The notes beneath the pieces were generated by a model that was given only the letters and a program-made list of their open reading frames with translations, did no database searches and was not told where the DNA came from. Shown piece by piece: positions 1-64,000 of a stretch of DNA of 64,000 nt (its first letter is position 1; every line of letters starts with the position of its first letter). The stretch comes from Nakamurella endophytica. Lineage in GTDB: Bacteria; Actinomycetota; Actinomycetes; Mycobacteriales; Nakamurellaceae. The position numbers and the translations under genes are program-made. The DNA lies in contig NZ_BMNA01000012.1 of assembly GCF_014646215.1 (NCBI RefSeq), positions 1-64,000 on the forward strand, read 5' to 3'.

Positions 1-95
1 GGCGCGACGGCGTCGAGGCGCTGTGGATCCTGACCCGCGAACGCCGCCGCCGACCCATCCCCGTCACGGTGCTGCCCGCGGTCGCCACGGCGTAG
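1..95 (+). CDS. C-terminal end of an unidentified protein (5' truncated by window)
   Basis: An open frame enters from the left edge and ends at a TAG at 93-95. The visible tail is about 30 residues, starts at the second base of a codon, and contains an Arg-rich stretch followed by a hydrophobic end. Its stop lies 10 bases before the GTG of the next membrane gene, so the two are probably cotranscribed. The visible part is too short to assign a family. That the frame is coding is inferred from orientation and spacing. Confidence 0.45.
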   Translation, partial: RDGVEALWILTRERRRRPIPVTVLPAVATA

Positions 96-105
96 GCACG
101 CCGTC

Positions 106-1473
106 GTGGTGGCCGTCCTGGCCTGGATCCTGCCGGCGGCCGCTGCCGCCGCCATGCTGCTCGTCGGGCGCCTGCGGACCGCGCCGACCGTCGCCGTGTC
201 GATCGCGGTGGGCGGGGTGTTGCGCGTCGGCTACGCCGCCGGCACCTCGTTCGCGTACACCCCGCACGACGTGGCCGCGTACTTCCGGGACACCGCGCGC
301 CTGGTGCTCGAAGGCCGGGATCCGGTGCACAACCTGCCCGGCCGGCAGTGGAACTTCCTCGAGTTCATGCCGTGGATCCACGCCGTGGAGTACCGGACCG
401 GCCTGCCCTGGGTGTACGCCGTCAAGATCGTCCCGATCCTGGCCGACCTGGTGCTGATCTGGCTGGTGTCCCGGATCGCGCCGAGCCGGCACCGGCTGCG
501 CGCCCTGCAGTACGCGGTGAATCCGCTGTCGCTGCTGGTGGTCTCGCTGCACGGCCAGGTCGAGCCGATCGCGCTGGCCCTGGCCGTCGGCGGCGTCCTG
601 GTGCTGCGCCGGCGCCATCCGGTGCTCGGCGGCGTGCTGCTCGGGGCGGCGGTCGCGGCGAAGACCTGGCCGGTGGTCATCCTGGTGGCGGTGCTGCCGG
701 TGCGGAACCTGCGCCGGGCAGGATCGATCGTCGCCGGCGCCGCGGTGGTGCCGGTGCTCTGCCTGCTCTCCGGCGTGCTCTTCCTGGACACCGACCCCGT
801 GCCGGACGTGCTGCACATGACCAGCTACTCGTCCTACGTGTCGCTGTGGACCTGGTCGGCCGCGGCGGTCCAGCTGCTCGCCGTCAAGGGTGGTTACCAG
901 TCCCCGCTGGGTCCCGTGGGTTCCCTGCTGCTCCTCGCCGGGGTGGCCGCGACGCTCTACCTGCTGCGCCGCCGGCCGCCCGAGGTGCGGGCCCTCGGGG
1001 TGCTGTGCGCCGCCCTGGTCTGCACGGCCGGGTTCGGGACGCAGTACCTGATGTGGGTGCTGCCGTGGATGTTCGCGCTGTCCGGGCCGGTGCGGCTGGG
1101 GTACGCCGTCGTCGCCGGCGGGTGGGCGGCCCTCGCCTATCTGCTGCCGGAGGCGCCGCACGTGGAGTTGCTGCGCTGGCTGTCCTGGCTGCCGTGGGCG
1201 CTGCTGGGCGTCGCGCTGCTCGAGCAGTTCCGGGCGGCGAGCGGCCGGCCCGTCACGCGGCTGTTCGACGCGCCGCAGCTGCCGGACGGCGGCACGGTCG
1301 GGGCGGCCACGGAGCCTGCCGACCGCACGGGGCCGCCGGAACGGCAGACGGACGGCGACCGTCCCGGCTCCCGGACGACCGCCGCCGCCCGGCTGGCGCC
1401 GCCGGACGGCTCGCCGGGTGCGCTGCCGCCCGACTCGGCACCCTCCGGCGGCCGAACGGTCAGTCGCCCTTGA
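106..1473 (+). CDS. Polytopic membrane glycosyltransferase-like protein (GT87/DUF2029 type)
   Basis: A 455-residue integral membrane protein with about ten hydrophobic segments between residues 5 and 375 and a Pro/Gly/Ala-rich hydrophilic tail after residue 395. The first loop has a DxxAYF-type acidic/aromatic motif (HDVAAYFRDTARLVLEG), and there is a HGQVE motif near residue 150 and an AAKTWPV segment near 185. This arrangement is typical of actinobacterial polyprenyl-phosphate-mannose-dependent GT-C enzymes (GT87/DUF2029). Such enzymes add mannose or arabinose on the outer face of the membrane; the acceptor here cannot be told. The GTG at 106 is the only plausible start and has no clear Shine-Dalgarno sequence. 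The 3' end overlaps the rtcB remnant on the other strand by 14 bases. Confidence 0.7.
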   Translation: MVAVLAWILPAAAAAAMLLVGRLRTAPTVAVSIAVGGVLRVGYAAGTSFAYTPHDVAAYFRDTARLVLEGRDPVHNLPGRQWNFLEFMPWIHAVEYRTGLPWVYAVKIVPILADLVLIWLVSRIAPSRHRLRALQYAVNPLSLLVVSLHGQVEPIALALAVGGVLVLRRRHPVLGGVLLGAAVAAKTWPVVILVAVLPVRNLRRAGSIVAGAAVVPVLCLLSGVLFLDTDPVPDVLHMTSYSSYVSLWTWSAAAVQLLAVKGGYQSPLGPVGSLLLLAGVAATLYLLRRRPPEVRALGVLCAALVCTAGFGTQYLMWVLPWMFALSGPVRLGYAVVAGGWAALAYLLPEAPHVELLRWLSWLPWALLGVALLEQFRAASGRPVTRLFDAPQLPDGGTVGAATEPADRTGPPERQTDGDRPGSRTTAAARLAPPDGSPGALPPDSAPSGGRTVSRP

Positions 1474-1568
1474 CGTTGACCAGCTGCCGCAGCGTGTGGT
1501 CGATCTCCACCAGGTCCGCGGCGTCCCGCATCACCACGTCGATGTCCTTGTAGGGAGGGTCGCCGCAC
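1460..1568 (-). pseudogene. rtcB C-terminal remnant (RNA-splicing ligase RtcB)
   Basis: Reading the minus strand from 1568 to the TGA at 1462-1460 gives about 35 codons that match the extreme C-terminus of RtcB: PPYKDIDVVMRDAADLVE, then IDHTLRQLVNVKGD. Intact RtcB proteins end in AYKDID.VM..Q.DLVEVVHTLRQV.NVKG. RtcB is a GTP/Mn-dependent RNA 3'-phosphate ligase of about 400-480 residues, so more than 90% is missing. The 5' side abuts the stop codon of the NB-ARC regulator (1569-1571) with no start codon between. This looks like the stump of an rtcB gene replaced by the regulator or lost in a rearrangement. The match is visible in the sequence; the history is inferred. Confidence 0.75.
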
Positions 1569-3884
1569 TCACGGGTTGCCGTCAGCCGGGCCGACCTCGG
1601 TGGTGCGGGGCGGTCCTTCGGCGACTGCAGCCGGCGGTCCGGACGGTGTCCGGTCGAGGTCGGCCAGGTCGCGGTCCACCTCGGCCACCCGTAAGGGTCG
1701 CCCGCCCGCGTCGAACAGCTCCCGGGCCCGCAGCAACGCGGCGCGGGCCTGGGTGACGTCGCCGCGCGTCCGCAGGACGTGGGCCAGCACCCGCAGGGCG
1801 CCGCCGTGGTGGAACGGGACGCCGAGCCGCTCGGCGACCGCGACGGTCTCGCGCGCCACGGACTCCGCGGCCGGCAGGTCCCCCAGCCGCAGCAGTAGTT
1901 CGGCCTTGTCCCGCAGCGCCGTGCTGGCCTCCCAGTCCAGGATGTGGTCGGGGATCCGTGTCCGGTGCGCCGCGATGCGTTCGAGCACCTGGTCGCCGAG
2001 GGCGAGCGCCTCCCGGTGCCGGCCGGCCGCCCCGAGCAGCCGGGCCACGCCGCCGAGCGATCCGAGCGAGCCCTCGACATCGCCGGCCCGCTCGAACAGC
2101 TCGGCGGCACGGCGGTGGTGCTCCTCGGTCTCCGCGTCCATCAGGTCGCGGCGCTCGCGGAGCTCGGCCGCGTACCGGCGCGCCCACGCCTCCTGCCGGA
2201 CGTCGCCGGCCTCGCGGGCGAGAGCCGCAGCCAGTGCCACGGTCTCGGTCGCCTCCTGGTACCGCTTGTGCACCACCAGGGCCCACGCCAGGTAGTTCCG
2301 GTGCACCGCCTCCAGTCGGCGGTCGCCGAGCTGCTCCGCGGCCCGCGCGGACCGGCCGTACACCTCGAGCCACCCGCTCCAGTGCGAGCGCCGGTCGGAG
2401 TACCAGTGCATGGACTCGGCGACGGCGACGACGGTCCGGTGGTCCCCCTCGTCCGCGGTGGCCCGGAACGCGGCCAGCCAGTTGTCCGCCTCGACGGTGA
2501 GCCAGCGCTCGGCCGCGGACAGGTCGCGGAACGTGCGGCGAGGTTGCGGGGGCACCGAAGCCACCGGATCCGGCTCGAACAGCCGGCCGGCGGCGCAGGC
2601 GGTGTTCAGCAACCACGACCGCACGGCCAGCGTCGCCGCCCGGACGTCCTCGGGCGGCTCCTCGGCGGCCAGCCGCTCGGCCGCGTAGACGGCGACGAGA
2701 TCGTGGAAACCTGCGCGGTCACCCGGCAGGGCGTGCAGCAGGCTCAGCTCGACCAGCTCGTCGATCAGCAGCTCGACCTCGCCGACGGGCAGATCGGCGG
2801 CCACCGCGGCGGTCTCCGGGTCGGCGCCGGCCGCGATCAGGGACAGCCGGCGGAAGAGCCGGCGGGCGTCGGCGTCGAGCTGGTCGTAGGACAGGGCGAG
2901 GACGCCGGCCACCTCGACGTCCCCGGCCACCAGCTGGGCCAGGCGCCGTTCGCTGCGGCCCAGCCGGGCTGCCAGGTCGGCGGCGGTCCACGCCGGGCGC
3001 GTCGACAGCCGATTGGCGGCGATGCGCAGCGCCAGCGGGTACCGGCCGCACAGTCGGGCCACCTGCCGCAGTGCGTCGTCGTGCTCGGGCCCCGCGGCGG
3101 TGGCGCCGCCGGAGGCCAGGGCGAGCAGGGCGACGGCGTCGTCCTCCGGCATGGGTAGCAGGGCGGTGCGCCGGGCGTGCGCCAGACCGGTCAGCAACCG
3201 GCGCGAGGTGATCACCACGGTGCTCCGGCCCTCGCCGGCCAGCAGCGGACGCACCTGTGCCTCCGCCCTGGCGTTGTCGAGCACCACCAGGACGGGGTGC
3301 TCGGCCAGTGCGCGGCGGTACGCGGCGGCACGGTCCGGCACGCCCGACGGGACGTCCCGGACGCCCAGGCCGGACAGTGCCCGACCCAGCAGGTCGCCGG
3401 GTTCGGCCGGGTGCGGGTCCAGCCCGCGCAGGTCCAGGTGCAGCACGCCGCCCGGGTAGCCCGGCGCCACCCGGTGCGCCGCCTCGACCGCCAGCGCCGA
3501 CTTGCCCAGCCCGCCGGCTCCGGCGATCACCACCAGCGGGGAGCGCGTCGACGGGTCGGCGAGCAGCTCGAGGTCGGCCAGCTCGGCGTGCCGGCCGACG
3601 AAGTCCGGCGCGCGCGGTGGCAGGTCGCGGGCACCGGGCAGGTCGGGCCAGCGGCGCAGCCGGCCGTCCCGGGCCGCCGTCAGCAGCGCCTCCCTGGGCG
3701 CCCCGGCCAGCCGCAGTGCATCGGCGAGCGCGGCGATCGTCCTGGCCTGCGGGCCCCTGGCCCGGCCGCGTTCCATGTCGCTGATCGCCCTGGCGCTCAC
3801 GCCGGACCGCTCGGCGAGCGCCTCGAGGGTCAGCCGCGCCGCCTGCCGGTGGCGGCGCAGCAGCGCGCCCAGGTCAGCGCCCAC
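1569..3884 (-). CDS. XRE-HTH / NB-ARC / TPR transcriptional regulator
   Basis: A 771-residue STAND-class regulator. An N-terminal XRE helix-turn-helix spans about residues 5-65 (LEALAERSGVSARAISDMERG). An NB-ARC ATPase follows from about 95, with the Walker A GAGGLGKSALAVEAA near 118-132, a Walker B-like VLVVLDNA near 200 and a GRYPLALRIAAN (GxP/GLPLA) motif near 280. The C-terminal 300 residues are Ala/Leu/Arg-rich helical repeats of TPR type. Related actinobacterial proteins control secondary metabolism or stress genes when an effector binds the TPR region. The GTG at 3884 immediately precedes the HTH; no strong ribosome site is seen. The gene is monocistronic, ends at the rtcB stump and shows no frame damage. 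Confidence 0.8.
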   Translation of the reverse strand: MGADLGALLRRHRQAARLTLEALAERSGVSARAISDMERGRARGPQARTIAALADALRLAGAPREALLTAARDGRLRRWPDLPGARDLPPRAPDFVGRHAELADLELLADPSTRSPLVVIAGAGGLGKSALAVEAAHRVAPGYPGGVLHLDLRGLDPHPAEPGDLLGRALSGLGVRDVPSGVPDRAAAYRRALAEHPVLVVLDNARAEAQVRPLLAGEGRSTVVITSRRLLTGLAHARRTALLPMPEDDAVALLALASGGATAAGPEHDDALRQVARLCGRYPLALRIAANRLSTRPAWTAADLAARLGRSERRLAQLVAGDVEVAGVLALSYDQLDADARRLFRRLSLIAAGADPETAAVAADLPVGEVELLIDELVELSLLHALPGDRAGFHDLVAVYAAERLAAEEPPEDVRAATLAVRSWLLNTACAAGRLFEPDPVASVPPQPRRTFRDLSAAERWLTVEADNWLAAFRATADEGDHRTVVAVAESMHWYSDRRSHWSGWLEVYGRSARAAEQLGDRRLEAVHRNYLAWALVVHKRYQEATETVALAAALAREAGDVRQEAWARRYAAELRERRDLMDAETEEHHRRAAELFERAGDVEGSLGSLGGVARLLGAAGRHREALALGDQVLERIAAHRTRIPDHILDWEASTALRDKAELLLRLGDLPAAESVARETVAVAERLGVPFHHGGALRVLAHVLRTRGDVTQARAALLRARELFDAGGRPLRVAEVDRDLADLDRTPSGPPAAVAEGPPRTTEVGPADGNP

Positions 3885-4048
3885 GACTCGGCACCGCCGG
3901 TCCGGGCGCGGGAACGCCTGCTGGCCTGCCGGACATGCGTGGACAGTAGCGGCAGCGGGATGGTGGCCGGGTCGCGCCGAGCGGCGACGTGCCCGCTCCG
4001 GGGCCGACGCCGGGAGCCGGCGACCCGGGCTCCCGGCGTCCCGGCGGG

Positions 4049-4765
4049 TCAGCCGGTGGTGCTGCGCACCGCGTCGCGGATCAGCCGCACCACCTCGTCC
4101 GGATGGGCCAGCATCACCAGGTGCGAGGAGTCGACCTCGGTGACGGTCATGCCGGCCCTCCGGTACCCGAAGCGCTCGACCTCGGGATTGATGGTCCGGT
4201 CGGCGGCGGCCACCAGCCCCCAGGCCGGCCTGGTCTTCCAGGCCGCGACCGGTGCCTTCTCGGCGAAGGCGGCGCCGGCCAGCGGCCGCTGCGACACGGC
4301 CAGCACCGCGGCGAGATCCGGGTCGACGCCGGCCGCGAAGATGGCGGGGAAGGCGTCGACGTCGACGTACACGTCGGTCCCGTCGGTGCCGCCGTCGACC
4401 GGGTACGGCCGGTAGACCAGCGCGGCCGCCAGGTCGGAGTCCGGGAAGCCGCCCTGCAGCTCACCGAGGCTCTCGCCCTCCTCCAGGGCGTACCCGGCCA
4501 GGTAGACCAGTCCGACGACGTTCGGCTCGGCGCCGGCCACGGTGATGACCGCTCCGCCGTAGGAGTGCCCGACGAGCAGCACCGGACCGTCGATCTGCCG
4601 GACGACCGAGGCCACGTAGGCGGAGTCGCCCACCAGGCTGCGGTTGGGGACGGCCGGGACGACGACGCGCAGCCCGTCGCCGAGCAGCTGCGGCACGACG
4701 GCGGAGAAGCTGCTCGCGTCGGCGAAGGCGCCGTGCACCAGCACGACGGTGGGGGAGGGGGTCAC
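4049..4765 (-). CDS. alpha/beta-hydrolase fold protein (esterase/hydroxynitrile-lyase-like)
   Basis: A 238-residue single-domain hydrolase. The oxyanion strand VVLVHGAFADASSF is at residues 6-19, the nucleophile elbow GHSYGG lies near residue 80, and the late His is in SSHLVMLAHPDEV near residue 220. This EstX/MhpC-type layout is common in actinomycetes, usually without a known substrate. The frame is open further upstream, but the GTG at 4765 is preferred because a CAGGAG ribosome site lies just upstream and the homologous domain starts four residues in. A 118-bp gap separates it from the esterase gene upstream on the same strand, so cotranscription is possible. Confidence 0.8.
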   Translation of the reverse strand: MTPSPTVVLVHGAFADASSFSAVVPQLLGDGLRVVVPAVPNRSLVGDSAYVASVVRQIDGPVLLVGHSYGGAVITVAGAEPNVVGLVYLAGYALEEGESLGELQGGFPDSDLAAALVYRPYPVDGGTDGTDVYVDVDAFPAIFAAGVDPDLAAVLAVSQRPLAGAAFAEKAPVAAWKTRPAWGLVAAADRTINPEVERFGYRRAGMTVTEVDSSHLVMLAHPDEVVRLIRDAVRSTTG

Positions 4766-4883
4766 GGTGTGCTCCTGTTCGGGCGGGGGATGGCAGTGGT
4801 GCCGGTGGTGGCGGTGACGGTCGTTCCAAGGCCCCCGGGAGTCACGGTGGCGAGCCGGGCGGCCGGGGCCCGGCGGGGCCGGA

Positions 4884-5843
4884 TCACCGGTCGTGCAGCG
4901 CGGCGCGGAGGAACTCGCCGCCCTGTGCCGTCGCCGCCCGGGCGGCGTGGGTGTCACGCATGCCGTTGACCATCACGAAGTCGTGGATGGCGCCCAGATA
5001 GCGGACCGCGGTCACCGGGACCCCTGCGGTCCGCAGCTTGGCGGCGTAGGCCTCGCCCTCGTCCCGCAGCACGTCCGCCTCACCGGTGACGACCAGCGCC
5101 GGCGGCAGGCCGGCCAGGTCGTCGGTGCTCGCCCGCAGCGGTGAGGCGGTGATCTCCCTGCGCTGCGCGGGATCTGCGATGTACTGGTCCCAGAACCACT
5201 GCATGGCATCGCGTCGCAACCAGTAGTGCTCGGCGAACTGCCGGTAGGAACCGGTGTCGAAGTCCGCGTCGGTGACCGGGTAGTAGAGCAGCTGCGCGGT
5301 GAGCCGCGGGCCGCCCCGCTGCTTGGCCAGCAGGGTGACCGCCGCCGACATGTTGCCGCCGACAGAGTCCCCGGCGACGGCGATCCGCGCGGGGTCCAGG
5401 TCGTGCTCGGCGCCGGAGCCGGCGATCCACTGCAACGCCGCGTAGATCTCCTCGATCGCGGTGGGGTAGCGCGCCTCGGGGGACAGGCTGTACTCGGTGA
5501 ACACGGTCGCCGCCTGCGCCCGCACCGTCAGCTCCCGCACGAGCCGGTCGTGGGTGTGTGCGTTGCCGAAGACCCAGCCGGCACCGTGCGTGTACAGCAC
5601 CACCGGCAGGGGTCCCGTGCTGCCGGCCGGGCGGTAGATGCGCACGGACACCTGGCCGGACGGGCCGCCGGGGACGGTCACGTCGGTGACGTCGACGGCC
5701 GGCGCGGGGATGTCGCCGTCCTGCACCGAGTCGACGGTGCGGCGGCCCTCCTCGATCGGCAGGTCGAACAGGTACGGAGGTGCGTCGGTCGCGTCGGCGA
5801 ACTCCTGCGCGGCCGGTTCCAGGACGGGGACGACGTCGGTCAT
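4884..5843 (-). CDS. HSL-family alpha/beta-hydrolase (acetyl-esterase/lipase type)
   Basis: A 319-residue member of the hormone-sensitive-lipase (alpha/beta-hydrolase fold-3) family. The oxyanion motif is THGAGW near residue 93 (HGGG/HGAGW variant). The nucleophile motif is AVAGDSVGGNMSAAV near residue 165, the acid lies in VVTGEADVLRDEGEAYA, and the His in YLGAIHDFVMVNG near 290. Family members hydrolyse short-chain acyl esters in the cytoplasm. The ATG at 5843 is chosen over an upstream in-frame start at 5918 because GAGGAGCAGGAGA lies directly before it. It may be transcribed together with the hydrolase downstream. Confidence 0.82.
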   Translation of the reverse strand: MTDVVPVLEPAAQEFADATDAPPYLFDLPIEEGRRTVDSVQDGDIPAPAVDVTDVTVPGGPSGQVSVRIYRPAGSTGPLPVVLYTHGAGWVFGNAHTHDRLVRELTVRAQAATVFTEYSLSPEARYPTAIEEIYAALQWIAGSGAEHDLDPARIAVAGDSVGGNMSAAVTLLAKQRGGPRLTAQLLYYPVTDADFDTGSYRQFAEHYWLRRDAMQWFWDQYIADPAQRREITASPLRASTDDLAGLPPALVVTGEADVLRDEGEAYAAKLRTAGVPVTAVRYLGAIHDFVMVNGMRDTHAARAATAQGGEFLRAALHDR

Positions 5844-6143
5844 GGGTCTCCTGCTCCTCGGGGTCGGGACCGGGGTGGTCCCCGCCCGATCCGACCAGCA
5901 GGGCGCCCGGCGGACCATGCAGAACAGCAGGAAGAACCGGCGACCGACCCGCGCCGGGGACGGCAGCGGCGCCCGCCGACGTCGAGCGAGCGGGATTTCG
6001 GGTGTCTGCGGCGGCCGGGCGTCCGGTCGGATCGGCCTCGGGCAGCCGCGCGGAACGCCGATGGTGCAGGGCGGAGCCGGGGCGAGGCGGTGGGCAGAGC
6101 CAGCAGTCCGGGTGACTCGACCGGTGTCGGCTCGCGCGGCCGG

Positions 6144-6197
6144 TGGTGGAGGACCCAGGAATCGAACCTGGCAAGGCGCCCCAGAGGCGCGTCCCCC
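6144..6197 (-). ncRNA. tRNA-like small RNA: acceptor stem, T-arm and encoded CCA, but no anticodon arm
   Basis: On the minus strand, 5' GGGGGAC (6197-6191) pairs with GTCCTCC (6154-6148), giving a 7-bp acceptor stem with a G3-U70 wobble. An A discriminator and CCA follow at 6147-6144. A canonical T-arm lies between (CCAGG, loop TTCGATT, CCTGG; 6171-6155). The usual D and anticodon arms are replaced by one hairpin, GCGCC/GGCGC with a 5-nt loop (6190-6176), and a CTTG linker. No alternative upstream 5' acceptor strand pairs, so this is not an ordinary cloverleaf. G3-U70 with A73 is the known AlaRS identity set and is also found in tmRNA. It may be a small alanylatable RNA or a decayed tRNA/tmRNA 3' end. 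The pairing is visible in the sequence; expression is untested. Confidence 0.5.
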
Positions 6198-6210
6198 GTG
6201 GGGTGCGCAT

Positions 6211-6239
6211 ACCGTAGATCACTCCCGCCGGTTTGTCAC
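6211..6239 (-). promoter_or_regulatory. Sigma70-type promoter for the tRNA-like element
   Basis: The minus strand reads GTGACA (6239-6234), a 17-nt spacer, then TACGGT (6216-6211). These match TTGACA and TANNNT with ideal spacing. The predicted transcription start falls about six bases before the 5' strand of the tRNA-like acceptor stem, leaving a short leader like those removed by RNase P. Confidence 0.45.
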
Positions 6240-6427
6240 GACCCCCGGCAGGATCGCCGCGCCGGACGTCGGACGCCGGCGGCCGGGCGGCCGGCGTCCC
6301 ATGGCCCGCCGCACCGTCCGCGGGCCGCACCGCCGCCGGGGTCCCGGTGCCGGCCGTCGCCACGGGTGCGCCGGCGGCGTCGCCCGGTATGTTGCAGCTT
6401 CACCGTTCGATGGAGGACACCGGATCG

Positions 6428-7126
6428 ATGGCGGACCTCACCGCCCTGCACGAGGAACTGGCGCGCGTCGTCGTCGTCGGCCGCGACCTGTCCGTCGTGC
6501 TCACCGAGATCACCGGCATCGCGCGTCGTGCGATGCCCGGGGCGGAGGCCACGTCCATCACGCTGGTGCGCGGCGACGACGCCCACACCGCCGCCTTCGA
6601 CGGTCAGCTGGCCATCGACGCCGACGAGTTGCAGTACGAGCGCGGCCACGGACCGTGCCTGGACGCCGGGCGGGCCGGCCAGATCTTCGTCGTCGACGAC
6701 ATGCGGACCGAGCAACGCTGGCCGGACTACGCCCGGCACACGGCAGCGATCGGCGTACGCAGCTCGCTGTCCGTGCCGCTGCCCTTCCAGGACGCGGTGA
6801 TCGGCGCGGTGAACAACTACGCGACGCGTCCCGAGGCCTTCGGCGACACGGACGTCGAGTTCGGCCAGGAGGTCGCGTCCTGGGTGGCGCTCGCCGTCGG
6901 GCACGCCCGGCTGGGCGTGCAGGCCGGGCAGGACCTGGCCGGGATGCGGGCCGCCATGGCCTCCCGGGCCGTCATCGAGCAGGCCAAGGGCATCCTCATG
7001 GAGCGCAACGGGATCACCGCGGACGAGGCGTTCACCGTGCTCACCCGGGCTTCGCAGCGTGCCAACACCAAGCTGCGGGACGTAGCCCGGCAGCTGGTCT
7101 CCACCGGGACCCTGCCCGGGACCTGA
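6428..7126 (+). CDS. GAF-ANTAR antiterminator regulator
   Basis: A 232-residue cytoplasmic sensor. A GAF domain covers about residues 15-155, with the QYERGHGPCLDAGR motif typical of actinobacterial GAF-ANTAR proteins. A C-terminal ANTAR RNA-binding domain covers about 168-222 (RAVIEQAKGILMERNGITADEAFTVLTRASQRANTKLRDVA). ANTAR domains bind paired hexanucleotide-loop hairpins in nascent RNA and prevent termination. The ATG at 6428 is preferred because GGAGG lies 11 bases upstream; an ATG at 6410 lacks a ribosome site. It converges on a second GAF-ANTAR gene across a strong hairpin. Confidence 0.85.
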   Translation: MADLTALHEELARVVVVGRDLSVVLTEITGIARRAMPGAEATSITLVRGDDAHTAAFDGQLAIDADELQYERGHGPCLDAGRAGQIFVVDDMRTEQRWPDYARHTAAIGVRSSLSVPLPFQDAVIGAVNNYATRPEAFGDTDVEFGQEVASWVALAVGHARLGVQAGQDLAGMRAAMASRAVIEQAKGILMERNGITADEAFTVLTRASQRANTKLRDVARQLVSTGTLPGT

Positions 7127-7210
7127 CCACGGTGGCCGGCGATTGTTCCGACCGGTGCGGGGTACCGGACGCTGCAGACGGCGCGGAGTCCCGGGGCACT
7201 GCACGGTCCA

Positions 7211-7244
7211 GGTTCGGGCGGTCCTGCAGCGGGCCGCCCGAACC
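7211..7244. terminator. Bidirectional hairpin between convergent GAF-ANTAR genes
   Basis: GGTTCGGGCGG (7211-7221) and its exact complement CCGCCCGAACC (7234-7244) form an 11-bp stem with a 12-nt loop. It sits in the 151-bp gap between two converging genes. No U-tract follows, as is usual for actinobacterial terminators. Confidence 0.5.
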
Positions 7245-7277
7245 GCCCGAACCGGCCGGCCGTGCGTGGACGGACAG

Positions 7278-7982
7278 TCAGTCGCTCGGTTCCACCGCCG
7301 GCGTCTCGCCGGTCTGCACCAGGCGGTCGGCGACATCGCGCAGCAGGACGTTGCTGCGCTGGGAGGCCAGCCGCAGCACGTCGAACGCCTGGTCGGCGGT
7401 CATCCGGTAGCGCTCCATCAGGATGCCCTGTGCCTGGCCGATGAGCGTGCGGGTCGCCAAGGCCGTGCGCAGGTTGTCCTCGGTCCTGGCGCTCTGCAGC
7501 GCGATCGCGGCCTGGGCGGCGAAGACCTGCCCCTCCTCGCGTCCCCGGTCGGCGAATCCGGCCGGGTGGGGCGAGTAGACGTTGAGCGCCCCGAGGGTGT
7601 CCTCGGACGTGAACAGCTGAAAGGACAGGCTGCTGCGAATCCCGGTCTCCTCGGCGACCCGGTGCGCCCAGCGGGGGTAGCGGTCCTCGTGCAGCAGGTC
7701 CCCGATCCCGAAGGTCTCCCGCTCCCAGATGGCATCCAGGCACGGGCCCTCGCCGAGCTCGTACTGCAGCTGGTCGGCGCGGGCCGCGCGGTCGTCGCTG
7801 CTCGCCGGCGTGTCCACCCGGCCCCGCTTGTGGACGATCGACACGCCGACGTAGGCGTCGTTGCCCAGGTGCTCCGCGGCCAGGTCCACCACCCGTTGCA
7901 GGGTGTGCTGCAGGTCCGGCTCCGCGGCGAGGTCGCGGGCGACGGTGGCGATCATCTCGCTGAACCGACGATCGTCGCTCAC
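7278..7982 (-). CDS. GAF-ANTAR antiterminator regulator (second copy)
   Basis: A 234-residue protein with the same layout as the converging gene. A GAF domain spans about residues 10-165, including QYELGEGPCLDAIWERE, and a C-terminal ANTAR domain about 170-225 (RTLIGQAQGILMERYRMTADQAFDVLRLASQRSNVLLRDVADRL). The two proteins are clearly paralogous in architecture but diverged along their length, so this is an old duplication or independent acquisition. The ATG at 7982 is followed at once by the helix leading into the GAF domain, and CTGAGGAGACC provides a ribosome site. Confidence 0.85.
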   Translation of the reverse strand: MSDDRRFSEMIATVARDLAAEPDLQHTLQRVVDLAAEHLGNDAYVGVSIVHKRGRVDTPASSDDRAARADQLQYELGEGPCLDAIWERETFGIGDLLHEDRYPRWAHRVAEETGIRSSLSFQLFTSEDTLGALNVYSPHPAGFADRGREEGQVFAAQAAIALQSARTEDNLRTALATRTLIGQAQGILMERYRMTADQAFDVLRLASQRSNVLLRDVADRLVQTGETPAVEPSD

Positions 7983-8123
7983 GCAGGTCTCCTCAGGTGG
8001 CGGAAGGCAGAGCGGAGTGTACTCCCGGTCGTCGGCCCGTCCTCCCGACCGGCGTCGAGCGTCCTCGGGCCTACCGGGACGGGGGGCGTCGCGCTGTGAG
8101 TGTCGTACGCCTCGACCCAGGCT

Positions 8124-8636
8124 TCAGGACACGCACTTGTCGACGGCCGCCCCCACCGCACCGCCGATCAGGCCGCCGATCGCCGCACCACCCGCGCCCC
8201 AGTCGGCCCCGATCAGCGCGCCGAGGGCTGCTCCGCGCTTCTCCCACTCGCCCTGGTTCTTGGCGTAGACGGTCACGCCGGAACCGCCCGGCGCCGGTTC
8301 CACCGAGTACGAGCCGACGGCCGACGACGCCAGGGCCAGCGCCACCGGACTCGCCGTCCCGCTCGCCAGCAGGGCGCTGTGCACGTCGCGCGCCCGGAAG
8401 AAGGCCGTGCGCGCGTCGCCGTCGCCGTCAGCGGTTCCGGCGCCGAGCCGGGCCAGTGCCGACAGCGTCTCGACCTCGTCGTCCTGGAGCAGGCCGCGCC
8501 GACGCAGCATGCCGTAGAGCACAGCGGTCTGGGCGGCGACGTCGCCCTTGGTCTCCCGGACGATGCGGTCGGCCTCGGCGCGGACGGCCTGGTGCAGTTC
8601 CGAGCCGCCGAGTCCGACGGGTGCCGTGATGTCCAT
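8124..8636 (-). CDS. Hypothetical protein with C-terminal glycine-zipper helix
   Basis: A 170-residue protein without a recognised family. The N-terminal 80 residues are predicted helical and charged, and a short variable middle follows. The last 35 residues are a Gly/Ala-rich hydrophobic helix with GxxxG spacing (GALIGADWGAGGAAIGG, then LIGGAVGAAVDKC) that ends in a single Cys four residues... from the C-terminus region. Glycine zippers of this kind insert in membranes or oligomerise, and the pattern is also reminiscent of small pore-forming peptides. The ATG at 8636 has GAGAGGTGA upstream. The open frame extends to 9161, but the extra part is low-complexity. Monocistronic; function unknown. 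Confidence 0.6.
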   Translation of the reverse strand: MDITAPVGLGGSELHQAVRAEADRIVRETKGDVAAQTAVLYGMLRRRGLLQDDEVETLSALARLGAGTADGDGDARTAFFRARDVHSALLASGTASPVALALASSAVGSYSVEPAPGGSGVTVYAKNQGEWEKRGAALGALIGADWGAGGAAIGGLIGGAVGAAVDKCVS

Positions 8637-8914
8637 CAGGATCACCTCTCTGTGTGGTGGGGACCGGTGCCGGCACCGGTCGCCGTGGAGGATCCGGGCG
8701 GGCCGTCCCCACCGGGATCCGTGATGTGGGCCCGCGCGCGCCGGTGCCGTGATGGAGCACCCCTGCGCTGCGGCTGATACCGGACCGGCCGGGGACCGCC
8801 GTGCCGGCCGCCGGACCGCCGCCCCCACGCGGACACCGGCGCGGCCCGTCCGCCGCCGCTTCCTGCTGGCCTGCAGTTCACGTCCTGTTCGCCGGGCCGG
8901 TGCAGCATCGCCCG

Positions 8915-9904
8915 GTGCCCGTCCCGTCCCCACGCTGGCCGCCACCCGCCGACCCCGCGATCGTCGAGCGCGCGGCCGCCGAGGCGGCCCGGTTGCTGGC
9001 CGCACTGCCCGACCGCTGGGCGCACACCCGGCAGGTCGCGGACAGCGCCCGGTGGGCCGCGGTGGGCGTCGACCTCGCCGACCGCCCGCTGCTGATCGCC
9101 GCGGCCTACCTGCACGACATCGGCTACAGCCGGGCCCTGGCGGTGACCGGGTTCCACCCACTGGACGGTGCCCGGCACCTGGCGGAGCAGGGCGCCGACG
9201 AACTCGCGCGGCTCGTCGCCCACCACTCCGGCGCGGCGGTGGAAGCCCGCCACCGCGGGCTCACCGACCGGCTGGCCCGGTTCGCCCGGCCCCACGGTGC
9301 CGTGGCGGACGCCCTGGACTACGCCGATGCCACGTCCGGACCGACCGGCGAGAGTGTAGACCCGGGACCGCGTTTCGAGGAGATCCTGGACCGGCACGGG
9401 GCTGACAGTGTGGTCGCCCGGTCGCGCGGCGAATCACGCATCGACACCTACGCCGCCGTGGTGCGGACGCTGCGGCGGGCCGATGACGCCCGCCCCCGGC
9501 CCGGCCGGCTCGCCGTCACGCCGGTGCAGCTGGGCTTCACGACCCTGGTCCGCTTCCAGGGCGTCCTCGACGAGAGCAGCGCGGAGCAGGCGACGGCGGT
9601 GCTGCGCGACGTCCTCGACCGCCGGCCACACGCCGCCGTCTGCGACCTCGCGCTGCTCACCCGCTGCGACCAGGACGGGGTTCGGGTGCTGTCGGCGGCC
9701 GTCACCGGCCCCGTTCCGGCCGACCCTGCGGCGGTCCCGGTGGTCGCCGTGGATCCACCGGCAGCGGTGCGGGAGCGCCTGGAGCAGTGGTGGGTACCCG
9801 GCCCGCCGCCCGCCTGGCCCGCCCTGCACGACGCACTCGCCGAGCACTGCCAGGAGGCGCACGACGCAGACCCGCGTGACACGGAGGACGACGCCCGGGA
9901 CTGA
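8915..9904 (+). CDS. HD-domain protein fused to a STAS-like domain
   Basis: About 329 residues. The N-terminal half is an HD phosphohydrolase-type domain: WAHTRQVADSARW, then AAYLHDIGYSRAL (the HD pair) and LVAHHSGAAVEAR. The C-terminal 110 residues (from about LAVTPVQLGFTTLVRFQG to the ELCDLALL-like AAVCDLALLTRCDQDGV segment) resemble a STAS domain of the anti-sigma-antagonist type. HD domains hydrolyse phosphate esters, often nucleotides; STAS domains mediate partner switching. The fusion suggests a regulated nucleotide-signal enzyme, but this is inference. The start is uncertain: in-frame GTGs lie at 8900 and 8915 and the frame opens at 8801; none has a good ribosome site. Confidence 0.65.
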   Translation: MPVPSPRWPPPADPAIVERAAAEAARLLAALPDRWAHTRQVADSARWAAVGVDLADRPLLIAAAYLHDIGYSRALAVTGFHPLDGARHLAEQGADELARLVAHHSGAAVEARHRGLTDRLARFARPHGAVADALDYADATSGPTGESVDPGPRFEEILDRHGADSVVARSRGESRIDTYAAVVRTLRRADDARPRPGRLAVTPVQLGFTTLVRFQGVLDESSAEQATAVLRDVLDRRPHAAVCDLALLTRCDQDGVRVLSAAVTGPVPADPAAVPVVAVDPPAAVRERLEQWWVPGPPPAWPALHDALAEHCQEAHDADPRDTEDDARD

Positions 9905-10118
9905 CCCGACGTCCGCCACCCGCCCGATGCCCTGGACCGGCTCCGCCCTCGCGCGGCCGGCACCGGCGTGGCCGACCGGCGGAATCGCGCCGGCAGGGGT
10001 GCGGGCTACTACCCTCCGTAGAGGTACGTGCGGCGGACGGTGTCCGCAACGCGACGCCCGCAGCACACCGCCGGGCGTCGCCGCGGCCGGGTCGGGCAGG
10101 GACGACGGGACGAGGCAG

Positions 10119-11435
10119 ATGGCGGGGTCCGCAGCGGGGTGCGCCGGGGACGACTCCGGCCGCGCCCGGACCGCGCGCCGCTACCGGGCGGACGCCGATC
10201 CCGATCGGTTCCGGTCGACCCTGCAGCTCACCGCGGACGCCACCGCCTTCCCGGTGGCGATGGTGAACCTGCTCGAGGAGACCGACCAGTACACGGTGAG
10301 CGCCGTCGGCGTCGACGACGTCCCGACGATGCCGCGCGCGCAGGCCATCTGCGACACGGTGGTCCGTACCGGGCGCCCGCTCGCCGTCGCCGACACCCGG
10401 GCGGATCGCCGCTTCCGGGAGTTCCCGCACGTCCGCAACGGCTGGGTCGGGTCTTTCGCCGGCGCGCCGATCCGCAGCCGCGAGTCCTACGTCGTCGGGT
10501 CGGTCTGCGTCGTGGACGCACGACCCCGGGCCGTCGCCGACGGTCTCGTCGGTCAACTGGTGCACGCCGCGGCGGTCCTGGAGGACCAGTGGGACCTGCT
10601 GCGCCGCCGGGACCCCACCGGCGCCGCGTCCGCCACGGCGGCCGAGGTGCTGTCGGCGGTCCGGGCCGGCGAAATCCGCCCCTGGTACCAGCCGATCGTC
10701 GACCTGGGCAGCCGGCGGACGGTCGCCTACGAGGCCTTGGCGCGGTGGACACAGCCCTCCGGCGTGGTCCGGACCCCGCGCTCGTTCCTGCCCGCCGCAC
10801 AGGACAGCGACCTCGTCGTGGAGCTGGACCTGGCCGTGCTGCGGGCGGCGTTGGCGGACGTCCTGCGCTGGCGCCGGTGGCGTCCCGCCCTGCGGTTGAC
10901 CGTCAACCTGTCGGGCCGGCACCTGCGCGACCCCGGCGCGGCCGTCGCGGTCCACGAGGTGGCGACGTCGCTGGGCGTCCAGCCGGCGGCCCTGGACCTG
11001 GAGTTCACCGGCACGGGCCGCGCGCCGGAGCTGGAAGCGGAGTCCGTGCAACGGTTCCGGCGACTGGGCTACCGGGTGTGGTCGGACAACGTCGGAGGCG
11101 AGGAGTCGCCCCTTCCACTGCTGCTGCACGGTGCCGTCGACGGGATCAAGATCGACCGGAGCCTGGCGGCCGGGCTCGGCACGCCGGCGGGGTCGGCGAG
11201 GATCCGGGCGCTGGCCCGGTTCGCCTCCGACCTCGGCGTCCGGGTGGCGCTGCAGGGCATCGAGACGCCGGCCCAGGCAACGGAGGCGCACCGGCTCGGC
11301 TGCGAACACGGCCAGGGGTACCTGTGGTCGGCGCCGCGGCCGCCGGAGGTCGTGCAGCGCATGGTCCGCTACCCGTTCCTGCCCGTCCGGCTGCACCGGT
11401 CGGCCACGGACTCCGGCGACGGCGCCGGACGGTGA
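10119..11435 (+). CDS. GAF-EAL protein with degenerate phosphodiesterase site
   Basis: A 438-residue protein. A GAF domain spans about residues 20-165 (QAICDTVVRTGRPLAVADTRAD). An EAL domain follows from about 185: YEALARW keeps the EAL motif and TVNLSGRHL keeps the Asn. Other catalytic residues of c-di-GMP phosphodiesterases are altered: ITES reads FTGTG, DDFGTG reads DNVGGE, and EGVET reads QGIET; KIDRS is kept. The protein is therefore predicted to bind or sense rather than cleave c-di-GMP. No GGDEF domain is present. The ATG at 10119 is preceded by GACGAGGCAG; the frame is open much further upstream but only in shadow of the HD gene. Confidence 0.75.
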   Translation: MAGSAAGCAGDDSGRARTARRYRADADPDRFRSTLQLTADATAFPVAMVNLLEETDQYTVSAVGVDDVPTMPRAQAICDTVVRTGRPLAVADTRADRRFREFPHVRNGWVGSFAGAPIRSRESYVVGSVCVVDARPRAVADGLVGQLVHAAAVLEDQWDLLRRRDPTGAASATAAEVLSAVRAGEIRPWYQPIVDLGSRRTVAYEALARWTQPSGVVRTPRSFLPAAQDSDLVVELDLAVLRAALADVLRWRRWRPALRLTVNLSGRHLRDPGAAVAVHEVATSLGVQPAALDLEFTGTGRAPELEAESVQRFRRLGYRVWSDNVGGEESPLPLLLHGAVDGIKIDRSLAAGLGTPAGSARIRALARFASDLGVRVALQGIETPAQATEAHRLGCEHGQGYLWSAPRPPEVVQRMVRYPFLPVRLHRSATDSGDGAGR

Positions 11436-11440
11436 CCCCG

Positions 11441-11591
11441 CCGCGGTGTCCGATGTGCAGCGGGGCCGCGGTGTCCGATGTTGCGGCGGGGCCGCGGTGT
11501 CCGATATTGCGGCGGGGCCGCGGTGTCCGATGTTGCGGCGGGGCCGCGGTGTCCGAACCTCTGACCGCGCCGCGGTGTCAGACGTGCGGCG
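11441..11591. repeat. 26-bp tandem repeat, six copies
   Basis: A unit beginning CCGCGGTGTCCGAT recurs at 11441, 11466, 11492, 11518, 11544 and 11570, so the spacing is 26 bp except for one 25-bp step. The middle copies differ by single bases and the outer ones are more diverged. Each unit contains the palindrome CCGCGG. The array fills the gap between the convergent EAL and WYL genes, and the last copy includes the WYL stop codon. Confidence 0.85.
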
Positions 11592-12588
11592 GTGCCGCGC
11601 GATCCCCGGGCGGCTCGGCCGGGGCACCCGCGGGCTGCCCGGCCGCGGCGGTCAGTCGCTCCCCGACGGCCGCTGCAGCGTGGCGGATCTCGCGTCCCCC
11701 CAGGATCCGGAACGGCACGGGGATCGCGGCCAGTTGCTCGACGTACCACCACGGGTTGCTGGTGGTGCCGACCAGCCGGCAGGTGTCGTCGTCCACCGGC
11801 TGCACCCTGCCGAGCGAGCGCGGCAACCGCTGCACCACCTCCGCCGTCGGCGCCTGGATCAGCACGTCGGCGGTGAACTCCCAGCCCTCGGCCAGGTTCT
11901 CCTCCAGCAGCGCCACGGCATCCAGGTCCTCGGGCACGTCGAACACCGCGTCGACGCCCTCCACGGACCGCACCCGGTCCACCCGGTAGGCCCGGACCGC
12001 ATCCGCCCGGCAGGAGCGGCACACCAGGTACCAGCGGCCGTGCCGGACGACGACGGCCCACGGGTCCACGTCGGTGACCCACTCCGTACCCGCCTCCGAC
12101 CGGTATCCGAGCCGCACCCTCCGCCGGTCGGCGCACGCCTGCACCAGGGCGGCCGTCGTCGTCGGGTCCGGTCGCACCGCTGCCCGGTCCGGTGCCGCAG
12201 CGGTGATCCGCCGGACCGCCTCGGCCTGTGCCGCCACCGCCGCCGGCAGCGCGCGCATGATCTTGCCGAGCGCGCTGCCCACCGGGTCGGTCGTCGCGCC
12301 GGCCTGGTGGTGCCCGTCCAGGACGGCCATCACCAGCCCCAGCGCCTCCGTCGAGGTGAACACCAGCGGCGGCAGCCGCAGGCCGCGGCCCAGCCGGTAC
12401 CCGCCGTACGGGCCGCGCACCGACTCCACCGGGATCCCGGCCTCGCGCAGCACGGCGACGTAGCGCCGCGCGGCACGGCCGGTGACCCCCAGCCGCTCCG
12501 CGAGGCGGTCCGCGGTGATCCCGGGACTGCCCTGCAGCAGTTCCAGCACCATCAGCGCGCGGGAGGTGGGGCTGGCATCGGCCGTCAC
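11578..12588 (-). CDS. WYL-domain transcriptional regulator (DeoR-type HTH)
   Basis: A 336-residue regulator. A winged HTH lies at residues 6-60 (GITADRLAERLGVTGRAARRYVAVLREAGIPV) and the typical GGYRLGRGLRLPPL linker follows. A WYL ligand-binding domain spans about 135-215 (VDPWAVVVRHGRWYLVCR, then AYRVDRV), and a WCX-type C-terminal domain about 240-315. WYL proteins sense nucleic acids or nucleotides and often regulate DNA-damage or defence genes. GTG 12588 is chosen because the HTH starts within ten residues; the upstream extension is low-complexity. The gene diverges from the small ORF/GNAT pair, which is a candidate target. The last codons lie inside the tandem repeat. Confidence 0.82.
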   Translation of the reverse strand: MTADASPTSRALMVLELLQGSPGITADRLAERLGVTGRAARRYVAVLREAGIPVESVRGPYGGYRLGRGLRLPPLVFTSTEALGLVMAVLDGHHQAGATTDPVGSALGKIMRALPAAVAAQAEAVRRITAAAPDRAAVRPDPTTTAALVQACADRRRVRLGYRSEAGTEWVTDVDPWAVVVRHGRWYLVCRSCRADAVRAYRVDRVRSVEGVDAVFDVPEDLDAVALLEENLAEGWEFTADVLIQAPTAEVVQRLPRSLGRVQPVDDDTCRLVGTTSNPWWYVEQLAAIPVPFRILGGREIRHAAAAVGERLTAAAGQPAGAPAEPPGDRAAPPHV

Positions 12589-12773
12589 AGGGATCCGCCC
12601 ATCCGGAAGCAGGTCGTCCGGAAGCGACCCTAACCTGGTCGGCGGGCCGGCAGGCCTTGCGACCGGCGCGGCGGTGCTCCGCAGCCGGGAGCTGCGTGCG
12701 GATCCCGCCCCGGACCCCACCGTGCCGCGCGGTGCGGCCGGAGGGAAACGACCCAGAGAGACAGGTGACGACG

Positions 12774-12905
12774 ATGCCGGCGACAGTGACGGTGCCTCCG
12801 TGGTCCCCGGTGTGGTCCCCGGTGCGGGTCGCAGCGGTGGCGGTCGGTGGCGCCTGCCCGGATCCGCCGGTGACGCCGGGCGACGGCGGGACGGGCTGCC
12901 GGTGA
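12774..12905 (+). CDS. Small upstream ORF (43 aa), translationally coupled to the GNAT gene
   Basis: ATG 12774 has GAGAGACAGGTG upstream and encodes a 43-residue peptide with a Pro/Trp-rich start (VPPWSPVWSPV) and two Cys. Its TGA at 12903-12905 overlaps the GTG of the following acetyltransferase as GTGA. No homologous family is recognised. It could be a leader peptide that couples ribosomes into the GNAT gene, a small protein, or a chance frame. The exact stop/start overlap and the ribosome site are the only support. Confidence 0.35.
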   Translation: MPATVTVPPWSPVWSPVRVAAVAVGGACPDPPVTPGDGGTGCR

Positions 12906-13561
12906 ACCCGAGCGGGCACCCGCCGCTGACCGCCGCGGAGGTGACCGTGGTGCCGGCCGACCAGGCGTCCTGGGCGGACATCCTGGCGGTGCTGTGCCGC
13001 AGCGACGCCGGTCGCTGCCTGTGTCAGCGGTTCAAGGTGCCGGGCTGGATCTGGCGGGACACCACGCTCGCCGAACGCACGGCAGCGCTCCGCGAGCAGA
13101 CCGGCTGTGACCGTGGAGGACCCGGACCGACCAGCGGGCTCGTCGGCTACGTCGACGGCGAGCCGGCGGGCTGGGTCGCCGTCGAGCCGCGGACGGCGTA
13201 TCCGAAGTTGCGGTCGTCCCGCATCCCCTGGGCCGGCCGGGACACCGACCCGGACGACGACGGGGTGTGGGCGGTGACCTGCCTGGTGGTGCGGACCGGG
13301 CACCGCGGCCGCGGACTGACCTACGTGCTGGCGCGGGCGGCGGCCGACCACGCCCGCGCCCACGGCGCTCGGGCCGTCGAGGCCTACGGGATGGTGACCC
13401 GTCCCGGCCGGCCGGTCACCTGGGGAGAGCTGCACGTCGGTGCCCGCCAGGTGTTCGAGGAGGCCGGCTTCCGGGAGGTCACCCACCCGACGCCGCGCCG
13501 GGTGGTCCTGCGGATGGACTTCGGTGCGGGCAGAGGCGGCAGCCCGGTGGTCGGCTGCTGA
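12902..13561 (+). CDS. GNAT-family N-acetyltransferase
   Basis: A 219-residue protein with the acetyl-CoA-binding core near residues 120-165 (WAVTCLVVRTGHRGRGLTYVLARAAADHARAHGARAVEAY; the R/QxxGxG/A motif reads RTGHRGRG). The N-terminal part has a Cys/Trp-rich stretch (CLCQRFKVPGWIW) found in a group of uncharacterised actinobacterial GNATs, and the C-terminal strand GFREVTHPTPRRVVLRMDF completes the fold. It probably transfers an acetyl group to an amine; the substrate is unknown. The GTG at 12902 overlaps the upstream small ORF; the frame extends upstream without coding character. Confidence 0.75.
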   Translation: MNPSGHPPLTAAEVTVVPADQASWADILAVLCRSDAGRCLCQRFKVPGWIWRDTTLAERTAALREQTGCDRGGPGPTSGLVGYVDGEPAGWVAVEPRTAYPKLRSSRIPWAGRDTDPDDDGVWAVTCLVVRTGHRGRGLTYVLARAAADHARAHGARAVEAYGMVTRPGRPVTWGELHVGARQVFEEAGFREVTHPTPRRVVLRMDFGAGRGGSPVVGC

Positions 13562-13580
13562 CCCGGGCCCGGCGGGCACC

Positions 13581-14465
13581 ATGGGGCCAGCCGCCCCGGA
13601 CGACGGGCGGCGTCGCACCGACGGGGTGGTGGTGGGCATGCCGCGTGCCGCGGGGACCGCGCTGCGCGTCGTCCTGGTCGTCGTCGTCCTGCTCGCCGTC
13701 CTGCTGGCACTGCTGTGGATCCTCCAGCGCCGGCTGGTCTTCCCGGCCGACCGCTCGCCTGTGCCGCCCGCACGCACCCTGGTGCCGGGCGCCGCGGACG
13801 TCACCCTGACCACCGACGACGGCCTGGCGCTGGGCGCCTGGTACGTCGCGCCGCGCGAAGGGTGCGGCACGGCCGTCCTCGTGGCGCCGGGGAACGGGGG
13901 CAACCGCTCCGGACGGGCGCCGCTGCTGCGCGCCCTGTCCGCCGCGGGGCTCGGCGTGCTGCTGCTGGACTACCGCGGCTACGGCGGCAATCCCGGTGCA
14001 CCGTCGGAGAGCGGCCTGGCCGCCGATGCGCTGGCGGCGCGCCGCTTCCTGGCCGGCCGGGGCTTCGCCGACGCCGACCTGGTGTACCTGGGGGAGAGCC
14101 TCGGCGGCGCGGTGGTCACCGAGCTGGCCGCTCGGCACCCGCCGCGCGCACTGGTGCTGCGCTCGCCGTTCACCGACCTCGCCGCCGTGGCCGCCGACGC
14201 CTACCCGTTCCTCCCGGTCCGGCTCCTGTTGCGGGACCGGTTCCCGCTGCTGGCCACGGTGCGGGGCATCGGCGTGCCGGTGACCGTCGTCCTGGGGACG
14301 CGGGACACGCTGGTCGACCCGGCGCAGAGTCGCGAGGTCGCTGCCGCGGCCCCGGACGGGACACTGGTGGAGGTGGCCGGTGCCGGGCACGACGACCCGG
14401 TGCTGGCCGACGGGCCGGCGCTGGTGCGGGCAGTGGCGGACGCCGCCGGCTGCGGGGAGAGCTGA
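13581..14465 (+). CDS. Membrane-anchored alpha/beta-hydrolase (BEM46/ABHD13-like)
   Basis: A 294-residue protein. One N-terminal transmembrane helix (about residues 26-48, LRVVLVVVVLLAVLLALLW) is followed by QRRLVFPADR and the hydrolase domain. GNGGNRSGR forms the oxyanion region, LLLDYRGYGGNPG is the BEM46-type DYRGYG motif, the nucleophile sits in YLGESLGGAV, the acid in GTRDTLVDPAQS and the His in GAGHDD. Topology suggests the catalytic domain is outside the membrane. The ATG at 13581 follows GGCGGG; a second ATG at 13638 is possible. It begins 20 bases after the GNAT stop and ends 4 bases from the convergent peptidase gene. Confidence 0.78.
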   Translation: MGPAAPDDGRRRTDGVVVGMPRAAGTALRVVLVVVVLLAVLLALLWILQRRLVFPADRSPVPPARTLVPGAADVTLTTDDGLALGAWYVAPREGCGTAVLVAPGNGGNRSGRAPLLRALSAAGLGVLLLDYRGYGGNPGAPSESGLAADALAARRFLAGRGFADADLVYLGESLGGAVVTELAARHPPRALVLRSPFTDLAAVAADAYPFLPVRLLLRDRFPLLATVRGIGVPVTVVLGTRDTLVDPAQSREVAAAAPDGTLVEVAGAGHDDPVLADGPALVRAVADAAGCGES

Positions 14466-14469
14466 CGGC

Positions 14470-15558
14470 TCAGAAGCCGATCGGGGCGAAGCGCTCCCAC
14501 GGCCCGATGGCGGTCCGGTTCGCGATCAGCGCCGCGCGGCCGTGCGACTCGGCGGTCACGTAGCGGCCGTTGATCACCGCTCGGAGCGAGACGGTGCCGT
14601 CCGAGTTGCGCACCAGGACGAAGGTCTCCCACGGGCCCACCGTCGTGCGGTTGGCGATCAGGGGTTCGGTGCCCCGCGACTCGGCGCAGACGAACCGGCC
14701 GTTCGCGTGCGCCCGCAGGGCGACCCGGCCCGATCCGAGCAAGAGCATGTCGAACTTCTCCCACGGGCCGGCGGCCGTCCGGTTCGCGATCAAGGGGTCG
14801 GCTCCCCGGTTCTCGGCGGTGACCAGGCGGTCGTTGATCTGCGCGCGCAGGCTGACGACGGTGCCCCGGGCGTCCGACCGGATCTTCGCCACCAGCTCCG
14901 CGAGCGCCGCACTGCCCGGGCCGACGTTGATCTCAAAGTGCATCTCGTCCTTGGTGCGGCTGTAGTCGCCGCCCCAGTACACGACCTTGCCGGTGTACTC
15001 CAGGATCCGGCGCAGCGCGGCGAGCTGCGCGGGGGAGAAGGTGCCCGCCTTGGTGTTCGGGTGCAGCTCCCAGTTCAGGTCGATCGCCGTGCCGGAGGCG
15101 TGGTTCGACCAGACCGTGGGGTTGTTGACGTTCCTGCGGTACTCGTAGCCGCCGCACTGCCACGGCTGCAGTTTCTCGACCTCGGTGTGGAACCGGCCGG
15201 CGAAGTAGGACAGCACGGTGCCGACGTCGCCGGAGCGCAGCTGCAGGGTCAGCGAGGTGCCCGGTACCGCGTACGGCGCGATGCCGATGCTCGACCCCGG
15301 CGTGCCGACGGTCCAGCCGTTGTAGGAGGTCATCGGGGTCGCCGCCGGCGCCGCGCCGGCCGTGGTGGTGCCGGTGGCACGGCCCGCGACCCGCGGATCG
15401 CCCGCCGGGGCTCCGTCGGCACCGTGCGCGGTCGGTGCCGACGGGTCCGCCGACGCGGGCAGCGCCAGCCCGGCACCGAGAAGGGCTCCACCCAGCCCGA
15501 CCCCGCCGACGCGGATCAGGGTGCGTCGCGACACTCCGGACAGACGGGGATCTCCCAC
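14470..15558 (-). CDS. Tat-exported M15-family D-Ala-D-Ala carboxypeptidase-like protein with beta-trefoil
   Basis: A 362-residue secreted protein. The Tat signal has RR at residues 11-12 (SRRTLIRVGG), a hydrophobic core and an ALPASA cleavage region near 36. The peptidase M15 domain covers about 78-220, with metal ligands in SNHASGTAID (H153, D160) and EMHFEI (H207). Three repeats of about 47 residues end in LIANRT..GPWE.F (about 232-362) and form a fascin-like beta-trefoil, likely for carbohydrate or cell-wall binding. It probably trims peptidoglycan stem peptides outside the cell. The GTG at 15558 has GGAGG ten bases upstream; the longer frame to 15663 adds no signal-like sequence. Confidence 0.82.
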   Translation of the reverse strand: MGDPRLSGVSRRTLIRVGGVGLGGALLGAGLALPASADPSAPTAHGADGAPAGDPRVAGRATGTTTAGAAPAATPMTSYNGWTVGTPGSSIGIAPYAVPGTSLTLQLRSGDVGTVLSYFAGRFHTEVEKLQPWQCGGYEYRRNVNNPTVWSNHASGTAIDLNWELHPNTKAGTFSPAQLAALRRILEYTGKVVYWGGDYSRTKDEMHFEINVGPGSAALAELVAKIRSDARGTVVSLRAQINDRLVTAENRGADPLIANRTAAGPWEKFDMLLLGSGRVALRAHANGRFVCAESRGTEPLIANRTTVGPWETFVLVRNSDGTVSLRAVINGRYVTAESHGRAALIANRTAIGPWERFAPIGF

Positions 15559-15770
15559 GACAGGCTTCCTCCACAGGCGAACGGACACAGGTGATCTGCT
15601 GCCGGCCGTCATGCAGGACCGGCGACACGGATGTCCGCCTGGCCGTTGCCGGATACCTGTCATGGTAAAAGCGCTGCGCCACGCGGGGAACCGTGCGCCG
15701 GCGGGATCACCGGATCCACCACGGGGTTCATCAGGACGCCGAGCGGGGTCACGCTCCGTGACAGCCGCCG

Positions 15771-15800
15771 GTCCGCGCCGGTCCGCGCCGGTCCGCGGGC
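15771..15800. repeat. 10-bp tandem repeat, three copies
   Basis: GGTCCGCGCC is repeated at 15771, 15781 and 15791 (the last copy ends GGG). It lies in the 253-bp gap between the M15 gene start and the MBL gene end. No function is evident; it may be replication slippage. Confidence 0.6.
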
Positions 15801-15811
15801 CGCGGCCCGGG

Positions 15812-16948
15812 TCAGCGGTCGCGCCGCCGGATCTTCCAGGCCGCCATCGACACCGCTGCCGGGACCAGCGCCAGACCCCGCGGCGTCCCGGCCGGCGGCC
15901 GCGGCGTGACCAGGTCGGGTCGGCGCCACGCCGCGTGGGCGCCGTCGTCGTCCGGTCGCAGACCCAGCTCGCGGAGCTGGTTGACGGCCATCATGCCGGT
16001 GAAGTAGGCGTTCGGGTTCGCTCCGCCCACCTCGAGCTCGGCGACGGCTCCGGCGTAGCCCTCGACCCACTCGCCGGGGTGCACGGGGCCCCGGTCCGGG
16101 AGCAGGGTCAGCGCCCGCTCCTGCAGGATCATCGCCTGCTCCAGCAGGGCGTCCACCCGGTCCGCCGCCTGCCGGGCATCCGCGACCTCGAAGCTGTGAC
16201 CGTCGGTCAGCGTGGTGACCTCGCCCTCGTCGACCATGGCGGCCACCGCACCCAGTGCGGCCTGCAGCTTGAACTGGTCGGCGTCGTGCATGACGCCGCA
16301 CGGGCCGTTGCCCTCGTCGGACAGGTGCAGCAGGCGGTTGTCGCGCAGGTGCACGACGACGTGCCCGGCGCAGTGGCCCTGGGTGCGCAGCACCCGCACG
16401 GCACCGTCGGCGAAGGTCCATCCGGTCATCCGCTGGGAACCGACGCGGATGCGCTCGAGGGGCCGCTGCTCGTAGGTCCGCGTCGACAGGCCGAACGGCC
16501 GCAGCGGCTGGAAGAGCGAGACGACCCGGTCCCCGACCAGGCGCGGCGGAGCCGGCAGCGGCACCACGCCGGCGATGCGGGAGAACGACTGCACCCAGTA
16601 GGACTCGGGGTCGAGCAGCTGCGGCAGGTCCCGCGCGGGAAGGTGGTGCTCGACCGGGACGCCGCGCTGCTGTGCCAGGTCGTCGGCCAGGTCGTTGTTG
16701 CCGACGTGGTCGACGTGCCCGTGCGTCGTCAGGACGACCAGGCGCTGCCAGGGTCCGACCCGGTCGACCGCGGCGGTCACCGCGTCCCGGAACCGTTCGG
16801 TCACGCCGGTGTCGACCAGGAACAAGGTGTCGTCGACCCGGTGCAGCAGGGCGTTCGCGACGTCCGGCTGCCCACCCTCGACGTCGAGCTCCTGACCCAG
16901 TACCAGCACCGTGCGGTCGTCGATCCCGATGGTGTCGCCCAGTGCCAT
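15812..16948 (-). CDS. Metallo-beta-lactamase-fold hydrolase
   Basis: A 378-residue MBL-fold protein. The metal motif THGHVDHVG (H76, H78, D80, H81) follows TLFLVDTGV. The later His is in RTQGHCAGHVVVHL and the bridging Asp in HLSDEGNGPCG. The C-terminal third is helical, with a PNAYFTGMMAVNQLREL motif. The overall length and C-terminal addition resemble actinobacterial MBL hydrolases of unknown substrate rather than beta-lactamases or glyoxalase II. The ATG at 16948 has GGAGGGGCC upstream, so the extra 23 codons of the open frame are discarded. It diverges from the SARP gene. Confidence 0.8.
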   Translation of the reverse strand: MALGDTIGIDDRTVLVLGQELDVEGGQPDVANALLHRVDDTLFLVDTGVTERFRDAVTAAVDRVGPWQRLVVLTTHGHVDHVGNNDLADDLAQQRGVPVEHHLPARDLPQLLDPESYWVQSFSRIAGVVPLPAPPRLVGDRVVSLFQPLRPFGLSTRTYEQRPLERIRVGSQRMTGWTFADGAVRVLRTQGHCAGHVVVHLRDNRLLHLSDEGNGPCGVMHDADQFKLQAALGAVAAMVDEGEVTTLTDGHSFEVADARQAADRVDALLEQAMILQERALTLLPDRGPVHPGEWVEGYAGAVAELEVGGANPNAYFTGMMAVNQLRELGLRPDDDGAHAAWRRPDLVTPRPPAGTPRGLALVPAAVSMAAWKIRRRDR

Positions 16949-17217
16949 GTCCTGGCCCCTCCGCTCGCCGCCCGGCCGTCGCGGGCTGTCGTTCCCGACG
17001 CTAGGGCGACGACTCACCGCGCGCTCTCACGCCTCGACGGGGCACGTGCGAGCGTCGGGTGAGTGCCCTCCGGCACGGTCGTCCCGACGTCCGGTGTCGA
17101 CCCGGACCGGCCGGCAGCCGAGGTGAGCCGTGGGCGTGCAGCACTTCCACCGCGTCGGCGCCGTGTCCGCCGCCGGTGACCTTCCGGGAGCGGCCGCGCG
17201 GAGGCTACCGTCGCGCC

Positions 17218-18117
17218 GTGCAGTTCCGCGATCTCGGTCCGTTGCGGGTCGAGAGTGACGGTGTCCCGCTCCGGATCGCCGGGCGGCGGTTGTCCACGCT
17301 GCTGGCGGTGCTGGTCGCCCACGCCGGTGACGCCGTCCCGGTGGACCGGCTGGTCGAGGCCACGTGGACCGGGTCGCCGCCGGTCCGCGCCGAGGCGGCG
17401 CTGGACTCGCTGCTGTGGCGGCTGCGCCGGATCCTGGACCCGGATCGGGAGGCGCGGGGACCGGGCGAGGTGCTGCGGACCGAGCCCGGTGGTTACCGGA
17501 TCGTGGCGGGTGACCGGGAGGTCGACTCCCGCGCCTTCGCCGCCGGAGCGGCCGGTTCGGCCTCGGCGCTGCGGGCCGGGGATCCCGGCGCGGCCCTGGA
17601 GGCGGCGGACCGCGCACTGGAGCGCTGGCGCGGGGTCCCGTTCGACGGCATCGCCGACGCGCCCTGGGTGGCCTCGGTCCGGCACCGGATGGACTCCGTC
17701 CGCCTGGACGTGCGCGAGACCCGGATCCAGGCACTGCTCGACCTCGGGCGTCCGGAGCAGGCGGCGTCCGACGTGCTGCCCCTCCTCCGCGACCATCCGT
17801 TCCGGGAGCGGTTGTGGGCACAGCGCATGCTCGGTCTCTACCGGGCCGGGCGGCAGGCCGACGCGCTTGCGACCTTCGCCGATGCCAGGGCCCTGCTCGC
17901 CGCGGAGCTGGGCGTACGACCGGGTCCGGAGTTGACCGGCGTGCACGCCGCCGTGCTGGCGCAGGACCCGGTGCTGCAGGGGTCGGGAGCGCAGGCCGTG
18001 GCGTCCGGCGGCGGGCTCGCCGGCCCTGTGCGCCTGCCGCCCCGGGTGGCCGGCTGTGGGGCCGCGACGACGATCTCGCGCACGTCCACGACCTGCTGGA
18101 CCGGGTCCCGATCGTGA
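17218..18117 (+). CDS. SARP-family regulator, N-terminal half (wHTH + BTAD), frameshifted
   Basis: This 299-codon frame carries an OmpR-type winged HTH (about residues 1-95, VQFRDLGPLRV to EPGGYRIV) and a bacterial transcriptional activator domain (about 100-250, with LRDHPFRERLWAQRMLGLYRAGRQADAL). This is the SARP arrangement that activates antibiotic and stress genes. The reading continues sensibly to about 18050 (RLPPRVAG) and then turns to nonsense before the TGA at 18115-18117. The expected NB-ARC domain continues one base back in another frame. GTG 17218 has GGAGG upstream and starts directly at the DNA-binding domain. Confidence 0.75.
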   Translation: MQFRDLGPLRVESDGVPLRIAGRRLSTLLAVLVAHAGDAVPVDRLVEATWTGSPPVRAEAALDSLLWRLRRILDPDREARGPGEVLRTEPGGYRIVAGDREVDSRAFAAGAAGSASALRAGDPGAALEAADRALERWRGVPFDGIADAPWVASVRHRMDSVRLDVRETRIQALLDLGRPEQAASDVLPLLRDHPFRERLWAQRMLGLYRAGRQADALATFADARALLAAELGVRPGPELTGVHAAVLAQDPVLQGSGAQAVASGGGLAGPVRLPPRVAGCGAATTISRTSTTCWTGSRS

Positions 18118-20102
18118 CGCTCACCGGGCCGGTGGGTGTCGGTAAGACCGCGGTGGCCGCTGCGGCAGCCTGGAACCGCCGGCAGCGCCATCCGGACGGC
18201 GCCGGCTGGGTGGACCTGACGTCGGTCACCGTCGACGACGGCGTGCCGGTGGCCGTCGCGTCCGCGCTGGGCGTGCAGATGGCCGGTGCCGATCCCGTGG
18301 ACGCCGTCGTCCGTGCCCTGTCACCGCGGACCGTGCTGCTGGTGCTGGACAACTGCGAGCAGGTCGTGCCGGGGGTCGCCGCGCTGGTGAGCCGGGTCGC
18401 CGCCCGGTGTCCCGGGGTGACGGTCCTGGCCACCAGCCGGGAGCCGCTCGACCTGGACCTGGAGGCCGTGCACCGGCTCGCGCCGCTGGAGGTGGCACCG
18501 GGGGACCGACCGGACGCGGCCGCACTGCCCGCCGTCCGCCTGTTCGTGGAGCGCTGGCGTCGCGGGACCGGCCCCGGAGCCGGGGCGGATCCCGACCCCG
18601 CCGCGGTGGTCGACATCTGCCGCATCTGCGCTTCCGTCGGGGGCCTGCCGCTGGGCATCGAGCTCGCCGCCCGCCGGGCGCGGGCCTTCTCGCTGTCCGA
18701 GATCGCCGACAGCGTCGCGGACGATCCCCGGGGGCTGACCCGGGACGCGCGCAGCGACCGGCGCGACCGGACCCTGGCCGACGCCGTCGACGCCAGCCAC
18801 CGGCTGTGCGGGGACGCGGAGCAGGTCGTCCACCGCCGGATCGCGGTCCTCGCCGGGCCTTTCACCCTGGCCGCCGCCCAGGCGGTGGCCGGCACGCCGC
18901 CGCTGTCACCCGGCGGCGTCATGGACGCCCTCGGCGGGCTGGTGCACCGGTCGATGCTCTCCGTCGACCACACCGACGCCGACCCCACCTCGACGGAGCG
19001 CACATCCACCGGCCGGACCCGCTTCCGGCAGCTCGTCCCGGTCCGGGCGGATGCGACCGAGCGGCTGCGGGCCGCCGGAGACGAGGCCGCGGCGCTCGAC
19101 CGCCGCGACCGGTGGGTCAGCCGGCTGGTGGCGACCGGGCCGCGCCGCGGCCGGCCCGGCCAGCGGGAGCACTACGAGGCACTGGACCGCGACGCCGCCA
19201 CCGTCGCCGCGGCCGCGGACAGCATGTTCGCGGCCCCGGCCGGCGACCGGGGGGCACTGCTGGCGAGCCGGATGGTCGGCTACTGGTACGACCGCAACCG
19301 CAGTGTCGAGGGCCGCCGCCGATTGGCGGCCGCCGTCGCCCATCCCGGCTGCTCGCCGTTCCCCGCCGCGGCCGCGGCGGCCGCCCTGGGCGCGGTGCTG
19401 TCCATCGCCCGCCGGCCCGGCGACGCGCGGCCGCACCTGGAGCGCAGCGTGCCGGTGCTCGCGGCGGTGACCGGTGAGCGTGCCGCCGAGGCGGCCGGCC
19501 TGCTCGTCGACGTCGCGTCCGCCGGCTGGGTCGGCGACGACTGGGCCTACGCCGCCCGGGTCGCCGGCGTGGCACTGGACCGCTGCGTCGCGGCCGGCGC
19601 GGATTACGAGGCGCTGATCGCCGAGGCGGTGCTGGCGGCCGCAGCGCTCTTCGCCGGGCCGCCGGAGCGCGCGCTGGATCGCGCCGAGCAGCTGCTGCGC
19701 CGCGACGGCATCCGGGAGAACGGCCAGGCCCTGCTGTTCGTCTGCGCGACCGCGGGCATCGCCGCGCTGTTCCTGCACGACGTCGAGGCGGGGCTGCACT
19801 GGACGGCCGAGGCGCTCCGGCAAAGCGATGCCATCGGCGCGCTCAACACGGGCGGTGTGCTGGAGCAGCGGGCCGCCCACCTGTCCGCCGCGGGCCGACC
19901 GGCCGATGCCGTGCGCTGTCTGGCTGCGTCGGCCACCCGCGCCCGGCGGACCGGGGCGCCGTGGCCCGGGCATCCCGGCACCGCTGAGCTGCTGGACGGT
20001 GCCCGCCGGCGGCTGTCCGACGTGTCGTTCGCCGCTGCCTGGGCGGCGGGGGAGCGGATCGTGTCCGCCGCCGACGGCATCCGGGTCGAGGACTGGCTCT
20101 AG
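18054..20102 (+). CDS. SARP-family regulator, C-terminal half (NB-ARC + helical repeats), frameshifted
   Basis: This frame (open back to a GTG at 17814, but meaningful only from about 18054) begins LWGRDDDLAHVHDLLDRVP and carries an NB-ARC ATPase with Walker A GPVGVGKTAV, Walker B VLLVLDNCEQV, a TSRE motif and GGLPLGIELAA. About 380 residues of Ala-rich helical repeats follow. It continues the SARP protein of 17218-18117 after a -1 shift at 18049-18056, where GGC and CTG would share a C. No start codon with a ribosome site precedes the domain, so on its own it is unlikely to be translated. Either the gene is inactivated, the sequence has an indel error, or translation shifts frame. The domain content is clear; the cause is not. 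Confidence 0.7.
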   Translation: MWGRDDDLAHVHDLLDRVPIVTLTGPVGVGKTAVAAAAAWNRRQRHPDGAGWVDLTSVTVDDGVPVAVASALGVQMAGADPVDAVVRALSPRTVLLVLDNCEQVVPGVAALVSRVAARCPGVTVLATSREPLDLDLEAVHRLAPLEVAPGDRPDAAALPAVRLFVERWRRGTGPGAGADPDPAAVVDICRICASVGGLPLGIELAARRARAFSLSEIADSVADDPRGLTRDARSDRRDRTLADAVDASHRLCGDAEQVVHRRIAVLAGPFTLAAAQAVAGTPPLSPGGVMDALGGLVHRSMLSVDHTDADPTSTERTSTGRTRFRQLVPVRADATERLRAAGDEAAALDRRDRWVSRLVATGPRRGRPGQREHYEALDRDAATVAAAADSMFAAPAGDRGALLASRMVGYWYDRNRSVEGRRRLAAAVAHPGCSPFPAAAAAAALGAVLSIARRPGDARPHLERSVPVLAAVTGERAAEAAGLLVDVASAGWVGDDWAYAARVAGVALDRCVAAGADYEALIAEAVLAAAALFAGPPERALDRAEQLLRRDGIRENGQALLFVCATAGIAALFLHDVEAGLHWTAEALRQSDAIGALNTGGVLEQRAAHLSAAGRPADAVRCLAASATRARRTGAPWPGHPGTAELLDGARRRLSDVSFAAAWAAGERIVSAADGIRVEDWL

Positions 20103-20211
20103 GCGGTCCGGCCGTCCCCCCGGCACGGCTTCCGATGGTCCCCCACGGTCGGAACCACCGCCTCGGCCCGATCCGCTGCGACGGCCCGCAGCGCCACCGC
20201 ACCGGTGCCGC

Positions 20212-20240
20212 TTGACACCTCCGGCCGCGACCATCATGCT
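20212..20240 (+). promoter_or_regulatory. Promoter of the LacI-headed glycoside operon
   Basis: A perfect -35 hexamer TTGACA (20212-20217) is followed after 17 bases by CATGCT (20235-20240), a fair -10. The LacI-type operator lies directly downstream, overlapping the expected transcription start, which fits autoregulated repression. Confidence 0.55.
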
Positions 20241-20241
20241 G

Positions 20242-20264
20242 CAAACGTTCTCGTAAACGTTTCC
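20242..20264. promoter_or_regulatory. LacI-family operator pair
   Basis: Two AACGTT-centred boxes, CAAACGTT and TAAACGTTTCC, lie 5 bases apart in an otherwise G/C-rich region, 14 bases before the lacI start codon. AAACGTTT is the typical central-CpG palindrome of LacI-family operators. The likely ligand-binding repressor is the gene just downstream. Confidence 0.65.
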
Positions 20265-20277
20265 AGGCAGGACGACG

Positions 20278-21369
20278 ATGAGGTCGACATTGGCCGACGT
20301 GGCCCGCGAGGCGGGCGTCTCCGTCGCGTCGGTGTCGCGCGTCCTGAACGGTCACCCGGCGCGGCCGGGTACGGCCGACCGCATCCGCAAGGCTGCCGCC
20401 GAGCTGGGATACCTGCCGGACCTGGCCGCCCGGTCACTGAAGATGCGCCGCACGGAACAGGTCTCGCTCGTCGTCGACGACCTCGGCAACCCCGCCTACA
20501 TCGACATGATGCGCGGCGTGGAGCGGGTGCTGCGGGACGCGGGCTACCGGCTGCAGATCTCGGCCATCGGCTCGGACGCCGACCTCGGGACCTCGACCGC
20601 CCTGCACACCGTCTCCCGCGGGTACGCCGACGGCCTGATCATCTGCCCGCTCCGGATCAACGCCGAGCTCGTCCAGGTGCTGGAGGCCTCGCCGATCCCG
20701 GTGGTGGTCATCGGCACGCTGCCCCGCGGTGCCCGGCTCGACAACGTCACGGTCGACTCGTCGTCCGGCGTCCGGCTCGCGCTGGAGCACCTGCACGGGC
20801 TCGGGCGTCGTCGGGTCGCCTTCCTGGGCGGGCCGGTCGACACCAATCCCGGCACCCGCCGGCTCGCCGGATTCCGCACCGCGGCCCGCGCTCTGGGGCT
20901 GCCCGGAGACCCGGAGCTCGAGTCGGTCACCGACGCGTGGACCTACGAGGCCGCGCTCACCGCGTTCGACCGGCTGCTGGGTCGCACGGACTTCGACGCC
21001 CTGCTCGCGGCCAACGACGTGTTGGCCATCGCGGCCATGCACACGCTGCACCGGCGCGGGCGCCGGGTGCCGCAGGACGTGGCCGTCGTCGGGGTGGACG
21101 ACTCCGAGGTGACCGCGTTCAGCACGCCGACCCTGACCAGCGTCGCCCTCGGCGCCCAGCGTCGGGGGGCGATGGCGGCGCGGCTGCTGCTGCGCCGGCT
21201 CGCCGACCCCGAGGCGCCGCTGCGGCGCCTGCGGGAGGTCCCGCGCCTGCAGGTGCGGGAGTCGACCACCGGCTCCGCGGAGCCGGTCGGCGCCGGCCAT
21301 CCCACCGCACAGCCCTCGACCGCCGCCGCCGACCCCCACGCCGGCCCCGCCGAGCAGGAGCACCGATGA
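20278..21369 (+). CDS. LacI-family repressor of the glycoside operon
   Basis: A 363-residue repressor. The HTH at residues 4-25 (LADVAREAGVSVASVSRVLNG) is followed by the hinge helix AARSLKMRRTEQVSLVV and a periplasmic-binding-protein-like sensor domain to about residue 330. The last 30 residues are Pro/Ala-rich and dispensable-looking. It probably binds a sugar-like inducer and controls the eight genes that follow. The ATG at 20278 starts immediately at the HTH. Its stop overlaps the first permease start (ATGA), so the repressor is made from the same transcript it controls. Confidence 0.88.
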   Translation: MRSTLADVAREAGVSVASVSRVLNGHPARPGTADRIRKAAAELGYLPDLAARSLKMRRTEQVSLVVDDLGNPAYIDMMRGVERVLRDAGYRLQISAIGSDADLGTSTALHTVSRGYADGLIICPLRINAELVQVLEASPIPVVVIGTLPRGARLDNVTVDSSSGVRLALEHLHGLGRRRVAFLGGPVDTNPGTRRLAGFRTAARALGLPGDPELESVTDAWTYEAALTAFDRLLGRTDFDALLAANDVLAIAAMHTLHRRGRRVPQDVAVVGVDDSEVTAFSTPTLTSVALGAQRRGAMAARLLLRRLADPEAPLRRLREVPRLQVRESTTGSAEPVGAGHPTAQPSTAAADPHAGPAEQEHR

Positions 21370-22307
21370 CCTCCGCGATGACGCTCTCCGCGCCGCCCAC
21401 CCCGCCGCCGCGCGGCGCCGGGCGTTTCCAGCGATGGCTGTACCGCAGCGGCTCCGGCCTCTTCCTGCTGCTGCCGGCCGCCGTGCCGATCCTGCTGCTG
21501 TCGGTGTTCCCGCTGGTGCGCGGCATCTACCTGGGCTTCACCGACGCCCGGGCCGGCTACCGGGTCACCACGAACTTCGTCGGCTTCGACCAGTTCGCCA
21601 AGCTGGCGCACAACGCCCTGTTCTGGCAGTCGTTCCGGATCGGGCTGGTGTGGGCGGTCAGCGTCACGGTGCTGCAGTTCCTCGCCGCGCTCGGGCTCGC
21701 CCTGCTGCTCAACGCCGACCTGCGGCTGCGCTGGCTGGCCCGGACCCTCGCGCTGGTGCCGTGGGCGATGCCGCCGGTCATCGTGGCGATCATGTGGCGG
21801 CTGCTGCTGGATCCCACGGTGGGCAGCCTGAACGAGTCCATCCGGCTGCTGCACCTGGGCGAGGGCACTCTGAACCTGCTCGGGCAGGCCAACTCCGCGC
21901 TGCCGACGGTGATCGTCATCGGCGTCTGGGTCGGCATGCCGCAGACCACCGTCACCCTGCTGGCCGGGCTGCAGTCCATCTCGCCGACGCTGCACGAGGC
22001 GGCCGCGGTGGACGGCGCCGGCACCTGGCGCAGGTTCGTCAGCGTCACGCTGCCGCAGCTGTACCCGATCATCGCGGCCATCACCTCGCTCGACTTCATC
22101 TGGAACTTCAACTCGTTCGGGCTGGTGTACGTGCTGACCGCGGGCGGCCCGGGCGGGAACACCATGCTGCCCATGCTGTTCGCCTACCACGAGGCCTTCG
22201 GGTACGGGAACTTCGGCTACGCCTCGGCGATGGCCGACGTGATGGTCGTGCTCATCCTGCTGATCATGCTGGCGTACCTGCCGAGCCGGCTGCGGAGGTC
22301 ACGGTGA
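21366..22307 (+). CDS. Carbohydrate ABC transporter permease (MalF type)
   Basis: A 313-residue inner-membrane permease with six predicted helices. The EAA loop reads LHEAAAVDGAGTWRRFVSVTLPQLYPI near residue 215, the site that contacts the ATPase. The N-terminus WLYRSGSGLFLLLPAAVPILLLSVFPLVRGIYLGFTD is typical of sugar-1 type MalF/UgpA permeases. It forms a heterodimer with the next gene product. The ATG at 21366 overlaps the lacI stop. No ATPase gene is present in the operon. Confidence 0.9.
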   Translation: MTSAMTLSAPPTPPPRGAGRFQRWLYRSGSGLFLLLPAAVPILLLSVFPLVRGIYLGFTDARAGYRVTTNFVGFDQFAKLAHNALFWQSFRIGLVWAVSVTVLQFLAALGLALLLNADLRLRWLARTLALVPWAMPPVIVAIMWRLLLDPTVGSLNESIRLLHLGEGTLNLLGQANSALPTVIVIGVWVGMPQTTVTLLAGLQSISPTLHEAAAVDGAGTWRRFVSVTLPQLYPIIAAITSLDFIWNFNSFGLVYVLTAGGPGGNTMLPMLFAYHEAFGYGNFGYASAMADVMVVLILLIMLAYLPSRLRRSR

Positions 22308-23140
22308 ACCGCACGCGACCGCTGACCCGGGCCGGCCAGTACCTGGCCCTGCTGGCCTACCTGCTCTTCCTCGGGTACCCCTTGCTGTGGTTGGTGTCGA
22401 TCTCGCTCAAGGGCGCCCGGGAACTGGCGTCCATCCACCCGAGCCTGATCCCGCGGTCGCTGGTGTGGGACAACTACCGGATCGCGCTCACCGACCAGGG
22501 GCTGTTGCGGTCCGCGCTGAACTCCGTGCTCACCTCCGTGGGCGCCACCGTGATCGTGATCGTGGTGTCGGTGCCGGCCGCCTACGCGCTCACCCGGTTC
22601 CGTAACGGTGCCCGCACCGCGGCCACGCTGTGGATCCTGATCAGCCAGGTCTTCCCGACGATCCTCATCGTCATCCCGCTGTTCCTGCTGCTCAAGTCGT
22701 TCGGGCTGCTGGACTCGCTGCCGGGGCTGACCGTCGTCTACGTCGTCTGGACGCTGCCCTTCGCGCTCTGGATGCTGATGGGGTACATGGCCTCCGTGCC
22801 GCAGGAGGTCGAGGAGGCCGCCGCCGTCGACGGAGCCGGCCGGTTCCGCGTGGTGTTCAGCGTCGTGCTGCCGCTGCTGACGCCCGGCATCGTGGCGACC
22901 GCCATGTTCGCCTTCATCTCCGCGTGGAACGAGTTCTTCTTCGCGCTGGTGCTCATCAGCACCACCGAGAAGCGCACGCTGGCCCTGACGCTTGCCAAGT
23001 ACGTCGGCTCCGAGGGTCAGTTGCAGCTCGGCCCGCTGGCCGCCGGGTCGGTGCTGGCCACCGTACCGAGCCTGGTGTTCTTCCTGTTCCTGCAGAAGCG
23101 GCTCTCCGGTGGACTGCTCGCCGGCGCCGTCAAGGGCTGA
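22304..23140 (+). CDS. Carbohydrate ABC transporter permease (MalG type)
   Basis: A 278-residue permease with six helices. The EAA motif is EVEEAAAVDGAGRFRVVFSVVLPLLTPG near residue 165-190, preceded by PFALWMLMGYMASVP, and the C-terminus QKRLSGGLLAGAVKG is characteristic of MalG/UgpE proteins. The GTG at 22304 overlaps the previous stop (GTGA), with GGAGGT four bases before it. Confidence 0.9.
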   Translation: MNRTRPLTRAGQYLALLAYLLFLGYPLLWLVSISLKGARELASIHPSLIPRSLVWDNYRIALTDQGLLRSALNSVLTSVGATVIVIVVSVPAAYALTRFRNGARTAATLWILISQVFPTILIVIPLFLLLKSFGLLDSLPGLTVVYVVWTLPFALWMLMGYMASVPQEVEEAAAVDGAGRFRVVFSVVLPLLTPGIVATAMFAFISAWNEFFFALVLISTTEKRTLALTLAKYVGSEGQLQLGPLAAGSVLATVPSLVFFLFLQKRLSGGLLAGAVKG

Positions 23141-23232
23141 CCCGTCCAGCCGCTCCCGTCCGTCCCGAACCGTCCTGTCCCGTCGTCGTGTCCGTCCACC
23201 CGGCAGAGCTGCCGGAACCCAGAGGAGAACGC

Positions 23233-24648
23233 ATGCGTATCCCTTCGTCCACCGCCGCCGTGGCCCTGCTCGGCGGCATCGCGCTGGTGCTGACCGCGTG
23301 CGGGTCCGGCAACAGCGGATCCTCGATCTTCACCAGCAGCGGGTCCAGCGGCGCCGCCGGCACGTCCTCGTCGGCGACCGGCAGCTCCACCGGGGGCGCC
23401 GCGTCCGGCGGCTCGGCGGCCGCCACGTCCGAGGCCTCGTCCTCGTCGGGGTCGGGTGGATCCGGCGGGGCGCCGGTCACGCTGACGTTCGAGAGCCTGG
23501 CGTTCCAGCCGCCGACCGTCGCGGCGGTCAAGAAGATCGTCGCCGACTGGAACTCGTCCCACCCGGACATCCAGGTGACGCTGCAGCAGGGCAGCGCGGA
23601 CAGCGCCGGCGACCAGTACACGACGCAGCTGCAGGGCGGCACCGCGCCCGACATCATGGACTTCCAGGCGTCCCTGATCACCGACTACATCAAGCAGGGC
23701 TACCTCGCCGACATCTCGCAGTACATCGACCCGCAGGTGAAGGCGTCCATCCCGCAGGCGATTTGGGACACGGTGACGGTGGACGGCAAGGTCTACGCCG
23801 AACCCACCCTGCTGCAGTCGTACGTGGTGTTCGCCAACACCGACCAGTTCAAGGCCGCCGGCGTCCCCGTTCCCACCGGCAAGAGCCTGAGCTGGGACGA
23901 CTTCCAGGCCCTGGCCGCCAAGCTGACCACCGGCGGCCACGCCGGGCTCGGCTGGGGCCTCAAGTCGCCGGCAGCGACGGTGCTCAACCTGAGCCTGGGC
24001 TTCGACGGGACGTTCTTCTCCGGCGACCCGAACAGCCCGTCGTTCGACGTCGGCGCCAACGAGCTGCAGGTGCCGCAGCGGATCAAGAAGATGATCACGG
24101 ACAAGAACCTGGACGCCACCAGCGTCACCCAGGGCGGCTCCGACACGCTGCCGGGCTTCTTCGCCGGCAAGTACGCGATGGTGGTCGGCGGCGACTACAT
24201 CGCCCAGACGATCAAGAACTCCGGTCCCGCGGACCTGCACTGGACCGTGCTGCCGCCGCTGGCCGGGAGCTCCTCCGCGCACCAGGGCGCCGACCCGCAG
24301 ACCCTGTCGGTGACCCAGCAGTCGCAGCACCAGAAGGAGGCCGCCGAGTTCATCAACTACTTCCTGTCGGCCAAGAACCTCGCCGCGGTCGGCCAGGGCG
24401 ACTGGCTCATCCCGTCCTCCCAGGCGGCCAGGGACGAGATCCTGGCGCAGACCAAGGGTGCCGACGGGTGGACCAACATCCTGGCCACCGCCACCGAGCT
24501 GGTGCCGGCGCCGTTCCAGACCGCGAACGGCTACCCGAAGTGGAAGACGCAGACGATGATCCCGTCGCTGCAGAAGTACTTCGCGGGTTCGCTGGACGAC
24601 CAGGGACTCGTCGACGCCCTGAAGCAGGGCTGGTCGGCCGTCGGCTGA
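23233..24648 (+). CDS. Sugar-binding lipoprotein of ABC importer
   Basis: A 471-residue extracellular solute-binding protein of family 1. The lipoprotein signal ends in the lipobox LTAC (Cys near residue 21). A Ser/Gly/Ala-rich spacer follows to about residue 80, and the mature domain starts at VTLTFESLAFQPPTVAAVKKIVADWNSS. It captures substrate outside the membrane for the two permeases upstream. The family usually binds oligosaccharides, glycerol phosphates or polyols; the ligand cannot be read from sequence. ATG 23233 has AGAGGAGAAC upstream. A strong hairpin follows the gene, which would allow higher expression of this protein than of the downstream enzymes. Confidence 0.88.
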   Translation: MRIPSSTAAVALLGGIALVLTACGSGNSGSSIFTSSGSSGAAGTSSSATGSSTGGAASGGSAAATSEASSSSGSGGSGGAPVTLTFESLAFQPPTVAAVKKIVADWNSSHPDIQVTLQQGSADSAGDQYTTQLQGGTAPDIMDFQASLITDYIKQGYLADISQYIDPQVKASIPQAIWDTVTVDGKVYAEPTLLQSYVVFANTDQFKAAGVPVPTGKSLSWDDFQALAAKLTTGGHAGLGWGLKSPAATVLNLSLGFDGTFFSGDPNSPSFDVGANELQVPQRIKKMITDKNLDATSVTQGGSDTLPGFFAGKYAMVVGGDYIAQTIKNSGPADLHWTVLPPLAGSSSAHQGADPQTLSVTQQSQHQKEAAEFINYFLSAKNLAAVGQGDWLIPSSQAARDEILAQTKGADGWTNILATATELVPAPFQTANGYPKWKTQTMIPSLQKYFAGSLDDQGLVDALKQGWSAVG

Positions 24649-24662
24649 CCCGGTGCCGCATC

Positions 24663-24699
24663 CCGGGTCCCCGGTGGCGCGACGCCGCCGGGGACCCGG
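24663..24699 (+). terminator. Intercistronic hairpin after the binding-protein gene
   Basis: CCGGGTCCCCGG (24663-24674) pairs perfectly with CCGGGGACCCGG (24688-24699); inside, GGCG/CGCC extends the stem around a tiny loop. No U-tract follows. Position between SBP and enzyme genes suggests a partial terminator or a 3' mRNA-stabilising structure. Confidence 0.55.
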
Positions 24700-24737
24700 T
24701 CCGACCGGACACCGACGAGCACGAGAGAGAAGAGGAC

Positions 24738-25901
24738 ATGGACGAGTTCGAGGACCGCGCCGTCGCGACCCTGGTGGGCGGCGCCGTCGGCGACGCCCTG
24801 GGTGGTGCCACCGAGGGCTGGACGCACGAGCAGATCGAGCAGCGGTGGGGCGGACCGGTCACCGGCATCGTCGGTCCCTACCACCAGGACTGGCGGACCG
24901 CCCGGCCGATGTCGCCGTACCACAAGGGCGACGGGCACATCACCGACGACACCCTCATGACCCACGCGCTGGTCCGGGTGTACGACCGGCTGGCGCGGCA
25001 CCTGGACGCGTACGCCGTCGACTCGGACCTGGTCCCCGAGATGGTCGACGAGCGGCACTGGATCCCGGAGCTGGAGACCGAGACCGTCCTGCTGCAGCGG
25101 GTCTTCCTCGCCGAGAAGTGGCTGGTGCTGCGACTGCGGTACGGGCACAACGACCCGCGCGAGGCCGGCGTCGGGAACCTGGTCAACTGCGGCGCCGCCA
25201 TGTACATCGCGCCGGTGGGCGTGGTGAACGCCGGCGACCCGGAGGGCGCCTACGCCGAGGCGATCGACATGGCCGGGGCGCACCAGTCCTCCTACGGCCG
25301 GGAGGCTGCCGGCGTGCTGGCCGCCGCGGTCGCCGAGGCCATGGCCACCGGGGCCACCGTCGACTCGGTGGTCGCGGTGGCGCAGGAACTGGCCAAGGAC
25401 GGCACCCGCGACGCGGTGGCCGCCGTGGTGGCGGCCGCTCGCGACATCGGCCCGGAGGTGCAGGCCGACGCGTTCGCCTTCGCCCGGGCCCTGCGGGAGT
25501 CGGTGCTGCCGTACGACACCGTCGGCCCGGTGTACCGGCAGCCCGCCCTCGACAGCCGCAAGCCGAGCCGCACCAAGGCCATCGAGGAACTGCCGATCGC
25601 GCTCGGCTACCTCGTGGCGACCGGCGGGGACTTCCGGCGCGGCGTGCTCGGCGCGGTCAACTACGGCCGGGACAGCGACTCGATCGCCGGCATGGTGGGC
25701 AGCCTGGCCGGGGCGTTGGGCGGGACGGCGGCCGTGCCCGCGGAGTGGGCGGACGCCATCGAGGAGGCCAGCCGCACCGACCTGCGGGCGCCTGGCCGCA
25801 CCCTCGCCGCGGTCGCCCGGAAGATCGCCGAGGACGACCGGGCCCGGCTCGAGCAGCGGTGGCGCCGGCGCGAGGCCAGCGTCGCCGTGGCCGGGTCGTG
25901 A
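24738..25901 (+). CDS. ADP-ribosylglycohydrolase-family enzyme 1
   Basis: A 387-residue ADP-ribosyl-glycohydrolase (ARH/DraG) fold. The N-terminus VGGAVGDALGGATEG is the family signature, GHITDDTLMTHAL supplies the first Mg-binding aspartates (near residue 75), and NYGRDSDSIAGMVGSLAGA supplies the second metal cluster (near 310). Family members hydrolyse N- or O-glycosidic bonds of ADP-ribose on proteins or small molecules. Here the gene sits in a sugar-uptake operon and a second member follows, so a small glycoside or riboside is a better guess than ADP-ribosylated protein; this is inference. ATG 24738 has GAGAAGAGGAC upstream. Confidence 0.85.
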   Translation: MDEFEDRAVATLVGGAVGDALGGATEGWTHEQIEQRWGGPVTGIVGPYHQDWRTARPMSPYHKGDGHITDDTLMTHALVRVYDRLARHLDAYAVDSDLVPEMVDERHWIPELETETVLLQRVFLAEKWLVLRLRYGHNDPREAGVGNLVNCGAAMYIAPVGVVNAGDPEGAYAEAIDMAGAHQSSYGREAAGVLAAAVAEAMATGATVDSVVAVAQELAKDGTRDAVAAVVAAARDIGPEVQADAFAFARALRESVLPYDTVGPVYRQPALDSRKPSRTKAIEELPIALGYLVATGGDFRRGVLGAVNYGRDSDSIAGMVGSLAGALGGTAAVPAEWADAIEEASRTDLRAPGRTLAAVARKIAEDDRARLEQRWRRREASVAVAGS

Positions 25902-27262
25902 GGCTGACCTGGGTCCAGCCGGAGGACAGCCTGCTCCACGAGTTCGAGCAGGCGGCGCACGAGGGCAAAGAGGTGGAGGACCTGCGCCGGCGCTGGCTGG
26001 ACGCGGGTGGGGCGCCGGCGATCGGCCGCAACGGCGCCACCCCCGAGCCGCCGGCGCCGGAGCTGGTGGCGCTGGCCCGCCGGCTGCTGGCGGAGCTCGA
26101 CGCCCGCCCGGTCGCCGCCGCCTACGCCGCCGCCGAGCCGCGCGACCTGGCCGCGATCCTGGCGACGCTGGCGACGCCCCCGGCCGCCCTGCCCGTGCCC
26201 GGCGCCGCCGAGCTCGCCCGGCGGACCGCCGGCGCCTGGACCGGCCGGCTGGTCGGCTGCCTGGTCGGCAAGGTCGTCGAGAAGGTGCCGCGGGCGGGCA
26301 TCGAGGCCCTGCTGCGCAGCTCGGGCCAGTGGCCGCTGCGGGGCTACATCACGGCCGCCGGGGTCCCGGCCGAGGTGAGCGAGCGCTACCCGTGGAACCG
26401 GGCGAGCCGGGTGCACAGCATGGCCGAGAACATCGACGGCATGCCGGAGGACGACGACATCAACTACTCGTTGCTCGCGCTGGCGCTGGTCGAGCGGCGC
26501 GGTCGCGCGCTGACCACCGAGGACGTTGCCGACTCCTGGTTGCGCAACCTGCCGGCCGCGCTCGTCTTCACGGCCGAGCGGGCCGCCTACCGCAACCTGC
26601 TGGACGCCCTGCCGGTGGAGCAGGTGCCGGTCACCGCCAACCCGTTCCGCGAGTGGATCGGCGCGGCGATCCGCACCGACGTCTACGGCTGGGTCTGCCC
26701 GGGCAGGCCCGCCGAGGCCGCGGAGCTGGCCTGGCGCGACGGGCGCCTCAGCCACACCGGCAGCGGGCTCTACTCGGCCATGGCCAACGCCGCCATGGCG
26801 GCCGCGGCGGTCGCCGGGGCCGGCCCCGACGCGGTCCTCGAGGCCGGCCGCTCGGTCGTGCCGCCGCGCAGCACCCTGGCCGCCGCCATCGACACGGCCG
26901 TCGACCTCGGCCACCGCGGCCTGACGGACGAGCAGGGTCTGGGCGCCCTGTACGAGCGGTTCGGCCACCTGCACTGGGTGCACGCCGTGAACAACGCGGC
27001 GCTGGTCTGCTACGCGGTGGCCCGGCACGGCACGGACTTCGACCGGGCCGTGGCGCTGACCGCGGTGTCGGGGTGGGACACCGACTCCACCGGCGCGACC
27101 GTCGGCGGGCTGGTGGGCGCCGTCGTCGGGCCGGAAGGGATCGCCGACCGGTGGACCGACCCGATCGGCGGCCGGGTGGCCAGCAGCCTGCCCGGCTTCG
27201 CCGACGCCCGCGTGCCGGACCTGGTGCGGCGCACCGTCGAGCTGGCCGGGCAGCCGTCGTGA
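25898..27262 (+). CDS. ADP-ribosylglycohydrolase-family enzyme 2
   Basis: A 454-residue second ARH-fold protein, diverged from its neighbour. An N-terminal extension of about 110 residues (LLHEFEQAAHEGKEVEDLRRRWL and a Pro-rich linker) precedes GAWTGRLVGCLVGKVVEKV. Metal residues are intact: MPEDDDINYSLLALAL near residue 190 and VSGWDTDSTGATVGGLVGA near 400. Both metal clusters are present, so it is probably active. The GTG at 25898 overlaps the previous stop (GTGA). The pair may act on successive linkages of one substrate or form a heteromer. Confidence 0.83.
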   Translation: MRLTWVQPEDSLLHEFEQAAHEGKEVEDLRRRWLDAGGAPAIGRNGATPEPPAPELVALARRLLAELDARPVAAAYAAAEPRDLAAILATLATPPAALPVPGAAELARRTAGAWTGRLVGCLVGKVVEKVPRAGIEALLRSSGQWPLRGYITAAGVPAEVSERYPWNRASRVHSMAENIDGMPEDDDINYSLLALALVERRGRALTTEDVADSWLRNLPAALVFTAERAAYRNLLDALPVEQVPVTANPFREWIGAAIRTDVYGWVCPGRPAEAAELAWRDGRLSHTGSGLYSAMANAAMAAAAVAGAGPDAVLEAGRSVVPPRSTLAAAIDTAVDLGHRGLTDEQGLGALYERFGHLHWVHAVNNAALVCYAVARHGTDFDRAVALTAVSGWDTDSTGATVGGLVGAVVGPEGIADRWTDPIGGRVASSLPGFADARVPDLVRRTVELAGQPS

Positions 27263-29493
27263 GCGTCACCCGTCACGCCGCCCGCTCGGACCAGGACGAC
27301 GCCGAGGACCTGCGGGACGGCGTCGACGTGCTGGCGGGCCGGGACCTGCTCCATCCGCGGCCGCTGGACGGGCCGGTCACCGTGGACCTCGGCGGCGTGG
27401 ACGGCGAACCGGTCCGCGGGCTGGCGCCGCTGTCCCGGCTGGACGGCCGCCCGCCGTCGACCACGGACATGGACGCCGCTAAGATCTTCGCGGGACCCGC
27501 GGACCCGGCCGACCGGCCGCGCTGGCGGCGCCGGCTGGCCCGCTGGCGCGACGAGGCCGCGGCGCGGGTCCCGCCGGGCGGGATCCCGGGTCCGGAGCCG
27601 CAGCCGTGGGCCGCCCGGTGCCGCACGGTGTTCGTCGCCTGGCTCTGGGACGACCGGCTGTACGACTGGGATCTCGACCGCTGGGAGCCGGAACGCCTGC
27701 TGGACCACCTGGACCGGGAGTTCGGCGGCGTCGACGCGGTGGTGCTCTGGCACGCGTACCCGGTCATCGGCCTGGACGAGCGGAACCAGTTCGACTTCTA
27801 CGACGTGCCGGGCCTGCCCGAGGTCGTCGACCGCCTGCACCGCCGCGGCGTCCGGGTGTTCCTCGACTACAACCCGTGGGACACCGCCACCCGGCGACCG
27901 CCCGCCGGCGACGCGGCCGCCGTGCGGGACACCCTGGACCGGCTCCGGGCGGACGGGCTGTTCCTGGACACCCTGCGCGAGGCGGCCGTCGAGCTGGTCG
28001 CCACGGTGGGCACGCACCGGGTGCTGGAGAGCGAGTCCCGGATCAGCGTCCCGGCGATGCGGACCCACCAGCTGTCCTGGGCGCAGTGGTTCGCCGACAG
28101 CCGGGTGCCCGGCGTGCTCCGCGCGCACTGGCTGGACCGGCGGCACGTGCAGCACCACACCCGGCGCTGGAACCGCGACCACAGCGACGAGCTGCAGTCC
28201 GCGTGGCTGAACGGCTGCGGGGTGCTGCTGTGGGACAACGTGTTCGGCAGCTGGGTCGGGTGGAACGAGCGGGACCGGGCCGGGCACCGGCGGATGCGGC
28301 ACGTGCACCGCTGGTTCGGCGACCTGCTCGAGAACGGCGACTGGACGCCGCTGGTGGATCTGGGTCCCGCGGCCGACGCGGCGGGCATCTACGCGTCGCG
28401 GTTCGCCGACGCCGGCCGACGCCTCTACCTGCTGGTCAACAGGACCGGCACGGACGCCACCGTCGACCTGCCCGAGCCCGCGGTGGACCTGTTCGCCACG
28501 GGTGCGCCGGCCGGGCCGGCGGGGCGGGTCACCGTCCCGGCCCGCGGGCTGGGCGCCGCGCTGGCCGGACCACCGCCCGCCGGAGCGGTGCCCGGGCCGG
28601 AAACCGCTCCCGCGGCCGGGACCGCCTTCCCGGAGCGGCCGCTGCGCCGGCTGGGCTCCCCGGCGCCGCGCGTCCCGAGTACCGGCCGCGCCGGCCCCGC
28701 GGCCGGAGCGGACCGTGCGGTGCCCGATCACGGCGCGGCGGCCGCCGGCCGGGCCGTGCCGGCGACCGCCGGTCGGGCCGTCCCGCTGCCCGCGGGGGAA
28801 CACCCGCTGGTGCTGCGGTTCCGCCGCCGGGAGACCGGCATGTTCTCCGGTGCCTGGTGGGTCGACGCCTGGAAACCGCTGGCCCCGGACCTGCATGCGG
28901 TGATGGAGCAGGACTGCGTGGTGACGGTGCCGGCGGGCGGCACGCGGGTGCGCACCGCGCCGGTCACCCGCGGCGAGTACCTCGAGTTCCTGCGCGACAC
29001 CGGCTACCGGCCGGCCGTGCCGTACCGGTTCCTGGCACCGGACGGTGCGGCCGCCGACGGTGCGGCCTCCGGCGCTCCGGCCGTCGGCGATGCGGACGCC
29101 GGCGCTCCGGTCACCTTCGTCGACGCCGCCGATGCCGCGGCGTGGTGCGCCTGGGCCGGCGGGCGGCTGCCGACCGCCGGTGAGTGGGTGCTGGCCGCGA
29201 GCGGGACAGGCGCGGCAGCACCGGGTGTCTGGCTCCGGACGGCGGACCGCTACCAGGAGGGGCCGACCCGTTGGACGGTGCTCGTCGGCGGCACGGATCG
29301 CCCACGGGAGGGTTCCGGGTGGTACTTCGACTCCGGACCGCAACCGCCCGGCTGGATCGCCAAGGCGCTCGACCAGGGCCGCGGGGTGGGCCGGTCGGCG
29401 ACGGTCGGCTTCACCGTGGCCTGGGGTCCGGAACCGGAGACCCGGCTCGGGCCGGAGCGGATCGTCGCGCCCGGCCGCCCGATCGACTACTGA
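27259..29493 (+). CDS. Glycoside-hydrolase-like TIM barrel fused to an FGE/SUMF1-type domain
   Basis: A 744-residue fusion. Residues about 120-420 look like a glycosidase-type TIM barrel: VFVAWLWDDRLYDWD, RRGVRVFLDYNPWDT and DGLFLDTLREAAVELVA place acidic residues at strand ends. A beta-sandwich-like stretch follows (RRLYLLVNRTGTDATVDL). After an Ala/Pro-rich linker (about 430-515), the C-terminal 220 residues resemble the formylglycine-generating-enzyme/sulfatase-modifying fold (MVARPVTR-like APVTRGEYLEFLRDTGY, then WCAWAGGRLPTAGEWVLAA). The C-terminal catalytic cysteines of true FGE are absent. No signal peptide is visible, so it acts in the cytoplasm. It probably works with the ARH enzymes on imported substrate. 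GTG 27259 overlaps the previous stop. Confidence 0.65.
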   Translation: MSVTRHAARSDQDDAEDLRDGVDVLAGRDLLHPRPLDGPVTVDLGGVDGEPVRGLAPLSRLDGRPPSTTDMDAAKIFAGPADPADRPRWRRRLARWRDEAAARVPPGGIPGPEPQPWAARCRTVFVAWLWDDRLYDWDLDRWEPERLLDHLDREFGGVDAVVLWHAYPVIGLDERNQFDFYDVPGLPEVVDRLHRRGVRVFLDYNPWDTATRRPPAGDAAAVRDTLDRLRADGLFLDTLREAAVELVATVGTHRVLESESRISVPAMRTHQLSWAQWFADSRVPGVLRAHWLDRRHVQHHTRRWNRDHSDELQSAWLNGCGVLLWDNVFGSWVGWNERDRAGHRRMRHVHRWFGDLLENGDWTPLVDLGPAADAAGIYASRFADAGRRLYLLVNRTGTDATVDLPEPAVDLFATGAPAGPAGRVTVPARGLGAALAGPPPAGAVPGPETAPAAGTAFPERPLRRLGSPAPRVPSTGRAGPAAGADRAVPDHGAAAAGRAVPATAGRAVPLPAGEHPLVLRFRRRETGMFSGAWWVDAWKPLAPDLHAVMEQDCVVTVPAGGTRVRTAPVTRGEYLEFLRDTGYRPAVPYRFLAPDGAAADGAASGAPAVGDADAGAPVTFVDAADAAAWCAWAGGRLPTAGEWVLAASGTGAAAPGVWLRTADRYQEGPTRWTVLVGGTDRPREGSGWYFDSGPQPPGWIAKALDQGRGVGRSATVGFTVAWGPEPETRLGPERIVAPGRPIDY

Positions 29494-29539
29494 GACCGAT
29501 GGCCCGACGGGACCGACCGGGCTGCGACGGAGGCGAGAC

Positions 29540-30802
29540 GTGTTGATGCAGGACGACAGCGGCCGCGCGGAGGCGGACCACGGCGACGCCGGGCGGTCGG
29601 ATGCCGCCGAGCCGGGCGGCGCGCCGCTGCACGGGCTCAAGGTTGTGGAGGTCGCGACGCTGTTCGCCGGCCCGCTGGCCGCCACCTATCTCGCCGACTT
29701 CGGGGCCGACGTGGTCAAGGTGGAGCACCCGCAGCATCCCGACGGCAGCCGGCGGCACGGCGTCAGCAAGGACGGCATCGGGCTGTGGTGGAAGACCATC
29801 GGCCGGAACAAGCGGACCGTCACCGCCGACCTGCACACCGACGGTGGCCGGCGCGTGCTGCTGGCCCTGCTCGCCGACGCCGACGTGCTGGTCGAGAACT
29901 TCCGGCCCGGGACGCTGGAACGCTGGGGACTGGGGCCCGACGTGCTGTGGCGGCACAACCCGCGGCTGGTCGTCTGCCGGGTCACCACGTTCGGTCAGAC
30001 CGGCCCGTACGCCCACCGTCCCGGCTTCGGGTCGCTGGCCGAGGCGATGAGCGGGTTCGCCGGGGCGAACGGCGAGCCGGACGGTCCGCCGCTGCTGCCG
30101 CCGTTCGCGCTGGCCGACGGGATCGCGGCACTGGCAGCGGCTTTCGCGACGATGGTGGCGCTGACCGAGCGGGACCGGACGGGCCGCGGCGACGTGGTGG
30201 ACCTGAGCATCCTGGAGCCGATCCTGATGATGATGGGCCCGCAGATCACCGCGTGGGACCAGCTGGGCCTCATCCAGCCGCGCAGCGGCAACCGCTCGGT
30301 GAACAACGCGCCGCGCAACGTCTACGAGTCCGCCGACCACGTCTTCCTCGCGGTCTCCTCCAGCGCCACCTCGGTCGCCGAGCGGGTGCTGACGCTGGTC
30401 GGCCGCGAGGACCTGGTCCACCGGTCGTGGTTCGCCACCGGCGCCGGGCGGGCCGAGCACGTCGACGAGATCGATGCCGCGGTGGGGGACTGGATCGGCC
30501 GGCGCACGGCCGCGGAGGTGGTGTCCGCCTTCGACGCGGTGTCGGCGTCGGTCGCCCCGGTCTACACCGTCGACGGCTTGGTCGCCGACCCGCAGGTCCG
30601 GCACCGCGGCACGGTGGTCGACGTCCCGGACCCGGACTTCCGGCACGTGGCCATGCAGAACGTGCTGTTCCGGCTGCAGCACGCGGCAGGGTCGATCCGC
30701 TGGACCGGACGGGCCCACGGCGCCGACACCGACGACGTACTGGCCGATGTCGGGTTCACCGCCGAGGACATCGCGGCGTTGCGCGCGGAGGGAGCGGTGT
30801 GA
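29540..30802 (+). CDS. CaiB/BaiF (family III) CoA-transferase
   Basis: A 420-residue family III CoA-transferase. GLKVVEVATLFAGPLAATYLADFGADVVKVEHP is the N-terminal signature, DVLVENFRPGTLERWGLG follows near residue 125, and the substrate-domain Asp is in FALADGIAALAAAF. These enzymes move CoA between acyl groups, typically from succinyl-CoA to a dicarboxylic or hydroxy acid. GTG 29540 is chosen because GGAGG lies six bases upstream; TTG and ATG follow at 29543 and 29546. The next gene, a CitE/HpcH-like lyase, overlaps it, which together suggests activation and cleavage of a hydroxy-dicarboxylate such as a malyl or citramalyl thioester. Confidence 0.88.
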   Translation: MLMQDDSGRAEADHGDAGRSDAAEPGGAPLHGLKVVEVATLFAGPLAATYLADFGADVVKVEHPQHPDGSRRHGVSKDGIGLWWKTIGRNKRTVTADLHTDGGRRVLLALLADADVLVENFRPGTLERWGLGPDVLWRHNPRLVVCRVTTFGQTGPYAHRPGFGSLAEAMSGFAGANGEPDGPPLLPPFALADGIAALAAAFATMVALTERDRTGRGDVVDLSILEPILMMMGPQITAWDQLGLIQPRSGNRSVNNAPRNVYESADHVFLAVSSSATSVAERVLTLVGREDLVHRSWFATGAGRAEHVDEIDAAVGDWIGRRTAAEVVSAFDAVSASVAPVYTVDGLVADPQVRHRGTVVDVPDPDFRHVAMQNVLFRLQHAAGSIRWTGRAHGADTDDVLADVGFTAEDIAALRAEGAV

Positions 30803-31656
30803 GGGCCGCACCCGGGCCGGTCTGCGCCCTGTACGTGCCGGGGGACCGCCCCGAGCGGTTCGCCAAGGCGGTGGCCTCCGGGGCGGACCTGGTGGTGCTG
30901 GACCTGGAGGACGCCGTGGCGGCGGAGCGGAAGGACCTGGCGCGCACAGCCGTCGAGACGTTCGTCGGGGAGATCGGCACCGAGGTGGCCGGTGTCGGCA
31001 TGGCGATCCGGGTGAACGCCCGCGGCACCGTCGGCTGGGCCGAGGACCTCGAGCTGCTGCGCAGGCTGCTCGGGGCCGGCCACCGGCCGGCCGAGGTCCG
31101 GCTGCCCAAGACGGAGTCGCCCGCGGACGTGGCCGCGCTGCGGGCGGCCGCCGACGTGCCGGTCGCCGCGCTGATCGAGTCGGCCCGCGGGCTGCTCGCC
31201 GCACCGGAGGTGGCCGCGGCCCCCGGCGTGGTCTCCGTCGGCCTGGGGGAGGCGGACCTCCGGTCGGACCTGGGCATCGAGGGCGACGCCGCGTTCGCGC
31301 CGCTCCGCCTGCAGCTGGCGGTGGCCGCGTCCGCGGCGGGTCTGCGCCGGCCGGCCATGGCCGCCTACCCCGCGCTCGACGACCTGGACGGTCTGGCCCG
31401 GTCGTGCGCGGCCGGCCGGGCGGTCGGGTGCCACGGCCGCAGCGCCGTCCACCCGCGCCAGGTCCCGGTGATCCGCCGGGCGTTCCGGCCGACCGCCGGC
31501 GAGCTGGCGGCCGCCCGGGAGGTGCTGGAGGCGCTGGACGGCCCGGCCGGTGCCGCCCGCACCGCCGACGGGTCGATGGTCGACGCCGCCATGCGCGGGT
31601 GGGCCGAGGCGACGCTGGCGCTGGCCGCGGACCACGAGGACGGCGCCGGGGGATAG
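30799..31656 (+). CDS. CitE/HpcH-HpaI-family acyl-CoA lyase
   Basis: A 285-residue protein of the citrate lyase beta-subunit/malyl-CoA lyase family. Conserved elements are LYVPGDRPERFAKAV, the metal region DLVVLDLEDAV, the CoA/substrate Arg in IRVNARGT, the RLPKTE strand, the Glu in ALIESARGL and the Asp in GLGEADLRSDLG. Such enzymes cleave 3-hydroxyacyl-CoA thioesters, often releasing glyoxylate, pyruvate or acetyl-CoA. The GTG at 30799 overlaps the CoA-transferase stop, so the pair is very likely one catabolic step. It is the last gene of the operon; no clear hairpin terminator follows. Confidence 0.85.
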   Translation: MRAAPGPVCALYVPGDRPERFAKAVASGADLVVLDLEDAVAAERKDLARTAVETFVGEIGTEVAGVGMAIRVNARGTVGWAEDLELLRRLLGAGHRPAEVRLPKTESPADVAALRAAADVPVAALIESARGLLAAPEVAAAPGVVSVGLGEADLRSDLGIEGDAAFAPLRLQLAVAASAAGLRRPAMAAYPALDDLDGLARSCAAGRAVGCHGRSAVHPRQVPVIRRAFRPTAGELAAAREVLEALDGPAGAARTADGSMVDAAMRGWAEATLALAADHEDGAGG

Positions 31657-31715
31657 CGCCCACCCGGCGGGGTGCCGTCCGACAGGTCGGCCCGCCGCGG
31701 TCTTCCCGGGTCGCC

Positions 31716-31733
31716 TGCAACCTCGGGATTGCG
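31716..31733. promoter_or_regulatory. Inverted repeat, upstream candidate ArsR operator
   Basis: TGCAA, eight bases, TTGCG: an 18-bp imperfect inverted repeat. Its centre is 33 bp (three helical turns) from that of a near-identical element downstream. Confidence 0.5.
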
Positions 31734-31748
31734 CTGCCGGCGGCGACG

Positions 31749-31766
31749 TGCAATCGTCGAGTTGCA
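31749..31766. promoter_or_regulatory. Inverted repeat, downstream candidate ArsR operator
   Basis: TGCAA, eight bases, TTGCA: an 18-bp inverted repeat with perfect arms, 27 bases before the AHSA1 start codon. Size and position suit binding by the ArsR-type repressor encoded in the same operon. Confidence 0.55.
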
Positions 31767-31792
31767 CAAGCCCACGTCTCCAGGAGGTCGCC

Positions 31793-32290
31793 ATGACCGC
31801 ACCACAACGCACCGCCGACCCGTCGCTGGACCGCATCGAGCGCAGCGTGCGCATCGACGCGACGGTCGACAAGGTGTGGGCCGCACTCACCCGAGCCGAC
31901 CTGCTGGCCCGGTGGTTCGGGCAGCGGGTGACCCTGGAGGCCCGTGTCGGCGGTCGGTTGACCCTGCACTGGGACACCCCGCGGGACGTCCGGCCCGAGG
32001 ACAGGGACTGCTACGGCACGTTTCTCGCGGACGTCACCGAGCTCGAGGAGGGCCGCGTGTTCGCCTTCCGCTGGGCGCTGCGCGCCGATCTCGAACCGGA
32101 CGCCGGCAACTCGACGCTCGTGCGGTTCACCCTGCGGCCCGACGGCTCCGGCACCCTGCTGACGGTCGTCGAGTCCGGGTTCTCCGAGCTCACGGCGGTG
32201 GACCCGACCGAGACGGTGCGCAAGAACACCGAGGGCTGGGCCTTCGAGCTGGGCGAGCTGGTCGAGTACCTGACCGGTGCCGCGACGTGA
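31793..32290 (+). CDS. SRPBCC/AHSA1-domain protein
   Basis: A 165-residue START-like (AHSA1/polyketide cyclase-type) protein. IERSVRIDATVDKVWAALTRADLLARWF is the typical first strand and helix, WDTPRDVRPEDRDCYGTFL the middle, and GWAFELGELVEYL the long C-terminal helix. The fold holds hydrophobic ligands in a cavity. It is routinely paired with an ArsR regulator, as here; the two genes overlap by GTGA. ATG 31793 has CAGGAGG seven bases upstream. Confidence 0.85.
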   Translation: MTAPQRTADPSLDRIERSVRIDATVDKVWAALTRADLLARWFGQRVTLEARVGGRLTLHWDTPRDVRPEDRDCYGTFLADVTELEEGRVFAFRWALRADLEPDAGNSTLVRFTLRPDGSGTLLTVVESGFSELTAVDPTETVRKNTEGWAFELGELVEYLTGAAT

Positions 32291-32595
32291 CGCTCACCCG
32301 GACCTTCGCCGTGCTCGCCGACGACACCCGCTGGCGCATCCTGCAGCTCGTCGGGGAGCAGGACCTGTCGGCGTCGGCCCTGGCCAAGCGGCTGCCGGTC
32401 TCCCGGCAGGCGATCGCCAAGCACCTGTCCGTGCTGCAGGAGACGGGGCTCGTGGAGCCGGCGTGGGTCGGCCGCGAACTGCGGTACCGGGCCGCGGGCG
32501 CCGAGCTGTCCCGCCTCGCCGGCGAACTCGAGCAGATCGCGCGGACCTGGGACCGACGGCTGGCCGCGATCAAGGCCGTCGCCGAGTCGTTGTGA
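32287..32595 (+). CDS. ArsR-family transcriptional regulator
   Basis: A 102-residue winged-HTH repressor: RTFAVLADDTRWRILQLVGEQDLSASALAKRLPVSRQAIAKHLSVLQETGLVEP. No metal-binding Cys cluster is present, so it is not a classical arsenic sensor; it belongs to the AHSA1-associated subgroup. The two tandem inverted repeats at 31716-31766 are its most likely binding sites. The GTG at 32287 overlaps the AHSA1 stop. Confidence 0.87.
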   Translation: MTLTRTFAVLADDTRWRILQLVGEQDLSASALAKRLPVSRQAIAKHLSVLQETGLVEPAWVGRELRYRAAGAELSRLAGELEQIARTWDRRLAAIKAVAESL

Positions 32596-32665
32596 CGCCC
32601 CGGTGACGTCCGGCGGGTCGACCGGACAGGTCGGACAGCGCCGACGGGAGGCACCTTCGGTGCGG

Positions 32666-33100
32666 TCACGGGGCGGCGAGCACGTCCTCGTGGTTGTGCA
32701 CCGCGAACCACTCGCCGTCGACGCGCCGCCAGACGCTGGTGTTGCGGATCCACTGGTCCGGTCGTCCGCCGGAGAACACCACGCGCAGCCGGTGCCGCAG
32801 CAGTGCCGTGTCGCCCCAGACGTCGACCACCGGGTCGGACGCCTGCAGGTCGACCACCCGGGGCACCTCGAGGTTCGCACCACCGGAACCGGCCTCGCCG
32901 GCCGGGCCGTCGTCGCCGGCCGGGCGCCGGCCGCGGAGCTCCGCGAGCTCGCCGAGCCCGCGGACGAGCTGCGGCTCCTCGGAGTCCCACAGGGTGACGT
33001 CCCGGTCCAGCAGCCGGTCCACGGCGGCCGGGTCACCGGCGAGGAACCCCGCGTACACCTGCCGCATCCGGTCCCAGACCCGTTGCGCTGTCTCATCCAT
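32666..33100 (-). CDS. SnoaL-like/NTF2-fold protein
   Basis: A 144-residue cone-fold (SnoaL/DUF4440-type) protein: RVWDRMRQVYAGFLAGDPAAVDRLLDRDVTLWD, then the strands VVDVWGDTALLRHRLRVVF and WRRVDGEWFAVHNHEDVL. Members are isomerases, cyclases or small binding proteins. It ends the nine-gene peptide-importer operon; its ATG at 33100 overlaps the LLM gene by 8 bases, with CAGGGAGCC as ribosome site. Its role there is unknown. It converges on arsR. Confidence 0.75.
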   Translation of the reverse strand: MDETAQRVWDRMRQVYAGFLAGDPAAVDRLLDRDVTLWDSEEPQLVRGLGELAELRGRRPAGDDGPAGEAGSGGANLEVPRVVDLQASDPVVDVWGDTALLRHRLRVVFSGGRPDQWIRNTSVWRRVDGEWFAVHNHEDVLAAP

Positions 33101-34130
33101 GGCGGCTCCCTGCGGATTCGGGTCGGGGGTCGGTGACGGCGCGCAGTGCCGGCAGCACCTCGCGGCCGAGCAGGGCCAGCGCGGCGACCGGGTCGGGGCC
33201 GAGCGGTGGCCCGAAGGACAGGTGCGTGGCGCCGCGCTCCTGCAGCGCCCGGCACCGCGCCACCACCGCGGCCGGGTCACCGGCGATGCCGAGCGCCAGC
33301 ATCCGGTCGTCGACGAGCCGGGCCGCGGGCCGACCGGACTGGGCCAGCGCCGCCGCCGGCAGGAAGTCCTCCGGGGTCAGCCCGGCGTCGGCCAGCAGCA
33401 CCGGCGAGATGGACGGGCCGTAGTAGGCCAGCTTCTCGGCCAGGGCGTCGCGTCCCGCGGTGCCGTCGCCGGACACCGACACCCAGAAGCACGCCGGCAG
33501 GTCGAACGGGCGGGCGGTCCCCCCGGCGTGGGTGGCGGCGGTGCGGCCGGCCTGCACGGCGTCGACGGCCGTGCGGAACCGCTCCGGCGGGTACAGCAGC
33601 GGCAGCGCCCCGTCGGCCACCTCGCCGGCCATCCGCAGCATCCGCGGTCCCATGGCGCCGACGTACACCGGCACCGGGCGGTCGACGTCCCAGCGCAGCC
33701 GGCTCTGCGACTTGTACCAGTCCGGCAGGTCCCCCGCATCGACGTCGCGGTGACCGAGCAGGGCGCGGAGCGCGGCGACCGCCGACCGGGTCCGGGCCAG
33801 CGGCTCGGGACGCGGGATCCCGGCCCAGGACAGGAACTCCGCGGACCCGGCACCCACGCCGAGCAGGAAGCGACCGCCGGACAGCTCCTGCAGCGTCGCC
33901 GCCGCCATGGCCAGCTCGGCGGGGTGGACGGAGTACGGGTTGACCACGCCGATGCCCAGCTGCAGTGTCGAGGTGCGGACGGCGAGCGCCCCGACGAGCG
34001 CCGGCGCCGACCGGAGCAGCAGGTCGTTGGACACCCAGAGCTGGTCGAACCCGTGCTCCTGCGCCGTCGTGGCGAGCCGGAACAGCTCGTCCGCCGGCAG
34101 GTCGTTGTTCACCCGGACCGAGAACCTCAC
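33093..34130 (-). CDS. LLM-class flavin/F420-dependent oxidoreductase
   Basis: A 345-residue luciferase-like TIM barrel. GFDQLWVSNDLLLRSAPALVGALAVRTSTLQLGIGVVNPYSVHPAELAMAAATLQELSGGRFLLGVGAG is the family core (split here: LGIGVVNPYSVHPAELA and SGGRFLLGVGAGSAEFL). The family uses F420 or FMN for hydride transfer or monooxygenation. GTG 34130 overlaps the RidA stop. The closest architectural parallel is the RutA/RutC (LLM plus RidA) pairing of pyrimidine degradation, but this protein is shorter and its substrate is unknown. Confidence 0.83.
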   Translation of the reverse strand: MRFSVRVNNDLPADELFRLATTAQEHGFDQLWVSNDLLLRSAPALVGALAVRTSTLQLGIGVVNPYSVHPAELAMAAATLQELSGGRFLLGVGAGSAEFLSWAGIPRPEPLARTRSAVAALRALLGHRDVDAGDLPDWYKSQSRLRWDVDRPVPVYVGAMGPRMLRMAGEVADGALPLLYPPERFRTAVDAVQAGRTAATHAGGTARPFDLPACFWVSVSGDGTAGRDALAEKLAYYGPSISPVLLADAGLTPEDFLPAAALAQSGRPAARLVDDRMLALGIAGDPAAVVARCRALQERGATHLSFGPPLGPDPVAALALLGREVLPALRAVTDPRPESAGSRHG

Positions 34131-34606
34131 GGCGCCAGCACCGCCTCGGCCTCGACCTCGACCAGGAAGCCGTCCCCGATCAGCCCGCCGACGTAGACCG
34201 TGGTGTTCGCCGGCAGCACCGCCGCCATCCGCTCGCCGTGGGCGCGGGTGGCCTCCTGCCACGACGCACCGGGCGCCAGCAGCACCCTGGTCCGCACCAC
34301 GTCGCGATCGGTCCCGCCGAGCGCGGACACCGCGGCCAGCACCCGCTCCAGGCACTCCACGGTCTGCGCGTAGGTGTCACCGGGGTGCAGCGCCGCGCCG
34401 TCCGGGCCGGTGGCCGTGGTGCCGCTGACCACCACGGTGTCGCCGCGGCGGACGGCGCGGCTGTACCCGCCGACCTCCTGCCAGCCGGTGGCGTCCCGGA
34501 ACCGTGCCGTGCCGTGCACGTCGGTGGGCACCGGGCCGTGCACGTCGGTGGGCACCGTGCCCTGGCCGTCCGGGGGTGGCGCGTCGCCGGGGTGTGCCCG
34601 GGTCAC
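34127..34606 (-). CDS. RidA-family (YjgF/YER057c/UK114) protein
   Basis: A 159-residue RidA-fold protein. The family core starts near residue 35 (YSRAVRRGDTVVVSGTTA) and includes QTVECLERVLAAVSALGGTDRDVVRTRVLL and FLVEVEAEAVL. The first 30 residues are a Pro/Gly linker containing a duplicated VPTDVHG heptapeptide (a 24-bp DNA duplication near 34507-34555). The Arg of catalytic RidA (R105 in the TRV.. segment) is conserved. RidA proteins deaminate reactive enamine/imine intermediates. GTG 34606 overlaps the upstream ATPase stop, and its own stop overlaps the LLM start. Confidence 0.83.
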   Translation of the reverse strand: MTRAHPGDAPPPDGQGTVPTDVHGPVPTDVHGTARFRDATGWQEVGGYSRAVRRGDTVVVSGTTATGPDGAALHPGDTYAQTVECLERVLAAVSALGGTDRDVVRTRVLLAPGASWQEATRAHGERMAAVLPANTTVYVGGLIGDGFLVEVEAEAVLAP

Positions 34607-35595
34607 GGGCGGCCCGGTCCGGTGAGCGGGACCGCGCCGGCCCGATTTCCCGACCCGGGGGCGCGGACCAGGCAGGCGGCGCTGCGTCCGGCCACCGGTT
34701 CCAGCCGCGGGTCCTGCACCCGGCACCGGTCCTGCACCAGCGGGCAGCGCGGGTGGAAGTGGCAGCCGGACGGCGGTGCGGCCGGGTCCGGGACGTCGCC
34801 GGGCAGGTCGACCGGCAGCGTGCCGGCCCCGTCGGCGCGGGGGATGGCGGCGACCAGCGCCTCGGTGTACGGGTGCCGGGGGTCGGACCAGACCGTTGCG
34901 GTGTCGCCGATCTCGACGATCCGGCCCAGGTACATGACGGCCACCCGGTGCGCCACCTGTCGCACCACCGACAGGTCGTGCGAGACGAACACCATGCCCA
35001 GCGACGCCTCGGCCACCAGCTCGGAGAGCAGGTTCGCCACCTGCGCCTGGGCGGAGGCGTCGAGTGCGCTGATCGGCTCGTCGGCGACGATGCACGCCGG
35101 GTCGGCGGCCAGCGTGCGGGCGATGGCGATCCGCTGCCGCTGCCCGCCGCTGAACTCGTGCGGGTAGCTGCCCACCGCGTCGCCGGGCAGGCCGACCCGC
35201 TCGAGCAGCTCCCGGGCCCGGCGCAGCCCGTCGGCGCGGCGGCCGCCACCGAGCACGACGCCGTCCGCGATCAGCTCGCCGACCTTGCGGCGCGGGTTGA
35301 GCGAGGCGTAGGGGTCCTGGAACACCATCTGCAGCCGGCGCAGGTCGGCGCCGCGCCGGCGCCGCCCCGCGGGTTCGACGGGCCGTCCCAGGAACTCGAC
35401 GGTGCCGCGCGCCAGAGGTTCGAGGCCGGTCGCGGCACGGCCGAGAGTGGACTTGCCGCAACCGGACTCGCCGACCAGGCCGAGGATCTCGCCCGGCCGG
35501 ACGTCCAGGTCGACCCCGTCGACGGCGCGTACCCGGGCCGCGCCCCGGCCGTACTCGACGGCGACGTCGCGCAGCCGCAACAGGGGAGCGGTCAT
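34603..35595 (-). CDS. Peptide/nickel-type ABC transporter ATPase (DppF/OppF type)
   Basis: A 330-residue ATPase. Walker A is GESGCGKSTLG, the Q-loop is MVFQDPYASLNPR, the signature FSGGQRQRIAIARTL, Walker B ACIVADEPISALD and the H-loop VFVSHDL. The C-terminal oligopeptide-transporter extension has the GCHFHPRCPLVQDRCR cysteine motif. It pairs with the next ATPase upstream in the operon. The ATG at 35595 overlaps that gene's stop (ATGA). Confidence 0.9.
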   Translation of the reverse strand: MTAPLLRLRDVAVEYGRGAARVRAVDGVDLDVRPGEILGLVGESGCGKSTLGRAATGLEPLARGTVEFLGRPVEPAGRRRRGADLRRLQMVFQDPYASLNPRRKVGELIADGVVLGGGRRADGLRRARELLERVGLPGDAVGSYPHEFSGGQRQRIAIARTLAADPACIVADEPISALDASAQAQVANLLSELVAEASLGMVFVSHDLSVVRQVAHRVAVMYLGRIVEIGDTATVWSDPRHPYTEALVAAIPRADGAGTLPVDLPGDVPDPAAPPSGCHFHPRCPLVQDRCRVQDPRLEPVAGRSAACLVRAPGSGNRAGAVPLTGPGRP

Positions 35596-36599
35596 GACGT
35601 CCGCACCGCCGCGACAGGCTCCGCCGGACGGCCGCGCAGCGGATCCGGGGGGCAGGCGAGCCGGTGCCCGGGATCCACCGGGACGGCCTCGGGACGCGGG
35701 TCGACGCGGCACGACGGCTGCGCGAACGCGCACCGCGGGTGGAACGGGCAACCGGGCGGGACCGCGCCCAGGCTGGGCGGCGCGCCGGGGATCGGCCGGA
35801 GCGGGGCGGCGGCCGCCTCGGGGTGCGGCAGCGCGTCGAGCAGCCCGCGGGTGTACGGGTGCCGGGGCCGGGTGAGCAGCGTCGCGGCCGGTCCGCTCTC
35901 GGCCAGCCGCCCGCCGTACAGCACGTGCACCCGGGACGCCACCGCGGACAGCACGCCGAGGTCGTGGGTGATCACCACGACGGCCAGCTCCTTCTCCCGG
36001 CGCAGCCGGTCCAGCAGCCGCAGGATGCCCGCCTGCACCGTGACGTCCAGGGCGGTGGTGGGCTCGTCGGCGAGCAGCAGCTGCGGTTCGGCGGCCAGCG
36101 CGACCGCGATGGCGATGCGCTGCCGCATGCCGCCGGAGAACTGGCCGGGGTAGGACCGCAGGGCCTGCTCGGGGTCGGGGATGCGGACGTCGGCCAGCAG
36201 CTCGACCGCGCGGGCCCGAGCGGCGGCAGCCGACAGGCCCAGGTGGTGCCGCATGTGCTCGGTGAGCTGGGTGCCGATGGTCAGGATCGGGTGCAGCGCG
36301 GTCGCCGGGTCCTGCGAAACCATGGCGATGCGCCGGCCGCGCACGTCGCGGAAGGCCCGCCGCCGAAGCCCGACCAGCTCCGTGCCGGCGAAGTGGGCCG
36401 ACCCGCTGGTGCGCGCGCCGGGCGGCAGCAGGCCGAGCAGGGTCATCGCCGTCATGGTCTTGCCGCTGCCGCTCTCGCCGGCCAGGCCGACGATCTCGCC
36501 GGCGTCGACGTCGAAGGACACGTCGTCCACGGCCAGCTGCGGGCCGCGCCGGGTCGGCAGGGCGACGCGCAGGCCGCGCACCTCGAGCAGGGGTGCCAC
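35592..36599 (-). CDS. Peptide/nickel-type ABC transporter ATPase (DppD/OppD type)
   Basis: A 335-residue ATPase with Walker A GESGSGKTMTA, MVSQDPATALHPILTIG at the Q-loop, signature FSGGMRQRIAIAVAL, Walker B LLLADEPTTALD and H-loop VVITHDL. It carries the C-terminal GCPFHPRCAFAQPSCR motif shared with OppD. GTG 36599 overlaps the preceding permease stop by one base (TAGTG). The long open frame upstream is a shadow of the permease gene. Confidence 0.9.
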   Translation of the reverse strand: MAPLLEVRGLRVALPTRRGPQLAVDDVSFDVDAGEIVGLAGESGSGKTMTAMTLLGLLPPGARTSGSAHFAGTELVGLRRRAFRDVRGRRIAMVSQDPATALHPILTIGTQLTEHMRHHLGLSAAAARARAVELLADVRIPDPEQALRSYPGQFSGGMRQRIAIAVALAAEPQLLLADEPTTALDVTVQAGILRLLDRLRREKELAVVVITHDLGVLSAVASRVHVLYGGRLAESGPAATLLTRPRHPYTRGLLDALPHPEAAAAPLRPIPGAPPSLGAVPPGCPFHPRCAFAQPSCRVDPRPEAVPVDPGHRLACPPDPLRGRPAEPVAAVRTS

Positions 36600-37540
36600 T
36601 ACGCGCGCACCTCCCGCGCGGTCCGCGGGTCCAGCACGTCCCGCAGGGTGTCGCCGACGAAGTTGAAGGCCAGCACGACCGTCAGGATGGCCAGGCCGGG
36701 GAACAGGCCGACCCACCACCGGTCGAAGTTCTGGGCGCCCGCCGCGACCATGGCGCCCCACTCGGCGGTCGGCGGCTGGGCTCCCAGGCCGAGGAACGAC
36801 AGGCCGGACAGCAGCAGCACGGCGTTGCCGACGTCCAGCGCCGCCATGACGAACACCGGCCCGGCGCTGTTCGGGCGGATGTCCACGACGAGCGTGCGCA
36901 GCCCCGAGGCGCCCAGCAACCGGGAGGAGACCACGTACTGCGCGCCGCGTGCGGACAGCACCAGGCTGCGCACCAGCCGGGCGTAGGACGGCCAGGACAC
37001 CACCACCACCGCGATCACCGCGTTGCGCAGTTGCGGGCCGAGCGCCGCGGCGATGGCCAGGGCCAGGATGATGCCCGGGAACGCGAAGACCAGGTCGGCC
37101 AGCCGCATGACCACCGCGTCCACCCACCCGCCGAAGTACCCGGCGAGCCCGCCGAGCACCGCGCCGATCAGCATGGCGGCGACGACCAGGATCACCGCGT
37201 AGGGCAACGAGATCCGGGCGCCGAACAGCACCCGGGACAGCACGTCGCGGCCCACCTCGTCGGTGCCGAACAGGTGCGCCCCGGACGGCGCCTGCAGCGT
37301 GTCGAACGCCTGGGCGTCCGGGTCGTAGGGCGCCAGTGCCGGCGCGAACACGGCGACCAGCGTCCACAGCGCCAGCACGACGAATCCCGTGACGGCCAGC
37401 GGTTGCCGCCACGGCGAGCGACGGCTGCCGCGCCCGGCCCGGCCGGTCCGGCCCGGTCCGCCGGCCGCGGCGCCGGGGTCGGGGCGCTCGCCGGCGGGCA
37501 CCCCAGCCGGCGGGTCGAGCGGCGATTCGGCGACGGTCAC
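36599..37540 (-). CDS. Peptide/nickel-type ABC permease (DppC type)
   Basis: A 313-residue permease. A hydrophilic Pro/Gly-rich N-terminus of 50 residues is followed by six helices. GTDEVGRDVLSRVLFGARISL is the DppC/OppC hallmark, and the cytoplasmic EAA loop is near residue 210 (SSRLLGASGLRTLVVDIRPNSAGP). The GTG at 37540 overlaps the DppB-type gene's stop. It forms the channel with the partner permease. Confidence 0.9.
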   Translation of the reverse strand: MTVAESPLDPPAGVPAGERPDPGAAAGGPGRTGRAGRGSRRSPWRQPLAVTGFVVLALWTLVAVFAPALAPYDPDAQAFDTLQAPSGAHLFGTDEVGRDVLSRVLFGARISLPYAVILVVAAMLIGAVLGGLAGYFGGWVDAVVMRLADLVFAFPGIILALAIAAALGPQLRNAVIAVVVVSWPSYARLVRSLVLSARGAQYVVSSRLLGASGLRTLVVDIRPNSAGPVFVMAALDVGNAVLLLSGLSFLGLGAQPPTAEWGAMVAAGAQNFDRWWVGLFPGLAILTVVLAFNFVGDTLRDVLDPRTAREVRA

Positions 37541-38640
37541 GAGAGCCGGATCCTCGGGTCGATGACGCCGTAGAGCACGTCAACGAGCAGGTTGATCACG
37601 ATGTACACGACCGCGACCACGACGCTGACGCCCATGATGGCCGGCAGGTCCAGGTTCTTGGCGCTGTTGTAGGCGTACTGGCCCAGACCCGGCCAGCTGA
37701 AGATGCTCTCGACCAGCACGGTGCCGGACAGCAGGCTGCCGAACGCCACCCCGGCGACGGTGATGATCGAGATCAACGCCGGGCGCAGCACGTGCCGCAG
37801 CACCACCACCCGCTCCGGGAGGCCCTTGGCCCTGGCCGCCCGCACGTAGTCCAGGCCGAGGATCTCCAGCACGGAGGCGCGGGTGAAGCGGAGCAGCATG
37901 CCGACGGTGTACGTCGCCAGCACCAGGCCCGGCAGCACCAGGTGCAGCAGTGCGGACCCGAGCAGCGACCACTGCCCGTGCAGCAGCGCGTCGACGGTGT
38001 AGAAGCCCGTGGTGTGCGTCGGTGGCGTCTCCGTCGGGTCCAGCCGGCCGCCGCCCGGCAGCACTCCGAGCTTGAAGAAGAGCAAGTAGAAGGCCAGCAG
38101 CGCGATCCAGAAGGTCGGCATCGAGACGCCGGCCAGGCTGACCACCCGCAGCACCTGGTCCACCCAGCGGTCGCGGTAGACCGCCGCCAGGATGCCCAGC
38201 GGCACGCCGATCACGATGCTCACCACGATGGCGAACAACGCCAGCTCCATGGTGGCCGGGATGTACTCCGCGAGGTCCGTGGACACCGGGCGGTGGCTCT
38301 GCTGCGACATCCCGAAGTCGCCGTGCAGCACGTTGCCCAGGTACACCAGGTACTGCACCGGCACCGGCCGGTCGAGCCCGTACTGGTGGCGGAAGGCGGC
38401 CACCGCGGCCGGATCGGCGGACGCCTGCTGCCCGAGGTTCGCGGTCACCGGATCGCCGGGGACCAGCTGCGTCAGCAGGAACGAGACCAGGGTGATGCCG
38501 ACGCACAGCAGCAGGCCGGCGGCGATCCGCTTGAGCAGGAACCGGCCGAGACGCTGCCGGCCCGGCCGGGCCCTGCGCCGCGCCGGGGCGGGCGGCGACG
38601 CAGGGGCCGCTGGGGCCTCCAGCGGACTACTGGAGCTCAC
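37537..38640 (-). CDS. Peptide/nickel-type ABC permease (DppB type)
   Basis: A 367-residue permease with six helices. FLLKRIAAGLLLCVGITLVSFLLTQLVPGDP is the DppB signature, and the EAA loop reads LDYVRAARAKGLPERVVVLRHVLRPALI near residue 265. The substrate-facing loop has ETPPTHTTGFYTVDALL. GTG 38640 lies 14 bases inside the end of the binding-protein gene; the N-terminal 30 residues are Pro/Arg-rich, so a later start cannot be excluded. Confidence 0.88.
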   Translation of the reverse strand: MSSSSPLEAPAAPASPPAPARRRARPGRQRLGRFLLKRIAAGLLLCVGITLVSFLLTQLVPGDPVTANLGQQASADPAAVAAFRHQYGLDRPVPVQYLVYLGNVLHGDFGMSQQSHRPVSTDLAEYIPATMELALFAIVVSIVIGVPLGILAAVYRDRWVDQVLRVVSLAGVSMPTFWIALLAFYLLFFKLGVLPGGGRLDPTETPPTHTTGFYTVDALLHGQWSLLGSALLHLVLPGLVLATYTVGMLLRFTRASVLEILGLDYVRAARAKGLPERVVVLRHVLRPALISIITVAGVAFGSLLSGTVLVESIFSWPGLGQYAYNSAKNLDLPAIMGVSVVVAVVYIVINLLVDVLYGVIDPRIRLS

Positions 38641-40321
38641 TGAGGTTGACCAGCCAGAGTGCGTTGGACTGCACGTTCTTCACGGAGTTGGCGGCCACCA
38701 GGATCTGCGCCGGCTGCAGCAGCGGCATGATCGGCCCGGACTGGTTCATCGACGTCTGGATCTGCTGGTACAGCGTGGTTCGCGCGGCGGTGTCCAGCGT
38801 GGTCCCGGCCTTGGTGCCCAGCGCCTCCAACGCCGGGTCCGCGCCCTTGGCCCACCCGGCCCGCAGGCCGACCAGCTGGCCCGGCAGGAAGTTCAGGTAG
38901 TCGCTGGGGTCCGGGAAGTCCGGGCCCCATTCCCACAGGCCCAGCTGGTTCTTGCCGGCGCGGTAGGCGTCCAGCGCTGTGGACACCGACTGCCCGGCCA
39001 GCATCACGGTGATGCCGACGTCCTTGAGGTTCTGCTGGACCCGGCTGGCCAGGTCGCCGAAGTTGAGCCCGTTGACCTGGATGTCGCTCGGGTAGGACAG
39101 CGTCACCGTCGGGTTGCCGAGCCCGGACCGGGCCAGCGCCGCCTTTGCGCGGTCGACGTCGCGCTTGACCCCGGAGCCCTCGGCGAGGCTGCCGACGAAG
39201 GTGCTCGGGATGATCCCGGCGGCCTGCACGGCGCCGGTGCCGGCGAGCTTGACCAGGCCGTCGTAGTCGATGCCGTACCGCACGGCCTCCTGGAAGTCCT
39301 TGTTGGACGTCACCTTCGAGACGGCGCTGTTGTTGTTGCTGAAGAGGAAGAACACGTTCGGCGAGGCGCCGCTGACCACCTGCACGTTGCTGACGCCCTG
39401 CGCCTGCGCGGGCGACAGGTCGACGGCGATCTGCGCCGCGTTCTTCAGCACGTCCAGCTTCTGGACGTTCGCCTGGACGTTGCGGATGACGATCTTCTCG
39501 TACTTGGGCTTGGTGCCCCAGTACTTGGGGTTCGCCGTCAGCACGACCTGGCTGGTGGTGCTGTAGCTGGTCAGGGTGTACGGGCCGCTGCCGGCGGACG
39601 CCGAGTTCAGGGCGTTCTCGGCCTTGTCGGCGGTGTCCGCGCCGGCCGCGTCGGTCCCGCCGGCGGCCTTGACGGCCTTGGAGTTCACGATCCCCAGCGC
39701 CGAGTTCGGGACGATGTAGGGGATCGCCGGGTTCGGCGTCTTGCTGGTCAGCACCACGGTGTGCGCATCCGGGGCGGAGACCGTGATGCCGGCCATCAGG
39801 AACGACGGGTTGCCCTTGATGTTGGCGACGCGCTGCAGCGAGAACACCACGTCCGCCGACGTGACCGGGCTGCCGTCCGAGAAGACCGCGTCCTGGCGCA
39901 GTTTGAAGGTGAACGTCGTGCCGTCCTTGGACGCGGTGTACGACTCCGCGAGGTCCGGGACCGGGGTCTTGACGTCGCCGCCCTTGAAGGTCAGCAAGGT
40001 GTCGTAGAGCGCGTGGTCGATGAGCAGGCCGGTGGGCTCGAACATCCGCGCCGGGTCGGCGGTCTTGAGCTGGAAGGCCGTCTCGACCACGATCGATCCC
40101 GACGGCGCGGCGCCGCCGCCGGTGTCGCCGCCCGCGGTGGTGGTGCTGCCGCCGGAACTTGTGCTGCCGCCGGACCCCGACGACCCGGCGGAGGTGGAGG
40201 CGGACGAGGACGAGGCGGACGACGACGACGAGGACGACGACGAGCCGCCCCCGCCACCGCAGGCCGAGACGAGCAGTGCCGCGGCCACGACCATGGCTCC
40301 CACCGCTGGCGATCGACGCAT
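38627..40321 (-). CDS. Peptide/nickel-type binding lipoprotein (DppA/OppA family, SBP_bac_5)
   Basis: A 564-residue family 5 solute-binding protein. The signal ends in the lipobox LVSAC (Cys near residue 21), and a Ser-rich spacer with a long Ser run follows to residue 75. The mature domain begins IVVETAFQLKTADPARMFEP; LAESYTASKDGTTFTFKLRQDAVFSDGSPVTSADVVFSLQRV is the typical SBP5 region (about 125-165). It binds peptides or other small molecules for the importer. ATG 40321 has GGAGGACTC upstream. A LacI-type operator lies in the 115-bp gap before it. Confidence 0.88.
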   Translation of the reverse strand: MRRSPAVGAMVVAAALLVSACGGGGGSSSSSSSSSASSSSASTSAGSSGSGGSTSSGGSTTTAGGDTGGGAAPSGSIVVETAFQLKTADPARMFEPTGLLIDHALYDTLLTFKGGDVKTPVPDLAESYTASKDGTTFTFKLRQDAVFSDGSPVTSADVVFSLQRVANIKGNPSFLMAGITVSAPDAHTVVLTSKTPNPAIPYIVPNSALGIVNSKAVKAAGGTDAAGADTADKAENALNSASAGSGPYTLTSYSTTSQVVLTANPKYWGTKPKYEKIVIRNVQANVQKLDVLKNAAQIAVDLSPAQAQGVSNVQVVSGASPNVFFLFSNNNSAVSKVTSNKDFQEAVRYGIDYDGLVKLAGTGAVQAAGIIPSTFVGSLAEGSGVKRDVDRAKAALARSGLGNPTVTLSYPSDIQVNGLNFGDLASRVQQNLKDVGITVMLAGQSVSTALDAYRAGKNQLGLWEWGPDFPDPSDYLNFLPGQLVGLRAGWAKGADPALEALGTKAGTTLDTAARTTLYQQIQTSMNQSGPIMPLLQPAQILVAANSVKNVQSNALWLVNLSELQ

Positions 40322-40341
40322 GAGTCCTCCGGGTCCTCGGG

Positions 40342-40354
40342 TGCAAACGATTGG
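40342..40354. promoter_or_regulatory. Candidate LacI operator before the peptide-importer genes
   Basis: TGCAAACGATTGG lies 20 bases upstream of the binding-protein gene and shares AACGATTG with a site before lacI at 41502. A second CGTAACG half follows at once. The AT-rich, CpG-centred form is typical for LacI-family repressors. Confidence 0.5.
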
Positions 40355-40436
40355 CGTAACGTCCCATCCGCCGGTCGGGGCCGTCAAGCTCGCCCTGTTA
40401 CCACCGTGAAAAGCCTGCGGCACAGCATCGGCGTCC

Positions 40437-41453
40437 CTACCCGGCCGGCGGTCGGCAGGACTCCCGGACCCGCAGCGCGGTGCCGACCCGGAACTCGACG
40501 AACTCCCGTCCGGCGGCCCGGTCGCCGCGGATGCGGTCGAGTAGCAGCCACGCGGCCAGCGCGCCCATCTCGGCCGCGTTGTTGTCCACGACGGTGACCG
40601 ACGGGTGCCACCAGCGGGTCAGCTCGGCGTCCTCGAAGCACAGCAGGCTCAGCGCGCCGGGCACGTCGACCCCGCGACGCCGCAGCTCCGGGAGGGCACC
40701 GAACGAGGCCTCGTGGTTGGCCACCAGCAGCGCCGTGGGCCGGCGCCCCGGCGGCAGCGAGAGCAGTGCGGCCACACCGTCCGTGCCGGTGTCCGGCGCG
40801 AACGGGCCGACGTGCACCAGCTCGTCGCGGTAGCGGATCCCGGCCCGCTCCAGCTCGACGCGGTGGCCCAGCAGCCGCTCCCGCCCGGAGGTGACGTCGC
40901 CCGGCCCGGCGATCACGCCGATGCGCCGGTGCCCCAGCTCCAGCAGGTGCCGGGTGGCCGAGCGGGCCCCGGCCAGGTCGTCGCCGAGCACGCAGTCGCC
41001 GGCCGGCGCGTCGGGACGGCGGGCCAGGTGCACCACCGGCAGCCCGGACCGGTCGAGGTCCCGGGTGGCGGCCGAGTCCAGGCCGACGACGATGACGCCG
41101 GTGGCGTTGTGGTCGATCAGGGTGTGCAGCGCCGCCCGCTCCTGCGCGGCATCGCCGCCGGTCACCGCGAGGACCATCTGGAACCCGTGCTCGGCGAGCG
41201 CCTGCTGCACCACCTCGGCGATCACCCGGAAGCTGGCGTTCACCAGGTTGGTCACCACCAGCCCGACCAGGTCGGTGCGGGCCGTGCGCAGCGCCCTGGC
41301 CGTCGCGTTGGGCCGGTACCCCAGCGCGTCGGCCGCCGCCCGGACCCGCTCCGCGGTCCCGCTGCTCACCCGGGACGAACCGGCCAGGGCCCGCGACGCG
41401 GTGCTGACCGAGACACCGGACGCCGCGGCGACCCGGCGGAGGTCGACCTCCAT
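40437..41453 (-). CDS. LacI-family repressor of the peptide-importer operon
   Basis: A 338-residue LacI protein. The HTH is at residues 5-25 (LRRVAAASGVSVSTASRALAG), with YRPNATARALRTARTDLVGLVV as hinge and sensor start and a periplasmic-binding-like domain to the C-terminus. It is the first gene of a nine-gene minus-strand series and probably represses it. ATG 41453 has GGGAGGGG upstream. It diverges from the DUF885 peptidase gene across a 148-bp gap that holds a candidate operator, so it may control both directions. Confidence 0.86.
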   Translation of the reverse strand: MEVDLRRVAAASGVSVSTASRALAGSSRVSSGTAERVRAAADALGYRPNATARALRTARTDLVGLVVTNLVNASFRVIAEVVQQALAEHGFQMVLAVTGGDAAQERAALHTLIDHNATGVIVVGLDSAATRDLDRSGLPVVHLARRPDAPAGDCVLGDDLAGARSATRHLLELGHRRIGVIAGPGDVTSGRERLLGHRVELERAGIRYRDELVHVGPFAPDTGTDGVAALLSLPPGRRPTALLVANHEASFGALPELRRRGVDVPGALSLLCFEDAELTRWWHPSVTVVDNNAAEMGALAAWLLLDRIRGDRAAGREFVEFRVGTALRVRESCRPPAG

Positions 41454-41501
41454 GCCCCTCCCTGCGGTGGCCGTACGGTCTGGACAGCGCGGACCGGTGC
41501 G

Positions 41502-41513
41502 GGAACGATTGCA
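41502..41513. promoter_or_regulatory. Candidate LacI operator in the divergent lacI/DUF885 promoter region
   Basis: GGAACGATTGCA shares the 8-mer AACGATTG with the site at 40342. It lies 48 bases before lacI and about 90 before the DUF885 start, so one repressor could act on both promoters. Confidence 0.45.
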
Positions 41514-41601
41514 GACCCCGCGCCGGCCCCACGATGGCACGGCGTCCGGCCACGACCAACCCCGCCGGAGCCCGGGGACCGACGGCAACGGTGGAGGACA
41601 G

Positions 41602-43212
41602 GTGCAGCAACTCGACGAGCTGGCGGAGCGGTTCTGGGCCTGGCGCGCGCAGTCGCAGCCGCGCAGCCGGGACGACATCGTCCGGCTGGACCGGCCCGCC
41701 GGGTGGCTGCCGGACCTCGGCCCGGACACCGTGCGCCGGCGCACCGCCGAGCGCGACGCGTTCGCCGCCGAGCTGGCGGCGATCGAACCGGTCGAGGTGG
41801 CCGACCGGGTGGACCACCGGTTGCTGCGCTCGGCGCTGGCCCGGGTCGGCTGGGAGAACGACGTCGTCCGGATGTGGACGCAGCCGCGGTTCTACGTCGA
41901 CCAGGCGATCGGGCCGGTGTTCGACACGTTGCTGCGGCCGGGCGTCGACGCGGACCGGGTGGCCGAGGCGACCCGCTACCTGGCCCACGTCCCGGATGTC
42001 GTGGACGTCGCCCTCGAGGTGGTGCCCGAGCACGCGGCCCGGGAGTTCGCCCGGCTCGCCGTCGACGAGCTGGTCGGCGTGGACGCCCGGCTGGACCGGA
42101 TGGTCGCGGCGTTGGCGGCGGTGCCGGGTGCGGACGCCGGCGGGCTGTCCCGGGCCGCCCAGGCGGCGGGCGCCGCGCTGGTGCGCTACCGGGACCGGCT
42201 GCAGGACCTGGAGTCCGGCCTCCCACCGGTCGAGCCGGTCGGTCGGCGGGCGTTCGACCGGTTCCTGGCCGAGGTGGCCTGCATCCCGCTGTCGGCGGAC
42301 GAGATCCGCCGCGTCGGCCGGGTGGAGGCGGACCGGGCCGCCGTCCGGGAACTGCTGGAGAAGCGCCGCGCCCGCGCCGTTCCGCTGCCGGACCTGCCGG
42401 CGGACGCGGCCGCGCAGGCCGAGCGGGAGGCCCGCGACGAGCAGTCGGTGCGCGACTTCTACGAGGCCGCCGACCTGCTGGGCCAGCCACCCTCGCTGCG
42501 GCACTACCGCAACCTGCCGCTGCCGGCCCACCTCGAGGCGCTGCACTTCCTCGGCGTCACCGACGATCTCACCGGGCCGGACCGGCTCGACGAGGACGGG
42601 GTGAGCTACGTCCCCGCGCCCGGGCCGGACCTGCCGTACTTCTACGCCGCCAACGCGCGGGATCCGCGGGCCGGCATCGTCCACGAGGGTGCGCACTACC
42701 AGCAGCTGGCGCTGTCGTGGCGGAACCCGCGACCCGTGCGCCGGCACTACTACGACTCGTCGGCGAACGAGGGCATCGCCTTCTACAACGAGGAGCTGCT
42801 GCTGGCCGCCGGCCTGTTCGACGACGCCCCGCACACCCGCACGGTGATGTGGAACTTCATGCGGCTGCGGGCTCTTCGCGTCGAGCTGGACGTCGGCCTG
42901 GCGGTCGGTGACCTCACCATCCCCGAGGCGGCCGACCTCCTGCGGCGGCACGTCGGCGTGGACGAGGCCACGGCGGCCCAGGAGGCGGCGTTCTTCGCCG
43001 AGACGCCGGGCCAGGCCATGACCTACCAGGTCGGCAAGACGCAGGTGCAGGCGCTGGTGGCGGACGCCGTCCGGTCCCGGCCCGACGGTGACCCGGACCT
43101 GCGCGCGCTGCACGACTCGCTGTGGCGCAACGGCAACGTCCCGATCGCCCTGCAGCGGTGGGAGCTGCTCGGGCTGACCGACGAACTGGCCGCGATCGGC
43201 GTCCCGGTCTGA
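41602..43212 (+). CDS. DUF885-family metallopeptidase
   Basis: A 536-residue helical zinc peptidase of the DUF885 family. The metal motif is HEGAHYQQL (HExxH, near residue 358), and the downstream Glu ligand is in SSANEGIAFYNEELL. No signal peptide is present, so it is cytoplasmic. Beside a LacI-controlled peptide-type importer, hydrolysis of the imported compound is a natural role; this is inference from position. GTG 41602 has GGAGGACAG immediately upstream. It converges on the third importer. Confidence 0.82.
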   Translation: MQQLDELAERFWAWRAQSQPRSRDDIVRLDRPAGWLPDLGPDTVRRRTAERDAFAAELAAIEPVEVADRVDHRLLRSALARVGWENDVVRMWTQPRFYVDQAIGPVFDTLLRPGVDADRVAEATRYLAHVPDVVDVALEVVPEHAAREFARLAVDELVGVDARLDRMVAALAAVPGADAGGLSRAAQAAGAALVRYRDRLQDLESGLPPVEPVGRRAFDRFLAEVACIPLSADEIRRVGRVEADRAAVRELLEKRRARAVPLPDLPADAAAQAEREARDEQSVRDFYEAADLLGQPPSLRHYRNLPLPAHLEALHFLGVTDDLTGPDRLDEDGVSYVPAPGPDLPYFYAANARDPRAGIVHEGAHYQQLALSWRNPRPVRRHYYDSSANEGIAFYNEELLLAAGLFDDAPHTRTVMWNFMRLRALRVELDVGLAVGDLTIPEAADLLRRHVGVDEATAAQEAAFFAETPGQAMTYQVGKTQVQALVADAVRSRPDGDPDLRALHDSLWRNGNVPIALQRWELLGLTDELAAIGVPV

Positions 43213-43214
43213 GG

Positions 43215-43251
43215 CCCGCCGGCGGTCGCCGCCCCGACGCCGGCCGGCGGG
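43215..43251. terminator. Hairpin between convergent DUF885 and permease genes
   Basis: CCCGCCGGC (43215-43223) pairs with GCCGGCGGG (43243-43251) around a 19-nt loop, filling the 39-bp gap between converging stop codons. No U-tract is present. Confidence 0.4.
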
Positions 43252-44085
43252 TCAGCCCTTGACGGCGCCGGCGGTCAGCCCGCGCAGCAGACCGCGCTGC
43301 GCCAGCAGGGTCGCCAGGAACACCGGGACGACGAGCGCCAGTGCCCCGGCCGCCATCGCGCCCCAGTTGATCGAGTCGACGCCGACGAAGCTGACGATGC
43401 CCACGGTCGCCGGCGTGGTGGACGGGCCGGCCAGGATCAGCGGGATGAAGTACTCGCTCCAGGCGGCGATGGCGATGAGCAGCCCGACGGACACCACGCC
43501 GGGCAGCGCCAGCGGCAGCGCGATCCGGAAGAACGCCTGGGCGCGGGACGCGCCGTCCACCCTGGCCGCCTCCTCCAGCTCGATCGGGATGTCCTGGAAG
43601 TAGGAGGCGCTCATCCACACCGCGAACGGCAGCAGGCCCGTCAGGTACGCCAGGGTCAGCCCGGTGTAGGTCCCGACCAGCCCGAAGTCGTTGAAGAACA
43701 GGAACAGCGGGATGATGAAGACCACCGGCGGCACCATCCGGCTGAACAGCAGGAACCCGCCGAGGAACCATCGGCCGCGGAATCGGCCGCGCGCGAACGC
43801 GTAGCCGGCCGGCACGCCGAACCCCAGCGTGCAGACCATCGTGGTGACGGTCAGGATCGCCGAGTTCGCCAGCGAGTCGACGAAGCCGTTCTGGTTCAGG
43901 TCCCGGAAGTTGCGGGTGGTGAACGGGCTGAAGATCTCCGGCGGCACCGACGACGCGTCGACCGGTCGCTTGAAGGCGGTCAGCAGGATCCACAGGAACG
44001 GCACGCCGATGAGCACCAGCCCGACCGCCAGCAGCAGCATCCGGACGGTCTCGACCTGGACCCGCCGGGCGCGGATGCCCGTCAT
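43252..44085 (-). CDS. Carbohydrate ABC transporter permease (MalG type), third importer
   Basis: A 277-residue permease with six helices. The EAA loop IELEEAARVDGASRAQAFFRIALPLALPG lies near residue 160-190, and the C-terminus QRGLLRGLTAGAVKG is MalG-like. ATG 44085 overlaps the partner permease's stop (ATGA). No ATPase gene is nearby. Confidence 0.9.
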   Translation of the reverse strand: MTGIRARRVQVETVRMLLLAVGLVLIGVPFLWILLTAFKRPVDASSVPPEIFSPFTTRNFRDLNQNGFVDSLANSAILTVTTMVCTLGFGVPAGYAFARGRFRGRWFLGGFLLFSRMVPPVVFIIPLFLFFNDFGLVGTYTGLTLAYLTGLLPFAVWMSASYFQDIPIELEEAARVDGASRAQAFFRIALPLALPGVVSVGLLIAIAAWSEYFIPLILAGPSTTPATVGIVSFVGVDSINWGAMAAGALALVVPVFLATLLAQRGLLRGLTAGAVKG

Positions 44086-45014
44086 CGCCAGCTCCGCCGG
44101 CCGGCGACCAGGTACAGCAGGCCGACCGACACGGCGATCAGGACGATGAGCAGCACGCCCATCGCGGCCGCGTACCCGACCTGGTTGTAGAACAGCCCGG
44201 TGTTGTAGATCTGCAGGTTCAGCGGGGTGCTGGCGATGCCGGGACCGCCCGTGGTGAGCACCTGGATGCCCTCGAACTTCCGGAAGGCGTCGATGAAGCG
44301 CAGCACGACGGCGATGAACAGCACCGGTCGCAGCGCGGGCAACGTCACGTGCCAGAAGACCTGCCACATGTTGGCGCCGTCCGAGACCGCCGCCTCCTTC
44401 AGCTGTGTCGAGACGCCCAGCAGCCCGGCGAGCAGCAGCACCGCCTGGAACGGGACGCCGGTCCACATGTCGGAGATCAGCACGGCCGGCATGGCCAGCG
44501 CCGGGTTGCCGAGCCACAGCGGCTGCGGCAGGTGCACGGTCCCGAGGAAGTAGTTGATCCATCCGGCGTCGTTGTTGAACATGGCCCGCCAGGTCAGCGC
44601 GACGACGATCGGCGCCGTCATGATCGGCAGCATGTACAGCGCCCGGATGAACCCGACGCCGCGGATCCGGGAGTCCAGCAGCACCGCCAGCACCAGCCCG
44701 AAGACGGTGGTCAGCACCGTGCTGCCGATGACCAGGTAGGCGGTGTTGAAGATGATCCGCGGGATCTCCGGGTCGTGCAGCAGCCGGTCGAAGTTGGCCA
44801 GCCCGACGAACTTCCAGTTCTTCGACTTGACCAGGTCGTAGTCGGTGAACGCCAGGCCGATCGAGATGGCGAACGGCACGGCGGTGACCGCGAGCATGAT
44901 CAGCAGGGACGGCCAGGACGCCGCCAGCAGGAAGTGCTTGTCGAGGAAGCCCCGGACGGGCGTGCCCCGGCGGACCGCGGGGGCACGCCGATCCGCGAGT
45001 GCGGTCGAGGTCAT
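44082..45014 (-). CDS. Carbohydrate ABC transporter permease (MalF type), third importer
   Basis: A 310-residue permease with six helices. The EAA loop reads QLKEAAVSDGANMWQVFWHVTLPALRP near residue 215, and the conserved MLPIMTAPIVVALTWRAMFN segment lies near 125. ATG 45014 follows the binding-protein gene by 28 bases. It pairs with the MalG-type permease downstream. Confidence 0.9.
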   Translation of the reverse strand: MTSTALADRRAPAVRRGTPVRGFLDKHFLLAASWPSLLIMLAVTAVPFAISIGLAFTDYDLVKSKNWKFVGLANFDRLLHDPEIPRIIFNTAYLVIGSTVLTTVFGLVLAVLLDSRIRGVGFIRALYMLPIMTAPIVVALTWRAMFNNDAGWINYFLGTVHLPQPLWLGNPALAMPAVLISDMWTGVPFQAVLLLAGLLGVSTQLKEAAVSDGANMWQVFWHVTLPALRPVLFIAVVLRFIDAFRKFEGIQVLTTGGPGIASTPLNLQIYNTGLFYNQVGYAAAMGVLLIVLIAVSVGLLYLVAGRRSWR

Positions 45015-45042
45015 TCGATCTCTCTCGGTGACGGTGCCCGGA

Positions 45043-46515
45043 TCAGCTGGCCGGGAACGGCTTCGGGTAGCCCGCGGACTTCATGATGGTGTCGACGCCC
45101 TGCTTCATGGTGGCCATCACCTGGTCGACCGGCGTCTGCGTGGTGACCAGGTCCGACAGGCCGGTGGAGATCGGCGGGATGATCGCCACACCCTCGTCGA
45201 TGAACGGCAGCAGCGCGACGTCCGGGTGCGCCAGGATGTACGACAGCGCGGTGGCGAAGCTCGGCGGCAGCACCGACGACGTCGCCGGATCCTTGACCAC
45301 CGCCAGGCGGGACGGGGTGAGCAGCGCCTTGGCCGCCACCGCGTCCTTCTGCATCTGCGGCGAGGTCAGGTACTGGATCAACTGCCAGGCCGCGCCCTTG
45401 TGCTCGGAGGCCGCGTTCATCCACACGCCGAACGGCTGCACCAGCGAGCAGTGGTCGGGGTTGGCCGGCTGGCACGGCATGGCCGCGAACTTGGCCACGT
45501 CGGCGACCTTGGACTTGTCGGGGTCCAGCACCTGCGGGATCGTCCCGGAGTCGTCCTGCCACATGGCCACCCGACCCTGCTGGAAGTCCTGCAGACAGTT
45601 GGTGACCAGGTAGGTCGAGATGCCCTTGGGTGCAGCGGTGGTCAGCAGGGTGCGGTAGAAGTTTCCGAACTGGCTGGCCTGCGGCTCCGTGCCGATCAGG
45701 AAGTTCCACTTCTTGTCGAAGTACGTGCCGGTCACCGGGTTGTTCCACGGCACGAACCAGTTCCACAGCTGGAAACCCGAGTAGAGCGTCTGCGACTTGT
45801 CGGCCCGCACGCAGAACCCGGCGTGGTCCCCGGTGGTCAGCTTCTGGGCGTCCGCCAGAAGCTCGGCGGGCGTCGTCGGCGGGTTGGCGATCCCGGCGTC
45901 GGCGAACATCTTCGAGTTGTAGTAGAGGACCGCTCCACCGGTGTGCGAGGCGATGCAGTAGGTCTTGCCGCCCTGCTGGCACGCCGACTCGACATCCGGT
46001 GCGATGTCCTTGAAGTCGTAGTCGGAGGCGGTCTGCTGGGGATCACCGATGTAGGGATCCAGGGGCTCGGCGCCACCGCTGCCGACGAACGCGGTGATCT
46101 TCTCGGATCCGGTGAAGAAGACGTCCAGGCCCTTGTCCTTGGCGCTGAGCTGCAGCGGGATCTTCTGGTCCATCGCCGCGACGGGCAGCTGCACGAAGTT
46201 GACCTTGATGCCGGTCTTCTCCGTGAAGTCGCCCATCCTGGTCTTGTAGAAGTCGAACTCGTCGACGGTGGAGTAGGTCTCGACGGTGATGGTCTGCCCG
46301 GCGAACGCCTTGGGGTCGTAGGAGCCGCCGCCCCCGCTGCCGGAGCCGCCGCCGGAGGAGCCCGACCCGGCGGACGACGAGGAGGAGGACTGGGACGACG
46401 CGGAGGACGAGGAGCCGCTCCCCGAGTCCGATCCGGACCCGCACGCGGCGGTGAGGAGCCCGGCGACCGCCAGCACGGCGACGACGGGCGGGATGCGATG
46501 TGGCCTGCGGGACAT
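45043..46515 (-). CDS. Sugar-binding lipoprotein of third importer
   Basis: A 490-residue family 1 solute-binding protein. The signal ends in the lipobox LTAAC (Cys near residue 25), then a Ser/Gly-rich spacer to about 65; the mature domain starts AGQTITVETYSTVDEFDFYKTRMGDF. Four further Cys residues suggest disulfides. ATG 46515 is preferred over ATG 46527 because GGAG lies at proper distance only from the former. Together with the neighbouring dehydratase gene, an acid sugar or sugar ligand is likely. Confidence 0.87.
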   Translation of the reverse strand: MSRRPHRIPPVVAVLAVAGLLTAACGSGSDSGSGSSSSASSQSSSSSSAGSGSSGGGSGSGGGGSYDPKAFAGQTITVETYSTVDEFDFYKTRMGDFTEKTGIKVNFVQLPVAAMDQKIPLQLSAKDKGLDVFFTGSEKITAFVGSGGAEPLDPYIGDPQQTASDYDFKDIAPDVESACQQGGKTYCIASHTGGAVLYYNSKMFADAGIANPPTTPAELLADAQKLTTGDHAGFCVRADKSQTLYSGFQLWNWFVPWNNPVTGTYFDKKWNFLIGTEPQASQFGNFYRTLLTTAAPKGISTYLVTNCLQDFQQGRVAMWQDDSGTIPQVLDPDKSKVADVAKFAAMPCQPANPDHCSLVQPFGVWMNAASEHKGAAWQLIQYLTSPQMQKDAVAAKALLTPSRLAVVKDPATSSVLPPSFATALSYILAHPDVALLPFIDEGVAIIPPISTGLSDLVTTQTPVDQVMATMKQGVDTIMKSAGYPKPFPAS

Positions 46516-46747
46516 CGGTGTCTCCATCAGCTCGAACCGGGAGGGGTGGGGTGGCGCGGATGCGCTGGGTGTGCGCGGTGCCCGGAAGGATCGTCAGTGA
46601 CCGGGACGTCGGCCCGCCGCCGGTGACGGCTGCGCGGCGCAGCCGCCGCGCGGGGACGCTGCATGCGGCCGGAGTCGGCGGCCGGGTGAGCGGGAGCATG
46701 GCACAGGGGTGACGAGGGCGGCAACGGCGCGAGGTCACGGTCGTGCA

Positions 46748-47986
46748 TCACCGCAGATCCCCGAGTGCGGTGACGGTCCTGGTGGTGTCCGGGTGATCGA
46801 GCACGTCCGGACGCAGAGCCGTTCCCAGGCCCGGGGTGTCCGGTGGGGCGATGCGCCCGTCCGCGATTTGGGGGAGTTCGGTGACGACGTCCCGGTACCA
46901 GCCGGTGTAGTACGCCCGCACCGTCTCCTGCAGGACCGCGTTGGGTGCGTGGACCGCCAGGTGGGTGGACGCGGTGAGTACCACCGGTCCGGTGCAGTCG
47001 TGCGGCGCCACCGGCAGGTGGCGCGTCTCGGCCATGGCGCTGATCCGCTGGGCCTCGCTGAGGCCACCGACCCAGCCGAGGTCGAACATGACGACGTCCG
47101 CGGCCTGCCGGTCGAGCAGCTGCGCGAACGACCAGCGGGTGCCCAGCGTCTCGCCCAGGGCGACCGGGACCCGGCTGGACCGCGCGAAGCGCGCGACGGC
47201 CTCGAGATCGTCCGCCTTGAGCGGGTCCTCGATCCAGTACAGGCCGAGATCGGCCGTCGCCTCGGCGATCCGCCGGGCCGTCGGCAGGTCCCACAGGGCG
47301 TGCAGCTCCAGCATGACGTCCATCGAGTCCCCGACGGCGTCCCGGATCTCCCGGAGCTTGCCGGTGCCCTCGCGCAGCTGGGCGGGGGAGATGTCGTGCC
47401 CTGCGGTCGCGGCGGCGTACTCGTCGAACGGCCACAGCTTCATACCGGTGATGCCCTGCCCGAGCAGGTCCGACGCCAGGTCGCCCGGACGGCGGATGGC
47501 CGCCTCGAGGTCCTCGTACGGGCCGGGCCGGTCCGCTGTCGGCAGGCCCCGGTCGCCGGGCGTCGCGCGATCGCTGGCCAGCAGCGCGCCGGCGTTGCCG
47601 CGCCCGTACCCGTATCCGGCGCAGGTGTTGTAGATGCGGATGTCGTCGCGGACCCGGCCACCCAGCACCTCGTACAGCGGGCGACCGTCGGCCTGGCCAC
47701 GGATGTCCCACAGGGCGAGGTCCACGGCCGACAGCCCGCGGGTCTCGGCGCCGGTGCCGCCGTACCCGACGAAGGTGTCGTAGAGCCGGCGCCAGTGGTG
47801 CCCGGTGCGCAGCGGGTCGGTGCCCAGCAGGTGCGGGGCGACCGTCTCGTGGATGTGCGCCTCCACCGTCGCCGGGCCGATGCAGGTCTCGCCGAGACCG
47901 ATCGGCCCCTCGTCGGTGTGCACCTGCACCCACAGCTGTTGCCGGTGGCGCGGGATGCGGACCGTCTCGACCGCGGTGACCTTCAT
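46748..47986 (-). CDS. Enolase-superfamily acid-sugar dehydratase-like enzyme (MR/MLE group)
   Basis: A 412-residue mandelate racemase/muconate lactonising-type enzyme. The capping domain (MKVTAVETVRIPRHRQQLWVQVHTDEGPIGLGE) precedes the barrel. Metal ligands are in MLELHALWD, YWIEDPL and VALGETLG; GMKLWPFDEYA holds the first Lys/Trp region, and the general-base His is in VAPHDCTGPV. Metal-ligand and PHD...GP patterns match dehydratases such as galactonate or related acid-sugar enzymes better than racemases. It is followed by the importer genes, so it probably dehydrates the imported sugar acid. ATG 47986 is set by homology; the ribosome site is weak. Confidence 0.82.
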   Translation of the reverse strand: MKVTAVETVRIPRHRQQLWVQVHTDEGPIGLGETCIGPATVEAHIHETVAPHLLGTDPLRTGHHWRRLYDTFVGYGGTGAETRGLSAVDLALWDIRGQADGRPLYEVLGGRVRDDIRIYNTCAGYGYGRGNAGALLASDRATPGDRGLPTADRPGPYEDLEAAIRRPGDLASDLLGQGITGMKLWPFDEYAAATAGHDISPAQLREGTGKLREIRDAVGDSMDVMLELHALWDLPTARRIAEATADLGLYWIEDPLKADDLEAVARFARSSRVPVALGETLGTRWSFAQLLDRQAADVVMFDLGWVGGLSEAQRISAMAETRHLPVAPHDCTGPVVLTASTHLAVHAPNAVLQETVRAYYTGWYRDVVTELPQIADGRIAPPDTPGLGTALRPDVLDHPDTTRTVTALGDLR

Positions 47987-48177
47987 ACGGCGCCCGGAGG
48001 TCGGCCGGCTGGCGCGGCGCCGCGGTGGTGCAGGGCTGCCGCCGCCCGGCCCGCGCCGGCGCAGCCCGCGACGCCGACACACCGCACCGGCTCGGTCTGC
48101 ATCGCCCTGCGGCCTCTCTGCCTGGGTGGTGCCCCGGGCCTCCGGCCGCACCGACCCGGCGGCGTCCCGCGACGTAC

Positions 48178-48197
48178 TGTTAACAATAGATTATTAC
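48178..48197 (-). promoter_or_regulatory. A/T-rich promoter/operator island upstream of the dehydratase-importer genes
   Basis: TGTTAACA (48178-48185) is an 8-bp palindrome followed by ATAGATTATTACC, an island of about 20 A/T-rich bases in a G/C-rich region and 190 bases upstream of the minus-strand dehydratase gene. It probably marks the operon promoter and the site of a GntR- or LacI-type regulator. No regulator gene is adjacent. Confidence 0.4.
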
Positions 48198-48249
48198 CAG
48201 GTGTGCTGGCCGGGCGCGCGGGGAACGCGCCGGCGTCCCGATCGTCGGC

Positions 48250-48277
48250 GGTCCGTGCCGGTCGGCCGGCACGGACC
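48250..48277. terminator. Perfect 12-bp hairpin in the gene-free region
   Basis: GGTCCGTGCCGG (48250-48261), loop TCGG, then the exact complement to 48277. A tetraloop with this stem is very stable. It has no adjoining gene; it could end the tRNA transcript running from 49219 or an unannotated RNA. Confidence 0.45.
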
Positions 48278-48936
48278 CGGCGGGCAGCGCGGCGCGCCGC
48301 TGGGGCCGCAGCAACGCGCCGGAGAGTCCTCACCAACGCGCCGGTGACGCCGCATCAAGAGGTTGCGATGTGACCTCGCGGTGGCGGGGGCGTCGGGACC
48401 GGACGACCGGAGGCGGGGGACCGGTCGGTCGACCTGCACGGGCGCGGCCCGCGTCACCGTGCGGCCGCGCCACGAGGTCCGGCCGGCGCGCCGCGGGGGT
48501 CTGCGACCGGAGGGACCCGGCCGGAAGGGACGGCCTGGGACCGGGCTCGTGGCCGTGGTCGGGCAGTGCTCCGCGGTCGGGTCCCAGCCCGGGTGTCGCG
48601 TGAGGACCATCGGTCGAGGGTCACGGGCCCGCGCGGCCCGGCATCCGGGCGTGGCCCTCGCGACCACGGCCGTCGGGCGACGTCCCGGGCCGGATGCGGC
48701 CGGACGTCGACGGGGCGACCGCGCACTTCCGCGTGGTCACCGCGGGCGGGCGACCCGCACGGGCCTTGCGGGTGCGGACGTCGGGCCGTGTGCCCGCCCG
48801 GACATTCCTGTCGTCCGGGGTTGGGACAGCAGCGGACGGGCGGCCGGCGTCCGGAGTGGCGATCCAACGGTGCGGTCGCTGCGCGGCGGGCCGGGTGGGC
48901 TCACGCCGAGCGGGCGCGCCGGTGGGGCGGAACTAC

Positions 48937-49011
48937 TGGTGGGCGATACTGGGATTGAACCAGTGACCTCTTCCGTGTCAGGGAAGCGCTCTCCCGCTGA
49001 GCTAATCGCCC
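48937..49011 (-). tRNA. tRNA-Val (anticodon GAC)
   Basis: A full cloverleaf on the minus strand: acceptor GGGCGAT/ATCGCCC, D-arm with AGCTCAGCGGGAGAGC, anticodon stem CTTCC with loop CTGACAC (GAC), T-arm CTGG/TTCAATC. CCA is encoded. It is the last of three tandem tRNA genes and nearly identical to the plus-strand tRNA-Val at 50086. Confidence 0.95.
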
Positions 49012-49036
49012 GGGACGGCCGGTGGAACCGACCTCG

Positions 49037-49107
49037 AGGTGGGAACGGGATTCGAACCCGTGTATACGGCTTTGCAGGCCGCTGCCTCGCCTCTCGGCCA
49101 TCCCACC
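49037..49107 (-). tRNA. tRNA-Cys (anticodon GCA)
   Basis: Acceptor GGTGGGA/TCCCACC, a D-arm with GGCCGAGAGGC, anticodon loop CTGCAAA (GCA) and T-arm ACGGG/TTCGAAT. The discriminator is U, as in all tRNA-Cys, and CCA is not encoded. It lies 25 bases upstream of tRNA-Val in the same transcript. Confidence 0.95.
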
Positions 49108-49146
49108 ATGGCAGGGTGCGCCGAAGGGCCGGCGGAGCCTGTGCCG

Positions 49147-49219
49147 AGCGGACGACGGGATTCGAACCCGCGACCCTCACCTTGGCAAGGTGATGCGCTA
49201 CCAACTGCGCTACGTCCGC
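49147..49219 (-). tRNA. tRNA-Gly (anticodon GCC)
   Basis: Acceptor GCGGACG/CGTCCGC, D-arm AGCGCAGTTGGTAGCGC, anticodon stem and loop CACCT/TGCCAAG (GCC), T-arm GCGGG/TTCGAAT. The discriminator is U and CCA is not encoded. It is the first gene of the Gly-Cys-Val tRNA cluster, an order common in actinobacteria. Confidence 0.95.
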
Positions 49220-49278
49220 GTGCTCCGCCCGAAGGCCCGGAACCTGCGTCCCGAACCGTCCTTGCGGTGCGATCGTCG

Positions 49279-49307
49279 ACTCTAGCCGACCGGCTGATGC
49301 GTTCCAA
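49279..49307 (-). promoter_or_regulatory. Promoter of the Gly-Cys-Val tRNA cluster
   Basis: The minus strand reads TTGGAA (49307-49302), a 17-nt spacer and TAGAGT (49284-49279). Transcription would start about 50 bases before tRNA-Gly. Both hexamers fit the housekeeping consensus. Confidence 0.6.
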
Positions 49308-49382
49308 ACTGCCTGGCGCGGTGACCCGCTGACTCCCCGACGGCGGGACCGGCCGGACCGCTGGGCGGGCCGGCGCGAGGGG

Positions 49383-49829
49383 TCAGCTCAGGGCGGTTCC
49401 GGGCAGCGACTCCGCCAGCAGCCGGTCGATCTCGCGGTCGATGTCGAAGTACACGTCCTCGGCGCCCAGCTCGACCGCGTCCAGGGTGTCGCGGACGAAG
49501 GCGGTCATCGCCGACCGGTCCGCCAGCAGCCGCGCGCGGCCGGCCGGGGAGTCGAGCTCCAGGATCACCACGTCCTCGCACGGGAACAGCTGCACGTCGC
49601 CGGTGCCGGCCGGGCGGTCGACGCCGTCCACCAGCAGCTGGCGGCCGAAGACCCACTCCACGCCCGCCGCGCCGGGGATCGAGAACACCATCCGGACGGC
49701 GAAGGGGTCGCGGGTGTGGAACTGCAGGTCCGCGTCGACGGGCACGTCGCCCCCGTCGGTGACCAGCGTCATGACGGTGGTGGCGACGACGGTGCGGTGA
49801 CGCTGGGCGGTGACGGGCTGGGGAGTCAT
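49383..49829 (-). CDS. SsgA-family sporulation/cell-division regulator
   Basis: A 148-residue SsgA-like protein: FHTRDPFAVRMVFSIPGAAGVEWVFGRQLLVDG matches the DPYAV..F....W.F.R.LL..G core of the family, GDVQLFPC the next strand, and FVRDTLDAVELGAED the C-terminal part. SsgB-type members help place FtsZ rings in sporulating actinomycetes and are also found in non-sporulating relatives. ATG 49829 opens directly into the family domain. The gene stands alone just upstream of the tRNA cluster. Confidence 0.85.
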   Translation of the reverse strand: MTPQPVTAQRHRTVVATTVMTLVTDGGDVPVDADLQFHTRDPFAVRMVFSIPGAAGVEWVFGRQLLVDGVDRPAGTGDVQLFPCEDVVILELDSPAGRARLLADRSAMTAFVRDTLDAVELGAEDVYFDIDREIDRLLAESLPGTALS

Positions 49830-50043
49830 CTCGGGTGTTCCTACCGTTCTGTGCCACCCGTCGGCGACCGGGACTGTCGCTGTGCTGACCGGGAGGCGTG
49901 TCGTAGAGGGGACGGCCCGACCGCCGGAGCATCACGCGGAACCCTGGAGTTCACCCGTTCAGCCCAGTTCGACCGGGAATAGTGCGTTGCCGTGCACATC
50001 TCGGTTCGGGGCGAGGGCGGTCTCGGTGTGGAGTCCGATCGGG

Positions 50044-50049
50044 TATTGT
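50044..50049 (+). promoter_or_regulatory. Possible -10 element of tRNA-Val(CAC)
   Basis: TATTGT, 37 bases before the tRNA gene, is the best -10 match. The -35 region at 17 bases upstream is poor, so support is limited. Confidence 0.3.
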
Positions 50050-50085
50050 CTCGTCTCGCCCCACCCGGTCACGGCCGGACGGCCG

Positions 50086-50160
50086 GGGCGATTAGCTCAG
50101 CGGGAGAGCGCTTCGTTCACACCGAAGAGGTCACTGGTTCGATCCCAGTATCGCCCACCA
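50086..50160 (+). tRNA. tRNA-Val (anticodon CAC)
   Basis: Acceptor GGGCGAT/ATCGCCC, D-arm AGCTCAGCGGGAGAGC, anticodon stem CTTCG/CGAAG with loop TTCACAC (CAC), T-arm CTGG/TTCGATC, and an encoded CCA ending at 50160. It differs from tRNA-Val(GAC) mainly in the anticodon arm, so the two form a 75-base inverted repeat across 1.1 kb. Confidence 0.95.
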
Positions 50161-50799
50161 GAAAGTCCAGGTCAGCGGCCTTCGCCGCGGCCGCGGCGGG
50201 TTCGCCGCCCATGATCACGACCGGATCCGGCGGACGGTCGCTGCCCGCCGCCCGCGTCCCGGGTCTCCAGCGGGGCCGGCCGAGCCGTCCCTAACGGCGC
50301 AGAGATCAACATCGGTGGTCGGGGGATGACCTGGACGCCGCAGTTGTCCGTCACCATCCGTAGCAATCGAGCCGATTTCGTCGCGCTCCGTGCTGCTGTG
50401 ACCTGCATCACACCGATTGGCGTCCACCGAGCGGCAGCGACCTGCCGCCTGGCCCGCCGATAGTTGCGAGGACCGCGCCGGCACCGCCCGGCTCTGCGGT
50501 CCCACCGGATCCCCGCAGGTCATCGCCCGAAGGCCGCCCCTCCGTCCCGCTCCCGGATGCCCACCGCCGGCGTCGGGTCGGCGGCCGGATCGGCCACCGG
50601 CACCGACCGGGCGTTCCGCACCCGGCCCGGAAATCCGTGTCGCCCCGGACCAATCGACCCCGATACCTCGCCCGAATCCCTGCGCGTCCGCAGTACGAGC
50701 TCTGGTTGATCGCACAGCCCCGCACAGGTGCCCCCCTCGGTGCGACGAGGGACGGCGGTTCGGTCCGACCGGTCGCAGGTCAACGAGAAGGGATCACCG
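50161..50799. other. 640-bp stretch without a recognisable gene; long leader of the ferritin-like operon
   Basis: No frame in this stretch has domain content. It holds a perfect CRP-type palindrome at 50397-50412 and, further down, a GATAGT at 50459-50464 that could be a -10. The simplest view is a regulated promoter with a leader of several hundred bases for the ferritin-like genes; a small RNA is also possible. Confidence 0.45.
50397..50412. promoter_or_regulatory. Perfect CRP/GlxR-type binding site
   Basis: TGTGA, CCTGCA, TCACA: both half-sites match the CRP/FNR-superfamily consensus TGTGA-N6-TCACA exactly. It lies 390 bases upstream of the first ferritin-like gene and 237 bases downstream of tRNA-Val. 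Actinobacterial CRP/GlxR proteins use this consensus. Confidence 0.65.
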
Positions 50800-51468
50800 A
50801 TGGGTGAGCAACAGATGTTCGACGGGAGGCCTGTGCTGCAGTTCCGCACCGGGTCGGACCGCAGGACGTTCCTGAAGTGGGCGGGTCTGGTCGGTGTTGG
50901 CGCCGGGTTCGTCGCCGGAGGCCTGCTGGGCGCCCCGACGGCGGCCCAGGCCGCCGAGATCAAGCGGGACGTCAAGGCCGCGGCCAAGGCCGGCGGCGAC
51001 GTCGACATCCTGAACTACGCACTGACGCTGGAGTACCTGGAGTCCGACTTCTACGCCACGGGCCTGGCCAAGGGCTTCCTGTCCGGCCGGGAGCTCGAGC
51101 TCGTCACGCCGATCGGCGACCACGAGAAGCAGCACGTCGAGGCGGTCACCGCGGCGGTCAAGGCGCTCGGCGGCACGCCGGTCGAGAAGCCGAAGATCAC
51201 CTACCCGGACGGCACCTTCGCCAGCCGGGACAGCTTCCTCAAGACCGCGTCGGCGTTCGAGGAGCTGGGTGTCACCGCCTACCACGGCCAGGTCCCGCTG
51301 GTGCAGAGCACCGACATCCTGGCCGCGGCCGCGTCCATCGCCGGTGTCGAGTCGCGGCACGCAGCGGTCATCGCCTCGCTGATCGGCGGGGAGCCGTTCC
51401 CGAACCCGATCGAGAAGCACGCCGACATGTCCACCGTGCTCGCCGCCGTCAAGCCGCTGATCAGCTGA
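50800..51468 (+). CDS. Tat-exported ferritin-like domain protein
   Basis: A 222-residue ferritin-like (Ferritin_2/DUF4439-type) four-helix protein. The Tat signal has RR in SDRRTFLKWAGLVGVG (near residue 20) and ends near AAQAAEI. Carboxylate/His positions are in LNYALTLEYLESDFYATGL, DHEKQHVEAV and GVESRHAAVIASLIG. Homologues are secreted and linked to desiccation or stress survival. The ATG at 50800 follows AGAAGGGATC. It heads a two-gene operon with a paralogue. Confidence 0.82.
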   Translation: MGEQQMFDGRPVLQFRTGSDRRTFLKWAGLVGVGAGFVAGGLLGAPTAAQAAEIKRDVKAAAKAGGDVDILNYALTLEYLESDFYATGLAKGFLSGRELELVTPIGDHEKQHVEAVTAAVKALGGTPVEKPKITYPDGTFASRDSFLKTASAFEELGVTAYHGQVPLVQSTDILAAAASIAGVESRHAAVIASLIGGEPFPNPIEKHADMSTVLAAVKPLIS

Positions 51469-51485
51469 GCAGGAGAACCCAGACC

Positions 51486-52250
51486 ATGAGCAGAGAAGCA
51501 TTCGTCCGCGGCGAGCTGGGACAGGTCAGTCCGTCCCAGGCGCTGTTCGCCCTCAACAACCGCTGGGCGCTGGCCTCGGCCGCCGACTTCTCCAGCGACG
51601 TCGACGTGCTGAACTACGCGCTGACGCTGGAGTACCTGGAGGCGGCGTTCTACCAGCAGGGCAACTCGGCCGGGCTGCTGTCCGGCACCGAGCAGACCTA
51701 CCTGGCGAAGATCCAGTCCGACGAGGAGTACCACGTCACCGCGCTCACCGGGGTGATCAAGCAGCTGGGCGGCACGCCGGTCGCCGCGCCGGGGGTCAAC
51801 TTCGGTGACGCCTTCGCCAGCCGCGATTCGTTCCTGACCACCAGCCACACCTTCGAGAACGTGGGCGTGGGCGCGTACCTCGGGGCCGCCGGCTACATCA
51901 AGGACAAGACCATCCTGCAGGCCGCCGCCGGCATCTTCGGTGTCGAGGCGCGGCACGCCGCGGTCGTCGGCAACCTGCTCGGGCTGCAGGCCGAGGGCGG
52001 CGTGTACATGGGCGCCTTCGAGACCCCGATCGCCAAGGCGACCGTCCTCAAGGACGTCATGCCGTTCCTGTCCAGCCAGATGGGCGGCTCCATGCCCAGC
52101 GGGTCGGTGGACACCGGCGGCGGCAGCGCCGCGGCCCGCGACGAGTCCGGGCTGTTCGGCCTGGGCGGTGCCGCACTCGTGGGAGCGGCCGGGGCGGCGG
52201 CCTATGCGCTGCACCGCCGGCAGCGCGACGAGGCGCCGCAGGAGCAGTAG
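51486..52250 (+). CDS. Ferritin-like domain protein with C-terminal membrane anchor
   Basis: A 254-residue paralogue of the preceding protein: LNYALTLEYLEAAFYQQG, DEEYHVTALTGVIKQLGGTP and GVEARHAAVVGNLLG align with the same helices. It has no N-terminal signal. A Gly/Ser linker (about 205-220) leads to a hydrophobic helix (GLFGLGGAALVGAAGAAAYAL) and a basic tail HRRQRD, so it is predicted to be tail-anchored. It may be exported with its Tat-bearing neighbour or remain cytoplasmic. ATG 51486 has CAGGAGAACC upstream, 17 bases after the previous stop. Confidence 0.8.
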   Translation: MSREAFVRGELGQVSPSQALFALNNRWALASAADFSSDVDVLNYALTLEYLEAAFYQQGNSAGLLSGTEQTYLAKIQSDEEYHVTALTGVIKQLGGTPVAAPGVNFGDAFASRDSFLTTSHTFENVGVGAYLGAAGYIKDKTILQAAAGIFGVEARHAAVVGNLLGLQAEGGVYMGAFETPIAKATVLKDVMPFLSSQMGGSMPSGSVDTGGGSAAARDESGLFGLGGAALVGAAGAAAYALHRRQRDEAPQEQ

Positions 52251-52272
52251 GTCGTCCCGATCTCTGTGCGGG

Positions 52273-52300
52273 CGGACGGCGCCGGTACCGGCGCCGTCCG
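52273..52300. terminator. 28-bp perfect palindrome after the ferritin-like operon
   Basis: CGGACGGCGCCG, GTAC, and the exact complement. It starts 23 bases after the stop codon and forms a 12-bp stem with a 4-nt loop. Confidence 0.55.
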
Positions 52301-52324
52301 TGCGACGGACCGGACCCGAGGGGT

Positions 52325-52363
52325 GACGACGGGGCGGCGACCACGGGTCGCCGCCCCGTCGTC
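52325..52363. terminator. 18-bp perfect hairpin, second terminator
   Basis: GACGACGGGGCGGCGACC (52325-52342) pairs exactly with 52346-52363 around the 3-nt loop ACG. It follows the first palindrome by 24 bases. Tandem hairpins without U-tracts are a common actinobacterial terminator form. Confidence 0.6.
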
Positions 52364-52530
52364 GTCCGCGGTGCCGGGCGGGTGTCCGGGGACCGGCGAT
52401 CCGGGCCCCGGCGGTGGGCGGTGGAAAGGCGTCCGGACCGCGGGTGCGGCTTGGCTAGCATCGCTGCAGTCGCCCGCCGCCCGGCGCGGCGTCCACCGTG
52501 CCGCCGCACGTCCGGCAGAAGGAGCCAGCC

Positions 52531-54600
52531 ATGTCCGCCCCCGCCCGCCCACTCGCCGCTGCGCGCGTGAGGATCCCGGCGGGGACGACGGCGTCCCAGG
52601 CGGTCGGCGACGCCGGGCTGCCGCGGTCCGGGGCCGACGCCGTCGTCGTCGTGCGGGACCCCGACGGCCGGCTCCGGGACCTGTCGTGGGTGCCGGACGC
52701 GGACGTCGAGGTCGCGGCGGTGCCCGCCGCCAGCCCGGACGGCCGCGACGTCATCCGGCACTCCGCCGCTCACGTGCTGGCGCAGGCCGTGCAGCAGGAG
52801 TTCCCCGGCACCAGGCTCGGCATCGGCCCGTTCATCAAGGACGGCTTCTACTACGACTTCGACGTCGCCCGGCCCTTCACCCCGGAGGACCTCGAGCGTC
52901 TCGAGCGTCGGATGCGGCAGATCGTCAAGGCCGGGCAGCGGTTCTCGCGCCGGCCGGTCGACTCGCTCGAGCAGGCCCGACAGGAACTCGCCGCGGAGCC
53001 GTACAAGCTGGAGCTGATCGAGGACAAGTCCGCGGCCGGCGACGCGGACGTCCTGGAGCTGGACCCGTCCGGTGGCCTGACCATGTACGACAACCTGCAC
53101 GCCCACACCGGCGAGCGGGTGTGGACGGACCTGTGCCGCGGGCCGCACCTGCCCACCACCCGGCACATCCTGGCGTTCCGGTTGACCCGGTCCTCGGCCG
53201 CCTACTGGCGCGGCGACCAGGCCAACGCCGCGCTGCAGCGCATCTACGGCACCGCCTGGGAGTCCGAGGAGGCGCTGCAGGCGCACCTGACCGCGCTGGC
53301 CGAGGCCGAGCGTCGCGACCACCGGCGGCTGGGCACCGAACTCGACCTGTTCAGCTTCCCCGACGAGATCGGGTCGGGGCTGGCGGTGTTCCACCCCAAG
53401 GGCGGCATCATCCGGCTGGAGCTGGAGGACTACTCGCGACGCCGGCACCTGGCGGCCGGGTACCAGTTCGTGAACACCCCGCACATCACCAAGTCCCGGC
53501 TGTTCGAGGTCTCCGGCCACCTGGACTGGTACGCGGACGGCATGTTCCCGCCCATGCACCTGGACGCCGAGTACGGCGAGACCGCGGACGGCGAGGTGGT
53601 GCTGCGCAAGCCCGGGCAGGACTACTACCTCAAGCCGATGAACTGCCCGATGCACAACCTGGTGTTCGCCTCCCGTGGCCGGTCCTACCGGGAGCTGCCG
53701 CTGCGGCTGTTCGAGTTCGGCACCGTCTACCGGTACGAGAAGTCCGGCGTCATCCACGGTCTCACCCGGGCGCGCGGCTTCACGCAGGACGACGCGCACA
53801 TCTACTGCACCCGCGAGCAGATGCGCGACGAGCTGGCCTCGCTGCTCCGCTTCGTGCTGGAACTCCTGGCGGACTACGGGCTCTCGGACTTCTACCTGGA
53901 GCTGTCCACCCGCAACGAGGCCAAGTACGTCGGCAGCGACGAGACCTGGGCGGAGGCCACCGAGATCCTGCGGTCGGTGGCCACCGAGTCCGGGCTCGAC
54001 CTGGTGCCCGACCCGGGCGGGGCGGCGTTCTACGGCCCCAAGATCTCGGTGCAGGCCCGGGACGCGATCGGCCGGACCTGGCAGATGTCTACCATCCAGG
54101 TCGACTTCAACCTGCCGGAGCGCTTCGGACTCGAGTACACCGCCGCGGACGGGACCCGCCAGCGGCCGGTGATGATCCACCGGGCGCTGTTCGGGTCGAT
54201 CGAGCGGTTCTTCGCCGTGCTGACCGAGCACTACGCCGGCGCGTTCCCGGCGTGGCTGGCGCCCGTCCAGGTGGTCGGCATCCCCGTCGCCGGGGCGTTC
54301 GGCGAGCATCTGGACGCCGTGGCGCAGCTGCTGCGTGCGGAGGGTCTGCGGGTCTCGGTCGACCACTCCGACGACCGCATGCAGAAGAAGATCCGCGACC
54401 ACACCGCGCAGAAGGTGCCGTTCCTGCTGCTGGCCGGCGCCAAGGACGTCGAGGCCGGCGCGGTGTCGTTCCGGTTCCGCGACGGCACGCAGCGCAACGG
54501 CGTGCCGGTGGCCGAGGCGGTCCGGCTGATCACCGAGTGGGTGCGCGGGCGGCGCAACGAGTCGCCGACCGCCGACCTGCTGGCGGTGGCCGGGACGTGA
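52531..54600 (+). CDS. thrS: Threonyl-tRNA synthetase
   Basis: A 689-residue class II synthetase of normal length. A TGS domain covers residues 10-70. The editing domain has HSAAH (H77, H81) and [11 protein letters not shown]. The catalytic core contains [19 protein letters not shown], the Zn ligand region [10 protein letters not shown], the motif 2 [14 protein letters not shown] and motif 3 [11 protein letters not shown]. The anticodon-binding domain covers about 575-680. ATG 52531 has AAGGAG nine bases upstream. It heads a block collinear with mycobacterial Rv2614c-Rv2609c, and its stop overlaps the HIT gene (GTGA). Confidence 0.95.
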
Positions 54601-55202
54601 CCGGCTACGGCCCGGGCAGCGTGCCCGCCGGAGCTCCCGACGGGTTGATGCGGCTGTGGACGCCGCACCGGATGGCGTACGTCACGGCGTCGGAACCGGC
54701 GTCGGCCGCCCTCGACGACCGGCCGGCCGGTGACGCCGCGGCGCGGGGGACAGCGGCCGCATCCGGGGGCGGCGCCGGCGGCCGCACCGCCTGCCCGTTC
54801 TGTCGCATCCCCACCATGTCCGACGCCGACGGGCTCGTTGTCGGCCGCGGCCGGCACGTGTTCGCGGTGCTGAACCTGTACCCGTACAACCCCGGGCACC
54901 TGATGGTGGTGCCGTACCGGCACATCCCGGACTACACCGACCTCGACCCGGACGAGCTCGCCGAGTTCAGCGAGCTGACCCGGCACGCGCTGGCCGTCAT
55001 CCGCTCGGTCTCGGCCCCGCACGGGTTCAACATCGGCATCAACGCCGGGAGCCCGGCCGGCGCCGGCATCGCCGCGCACCTGCACCAGCACGTGGTGCCG
55101 CGGTGGAGCGGGGACGCCAACTTCATGACGGTGATCGGCGGGACCAAGGTCCTCCCGCAGCTGCTCACCGACACCAGGGCGCTGCTGGCCGACGCCTGGT
55201 GA
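54597..55202 (+). CDS. HIT-family hydrolase/phosphorylase (Rv2613c-like)
   Basis: A 201-residue histidine-triad protein. CPFCRI is the zinc Cxx[19 protein letters not shown] the conserved strand pair, and [11 protein letters not shown] the catalytic HxHxH triad. The mycobacterial orthologue Rv2613c is a diadenosine tetraphosphate phosphorylase. An Ala/Gly-rich insert of about 25 residues separates a short N-terminal part from the domain. GTG 54597 overlaps the thrS stop. Its place between thrS and the phosphoinositide genes is conserved. Confidence 0.88.
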
Positions 55203-55407
55203 GGCGACGCCGGGCGGCCGTCCCGGCCGGCGGGCCGAGCGGCGTGCGGACGGCCACCGGGACCCGGGTGCGGGGCGGGCGTGCCAACCGTCACGGCTCG
55301 CCGCCGCCCGACCCCGCACCGCCCGGCGGTTATCGTGGTCCGGCCGGACGTCCGACGGCCGGCCGGGGTCGGACCGCGGCCCCCTGGCACGACCCCGAAA
55401 GAGACCG

Positions 55408-56136
55408 ATGCTGAACTCGTTGGCCCGCGGCTCGGTGTCCCGGGTCACGGATCCCATCGGCCGCGCCCTGCTGCGGGCCGGGCTGGGACCGGACCTGGTC
55501 ACCGTCCTCGGCACGGTCGGGGTGGTGGTCGGGTCCGTCACGCTGCTCGGCACCGGTCACCTGTTCGTCGGGACGCTGGTGGTCACCGCGTTCGTGCTGT
55601 TCGACCTGTTCGACGGAGCCATGGCCCGGGCCCGCGGCTACGGCACCCGCTTCGGGCTCGTGCTGGACGCGTCCTGCGACCGCATCGCCGACGGCGCGCT
55701 GTTCGGGTCGCTGGCGTACTGGGCGTTCGTCGGCGACCACAACCCGCCGCTCGGCGTCGCCTGCCTGCTCGTGCTGGTGGCGGGCCAGGTGGTCTCCTAC
55801 GTCAAGGCCAGGGCCGACTCGGTGGACCTGCGGATCGGCGGCGCGATCGCCGAGCGGGCCGAGCGCAACGTGCTCGGGCTCGTCGGCAGCGGTCTCGCCG
55901 GGCTGCACGTGCCGCTGGCCATGCAGGTCTGCCTCTGGGCGCTGGCCGCCGCCTGCGTCGTCACCGTCGTGCAGCGGCTGGCCCAGGTGCGGGCGGCCGC
56001 CACGGCCGCCGGCGACGGGCCGCCCGCGGCCGAGACCGCCGCGGTGCGGCGCGGTGGATCGCGCCGGCCGCGTCCGGTGCAACGCGCGGAGGGCACCCGG
56101 CGCAGGGCGGCCGCGCGGCGGCCCAGCGGGCGATGA
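55408..56136 (+). CDS. pgsA: CDP-alcohol phosphatidyltransferase (phosphatidylinositol phosphate synthase)
   Basis: A 242-residue membrane enzyme with six helices. The CDP-alcohol motif is complete: D66, D69-G70, A73-R74, G83, D87 and D91 (DLFDGAMARARGYGTRFG, then LVLDASCD). By its genomic place (Rv2612c/pgsA1) it makes phosphatidylinositol phosphate from CDP-diacylglycerol and inositol phosphate. The C-terminal 40 residues are basic and disordered. ATG 55408 is the only start near the conserved N-terminus. Its stop overlaps the acyltransferase start (ATGA). Confidence 0.9.
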   Translation: MLNSLARGSVSRVTDPIGRALLRAGLGPDLVTVLGTVGVVVGSVTLLGTGHLFVGTLVVTAFVLFDLFDGAMARARGYGTRFGLVLDASCDRIADGALFGSLAYWAFVGDHNPPLGVACLLVLVAGQVVSYVKARADSVDLRIGGAIAERAERNVLGLVGSGLAGLHVPLAMQVCLWALAAACVVTVVQRLAQVRAAATAAGDGPPAAETAAVRRGGSRRPRPVQRAEGTRRRAAARRPSGR

Positions 56137-57218
56137 CCGTCCCGGGCCCGGCGGGTCCCGACCCGGCGACGCGGGATTTGCCGAGCTCCTCGCCGCGGGC
56201 CGCGGCCCGCCTGGCCGAGGCCGCGATCGGTGTCGGGTACCGGGCAGCCTGGGCCGGGGTCCGGGTGCTTCCCGAGCCGGTCACCCGGCGGGCCGCCGAC
56301 CTGCTGGCCGACAGCGCCTACCGCCGGCGCGGGCCGGCGGTCGTCCGGCTCGCCCGGAACCTGCGGCGGGTGCTCGACGGGCGTGCCGCCGCGCTGGCCG
56401 CGGCGCCCGCAGCGGACCCGGCCGCCGCCTCGCGCGGTGCGCTGCCCGGCGCCGCCACGCCGGCGGAGCTTGCCGAGGTGGTCCGCGCTGGGCTGCGGTC
56501 CTACGCGCGGTACTGGCTCGAGACGTTCCGGCTGCCGGCCATGGACCACGCCGAGGTGGCGGACCGGGCGCTGGCCGGCACCGAGGGCCTCGAGCACCTG
56601 ACCGCAGCGCGGGACGCCGGACGGGGCATCGTCCTGGCGCTGCCGCACTCGGGGAACTGGGACATCGCCGGGTTGATGCTGGCGCGGATGTACGGCTCGC
56701 TGACCTCGGTGGCCGAGCGGCTGCGGCCGGAGTCGCTCTACGACGCGTTCGTCCGGTACCGCGAGTCTCTGGGCATGGAGATCCTGCCGCTGACCGGGGG
56801 ACCGTCGGCCTCCCAGGCGCTCAAGGACCGGCTGCGCGCGGGCGGCATCGTCTGCCTGCTCGCCGACCGGGACCTGTCCGCGGCCGGCATCCCGGTCCGG
56901 TTCTTCGGCGCGCAGACCCGGATGCCGGCCGGCCCGGCGATGCTGGGCGCGCTCACCGGCGCGGACGTCCTCCCGGTGCACCTGAGCTACACACCGGGCG
57001 GCTGGCGGCAGGTGGTCCGCCCGCCGCTCCGGCTACCGGGCACGCGGCTGGCCGAGCAGGTGCGCGGCGGCACCCAGCTGCTCGCGGACGCCTTCGCGCA
57101 GGGGATCGCGGAGCACCCCGCCGACTGGCACATGCTCCAGCCGCTCTGGCTGGCCGACCTGGACCCCGCCCGGCGGCCGGCGTCCCGCCCCGGCACCGGG
57201 CCGGGATCGCCGCGGTGA
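56133..57218 (+). CDS. patA: Phosphatidylinositol mannoside acyltransferase (PatA-like)
   Basis: A 361-residue LpxL/HtrB-type acyltransferase. The catalytic H-x4-D motif is LPHSGNWD near residue 170, and LLADRDLSAAGIPVRFFG and LPVHLSYTPGGWRQVVRPPL are family regions. An Ala/Pro-rich insertion (about residues 85-115) lies in the N-terminal part. In mycobacteria PatA adds an acyl chain to the mannose of PIM on the cytoplasmic side. ATG 56133 overlaps the pgsA stop. Confidence 0.88.
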   Translation: MTVPGPAGPDPATRDLPSSSPRAAARLAEAAIGVGYRAAWAGVRVLPEPVTRRAADLLADSAYRRRGPAVVRLARNLRRVLDGRAAALAAAPAADPAAASRGALPGAATPAELAEVVRAGLRSYARYWLETFRLPAMDHAEVADRALAGTEGLEHLTAARDAGRGIVLALPHSGNWDIAGLMLARMYGSLTSVAERLRPESLYDAFVRYRESLGMEILPLTGGPSASQALKDRLRAGGIVCLLADRDLSAAGIPVRFFGAQTRMPAGPAMLGALTGADVLPVHLSYTPGGWRQVVRPPLRLPGTRLAEQVRGGTQLLADAFAQGIAEHPADWHMLQPLWLADLDPARRPASRPGTGPGSPR

Positions 57219-58348
57219 GGGTGGGACTGGTCTGCCCGTACTCGCTGGACGTGCCCGGCGGCGTGCAGGCCCACGTGGCGGACCTGGCCCGGACCCTGAT
57301 CGCGCTGGGGCACGACGTCTCGGTGCTGGCCCCGGGCGACGAGGACGGTGCCGACTATCCCGACTACGTGCAGGCCGCCGGCCGCAGCGTGGGCATCCCC
57401 TACAACGGGTCGGTCGCCCGGCTGTCGTTCGGGCCGGTCTCCTACACCCGGGTGCGGCGGTGGATCCGCGCCGGCCGGTTCGACGTGCTGCACGTGCACG
57501 AGCCCGTCGCGCCGAGCCTGTCCATGCTGGCCCTGATGGTCGCCGACGGGCCGATCGTCGCCACCTTCCACACCGCGAACCCGCGGTCCCGGATGCTGGC
57601 CGCCTTCCAGGGCGTGCTGCGGCCGTTCCTGGAGAAGATCACCGGACGGATCGCGGTGAGCGACCTGGCCCGGCAGGTGCAGGTCGAGCACCTGGGCTCG
57701 GACGCCGTCGTGATTCCGAACGGCGTCGACGTCGCGTTCTTCGCGAGAGCCCGGCCGCTGCAGGGCTACCCGCGTCCGGGCGGCACGGTCGGTTTCCTCG
57801 GGCGGTTCGACGAGCCGCGCAAGGGCATGTCGGTGCTCCTGGACGGTCTCCGGCTGCTGGCGCCGTCCCGTCCGGGGCTGGAGCTGCTGGTGGCGGGGGC
57901 GGGGGACCGGGACGAGCTGCTGGAGCTGGCCGGCCCCGAGGTCGCCGGCCACGTACGGACGCTCGGGCGGGTGTCCGACGCGGAGAAGGCGTCGATGCTG
58001 CGGTCGGTGGACGTCTACTGCGCCCCGAACACCGGTGGCGAGAGCTTCGGCATGATCCTGACCGAGGCGATGAGCGCCGGCACCCCCGTGGTGGCCAGCG
58101 ACCTGGACGCCTTCCGCCGGGTGCTGGACGACGGGTCCGCGGGCGTGCTGTTCCCGGTCGGCCGACCCGCGGGGCTGGCCTCGGCGCTGGCCGGGCTGCT
58201 CGACGACCCGGCCCGCCGGGCCGCGGTGGCCGACCGGGCGCGCGCCGTCGTCGCCGGGTACGACTGGCCGGTCGTCGCGCAGCGCGTGGTCAGGGTGTAC
58301 GAGACGGTGGTCGCGGCGGATCCGCGGGCCGTCGGCGAGGCCGAGTGA
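57215..58348 (+). CDS. pimA: Phosphatidylinositol mannosyltransferase (PimA)
   Basis: A 377-residue GT4 (GT-B fold) glycosyltransferase. GLVCPYSLDVPGGVQAHVADLA is the PimA N-terminal loop (split: PYSLDVPGGVQAHV), FDVLHVHEPVAPSLS and VATFHTANPRSRM the acceptor region, and TGGESFGMILTEAMSAG the GDP-mannose E-x7-E motif. It adds the first mannose to phosphatidylinositol. GTG 57215 overlaps the patA stop, keeping the block tightly coupled. Confidence 0.92.
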   Translation: MRVGLVCPYSLDVPGGVQAHVADLARTLIALGHDVSVLAPGDEDGADYPDYVQAAGRSVGIPYNGSVARLSFGPVSYTRVRRWIRAGRFDVLHVHEPVAPSLSMLALMVADGPIVATFHTANPRSRMLAAFQGVLRPFLEKITGRIAVSDLARQVQVEHLGSDAVVIPNGVDVAFFARARPLQGYPRPGGTVGFLGRFDEPRKGMSVLLDGLRLLAPSRPGLELLVAGAGDRDELLELAGPEVAGHVRTLGRVSDAEKASMLRSVDVYCAPNTGGESFGMILTEAMSAGTPVVASDLDAFRRVLDDGSAGVLFPVGRPAGLASALAGLLDDPARRAAVADRARAVVAGYDWPVVAQRVVRVYETVVAADPRAVGEAE

Positions 58349-58426
58349 GCCGACCGCCGGTGGCCGAGGTGGCAGAGTGACGCCCACCTCGTCCCGCTCC
58401 GCGGGACCCGCGGCGAGGAGGGCGCC

Positions 58427-59407
58427 CTGACCACCGCAGTCGTCCTGGTCCTGGTGGTCGCGCTGCTCGTCGCGGCCCTGCGGCTGTGGTCCACCGCGAA
58501 CCGGCTGGACCGGCTGCACGTGCGCACCGAGGCCGCGTGGGCGGCGCTGGACGGTGCGCTCTCCCGGCGGGTGGCCGCGGTGCGGGTGGCCGCCGCCGCC
58601 GGGGCGTGGGACCCGGTGGCCGCGGAGGAGCTCCGCGCGCTGACCGCGGTCGCCGACCGGGCGCCGCGGCCGGTGCGGGCCGACGCGGAGAACGACCTCA
58701 CCCGGGCGCTGGACCGGCTGCCCCGGGTGGCGGCGCCGGAGCTGGCCGGGGAACTGGTGGACGCGGCCGAGCGGATCTCGCTGGCTCGCAGCTTCTACAA
58801 CGACGCGGTCCGGGACACCAGGGCGCTGCGCGAGCGCTGGTTCACCCGGCTGTTCCGGCTGGCCGGCCGGGCGCAGCTGCCCGCGTACTTCGAGATCGCG
58901 GACCCGACGGGGCCGGGCCGCCGGCGCTCCTCGGCGCGGGTCGTCCTGGTCGATCGGGACGGCCGCACCCTGCTGTTCTCCGCGGCGGACCCGACCGGGC
59001 GCACCGTCTGGTTCACCCCCGGCGGGGGTGTCGAGGCTGGGGAGGACCTGCTGACCGCCGCCCGGCGGGAACTGGCCGAGGAGACCGGGCTGACGCTGCC
59101 GGCCGAAGCCCTCGGCGGGCCGCTGTGGCGACGGGAGGCGCAGTTCGTCTTCGCCGGCGTCCCGTACGACCAGGTCGAGTACTACTACGCGGCGCTCGCG
59201 CCGGACGGCCACGGCATCGACACGGCCGGCTTCACCGACCTCGAGGTCGAGAGCATCAGCGGGCACCGCTGGTGGACCGAGGACGACCTGCGGTCGACCG
59301 GCGACCCGGTGTACCCGGTGGAGCTGGCCGACCGGCTGGGCGAGGCGCTGGCCGCCGCGGTCCAGCCGCAGCGGGTGCCGGCCGGGACGGTGGCGGCGAT
59401 CCGCTGA
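58427..59407 (+). CDS. Membrane-anchored Nudix hydrolase with LemA-like helical domain (Rv2609c-like)
   Basis: About 326 residues. A transmembrane helix (VVLVLVVALLVAALRLW) is followed by a helical region like LemA (TANRLDRLHVRTEAAWAALDGALSRRVAAV, AERISLARSFYNDAVRDTR). The Nudix box is intact: GGGVEAGEDLLTAARRELAEETGL. The catalytic domain hydrolyses a nucleoside-diphosphate-linked substrate. The reading frame's first standard start is GTG 58454, but GGAGG lies five bases before a CTG at 58427, which is more likely the true start and completes the helix. It ends the PIM block. Confidence 0.83.
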   Translation: MTTAVVLVLVVALLVAALRLWSTANRLDRLHVRTEAAWAALDGALSRRVAAVRVAAAAGAWDPVAAEELRALTAVADRAPRPVRADAENDLTRALDRLPRVAAPELAGELVDAAERISLARSFYNDAVRDTRALRERWFTRLFRLAGRAQLPAYFEIADPTGPGRRRSSARVVLVDRDGRTLLFSAADPTGRTVWFTPGGGVEAGEDLLTAARRELAEETGLTLPAEALGGPLWRREAQFVFAGVPYDQVEYYYAALAPDGHGIDTAGFTDLEVESISGHRWWTEDDLRSTGDPVYPVELADRLGEALAAAVQPQRVPAGTVAAIR

Positions 59408-59697
59408 CCGGCGACGCGCTGGTCCGCGGGCTGCCGGGCTGCCGATCCCTGAGCTGCAGGGCCGCCGATCCGTGACCGGCCGGGCCGCCGGGCCGTGAGT
59501 CGCCGGGCGGCGGTCGCGGTCGCGGGGTCCCCGATCGACCGGGCCGGGCCGGGCCGGGCGCCACCCGGCCCAGCGGCCCGTCGGCTCCTCCACGGCGCGC
59601 GATCGACGCGACACAGAGCGTGGCGCGCCCGGCTCCGGGACCGCGGAACCTACCGTGACGGCAACCGCCGAGCGTCGGCGGCGGAGCGGGAGGTGCC

Positions 59698-60900
59698 GTG
59701 CGCCGACGTCGCGCCGTGCTGGGCGGATGGGCGGTCGCCGTGCTGGTGGCCGCCGGTTGTGCCGGCGGGCACGGTGAGCACCGTGAGCACGGTGAGCACG
59801 ATGCGAGCCCGACCGGGGCGCCGACCGGGGCGTCGACGTCGCCGGTCGTCCCGTCCGGCCGGCTGCCCGGCACCGCGTCCCCGTCCGTGCCGGCTCCGGT
59901 GCCGCATCCCGTGCCGGTCAGTACCGCGGCCATCGGGTCACCCGCCTCCGTGCCCTTCCGGCTCCCGGGACCGACGCGCGCCGCCGGGCCGCGGGCGGCT
60001 GCGGCGCCGTCCCCTCCCGTGCCGGCCGGCCCGGTGACCGACCCGCTCACCGGCGGCGCGGTCTCCACGAACCCCGTGGTGGCCGTGAAGATCGACAACA
60101 CCTTCTTCCAGGTGCCGCAGTTCGGCGTCGCCGACGCCGACATGGTGTTCGTCGAGCAGGTCGAGGGCGGCCTGACCCGGCTGATGGCCGTCTTCCACAC
60201 GGTCCTGCCGGCCGAGGTGGGCCCGGTGCGGAGCGTCCGCAGCACGGACGCCGAGCTGCTGCCGGCGTTCGGCCGCCCGGCGCTGGTGTTCGCCGGCGGC
60301 GCCGACGGGCCGATGTCCGACCTCGGGCGGACGTCGATCGTCGACACTTCGGCGCGCGACGATGCGTACTTCCGGTCCGACGCGGCCTGGGGCACCTACA
60401 ACCTGCACGCCGACCTGCAGCGCATCGCCCGGCTCCCCGGCCTGGGTGCTGCCCGGTCCATCGGGACGGTGTTCGACGACCGCGATCCGCGGCTGGCCGC
60501 CGGTCGCCCGGTGCACGAGCTCGGCGTGACCATGGAGGCCGGTCGGACCGACTTCGTCTACCAGGCCCAGCGCTGGACCCGGACCCGGCAGGGCAGCCCG
60601 GTCACCGACTGGTCGGGGGCGCTGCAGGCGCCGGACAACGTCCTGGTGCTGCACGTCACCGACGAGCCGGACGGCACCGTCGACACGCTCGGTGCGCCGT
60701 CGTTCCTGTCGCACACCGTCGGCTCCGGCGCGGCGACGCTGTACCGCAACGGCCGGGCGCTCGACGGGCGCTGGGCCCGGCCGGCCGCCGGGGCGTCGTT
60801 CCGGCTGGTGGCCGACGTCGACGGGCAGCCGCTGCGCTTCAAGCCCGGCCGCACCTGGATCGTGCTGGCGCCGCAGAGCGCCCGGGTCGACGAGTCCTGA
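59698..60900 (+). CDS. DUF3048-domain lipoprotein (YerB-like)
   Basis: A 400-residue predicted lipoprotein. The signal VLGGWAVAVLVAAGC ends in a lipobox-like VAAGC (Cys near 21). A His/Glu and Pro-rich spacer follows to residue 115, and DUF3048 covers the rest: VVAVKIDNTFFQVPQFGVADADMVFVEQVEGGLTRLMAVFH, then GPVRSVRSTDAELL and YRNGRALDGRW. Family function is unknown; B. subtilis YerB is an example. GTG 59698 has GGGAGGTGCC upstream. A 9-bp GTGAGCACG-type repeat encodes the GEHREHGEH stretch. Confidence 0.83.
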   Translation: MRRRRAVLGGWAVAVLVAAGCAGGHGEHREHGEHDASPTGAPTGASTSPVVPSGRLPGTASPSVPAPVPHPVPVSTAAIGSPASVPFRLPGPTRAAGPRAAAAPSPPVPAGPVTDPLTGGAVSTNPVVAVKIDNTFFQVPQFGVADADMVFVEQVEGGLTRLMAVFHTVLPAEVGPVRSVRSTDAELLPAFGRPALVFAGGADGPMSDLGRTSIVDTSARDDAYFRSDAAWGTYNLHADLQRIARLPGLGAARSIGTVFDDRDPRLAAGRPVHELGVTMEAGRTDFVYQAQRWTRTRQGSPVTDWSGALQAPDNVLVLHVTDEPDGTVDTLGAPSFLSHTVGSGAATLYRNGRALDGRWARPAAGASFRLVADVDGQPLRFKPGRTWIVLAPQSARVDES

Positions 60901-61032
60901 TCGGCCGGGCCGGGATCGCCCGGCCGGGCCCGCCGCGCCGGGCCCTGCCCGCCCTGCCCGCCCTGCCCGGCTGATATACCGGGACCACCCGTCCCGGCGC
61001 GCACCGACGTCCGGGCGCCGACCCCAGGAGCC

Positions 61033-61077
61033 GTGCAGGTGACCAGCCGTCCCCGACCCGACAGCAGCACGTCGTGA
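61033..61077 (+). CDS. Leader ORF of 14 codons overlapping the epimerase start
   Basis: GTG 61033, with CAGGAG just upstream, starts a 14-residue frame (VQVTSRPRPDSSTS) whose TGA (61075-61077) overlaps the GTG of the epimerase. The only strong ribosome site in the region belongs to this frame, so ribosomes probably reach the epimerase by termination-reinitiation. No function of the peptide is implied. Confidence 0.35.
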   Translation: MQVTSRPRPDSSTS

Positions 61078-61664
61078 CCGCCGCGGCGGTACCGGGCCCG
61101 CAGATCGTCGACTTCGACGTCGCGACCGGCGCCATCGACGGGCTGCTGGTCATCACCATGAAGCAGGTCACCGAACCCCGCGGCACGGTTCGGGAGTTCT
61201 ACCGCCGCTCGGGGTACAGCGCCGCCGGTGTCGGGTCCGCCGACCGGCCGTGGGCGCAGATCAACGTCACGGCGACCGAGCAGGGCGGCATCCGCGGGCT
61301 GCACGGCGAGGCGATGACCAAGCTGGTGGCCGTGGTGCACGGCGAGGCGTTCGGCGCCTACGTCGACGCCAGGCCGGACAGCCCGACCCGGGGCGCCGTG
61401 GAGACCGTCCGGCTGCTGCCCGGAAGGCAGGTGCTCGTCCCGCAGGGGGTGTGCAACGGCTTCCAGGCGGTCGCGCCGGGCGTCACCCAGTACGTCTACT
61501 GCTTCGACCAGGAATGGCAGCCCGGCATGGCCGGCGTCGCGGTGAACCCGCTCGACCCCGCGCTGGGCATCGACTGGCCGATCGCGGTGGACCGGGACGA
61601 CCCGGCCCAGCTGTCCGCCAAGGACGGTGCCGCGCCGACGCTGGCCGAGGTGCTCGGCGGCTGA
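61074..61664 (+). CDS. RmlC-like dTDP-4-dehydrorhamnose 3,5-epimerase family protein
   Basis: A 196-residue cupin. GIRGLHGEAMTKLVAVVHGEAFGAYVDARPDSPTRG carries the catalytic His (RGLH), the strand Lys and the Asp; VLVPQGVCNGFQAV and TQYVYCFDQEWQPG are later conserved strands, and DPALGIDWPI matches the C-terminal motif. The family epimerises nucleotide-activated 4-keto sugars. No other rhamnose genes are adjacent, so the product sugar is unknown. The GTG at 61074 overlaps the 14-codon leader. Confidence 0.82.
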   Translation: MTAAAVPGPQIVDFDVATGAIDGLLVITMKQVTEPRGTVREFYRRSGYSAAGVGSADRPWAQINVTATEQGGIRGLHGEAMTKLVAVVHGEAFGAYVDARPDSPTRGAVETVRLLPGRQVLVPQGVCNGFQAVAPGVTQYVYCFDQEWQPGMAGVAVNPLDPALGIDWPIAVDRDDPAQLSAKDGAAPTLAEVLGG

Positions 61665-61724
61665 ACCCCACCGTCCCGAACCGCACCGCAGGAGCGGACC
61701 TGCAGGCCCGCGCCCGGTGGGGCG

Positions 61725-63260
61725 TCAGGCGAGCCACCCCGGCATGACGGACGTCCGCGCCGCCGCCGCCCGGCCGGCGATCGCGGCCAGCCGCTGGACC
61801 GCGGTGTCCAGCCGGTCGGCAGGCTGGGTGAACGGCAGCCGCAGGAAGCTCTCCATGGTCCCGTCCGGTCCGAACCGGGGCCCGGGGGCGATCGACACGC
61901 CGGCGGACGGCGCCAGGCGGGCCAGCTCCGACGCCCACGGCCCGGGCAGCTCGATCCAGCAGAACCCGCCGCCGAGCGGCCGGGACGCGCGCCAGTCCGG
62001 CACGTGCCGCTCCAGGGACCCGCGGAGTGCCAGGACGCCGCGGGTCAGCCGCTCCCGCTGGATCCGCAGCGCCTGGTCCGGGGCCGCCAGCAGCTCGGCG
62101 GCGACGAGCTGCTCGAGCACCGGGCCGGACATGTCGCCGCGGGCCCGGGTCGCCGCGAGCCGCTCGACCAGCGGGCGGGCCGCCCGGATCCAGCCGACCC
62201 GCAGGCCGCCCCACAACGACTTGGAGACCGAGCCGAGCGACACCACCCGGGTGTCGTCGGTGAGCGCCGCCATCCGCGGCGGCAGCGGTCCGGTCGTGGT
62301 GAACGGCAGGTCCCGGAACGACTCGTCGACGACCAGGACGGTGCCGGACGCCCGGGCCGCGGAGACGACGTGCTCCCGCGTCGGGAGGTCCATCAGGGCG
62401 CCCGTCGGGTTCTGGAAGTCCGGGATCAGGTAGCCCAGCCGCGGCGCCGACCGGCGCAGCTGCGTCGCCAGCAGCTCGGCGTCCCAGGTGCCGCCGGCAC
62501 CGGCGTCCACCAGGCCGATCGGCTCGGGCACCCGGCGCTGCGCGCGGATGGCGTCCAGCGCCACCGGGTACGTCGGGCACTCGATGAGCACGCGGTCGCC
62601 GGGCAGCGACAGCTCCGCCATCGCCAGCGTGAAGGCGTGCTGCGCGCCGTTGGTCACCAGGATCTGCTCCGCGGTGGTGGGCACGCCGTCCGCGGTGTAG
62701 CGCTCGGCGATGACCGCGCGCAGCGCCGGCAGCCCGAACGGCTGGTAGCCGTCCGAGGCGAGCAGTGCGGGCAGCGCGGCGGTGGCGGAGCGCACCGCGG
62801 CCATCACCGGTTCCTCGGCGGCCGGCAGGCTGGCCGTGCTCAGGTCGATCAGCTCCGGGCCGTCGGGCCGGCGGTACCCGAAGATGCCGGCCGGCCCGGC
62901 CGCGGTGCGGGACGCGCCGGCGTCCGCGTCGGGGAGCCGCAGGCGGCTGCCGGAGCCGCGCCGGGAGTCCAGCCAGCCCTGGTCGCGCAGCAGCGCGTAG
63001 GCGGCGGCGACGGTGGTCCGTGACACCGCGAGGCCGGCTGCCAGGTCGCGCTCGCTGGGCAGGCCGGTGTCGACCGGGATGCGGCCGTCGAGGACCGCAC
63101 CGCGGATGCGGTGCGCCAGTTCGCGGTAGCCGGCCGGCCGCGCGCCGGTGGATCCGGTCGTGGGGCCGGCGGTCGCCCCGGCGCCCGGTCCACGGTCGTC
63201 CACGACGGGACCGAGGCGGCGGGCCAGTGCGGCGGCAGTGAGTCGGGTGGCGGGCGGCAT
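61725..63260 (-). CDS. MocR-type regulator (GntR HTH + aminotransferase fold)
   Basis: A 511-residue MocR/PdxR-class protein. A GntR wHTH covers about residues 45-110 (YRELAHRIRGAVLDGRIPVDTGLPSERDLAAGLAVSRTTVAAAYALLRDQGW). A fold-type I aminotransferase domain follows, with GYLIPDFQNPTG, the PLP Lys in SLGSVSKSLWGGLRVGW and an LRLPF C-terminal strand. MocR proteins sense PLP or amino compounds and control neighbouring genes. The ATG at 63260 is used; GTG 63269 is an alternative. It is divergent from the YczE-like gene, an arrangement known from YczR/YczE. Confidence 0.87.
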   Translation of the reverse strand: MPPATRLTAAALARRLGPVVDDRGPGAGATAGPTTGSTGARPAGYRELAHRIRGAVLDGRIPVDTGLPSERDLAAGLAVSRTTVAAAYALLRDQGWLDSRRGSGSRLRLPDADAGASRTAAGPAGIFGYRRPDGPELIDLSTASLPAAEEPVMAAVRSATAALPALLASDGYQPFGLPALRAVIAERYTADGVPTTAEQILVTNGAQHAFTLAMAELSLPGDRVLIECPTYPVALDAIRAQRRVPEPIGLVDAGAGGTWDAELLATQLRRSAPRLGYLIPDFQNPTGALMDLPTREHVVSAARASGTVLVVDESFRDLPFTTTGPLPPRMAALTDDTRVVSLGSVSKSLWGGLRVGWIRAARPLVERLAATRARGDMSGPVLEQLVAAELLAAPDQALRIQRERLTRGVLALRGSLERHVPDWRASRPLGGGFCWIELPGPWASELARLAPSAGVSIAPGPRFGPDGTMESFLRLPFTQPADRLDTAVQRLAAIAGRAAAARTSVMPGWLA

Positions 63261-63321
63261 GCGGGCCACTTTCCGCGGATTGGCCCTGGTTGTCTAGGCC
63301 ACCTCGGGCGAAGGTGGGGTG
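63261..63321. promoter_or_regulatory. Divergent mocR/yczE-like promoter region
   Basis: The 61-bp gap contains three GGCC boxes (63264, 63282, 63297) in related settings (GGGCCAC, TTGGCCC, TAGGCCAC). MocR regulators usually bind repeated boxes in such gaps. The TAGACA on the minus strand (63296-63291) could be a -10. Support is weak. Confidence 0.3.
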
Positions 63322-64000
63322 GTGGCCGTGCCGACCGAACCCCGCTGCCCCGCGCCCGTCGTCCCGCAGCCGTCGCAGGCCGTCCCGCCGCAGGCCGGCG
63401 CGGCCCCGGCGACGCCCGGCGCCGGCGGCCGGCGTCGGTCGGTCCTGCGCCTGCTGGCCCCGGTGCCGGCCGATCGGCGCCCGCGCCGGTTCGGGCAGCT
63501 GCTCGTCGGGCTGGTGCTCTACGGCGTGACGATGGGACTCATGGTGCGGGCCGCGGTCGGGCTCGACCCGTGGGACGCCTTCCACCAGGGGCTCACCCGG
63601 CAGCTGCAGCACGTCGTGCCGCTGTCCTACGGCACGGTGATCACCGCGGTGTCGGTGCTGGTGCTGCTGGCGTGGATCCCGCTGCGCCAGCGGCCGGGCA
63701 TCGGCACGGTGGCCAACACGTTGATCATCGGCTTCACCACCGACGCCACGCTGGCGCTGGTGCCGCCGGTCCCCGGGCTCGGCTGGCAGGTCCTGCTGCT
63801 GGTCGCCGCCGTCGTGGGCAACGCCACCGCGGGAGCCCTATACCTGGGTGCGGGGCTGGGGCCGGGTCCGCGCGACGGGCTGATGACCGGTCTGGTCGCG
63901 CGCGGCTGGGGCTCCGTCCGGCGGGTCCGGACCTGCATCGAGCTGTCCGTGCTGGCGGTGGGGTGGGTGCTCGGCGGCGCGGTCGGCGTCGGCACGGTGG
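63322..64000 (+). CDS. YczE/YitT-like membrane protein (3' truncated by window)
   Basis: At least 226 residues of a polytopic membrane protein whose end lies beyond the window. A hydrophilic Pro/Ala N-terminus of about 50 residues precedes RRFGQLLVGLVLYGVTMGLMVRAAVGLDPWDAFHQGL, a YczE signature. Further helices contain IGTVANTLIIGFTTD and ALYLGAGLGPGPRDGLMTGL, which is also typical. Function is unknown. GTG 63322 or 63328 is the start. The divergent MocR gene probably regulates it. Confidence 0.8.
   Translation, partial: MAVPTEPRCPAPVVPQPSQAVPPQAGAAPATPGAGGRRRSVLRLLAPVPADRRPRRFGQLLVGLVLYGVTMGLMVRAAVGLDPWDAFHQGLTRQLQHVVPLSYGTVITAVSVLVLLAWIPLRQRPGIGTVANTLIIGFTTDATLALVPPVPGLGWQVLLLVAAVVGNATAGALYLGAGLGPGPRDGLMTGLVARGWGSVRRVRTCIELSVLAVGWVLGGAVGVGTV

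Follow-up and report, generated by a model that had tools for sequence, protein, structure and literature searches.

Among the closest described systems, LysX of Mycobacterium, in which MprF is fused to LysRS, and the fungal ErdS, which combines AspRS with DUF2156, both join a dedicated synthetase to a lipid transferase of the DUF2156/LPG_synthase_C type (PMC9437257, PMC10580965), and both are described as using ordinary tRNA. In C. glutamicum, alaDAGS and pesT are present (PMC10580965), and actinobacterial MprF homologues produce Ala-DAG (PMC10580965, citing Smith et al. 2015); the C. glutamicum pesT gene encodes a putative esterase. A tRNA species reserved for non-ribosomal transfer is found in the staphylococcal tRNA-Gly used for the cell wall (PMC4052509). 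Those tRNAs are full-length molecules with anticodons. The tRNA-like domain of tmRNA represents the upper tRNA half, with G3-U70 and A73 and without an anticodon. As for the enzymes, the Tupanvirus mini-AlaRS and the 453-residue A. aeolicus AlaRS fragment (N453) consist of the aminoacylation part only and charge an acceptor-stem microhelix and a G3:U70 minihelix respectively (PMC10036535), and AcmF of ascamycin biosynthesis is a truncated AlaRS-like protein (PMC12945691) which has lost the ATP and alanine-activation residues as well as the Asp-plus-Asn reader of G3:U70.

In the system described here, whose RNA gene lies in the window (the whole 64-kb stretch of DNA that was analysed), a dedicated synthetase and an LPG_synthase_C lipid transferase are likewise found, but the synthetase is a separate AlaRS paralog and comes with a dedicated, anticodon-less RNA as its putative carrier. 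With the C. glutamicum AlaDAGS/PesT system of Ala-DAG/Ala-PG synthesis it has in common an MprF-family synthase, a pesT-named gene and alanine (PMC10580965, citing Smith et al. 2015), whereas no AlaRS paralog or mini-tRNA is mentioned in the relevant sections of PMC10580965 and orthology to the window-type genes is only presumed. Unlike the tmRNA domain, the RNA is free-standing and 54-56 nt long across its family, with no mRNA part, a D-loop-like hairpin and a different T-stem, and unlike the staphylococcal tRNA-Gly it is neither full-length nor provided with an anticodon. The paralog is probably paired with a natural mini-tRNA, which the Tupanvirus and A. aeolicus enzymes are not, and compared with AcmF it keeps the activation residues that were checked and mostly keeps the reader pair.

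The RNA gene of the window is 54 nt long and runs on the minus strand from its 5' end at 6197 to its 3' end at 6144. The 5' acceptor strand GGGGGAC (6191..6197, with G3 at 6195) pairs with GTCCTCC (6148..6154, with the U70 equivalent at 6150) to form a 7-bp stem containing G3-U70. Between the two strands, a single hairpin GCGC-CTCTGGG-GCGC (6176..6190) replaces both the D arm and the anticodon arm and is followed by CTTG and by the T-arm CCAGG-TTCGATT-CCTGG (6155..6171), while the discriminator A73 and an encoded CCA (6144..6147) complete the molecule. The first-pass annotation had proposed a tRNA-like RNA of this kind, lacking the anticodon arm, and this description held, except that its span of 6144-6239 has to be reduced to 6144-6197 and that the 5-bp hairpin it described, although indeed single, has 4 bp across the family.

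The predicted fold has an MFE of -29.1 kcal/mol (z -2.4). When both strands of the window were scanned for this architecture the 6144-6197 site was the sole match, and the same scan gave 2 matches in 60 random windows of equal composition. Against a covariance model of the family the window copy, which is among the model seeds, scores 80 bits (E 1e-15), and neither ARAGORN nor Rfam returned a tRNA match for it, even at a permissive E of up to 5. Considered as a tRNA (RF00005), the element meets the criterion of a 7-bp acceptor, a T-arm with a UUCRA loop, A73 and a CCA end but not that of a cloverleaf, given that the anticodon arm is missing; considered as a tmRNA (RF00023), in which a tRNA-like domain is joined to a tag-encoding mRNA part, it fails for want of any mRNA part. 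The criterion for an alanine-accepting RNA, G3-U70 with A73, is met, with G3-U70 present in 59 out of 59 sequences and A73 in every member collected. With its conservation in relatives the 54-nt element goes far beyond chance and is a real tRNA-like unit. Its alanine identity, which rests on G3-U70 and A73, is likely, charging itself being inferred from sequence alone with no aminoacylation data. A tRNA-Glu called by ARAGORN at 17501-17577 on the plus strand of the window has no Rfam support and is probably false.

Covariation was assessed on 59 distinct sequences, in which 99.9% of the cells are paired. Double-sided changes are found at six pairs, located in the hairpin and the T-stem, and amount to 77 double-change cells compared with 14.8 +/- 7.7 after shuffling, a value that none of 500 shuffles reached; moreover, sliding the pairing partners abolishes the signal. 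Three of the four hairpin pairs vary on both sides across the family (GCGC/GCGC, GCGT/ACGC, GCAC/GTGC), and the T-stem shows compensated variants among relatives such as CCAGG/CCTGG, TCAGG/CCTGA and ATACG/CGTAT. The 5' acceptor strand is invariant except at position 7 (U or C), and the acceptor stem displays no covariation beyond the change of U7-G66 to C7-G66. This invariance was partly imposed by the method, as most of the family sequences were gathered with an exact pattern fixing the acceptor, but covariance-model matches obtained without that filter keep G3-U70 too. In one genome (G942, locus L271 at 9973) the first base is U, so that U1 and C72 are mismatched at the tip of the acceptor stem while G3-U70 is kept. 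The first-pass annotation had named conservation of the 5' acceptor strand and hairpin in relatives, together with compensatory changes in both stems, as its check; the conservation was found, and the compensatory changes were seen in the hairpin and T-stem, with only the one acceptor change given above.

Across the family the hairpin has 4 bp and a loop of 7-8 nt, and in most members the last bases of this loop are UGGG or differ little from it. Since this UGGG loop faces the UUCRA T-loop, as in the D-loop/T-loop elbow, the hairpin likely resembles a D-arm more than an anticodon arm, a reading that rests on sequence comparison only. In four copies from family f51 (L058, L059, L061 and L263), which we take, as a guess, to be Microbacteriaceae, the T-loop reads UGCGA instead of UUCRA and the hairpin loop lacks the GG pair (UGAG or UCAAG). 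It is possible that these loops changed in step, suggesting a loop-loop contact, although one change within a single clade could account for it.

Upstream of the RNA on the same strand, a good -35-like hexamer GTGACA (6234..6239, 5 of 6 positions) and a weak -10-like hexamer TACGGT (6211..6216, 3 of 6) are separated by 17 nt and stop 13 nt upstream of the RNA 5' end, so that 6198-6239 represents promoter and leader, outside the RNA proper. The promoter pair with 17-nt spacing of the first-pass annotation was thereby confirmed, albeit with a weak -10. Furthermore, a TANNNT hexamer occurs 6-20 nt upstream in 52 of 109 copies, compared with 19, 8, 2 and 1 in test windows shifted upstream. On the 3' side, the 60 nt downstream of the RNA show a median fold z of -4.7 with 78% below -2, against a median of 0 and 6% in control stretches; terminator-like hairpins are thus usually present 3' of family members, while for the window copy, unlike most relatives, no clear terminator was found past the CCA. 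The CCA is encoded in 71 of the 109 copies and missing in the remainder, a situation common among tRNA genes and one that points to completion by the CCA-adding enzyme. Transcription from its own promoter is likely, expression being inferred without expression data.

A 111-nt query retrieved the element from five genomes of the same genus, among which similarity begins abruptly at G1 and stops at the CCA, with unrelated flanks. The covariance model search added a sixth relative within the genus (G009), two genomes from other families of the order (G187 and G135) and six more within the class. A pattern scan covering 84,980 species genomes then returned 99 loci. About 90 of these are genuine members of the family, belonging to Arthrobacter and other Micrococcaceae, Pseudonocardia, Williamsia, Gordonia, Rhodococcus and others. 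In total 109 copies with distinct flanks were collected, a set which may include duplicates where the same genome or a close strain was reached through two tools. The RNA is present in about a hundred actinobacterial genomes. Two copies per genome were observed in Gordonia desulfuricans (L090) and in Williamsia soli (L066, L121), one of the Williamsia soli copies having partner genes and the other not.

The weak covariance hits L037-L040 and L043-L052 were set aside; they mostly resemble coding sequence, and L047 and L051 look like tRNA-Ser. The pattern hits L092, L095, L118, L126, L131, L133, L148 and L158 were judged to be due to chance. Four records (L070, L078, L096 and L109), labelled as Vibrio cholerae, Kitasatospora, Acidobacteria and Sporosarcina, carry Arthrobacter- or Williamsia-like copies or flanks and are likely the result of contamination or mislabelling. 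At L044 (1501-1555, genome G266), a 55-nt stretch, GCCGCGTAAGCACCTGTTGGGCTTCACGTCAGGTTCGAGTCCTGGCGCGGCACGA, is followed by a strong hairpin; it could be a further tRNA-like unit without an anticodon, one whose acceptor differs, or else a tRNA remnant whose 5' part perhaps overlaps a gene end, both being possible.

Three genes recur within 8 kb of the RNA in many genomes and encode an AlaRS paralog, an MprF-family synthase and a PesT-like esterase. The paralog (PF01411, E 1e-110) has about 465 residues compared with 890-900 for the canonical enzyme, and contains the catalytic and tRNA-recognition domains only, stopping where canonical AlaRS continues. With scores of 359-381 against the NCBIfam alaS cut-off of 457 it does not meet the criterion for a full-length AlaRS with editing and C-Ala domains, but it does meet that for a class II AlaRS, as it keeps the Arg residues of motifs 2 and 3, the Asn of EI(G)N and the Asp that precedes motif 3. 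The roles of AlaRS residues are known in part from general work and also from PMC12945691. The paralogs form a separate clade with a support of 0.98, and in most of them the Asn and Asp at the positions of the G3:U70-reading pair are retained. The Asn is replaced in the Rhodococcus paralog and in two of Gordonia type, those of Gordonia desulfuricans and G135, as is the Asp in Rhodococcus and G135. The objection raised by these three replacements is tempered by the viral mini-AlaRS, which lacks the usual reading residues and still needs G3:U70 (PMC10036535).

The second neighbour matches LPG_synthase_C (DUF2156; PF09924) with E values of 1e-74 and 1e-76 in relatives and meets the criterion of the MprF/AlaDAGS system, LPG_synthase_C with a membrane domain, the membrane domain being recognised by eye and by weak matches only. 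The third is an esterase of PF00756, probably membrane-anchored. All four parts lie within 8 kb in Pseudonocardia, Williamsia, Gordonia and Rhodococcus (L065, L066, L068, L076, L084, L102, L113, L140 and L161), partial sets occur at other loci, and the distance between RNA and paralog is ~ 75-175 nt in f51, f52 and G011. In the window genome itself three of the parts are unlinked: the RNA is on contig C12, the paralog, an open frame with no stops, on C17 (19086-20462), and the LPG synthase, a 72% identical homologue, on a third contig (C8, 20513-21907). Next to the RNA in the window are two similar short proteins encoded convergently at 6431-7126 (plus strand) and 7278-7982 (minus strand), which we take by eye to be probably regulators of the GAF-ANTAR type. 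A plasmid-borne paralog was looked for and rejected, the only matches being below 60% identity and several of them annotated as canonical alaS.

Among 17 genomes of the own genus, 7 have the RNA; all of these 7 have the paralog, which G008 and G015 have in addition (Fisher p 0.002), and a close LPG orthologue (> 700 bits) is found in the 7 RNA-bearing genomes and G015 only. In a class sample of 395 genomes, 8 have the RNA, 8 have the paralog and 6 have both (p ~ 1.5e-10, not corrected for shared ancestry). In a sample of 366 genomes from the order of G569, the RNA occurs in 4 genomes that do not belong to family f18, all with the paralog ~ 100 nt away.

Exceptions are seen in both directions. 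Within family f18 of the same order sample, 15 RNA-bearing genomes have no paralog. In the Micrococcaceae type the RNA is present at about 55 loci without a paralog nearby, 21 such genomes that were searched have canonical AlaRS only, and an LPG match is missing in 3 of 17 searched. The RNA of Arthrobacter and relatives adjoins the mycothiol synthase gene mshD (TIGR03448) at about 56 loci (the Micrococcaceae loci within L063-L161), with a GlnR-like regulator on the other flank at one Arthrobacter-type locus that was examined. Conversely, six genomes (G008, G015, G408, G581, G703 and G799) have the paralog without a detectable RNA, and covariance scans at full sensitivity, together with a custom scan for the structure, revealed no diverged RNA near these paralogs. 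The two most divergent of them, in G703 and G799, are the deepest branches of the paralog tree, which suggests that the paralog may predate the RNA; that it is the older of the two is no more than a possibility.

Taken as a whole, the RNA likely (probability of about 0.7) serves tRNA-dependent lipid alanylation as a dedicated donor that does not decode and that receives its alanine from a mini-AlaRS of its own. Sequence, structure, covariation, distribution, gene neighbours and co-occurrence are shown, whereas expression, charging, transfer and product are inferred. According to this model, the gene encodes a free-standing upper half of tRNA-Ala, made of the acceptor stem, the T-arm and the D-arm-like hairpin, whose transcript would be made from its own promoter, trimmed and CCA-finished in the fashion of a tRNA. 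The ~465-residue AlaRS paralog would charge it with alanine, and the alanyl-RNA, being unable to decode, would have no role other than to supply alanine to a transferase that depends on aminoacyl-tRNA. Where a lineage has the full gene set, the MprF-family enzyme (LPG_synthase_C) that co-occurs with the RNA would most likely be this transferase; it would attach alanine to a glycerolipid of the membrane, either diacylglycerol or phosphatidylglycerol, and the PesT-like esterase would act on the alanyl-lipid, perhaps processing it. Such a separate carrier would keep lipid modification apart from protein synthesis. In line with the model, MprF1 accepts an alanyl minihelix (PMC4052509), and together with the AlaRS fragment, the viral mini-AlaRS, the Ala-DAG-producing MprF homologues, LysX and ErdS described above it lends plausibility to each of the inferred steps. 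The proposal of the first-pass annotation that the RNA is alanylatable but non-decoding is supported by the sequence tests, with charging inferred only, and of the regulator, donor and decoy roles that it listed the genome context favours the amino-acid donor.

Some observations speak against the donor reading. MprF enzymes can use full-length tRNA and a dedicated RNA is not strictly required; in addition, the RNA exists without the paralog in Micrococcaceae, the paralog exists without the RNA, and RNA, paralog and LPG synthase are on three contigs in the window genome. Because the RNA is kept in Micrococcaceae without the paralog, another acceptor is likely there; the ordinary AlaRS would charge the RNA and the acceptor would perhaps be a peptidoglycan bridge of the FemX type, which is a guess.

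In the rival reading that survives best, the alanylated RNA serves mainly peptidoglycan cross-bridges (FemX/FemAB) or another aminoacyl-tRNA-dependent enzyme, with lipid use lineage-specific or absent. In its favour are the retention of the RNA without the paralog in Micrococcaceae-type genomes, of which 18 were searched for FemAB (PF02388) and 16 have it, and the preference of Weissella FemX for Ala-tRNA, in which it reads G2-C71 (PMC4052509), a pair also present in the window RNA. However, the searches found no FemAB in the own-genus genomes that they covered, nor in most other paralog-bearing genomes, in which the LPG synthase is found instead; no FemAB gene was identified adjoining the RNA, and FemAB may be general in Micrococcaceae. 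We consider this rival unlikely. Somewhat less likely still is a regulator or decoy that would bind AlaRS, EF-Tu or another tRNA-binding protein without being a productive donor. The fact that the gene stands alone, has a promoter of its own and is in most cases followed by a terminator, the lack of an aminoacyl-tRNA synthetase nearby in Micrococcaceae, and the elbow formed by the UGGG loop and UUCRA T-loop, which would suit tRNA-binding proteins, are consistent with it, but the finding, at locus after locus, of a dedicated synthetase and an aminoacyl-lipid synthase near the RNA fits a donor better and the strict retention of A73 and G3-U70 would be less needed for a decoy.

A free tmRNA-like domain acting with SmpB on stalled ribosomes is very unlikely. 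The acceptor logic (G3-U70, A73 and a GGGGG start) does match that of the tmRNA of the genome, but there is no tag reading frame, the T-stem differs, an extra hairpin is present, a full tmRNA exists and the RNA is linked to lipid enzymes; a truncated tmRNA was ruled out, with the full tmRNA in the genome and different arms. The last alternative, also put forward by the first-pass annotation, is that the 3' end of a decayed tRNA or tmRNA, or what is left of an attachment site, pairs with its 5' side by coincidence, and although a T-arm with CCA is the typical leftover of an integrase att site, it is refuted and all but excluded, given that the whole 54-nt unit rather than its 3' part is conserved, that hairpin and T-stem covary, that the distribution of the element also speaks against it, that intact tmRNA and ordinary tRNA-Ala genes exist in the window genome, and that no integrase gene was identified among the RNA neighbours examined. 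A phage-borne element was ruled out as well, with no match in 2.9 million viral contigs.

There is no Rfam family for this RNA, and no report of it was found in the open-access literature searched, which excluded preprints and most subscription journals; prior publication is possible. To our knowledge, no other free-standing bacterial RNA gene represents only the acceptor-T-D half of a tRNA. A free-standing anticodon-less tRNA with its own synthetase seems likely to be a new kind of element, while the pathway it most likely serves is of a known kind, and the class, found in about a hundred genomes, has been missed by ARAGORN and Rfam. On a bolder reading, which we consider more likely than not, the mini-tRNA and the minimal AlaRS form an aminoacylation channel parallel to translation, feeding alanine to membrane lipids and possibly, by way of the ordinary AlaRS in Micrococcaceae, to peptidoglycan. 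The diversion of aminoacyl-tRNA from translation into lipid modification is a stated open question (PMC4052509), and, if the donor reading is true, a carrier which accepts alanine yet is unable to take part in decoding would directly answer it. It would also provide a natural pair of minihelix and minimal AlaRS, as models of tRNA and synthetase origin predict for early tRNA evolution.
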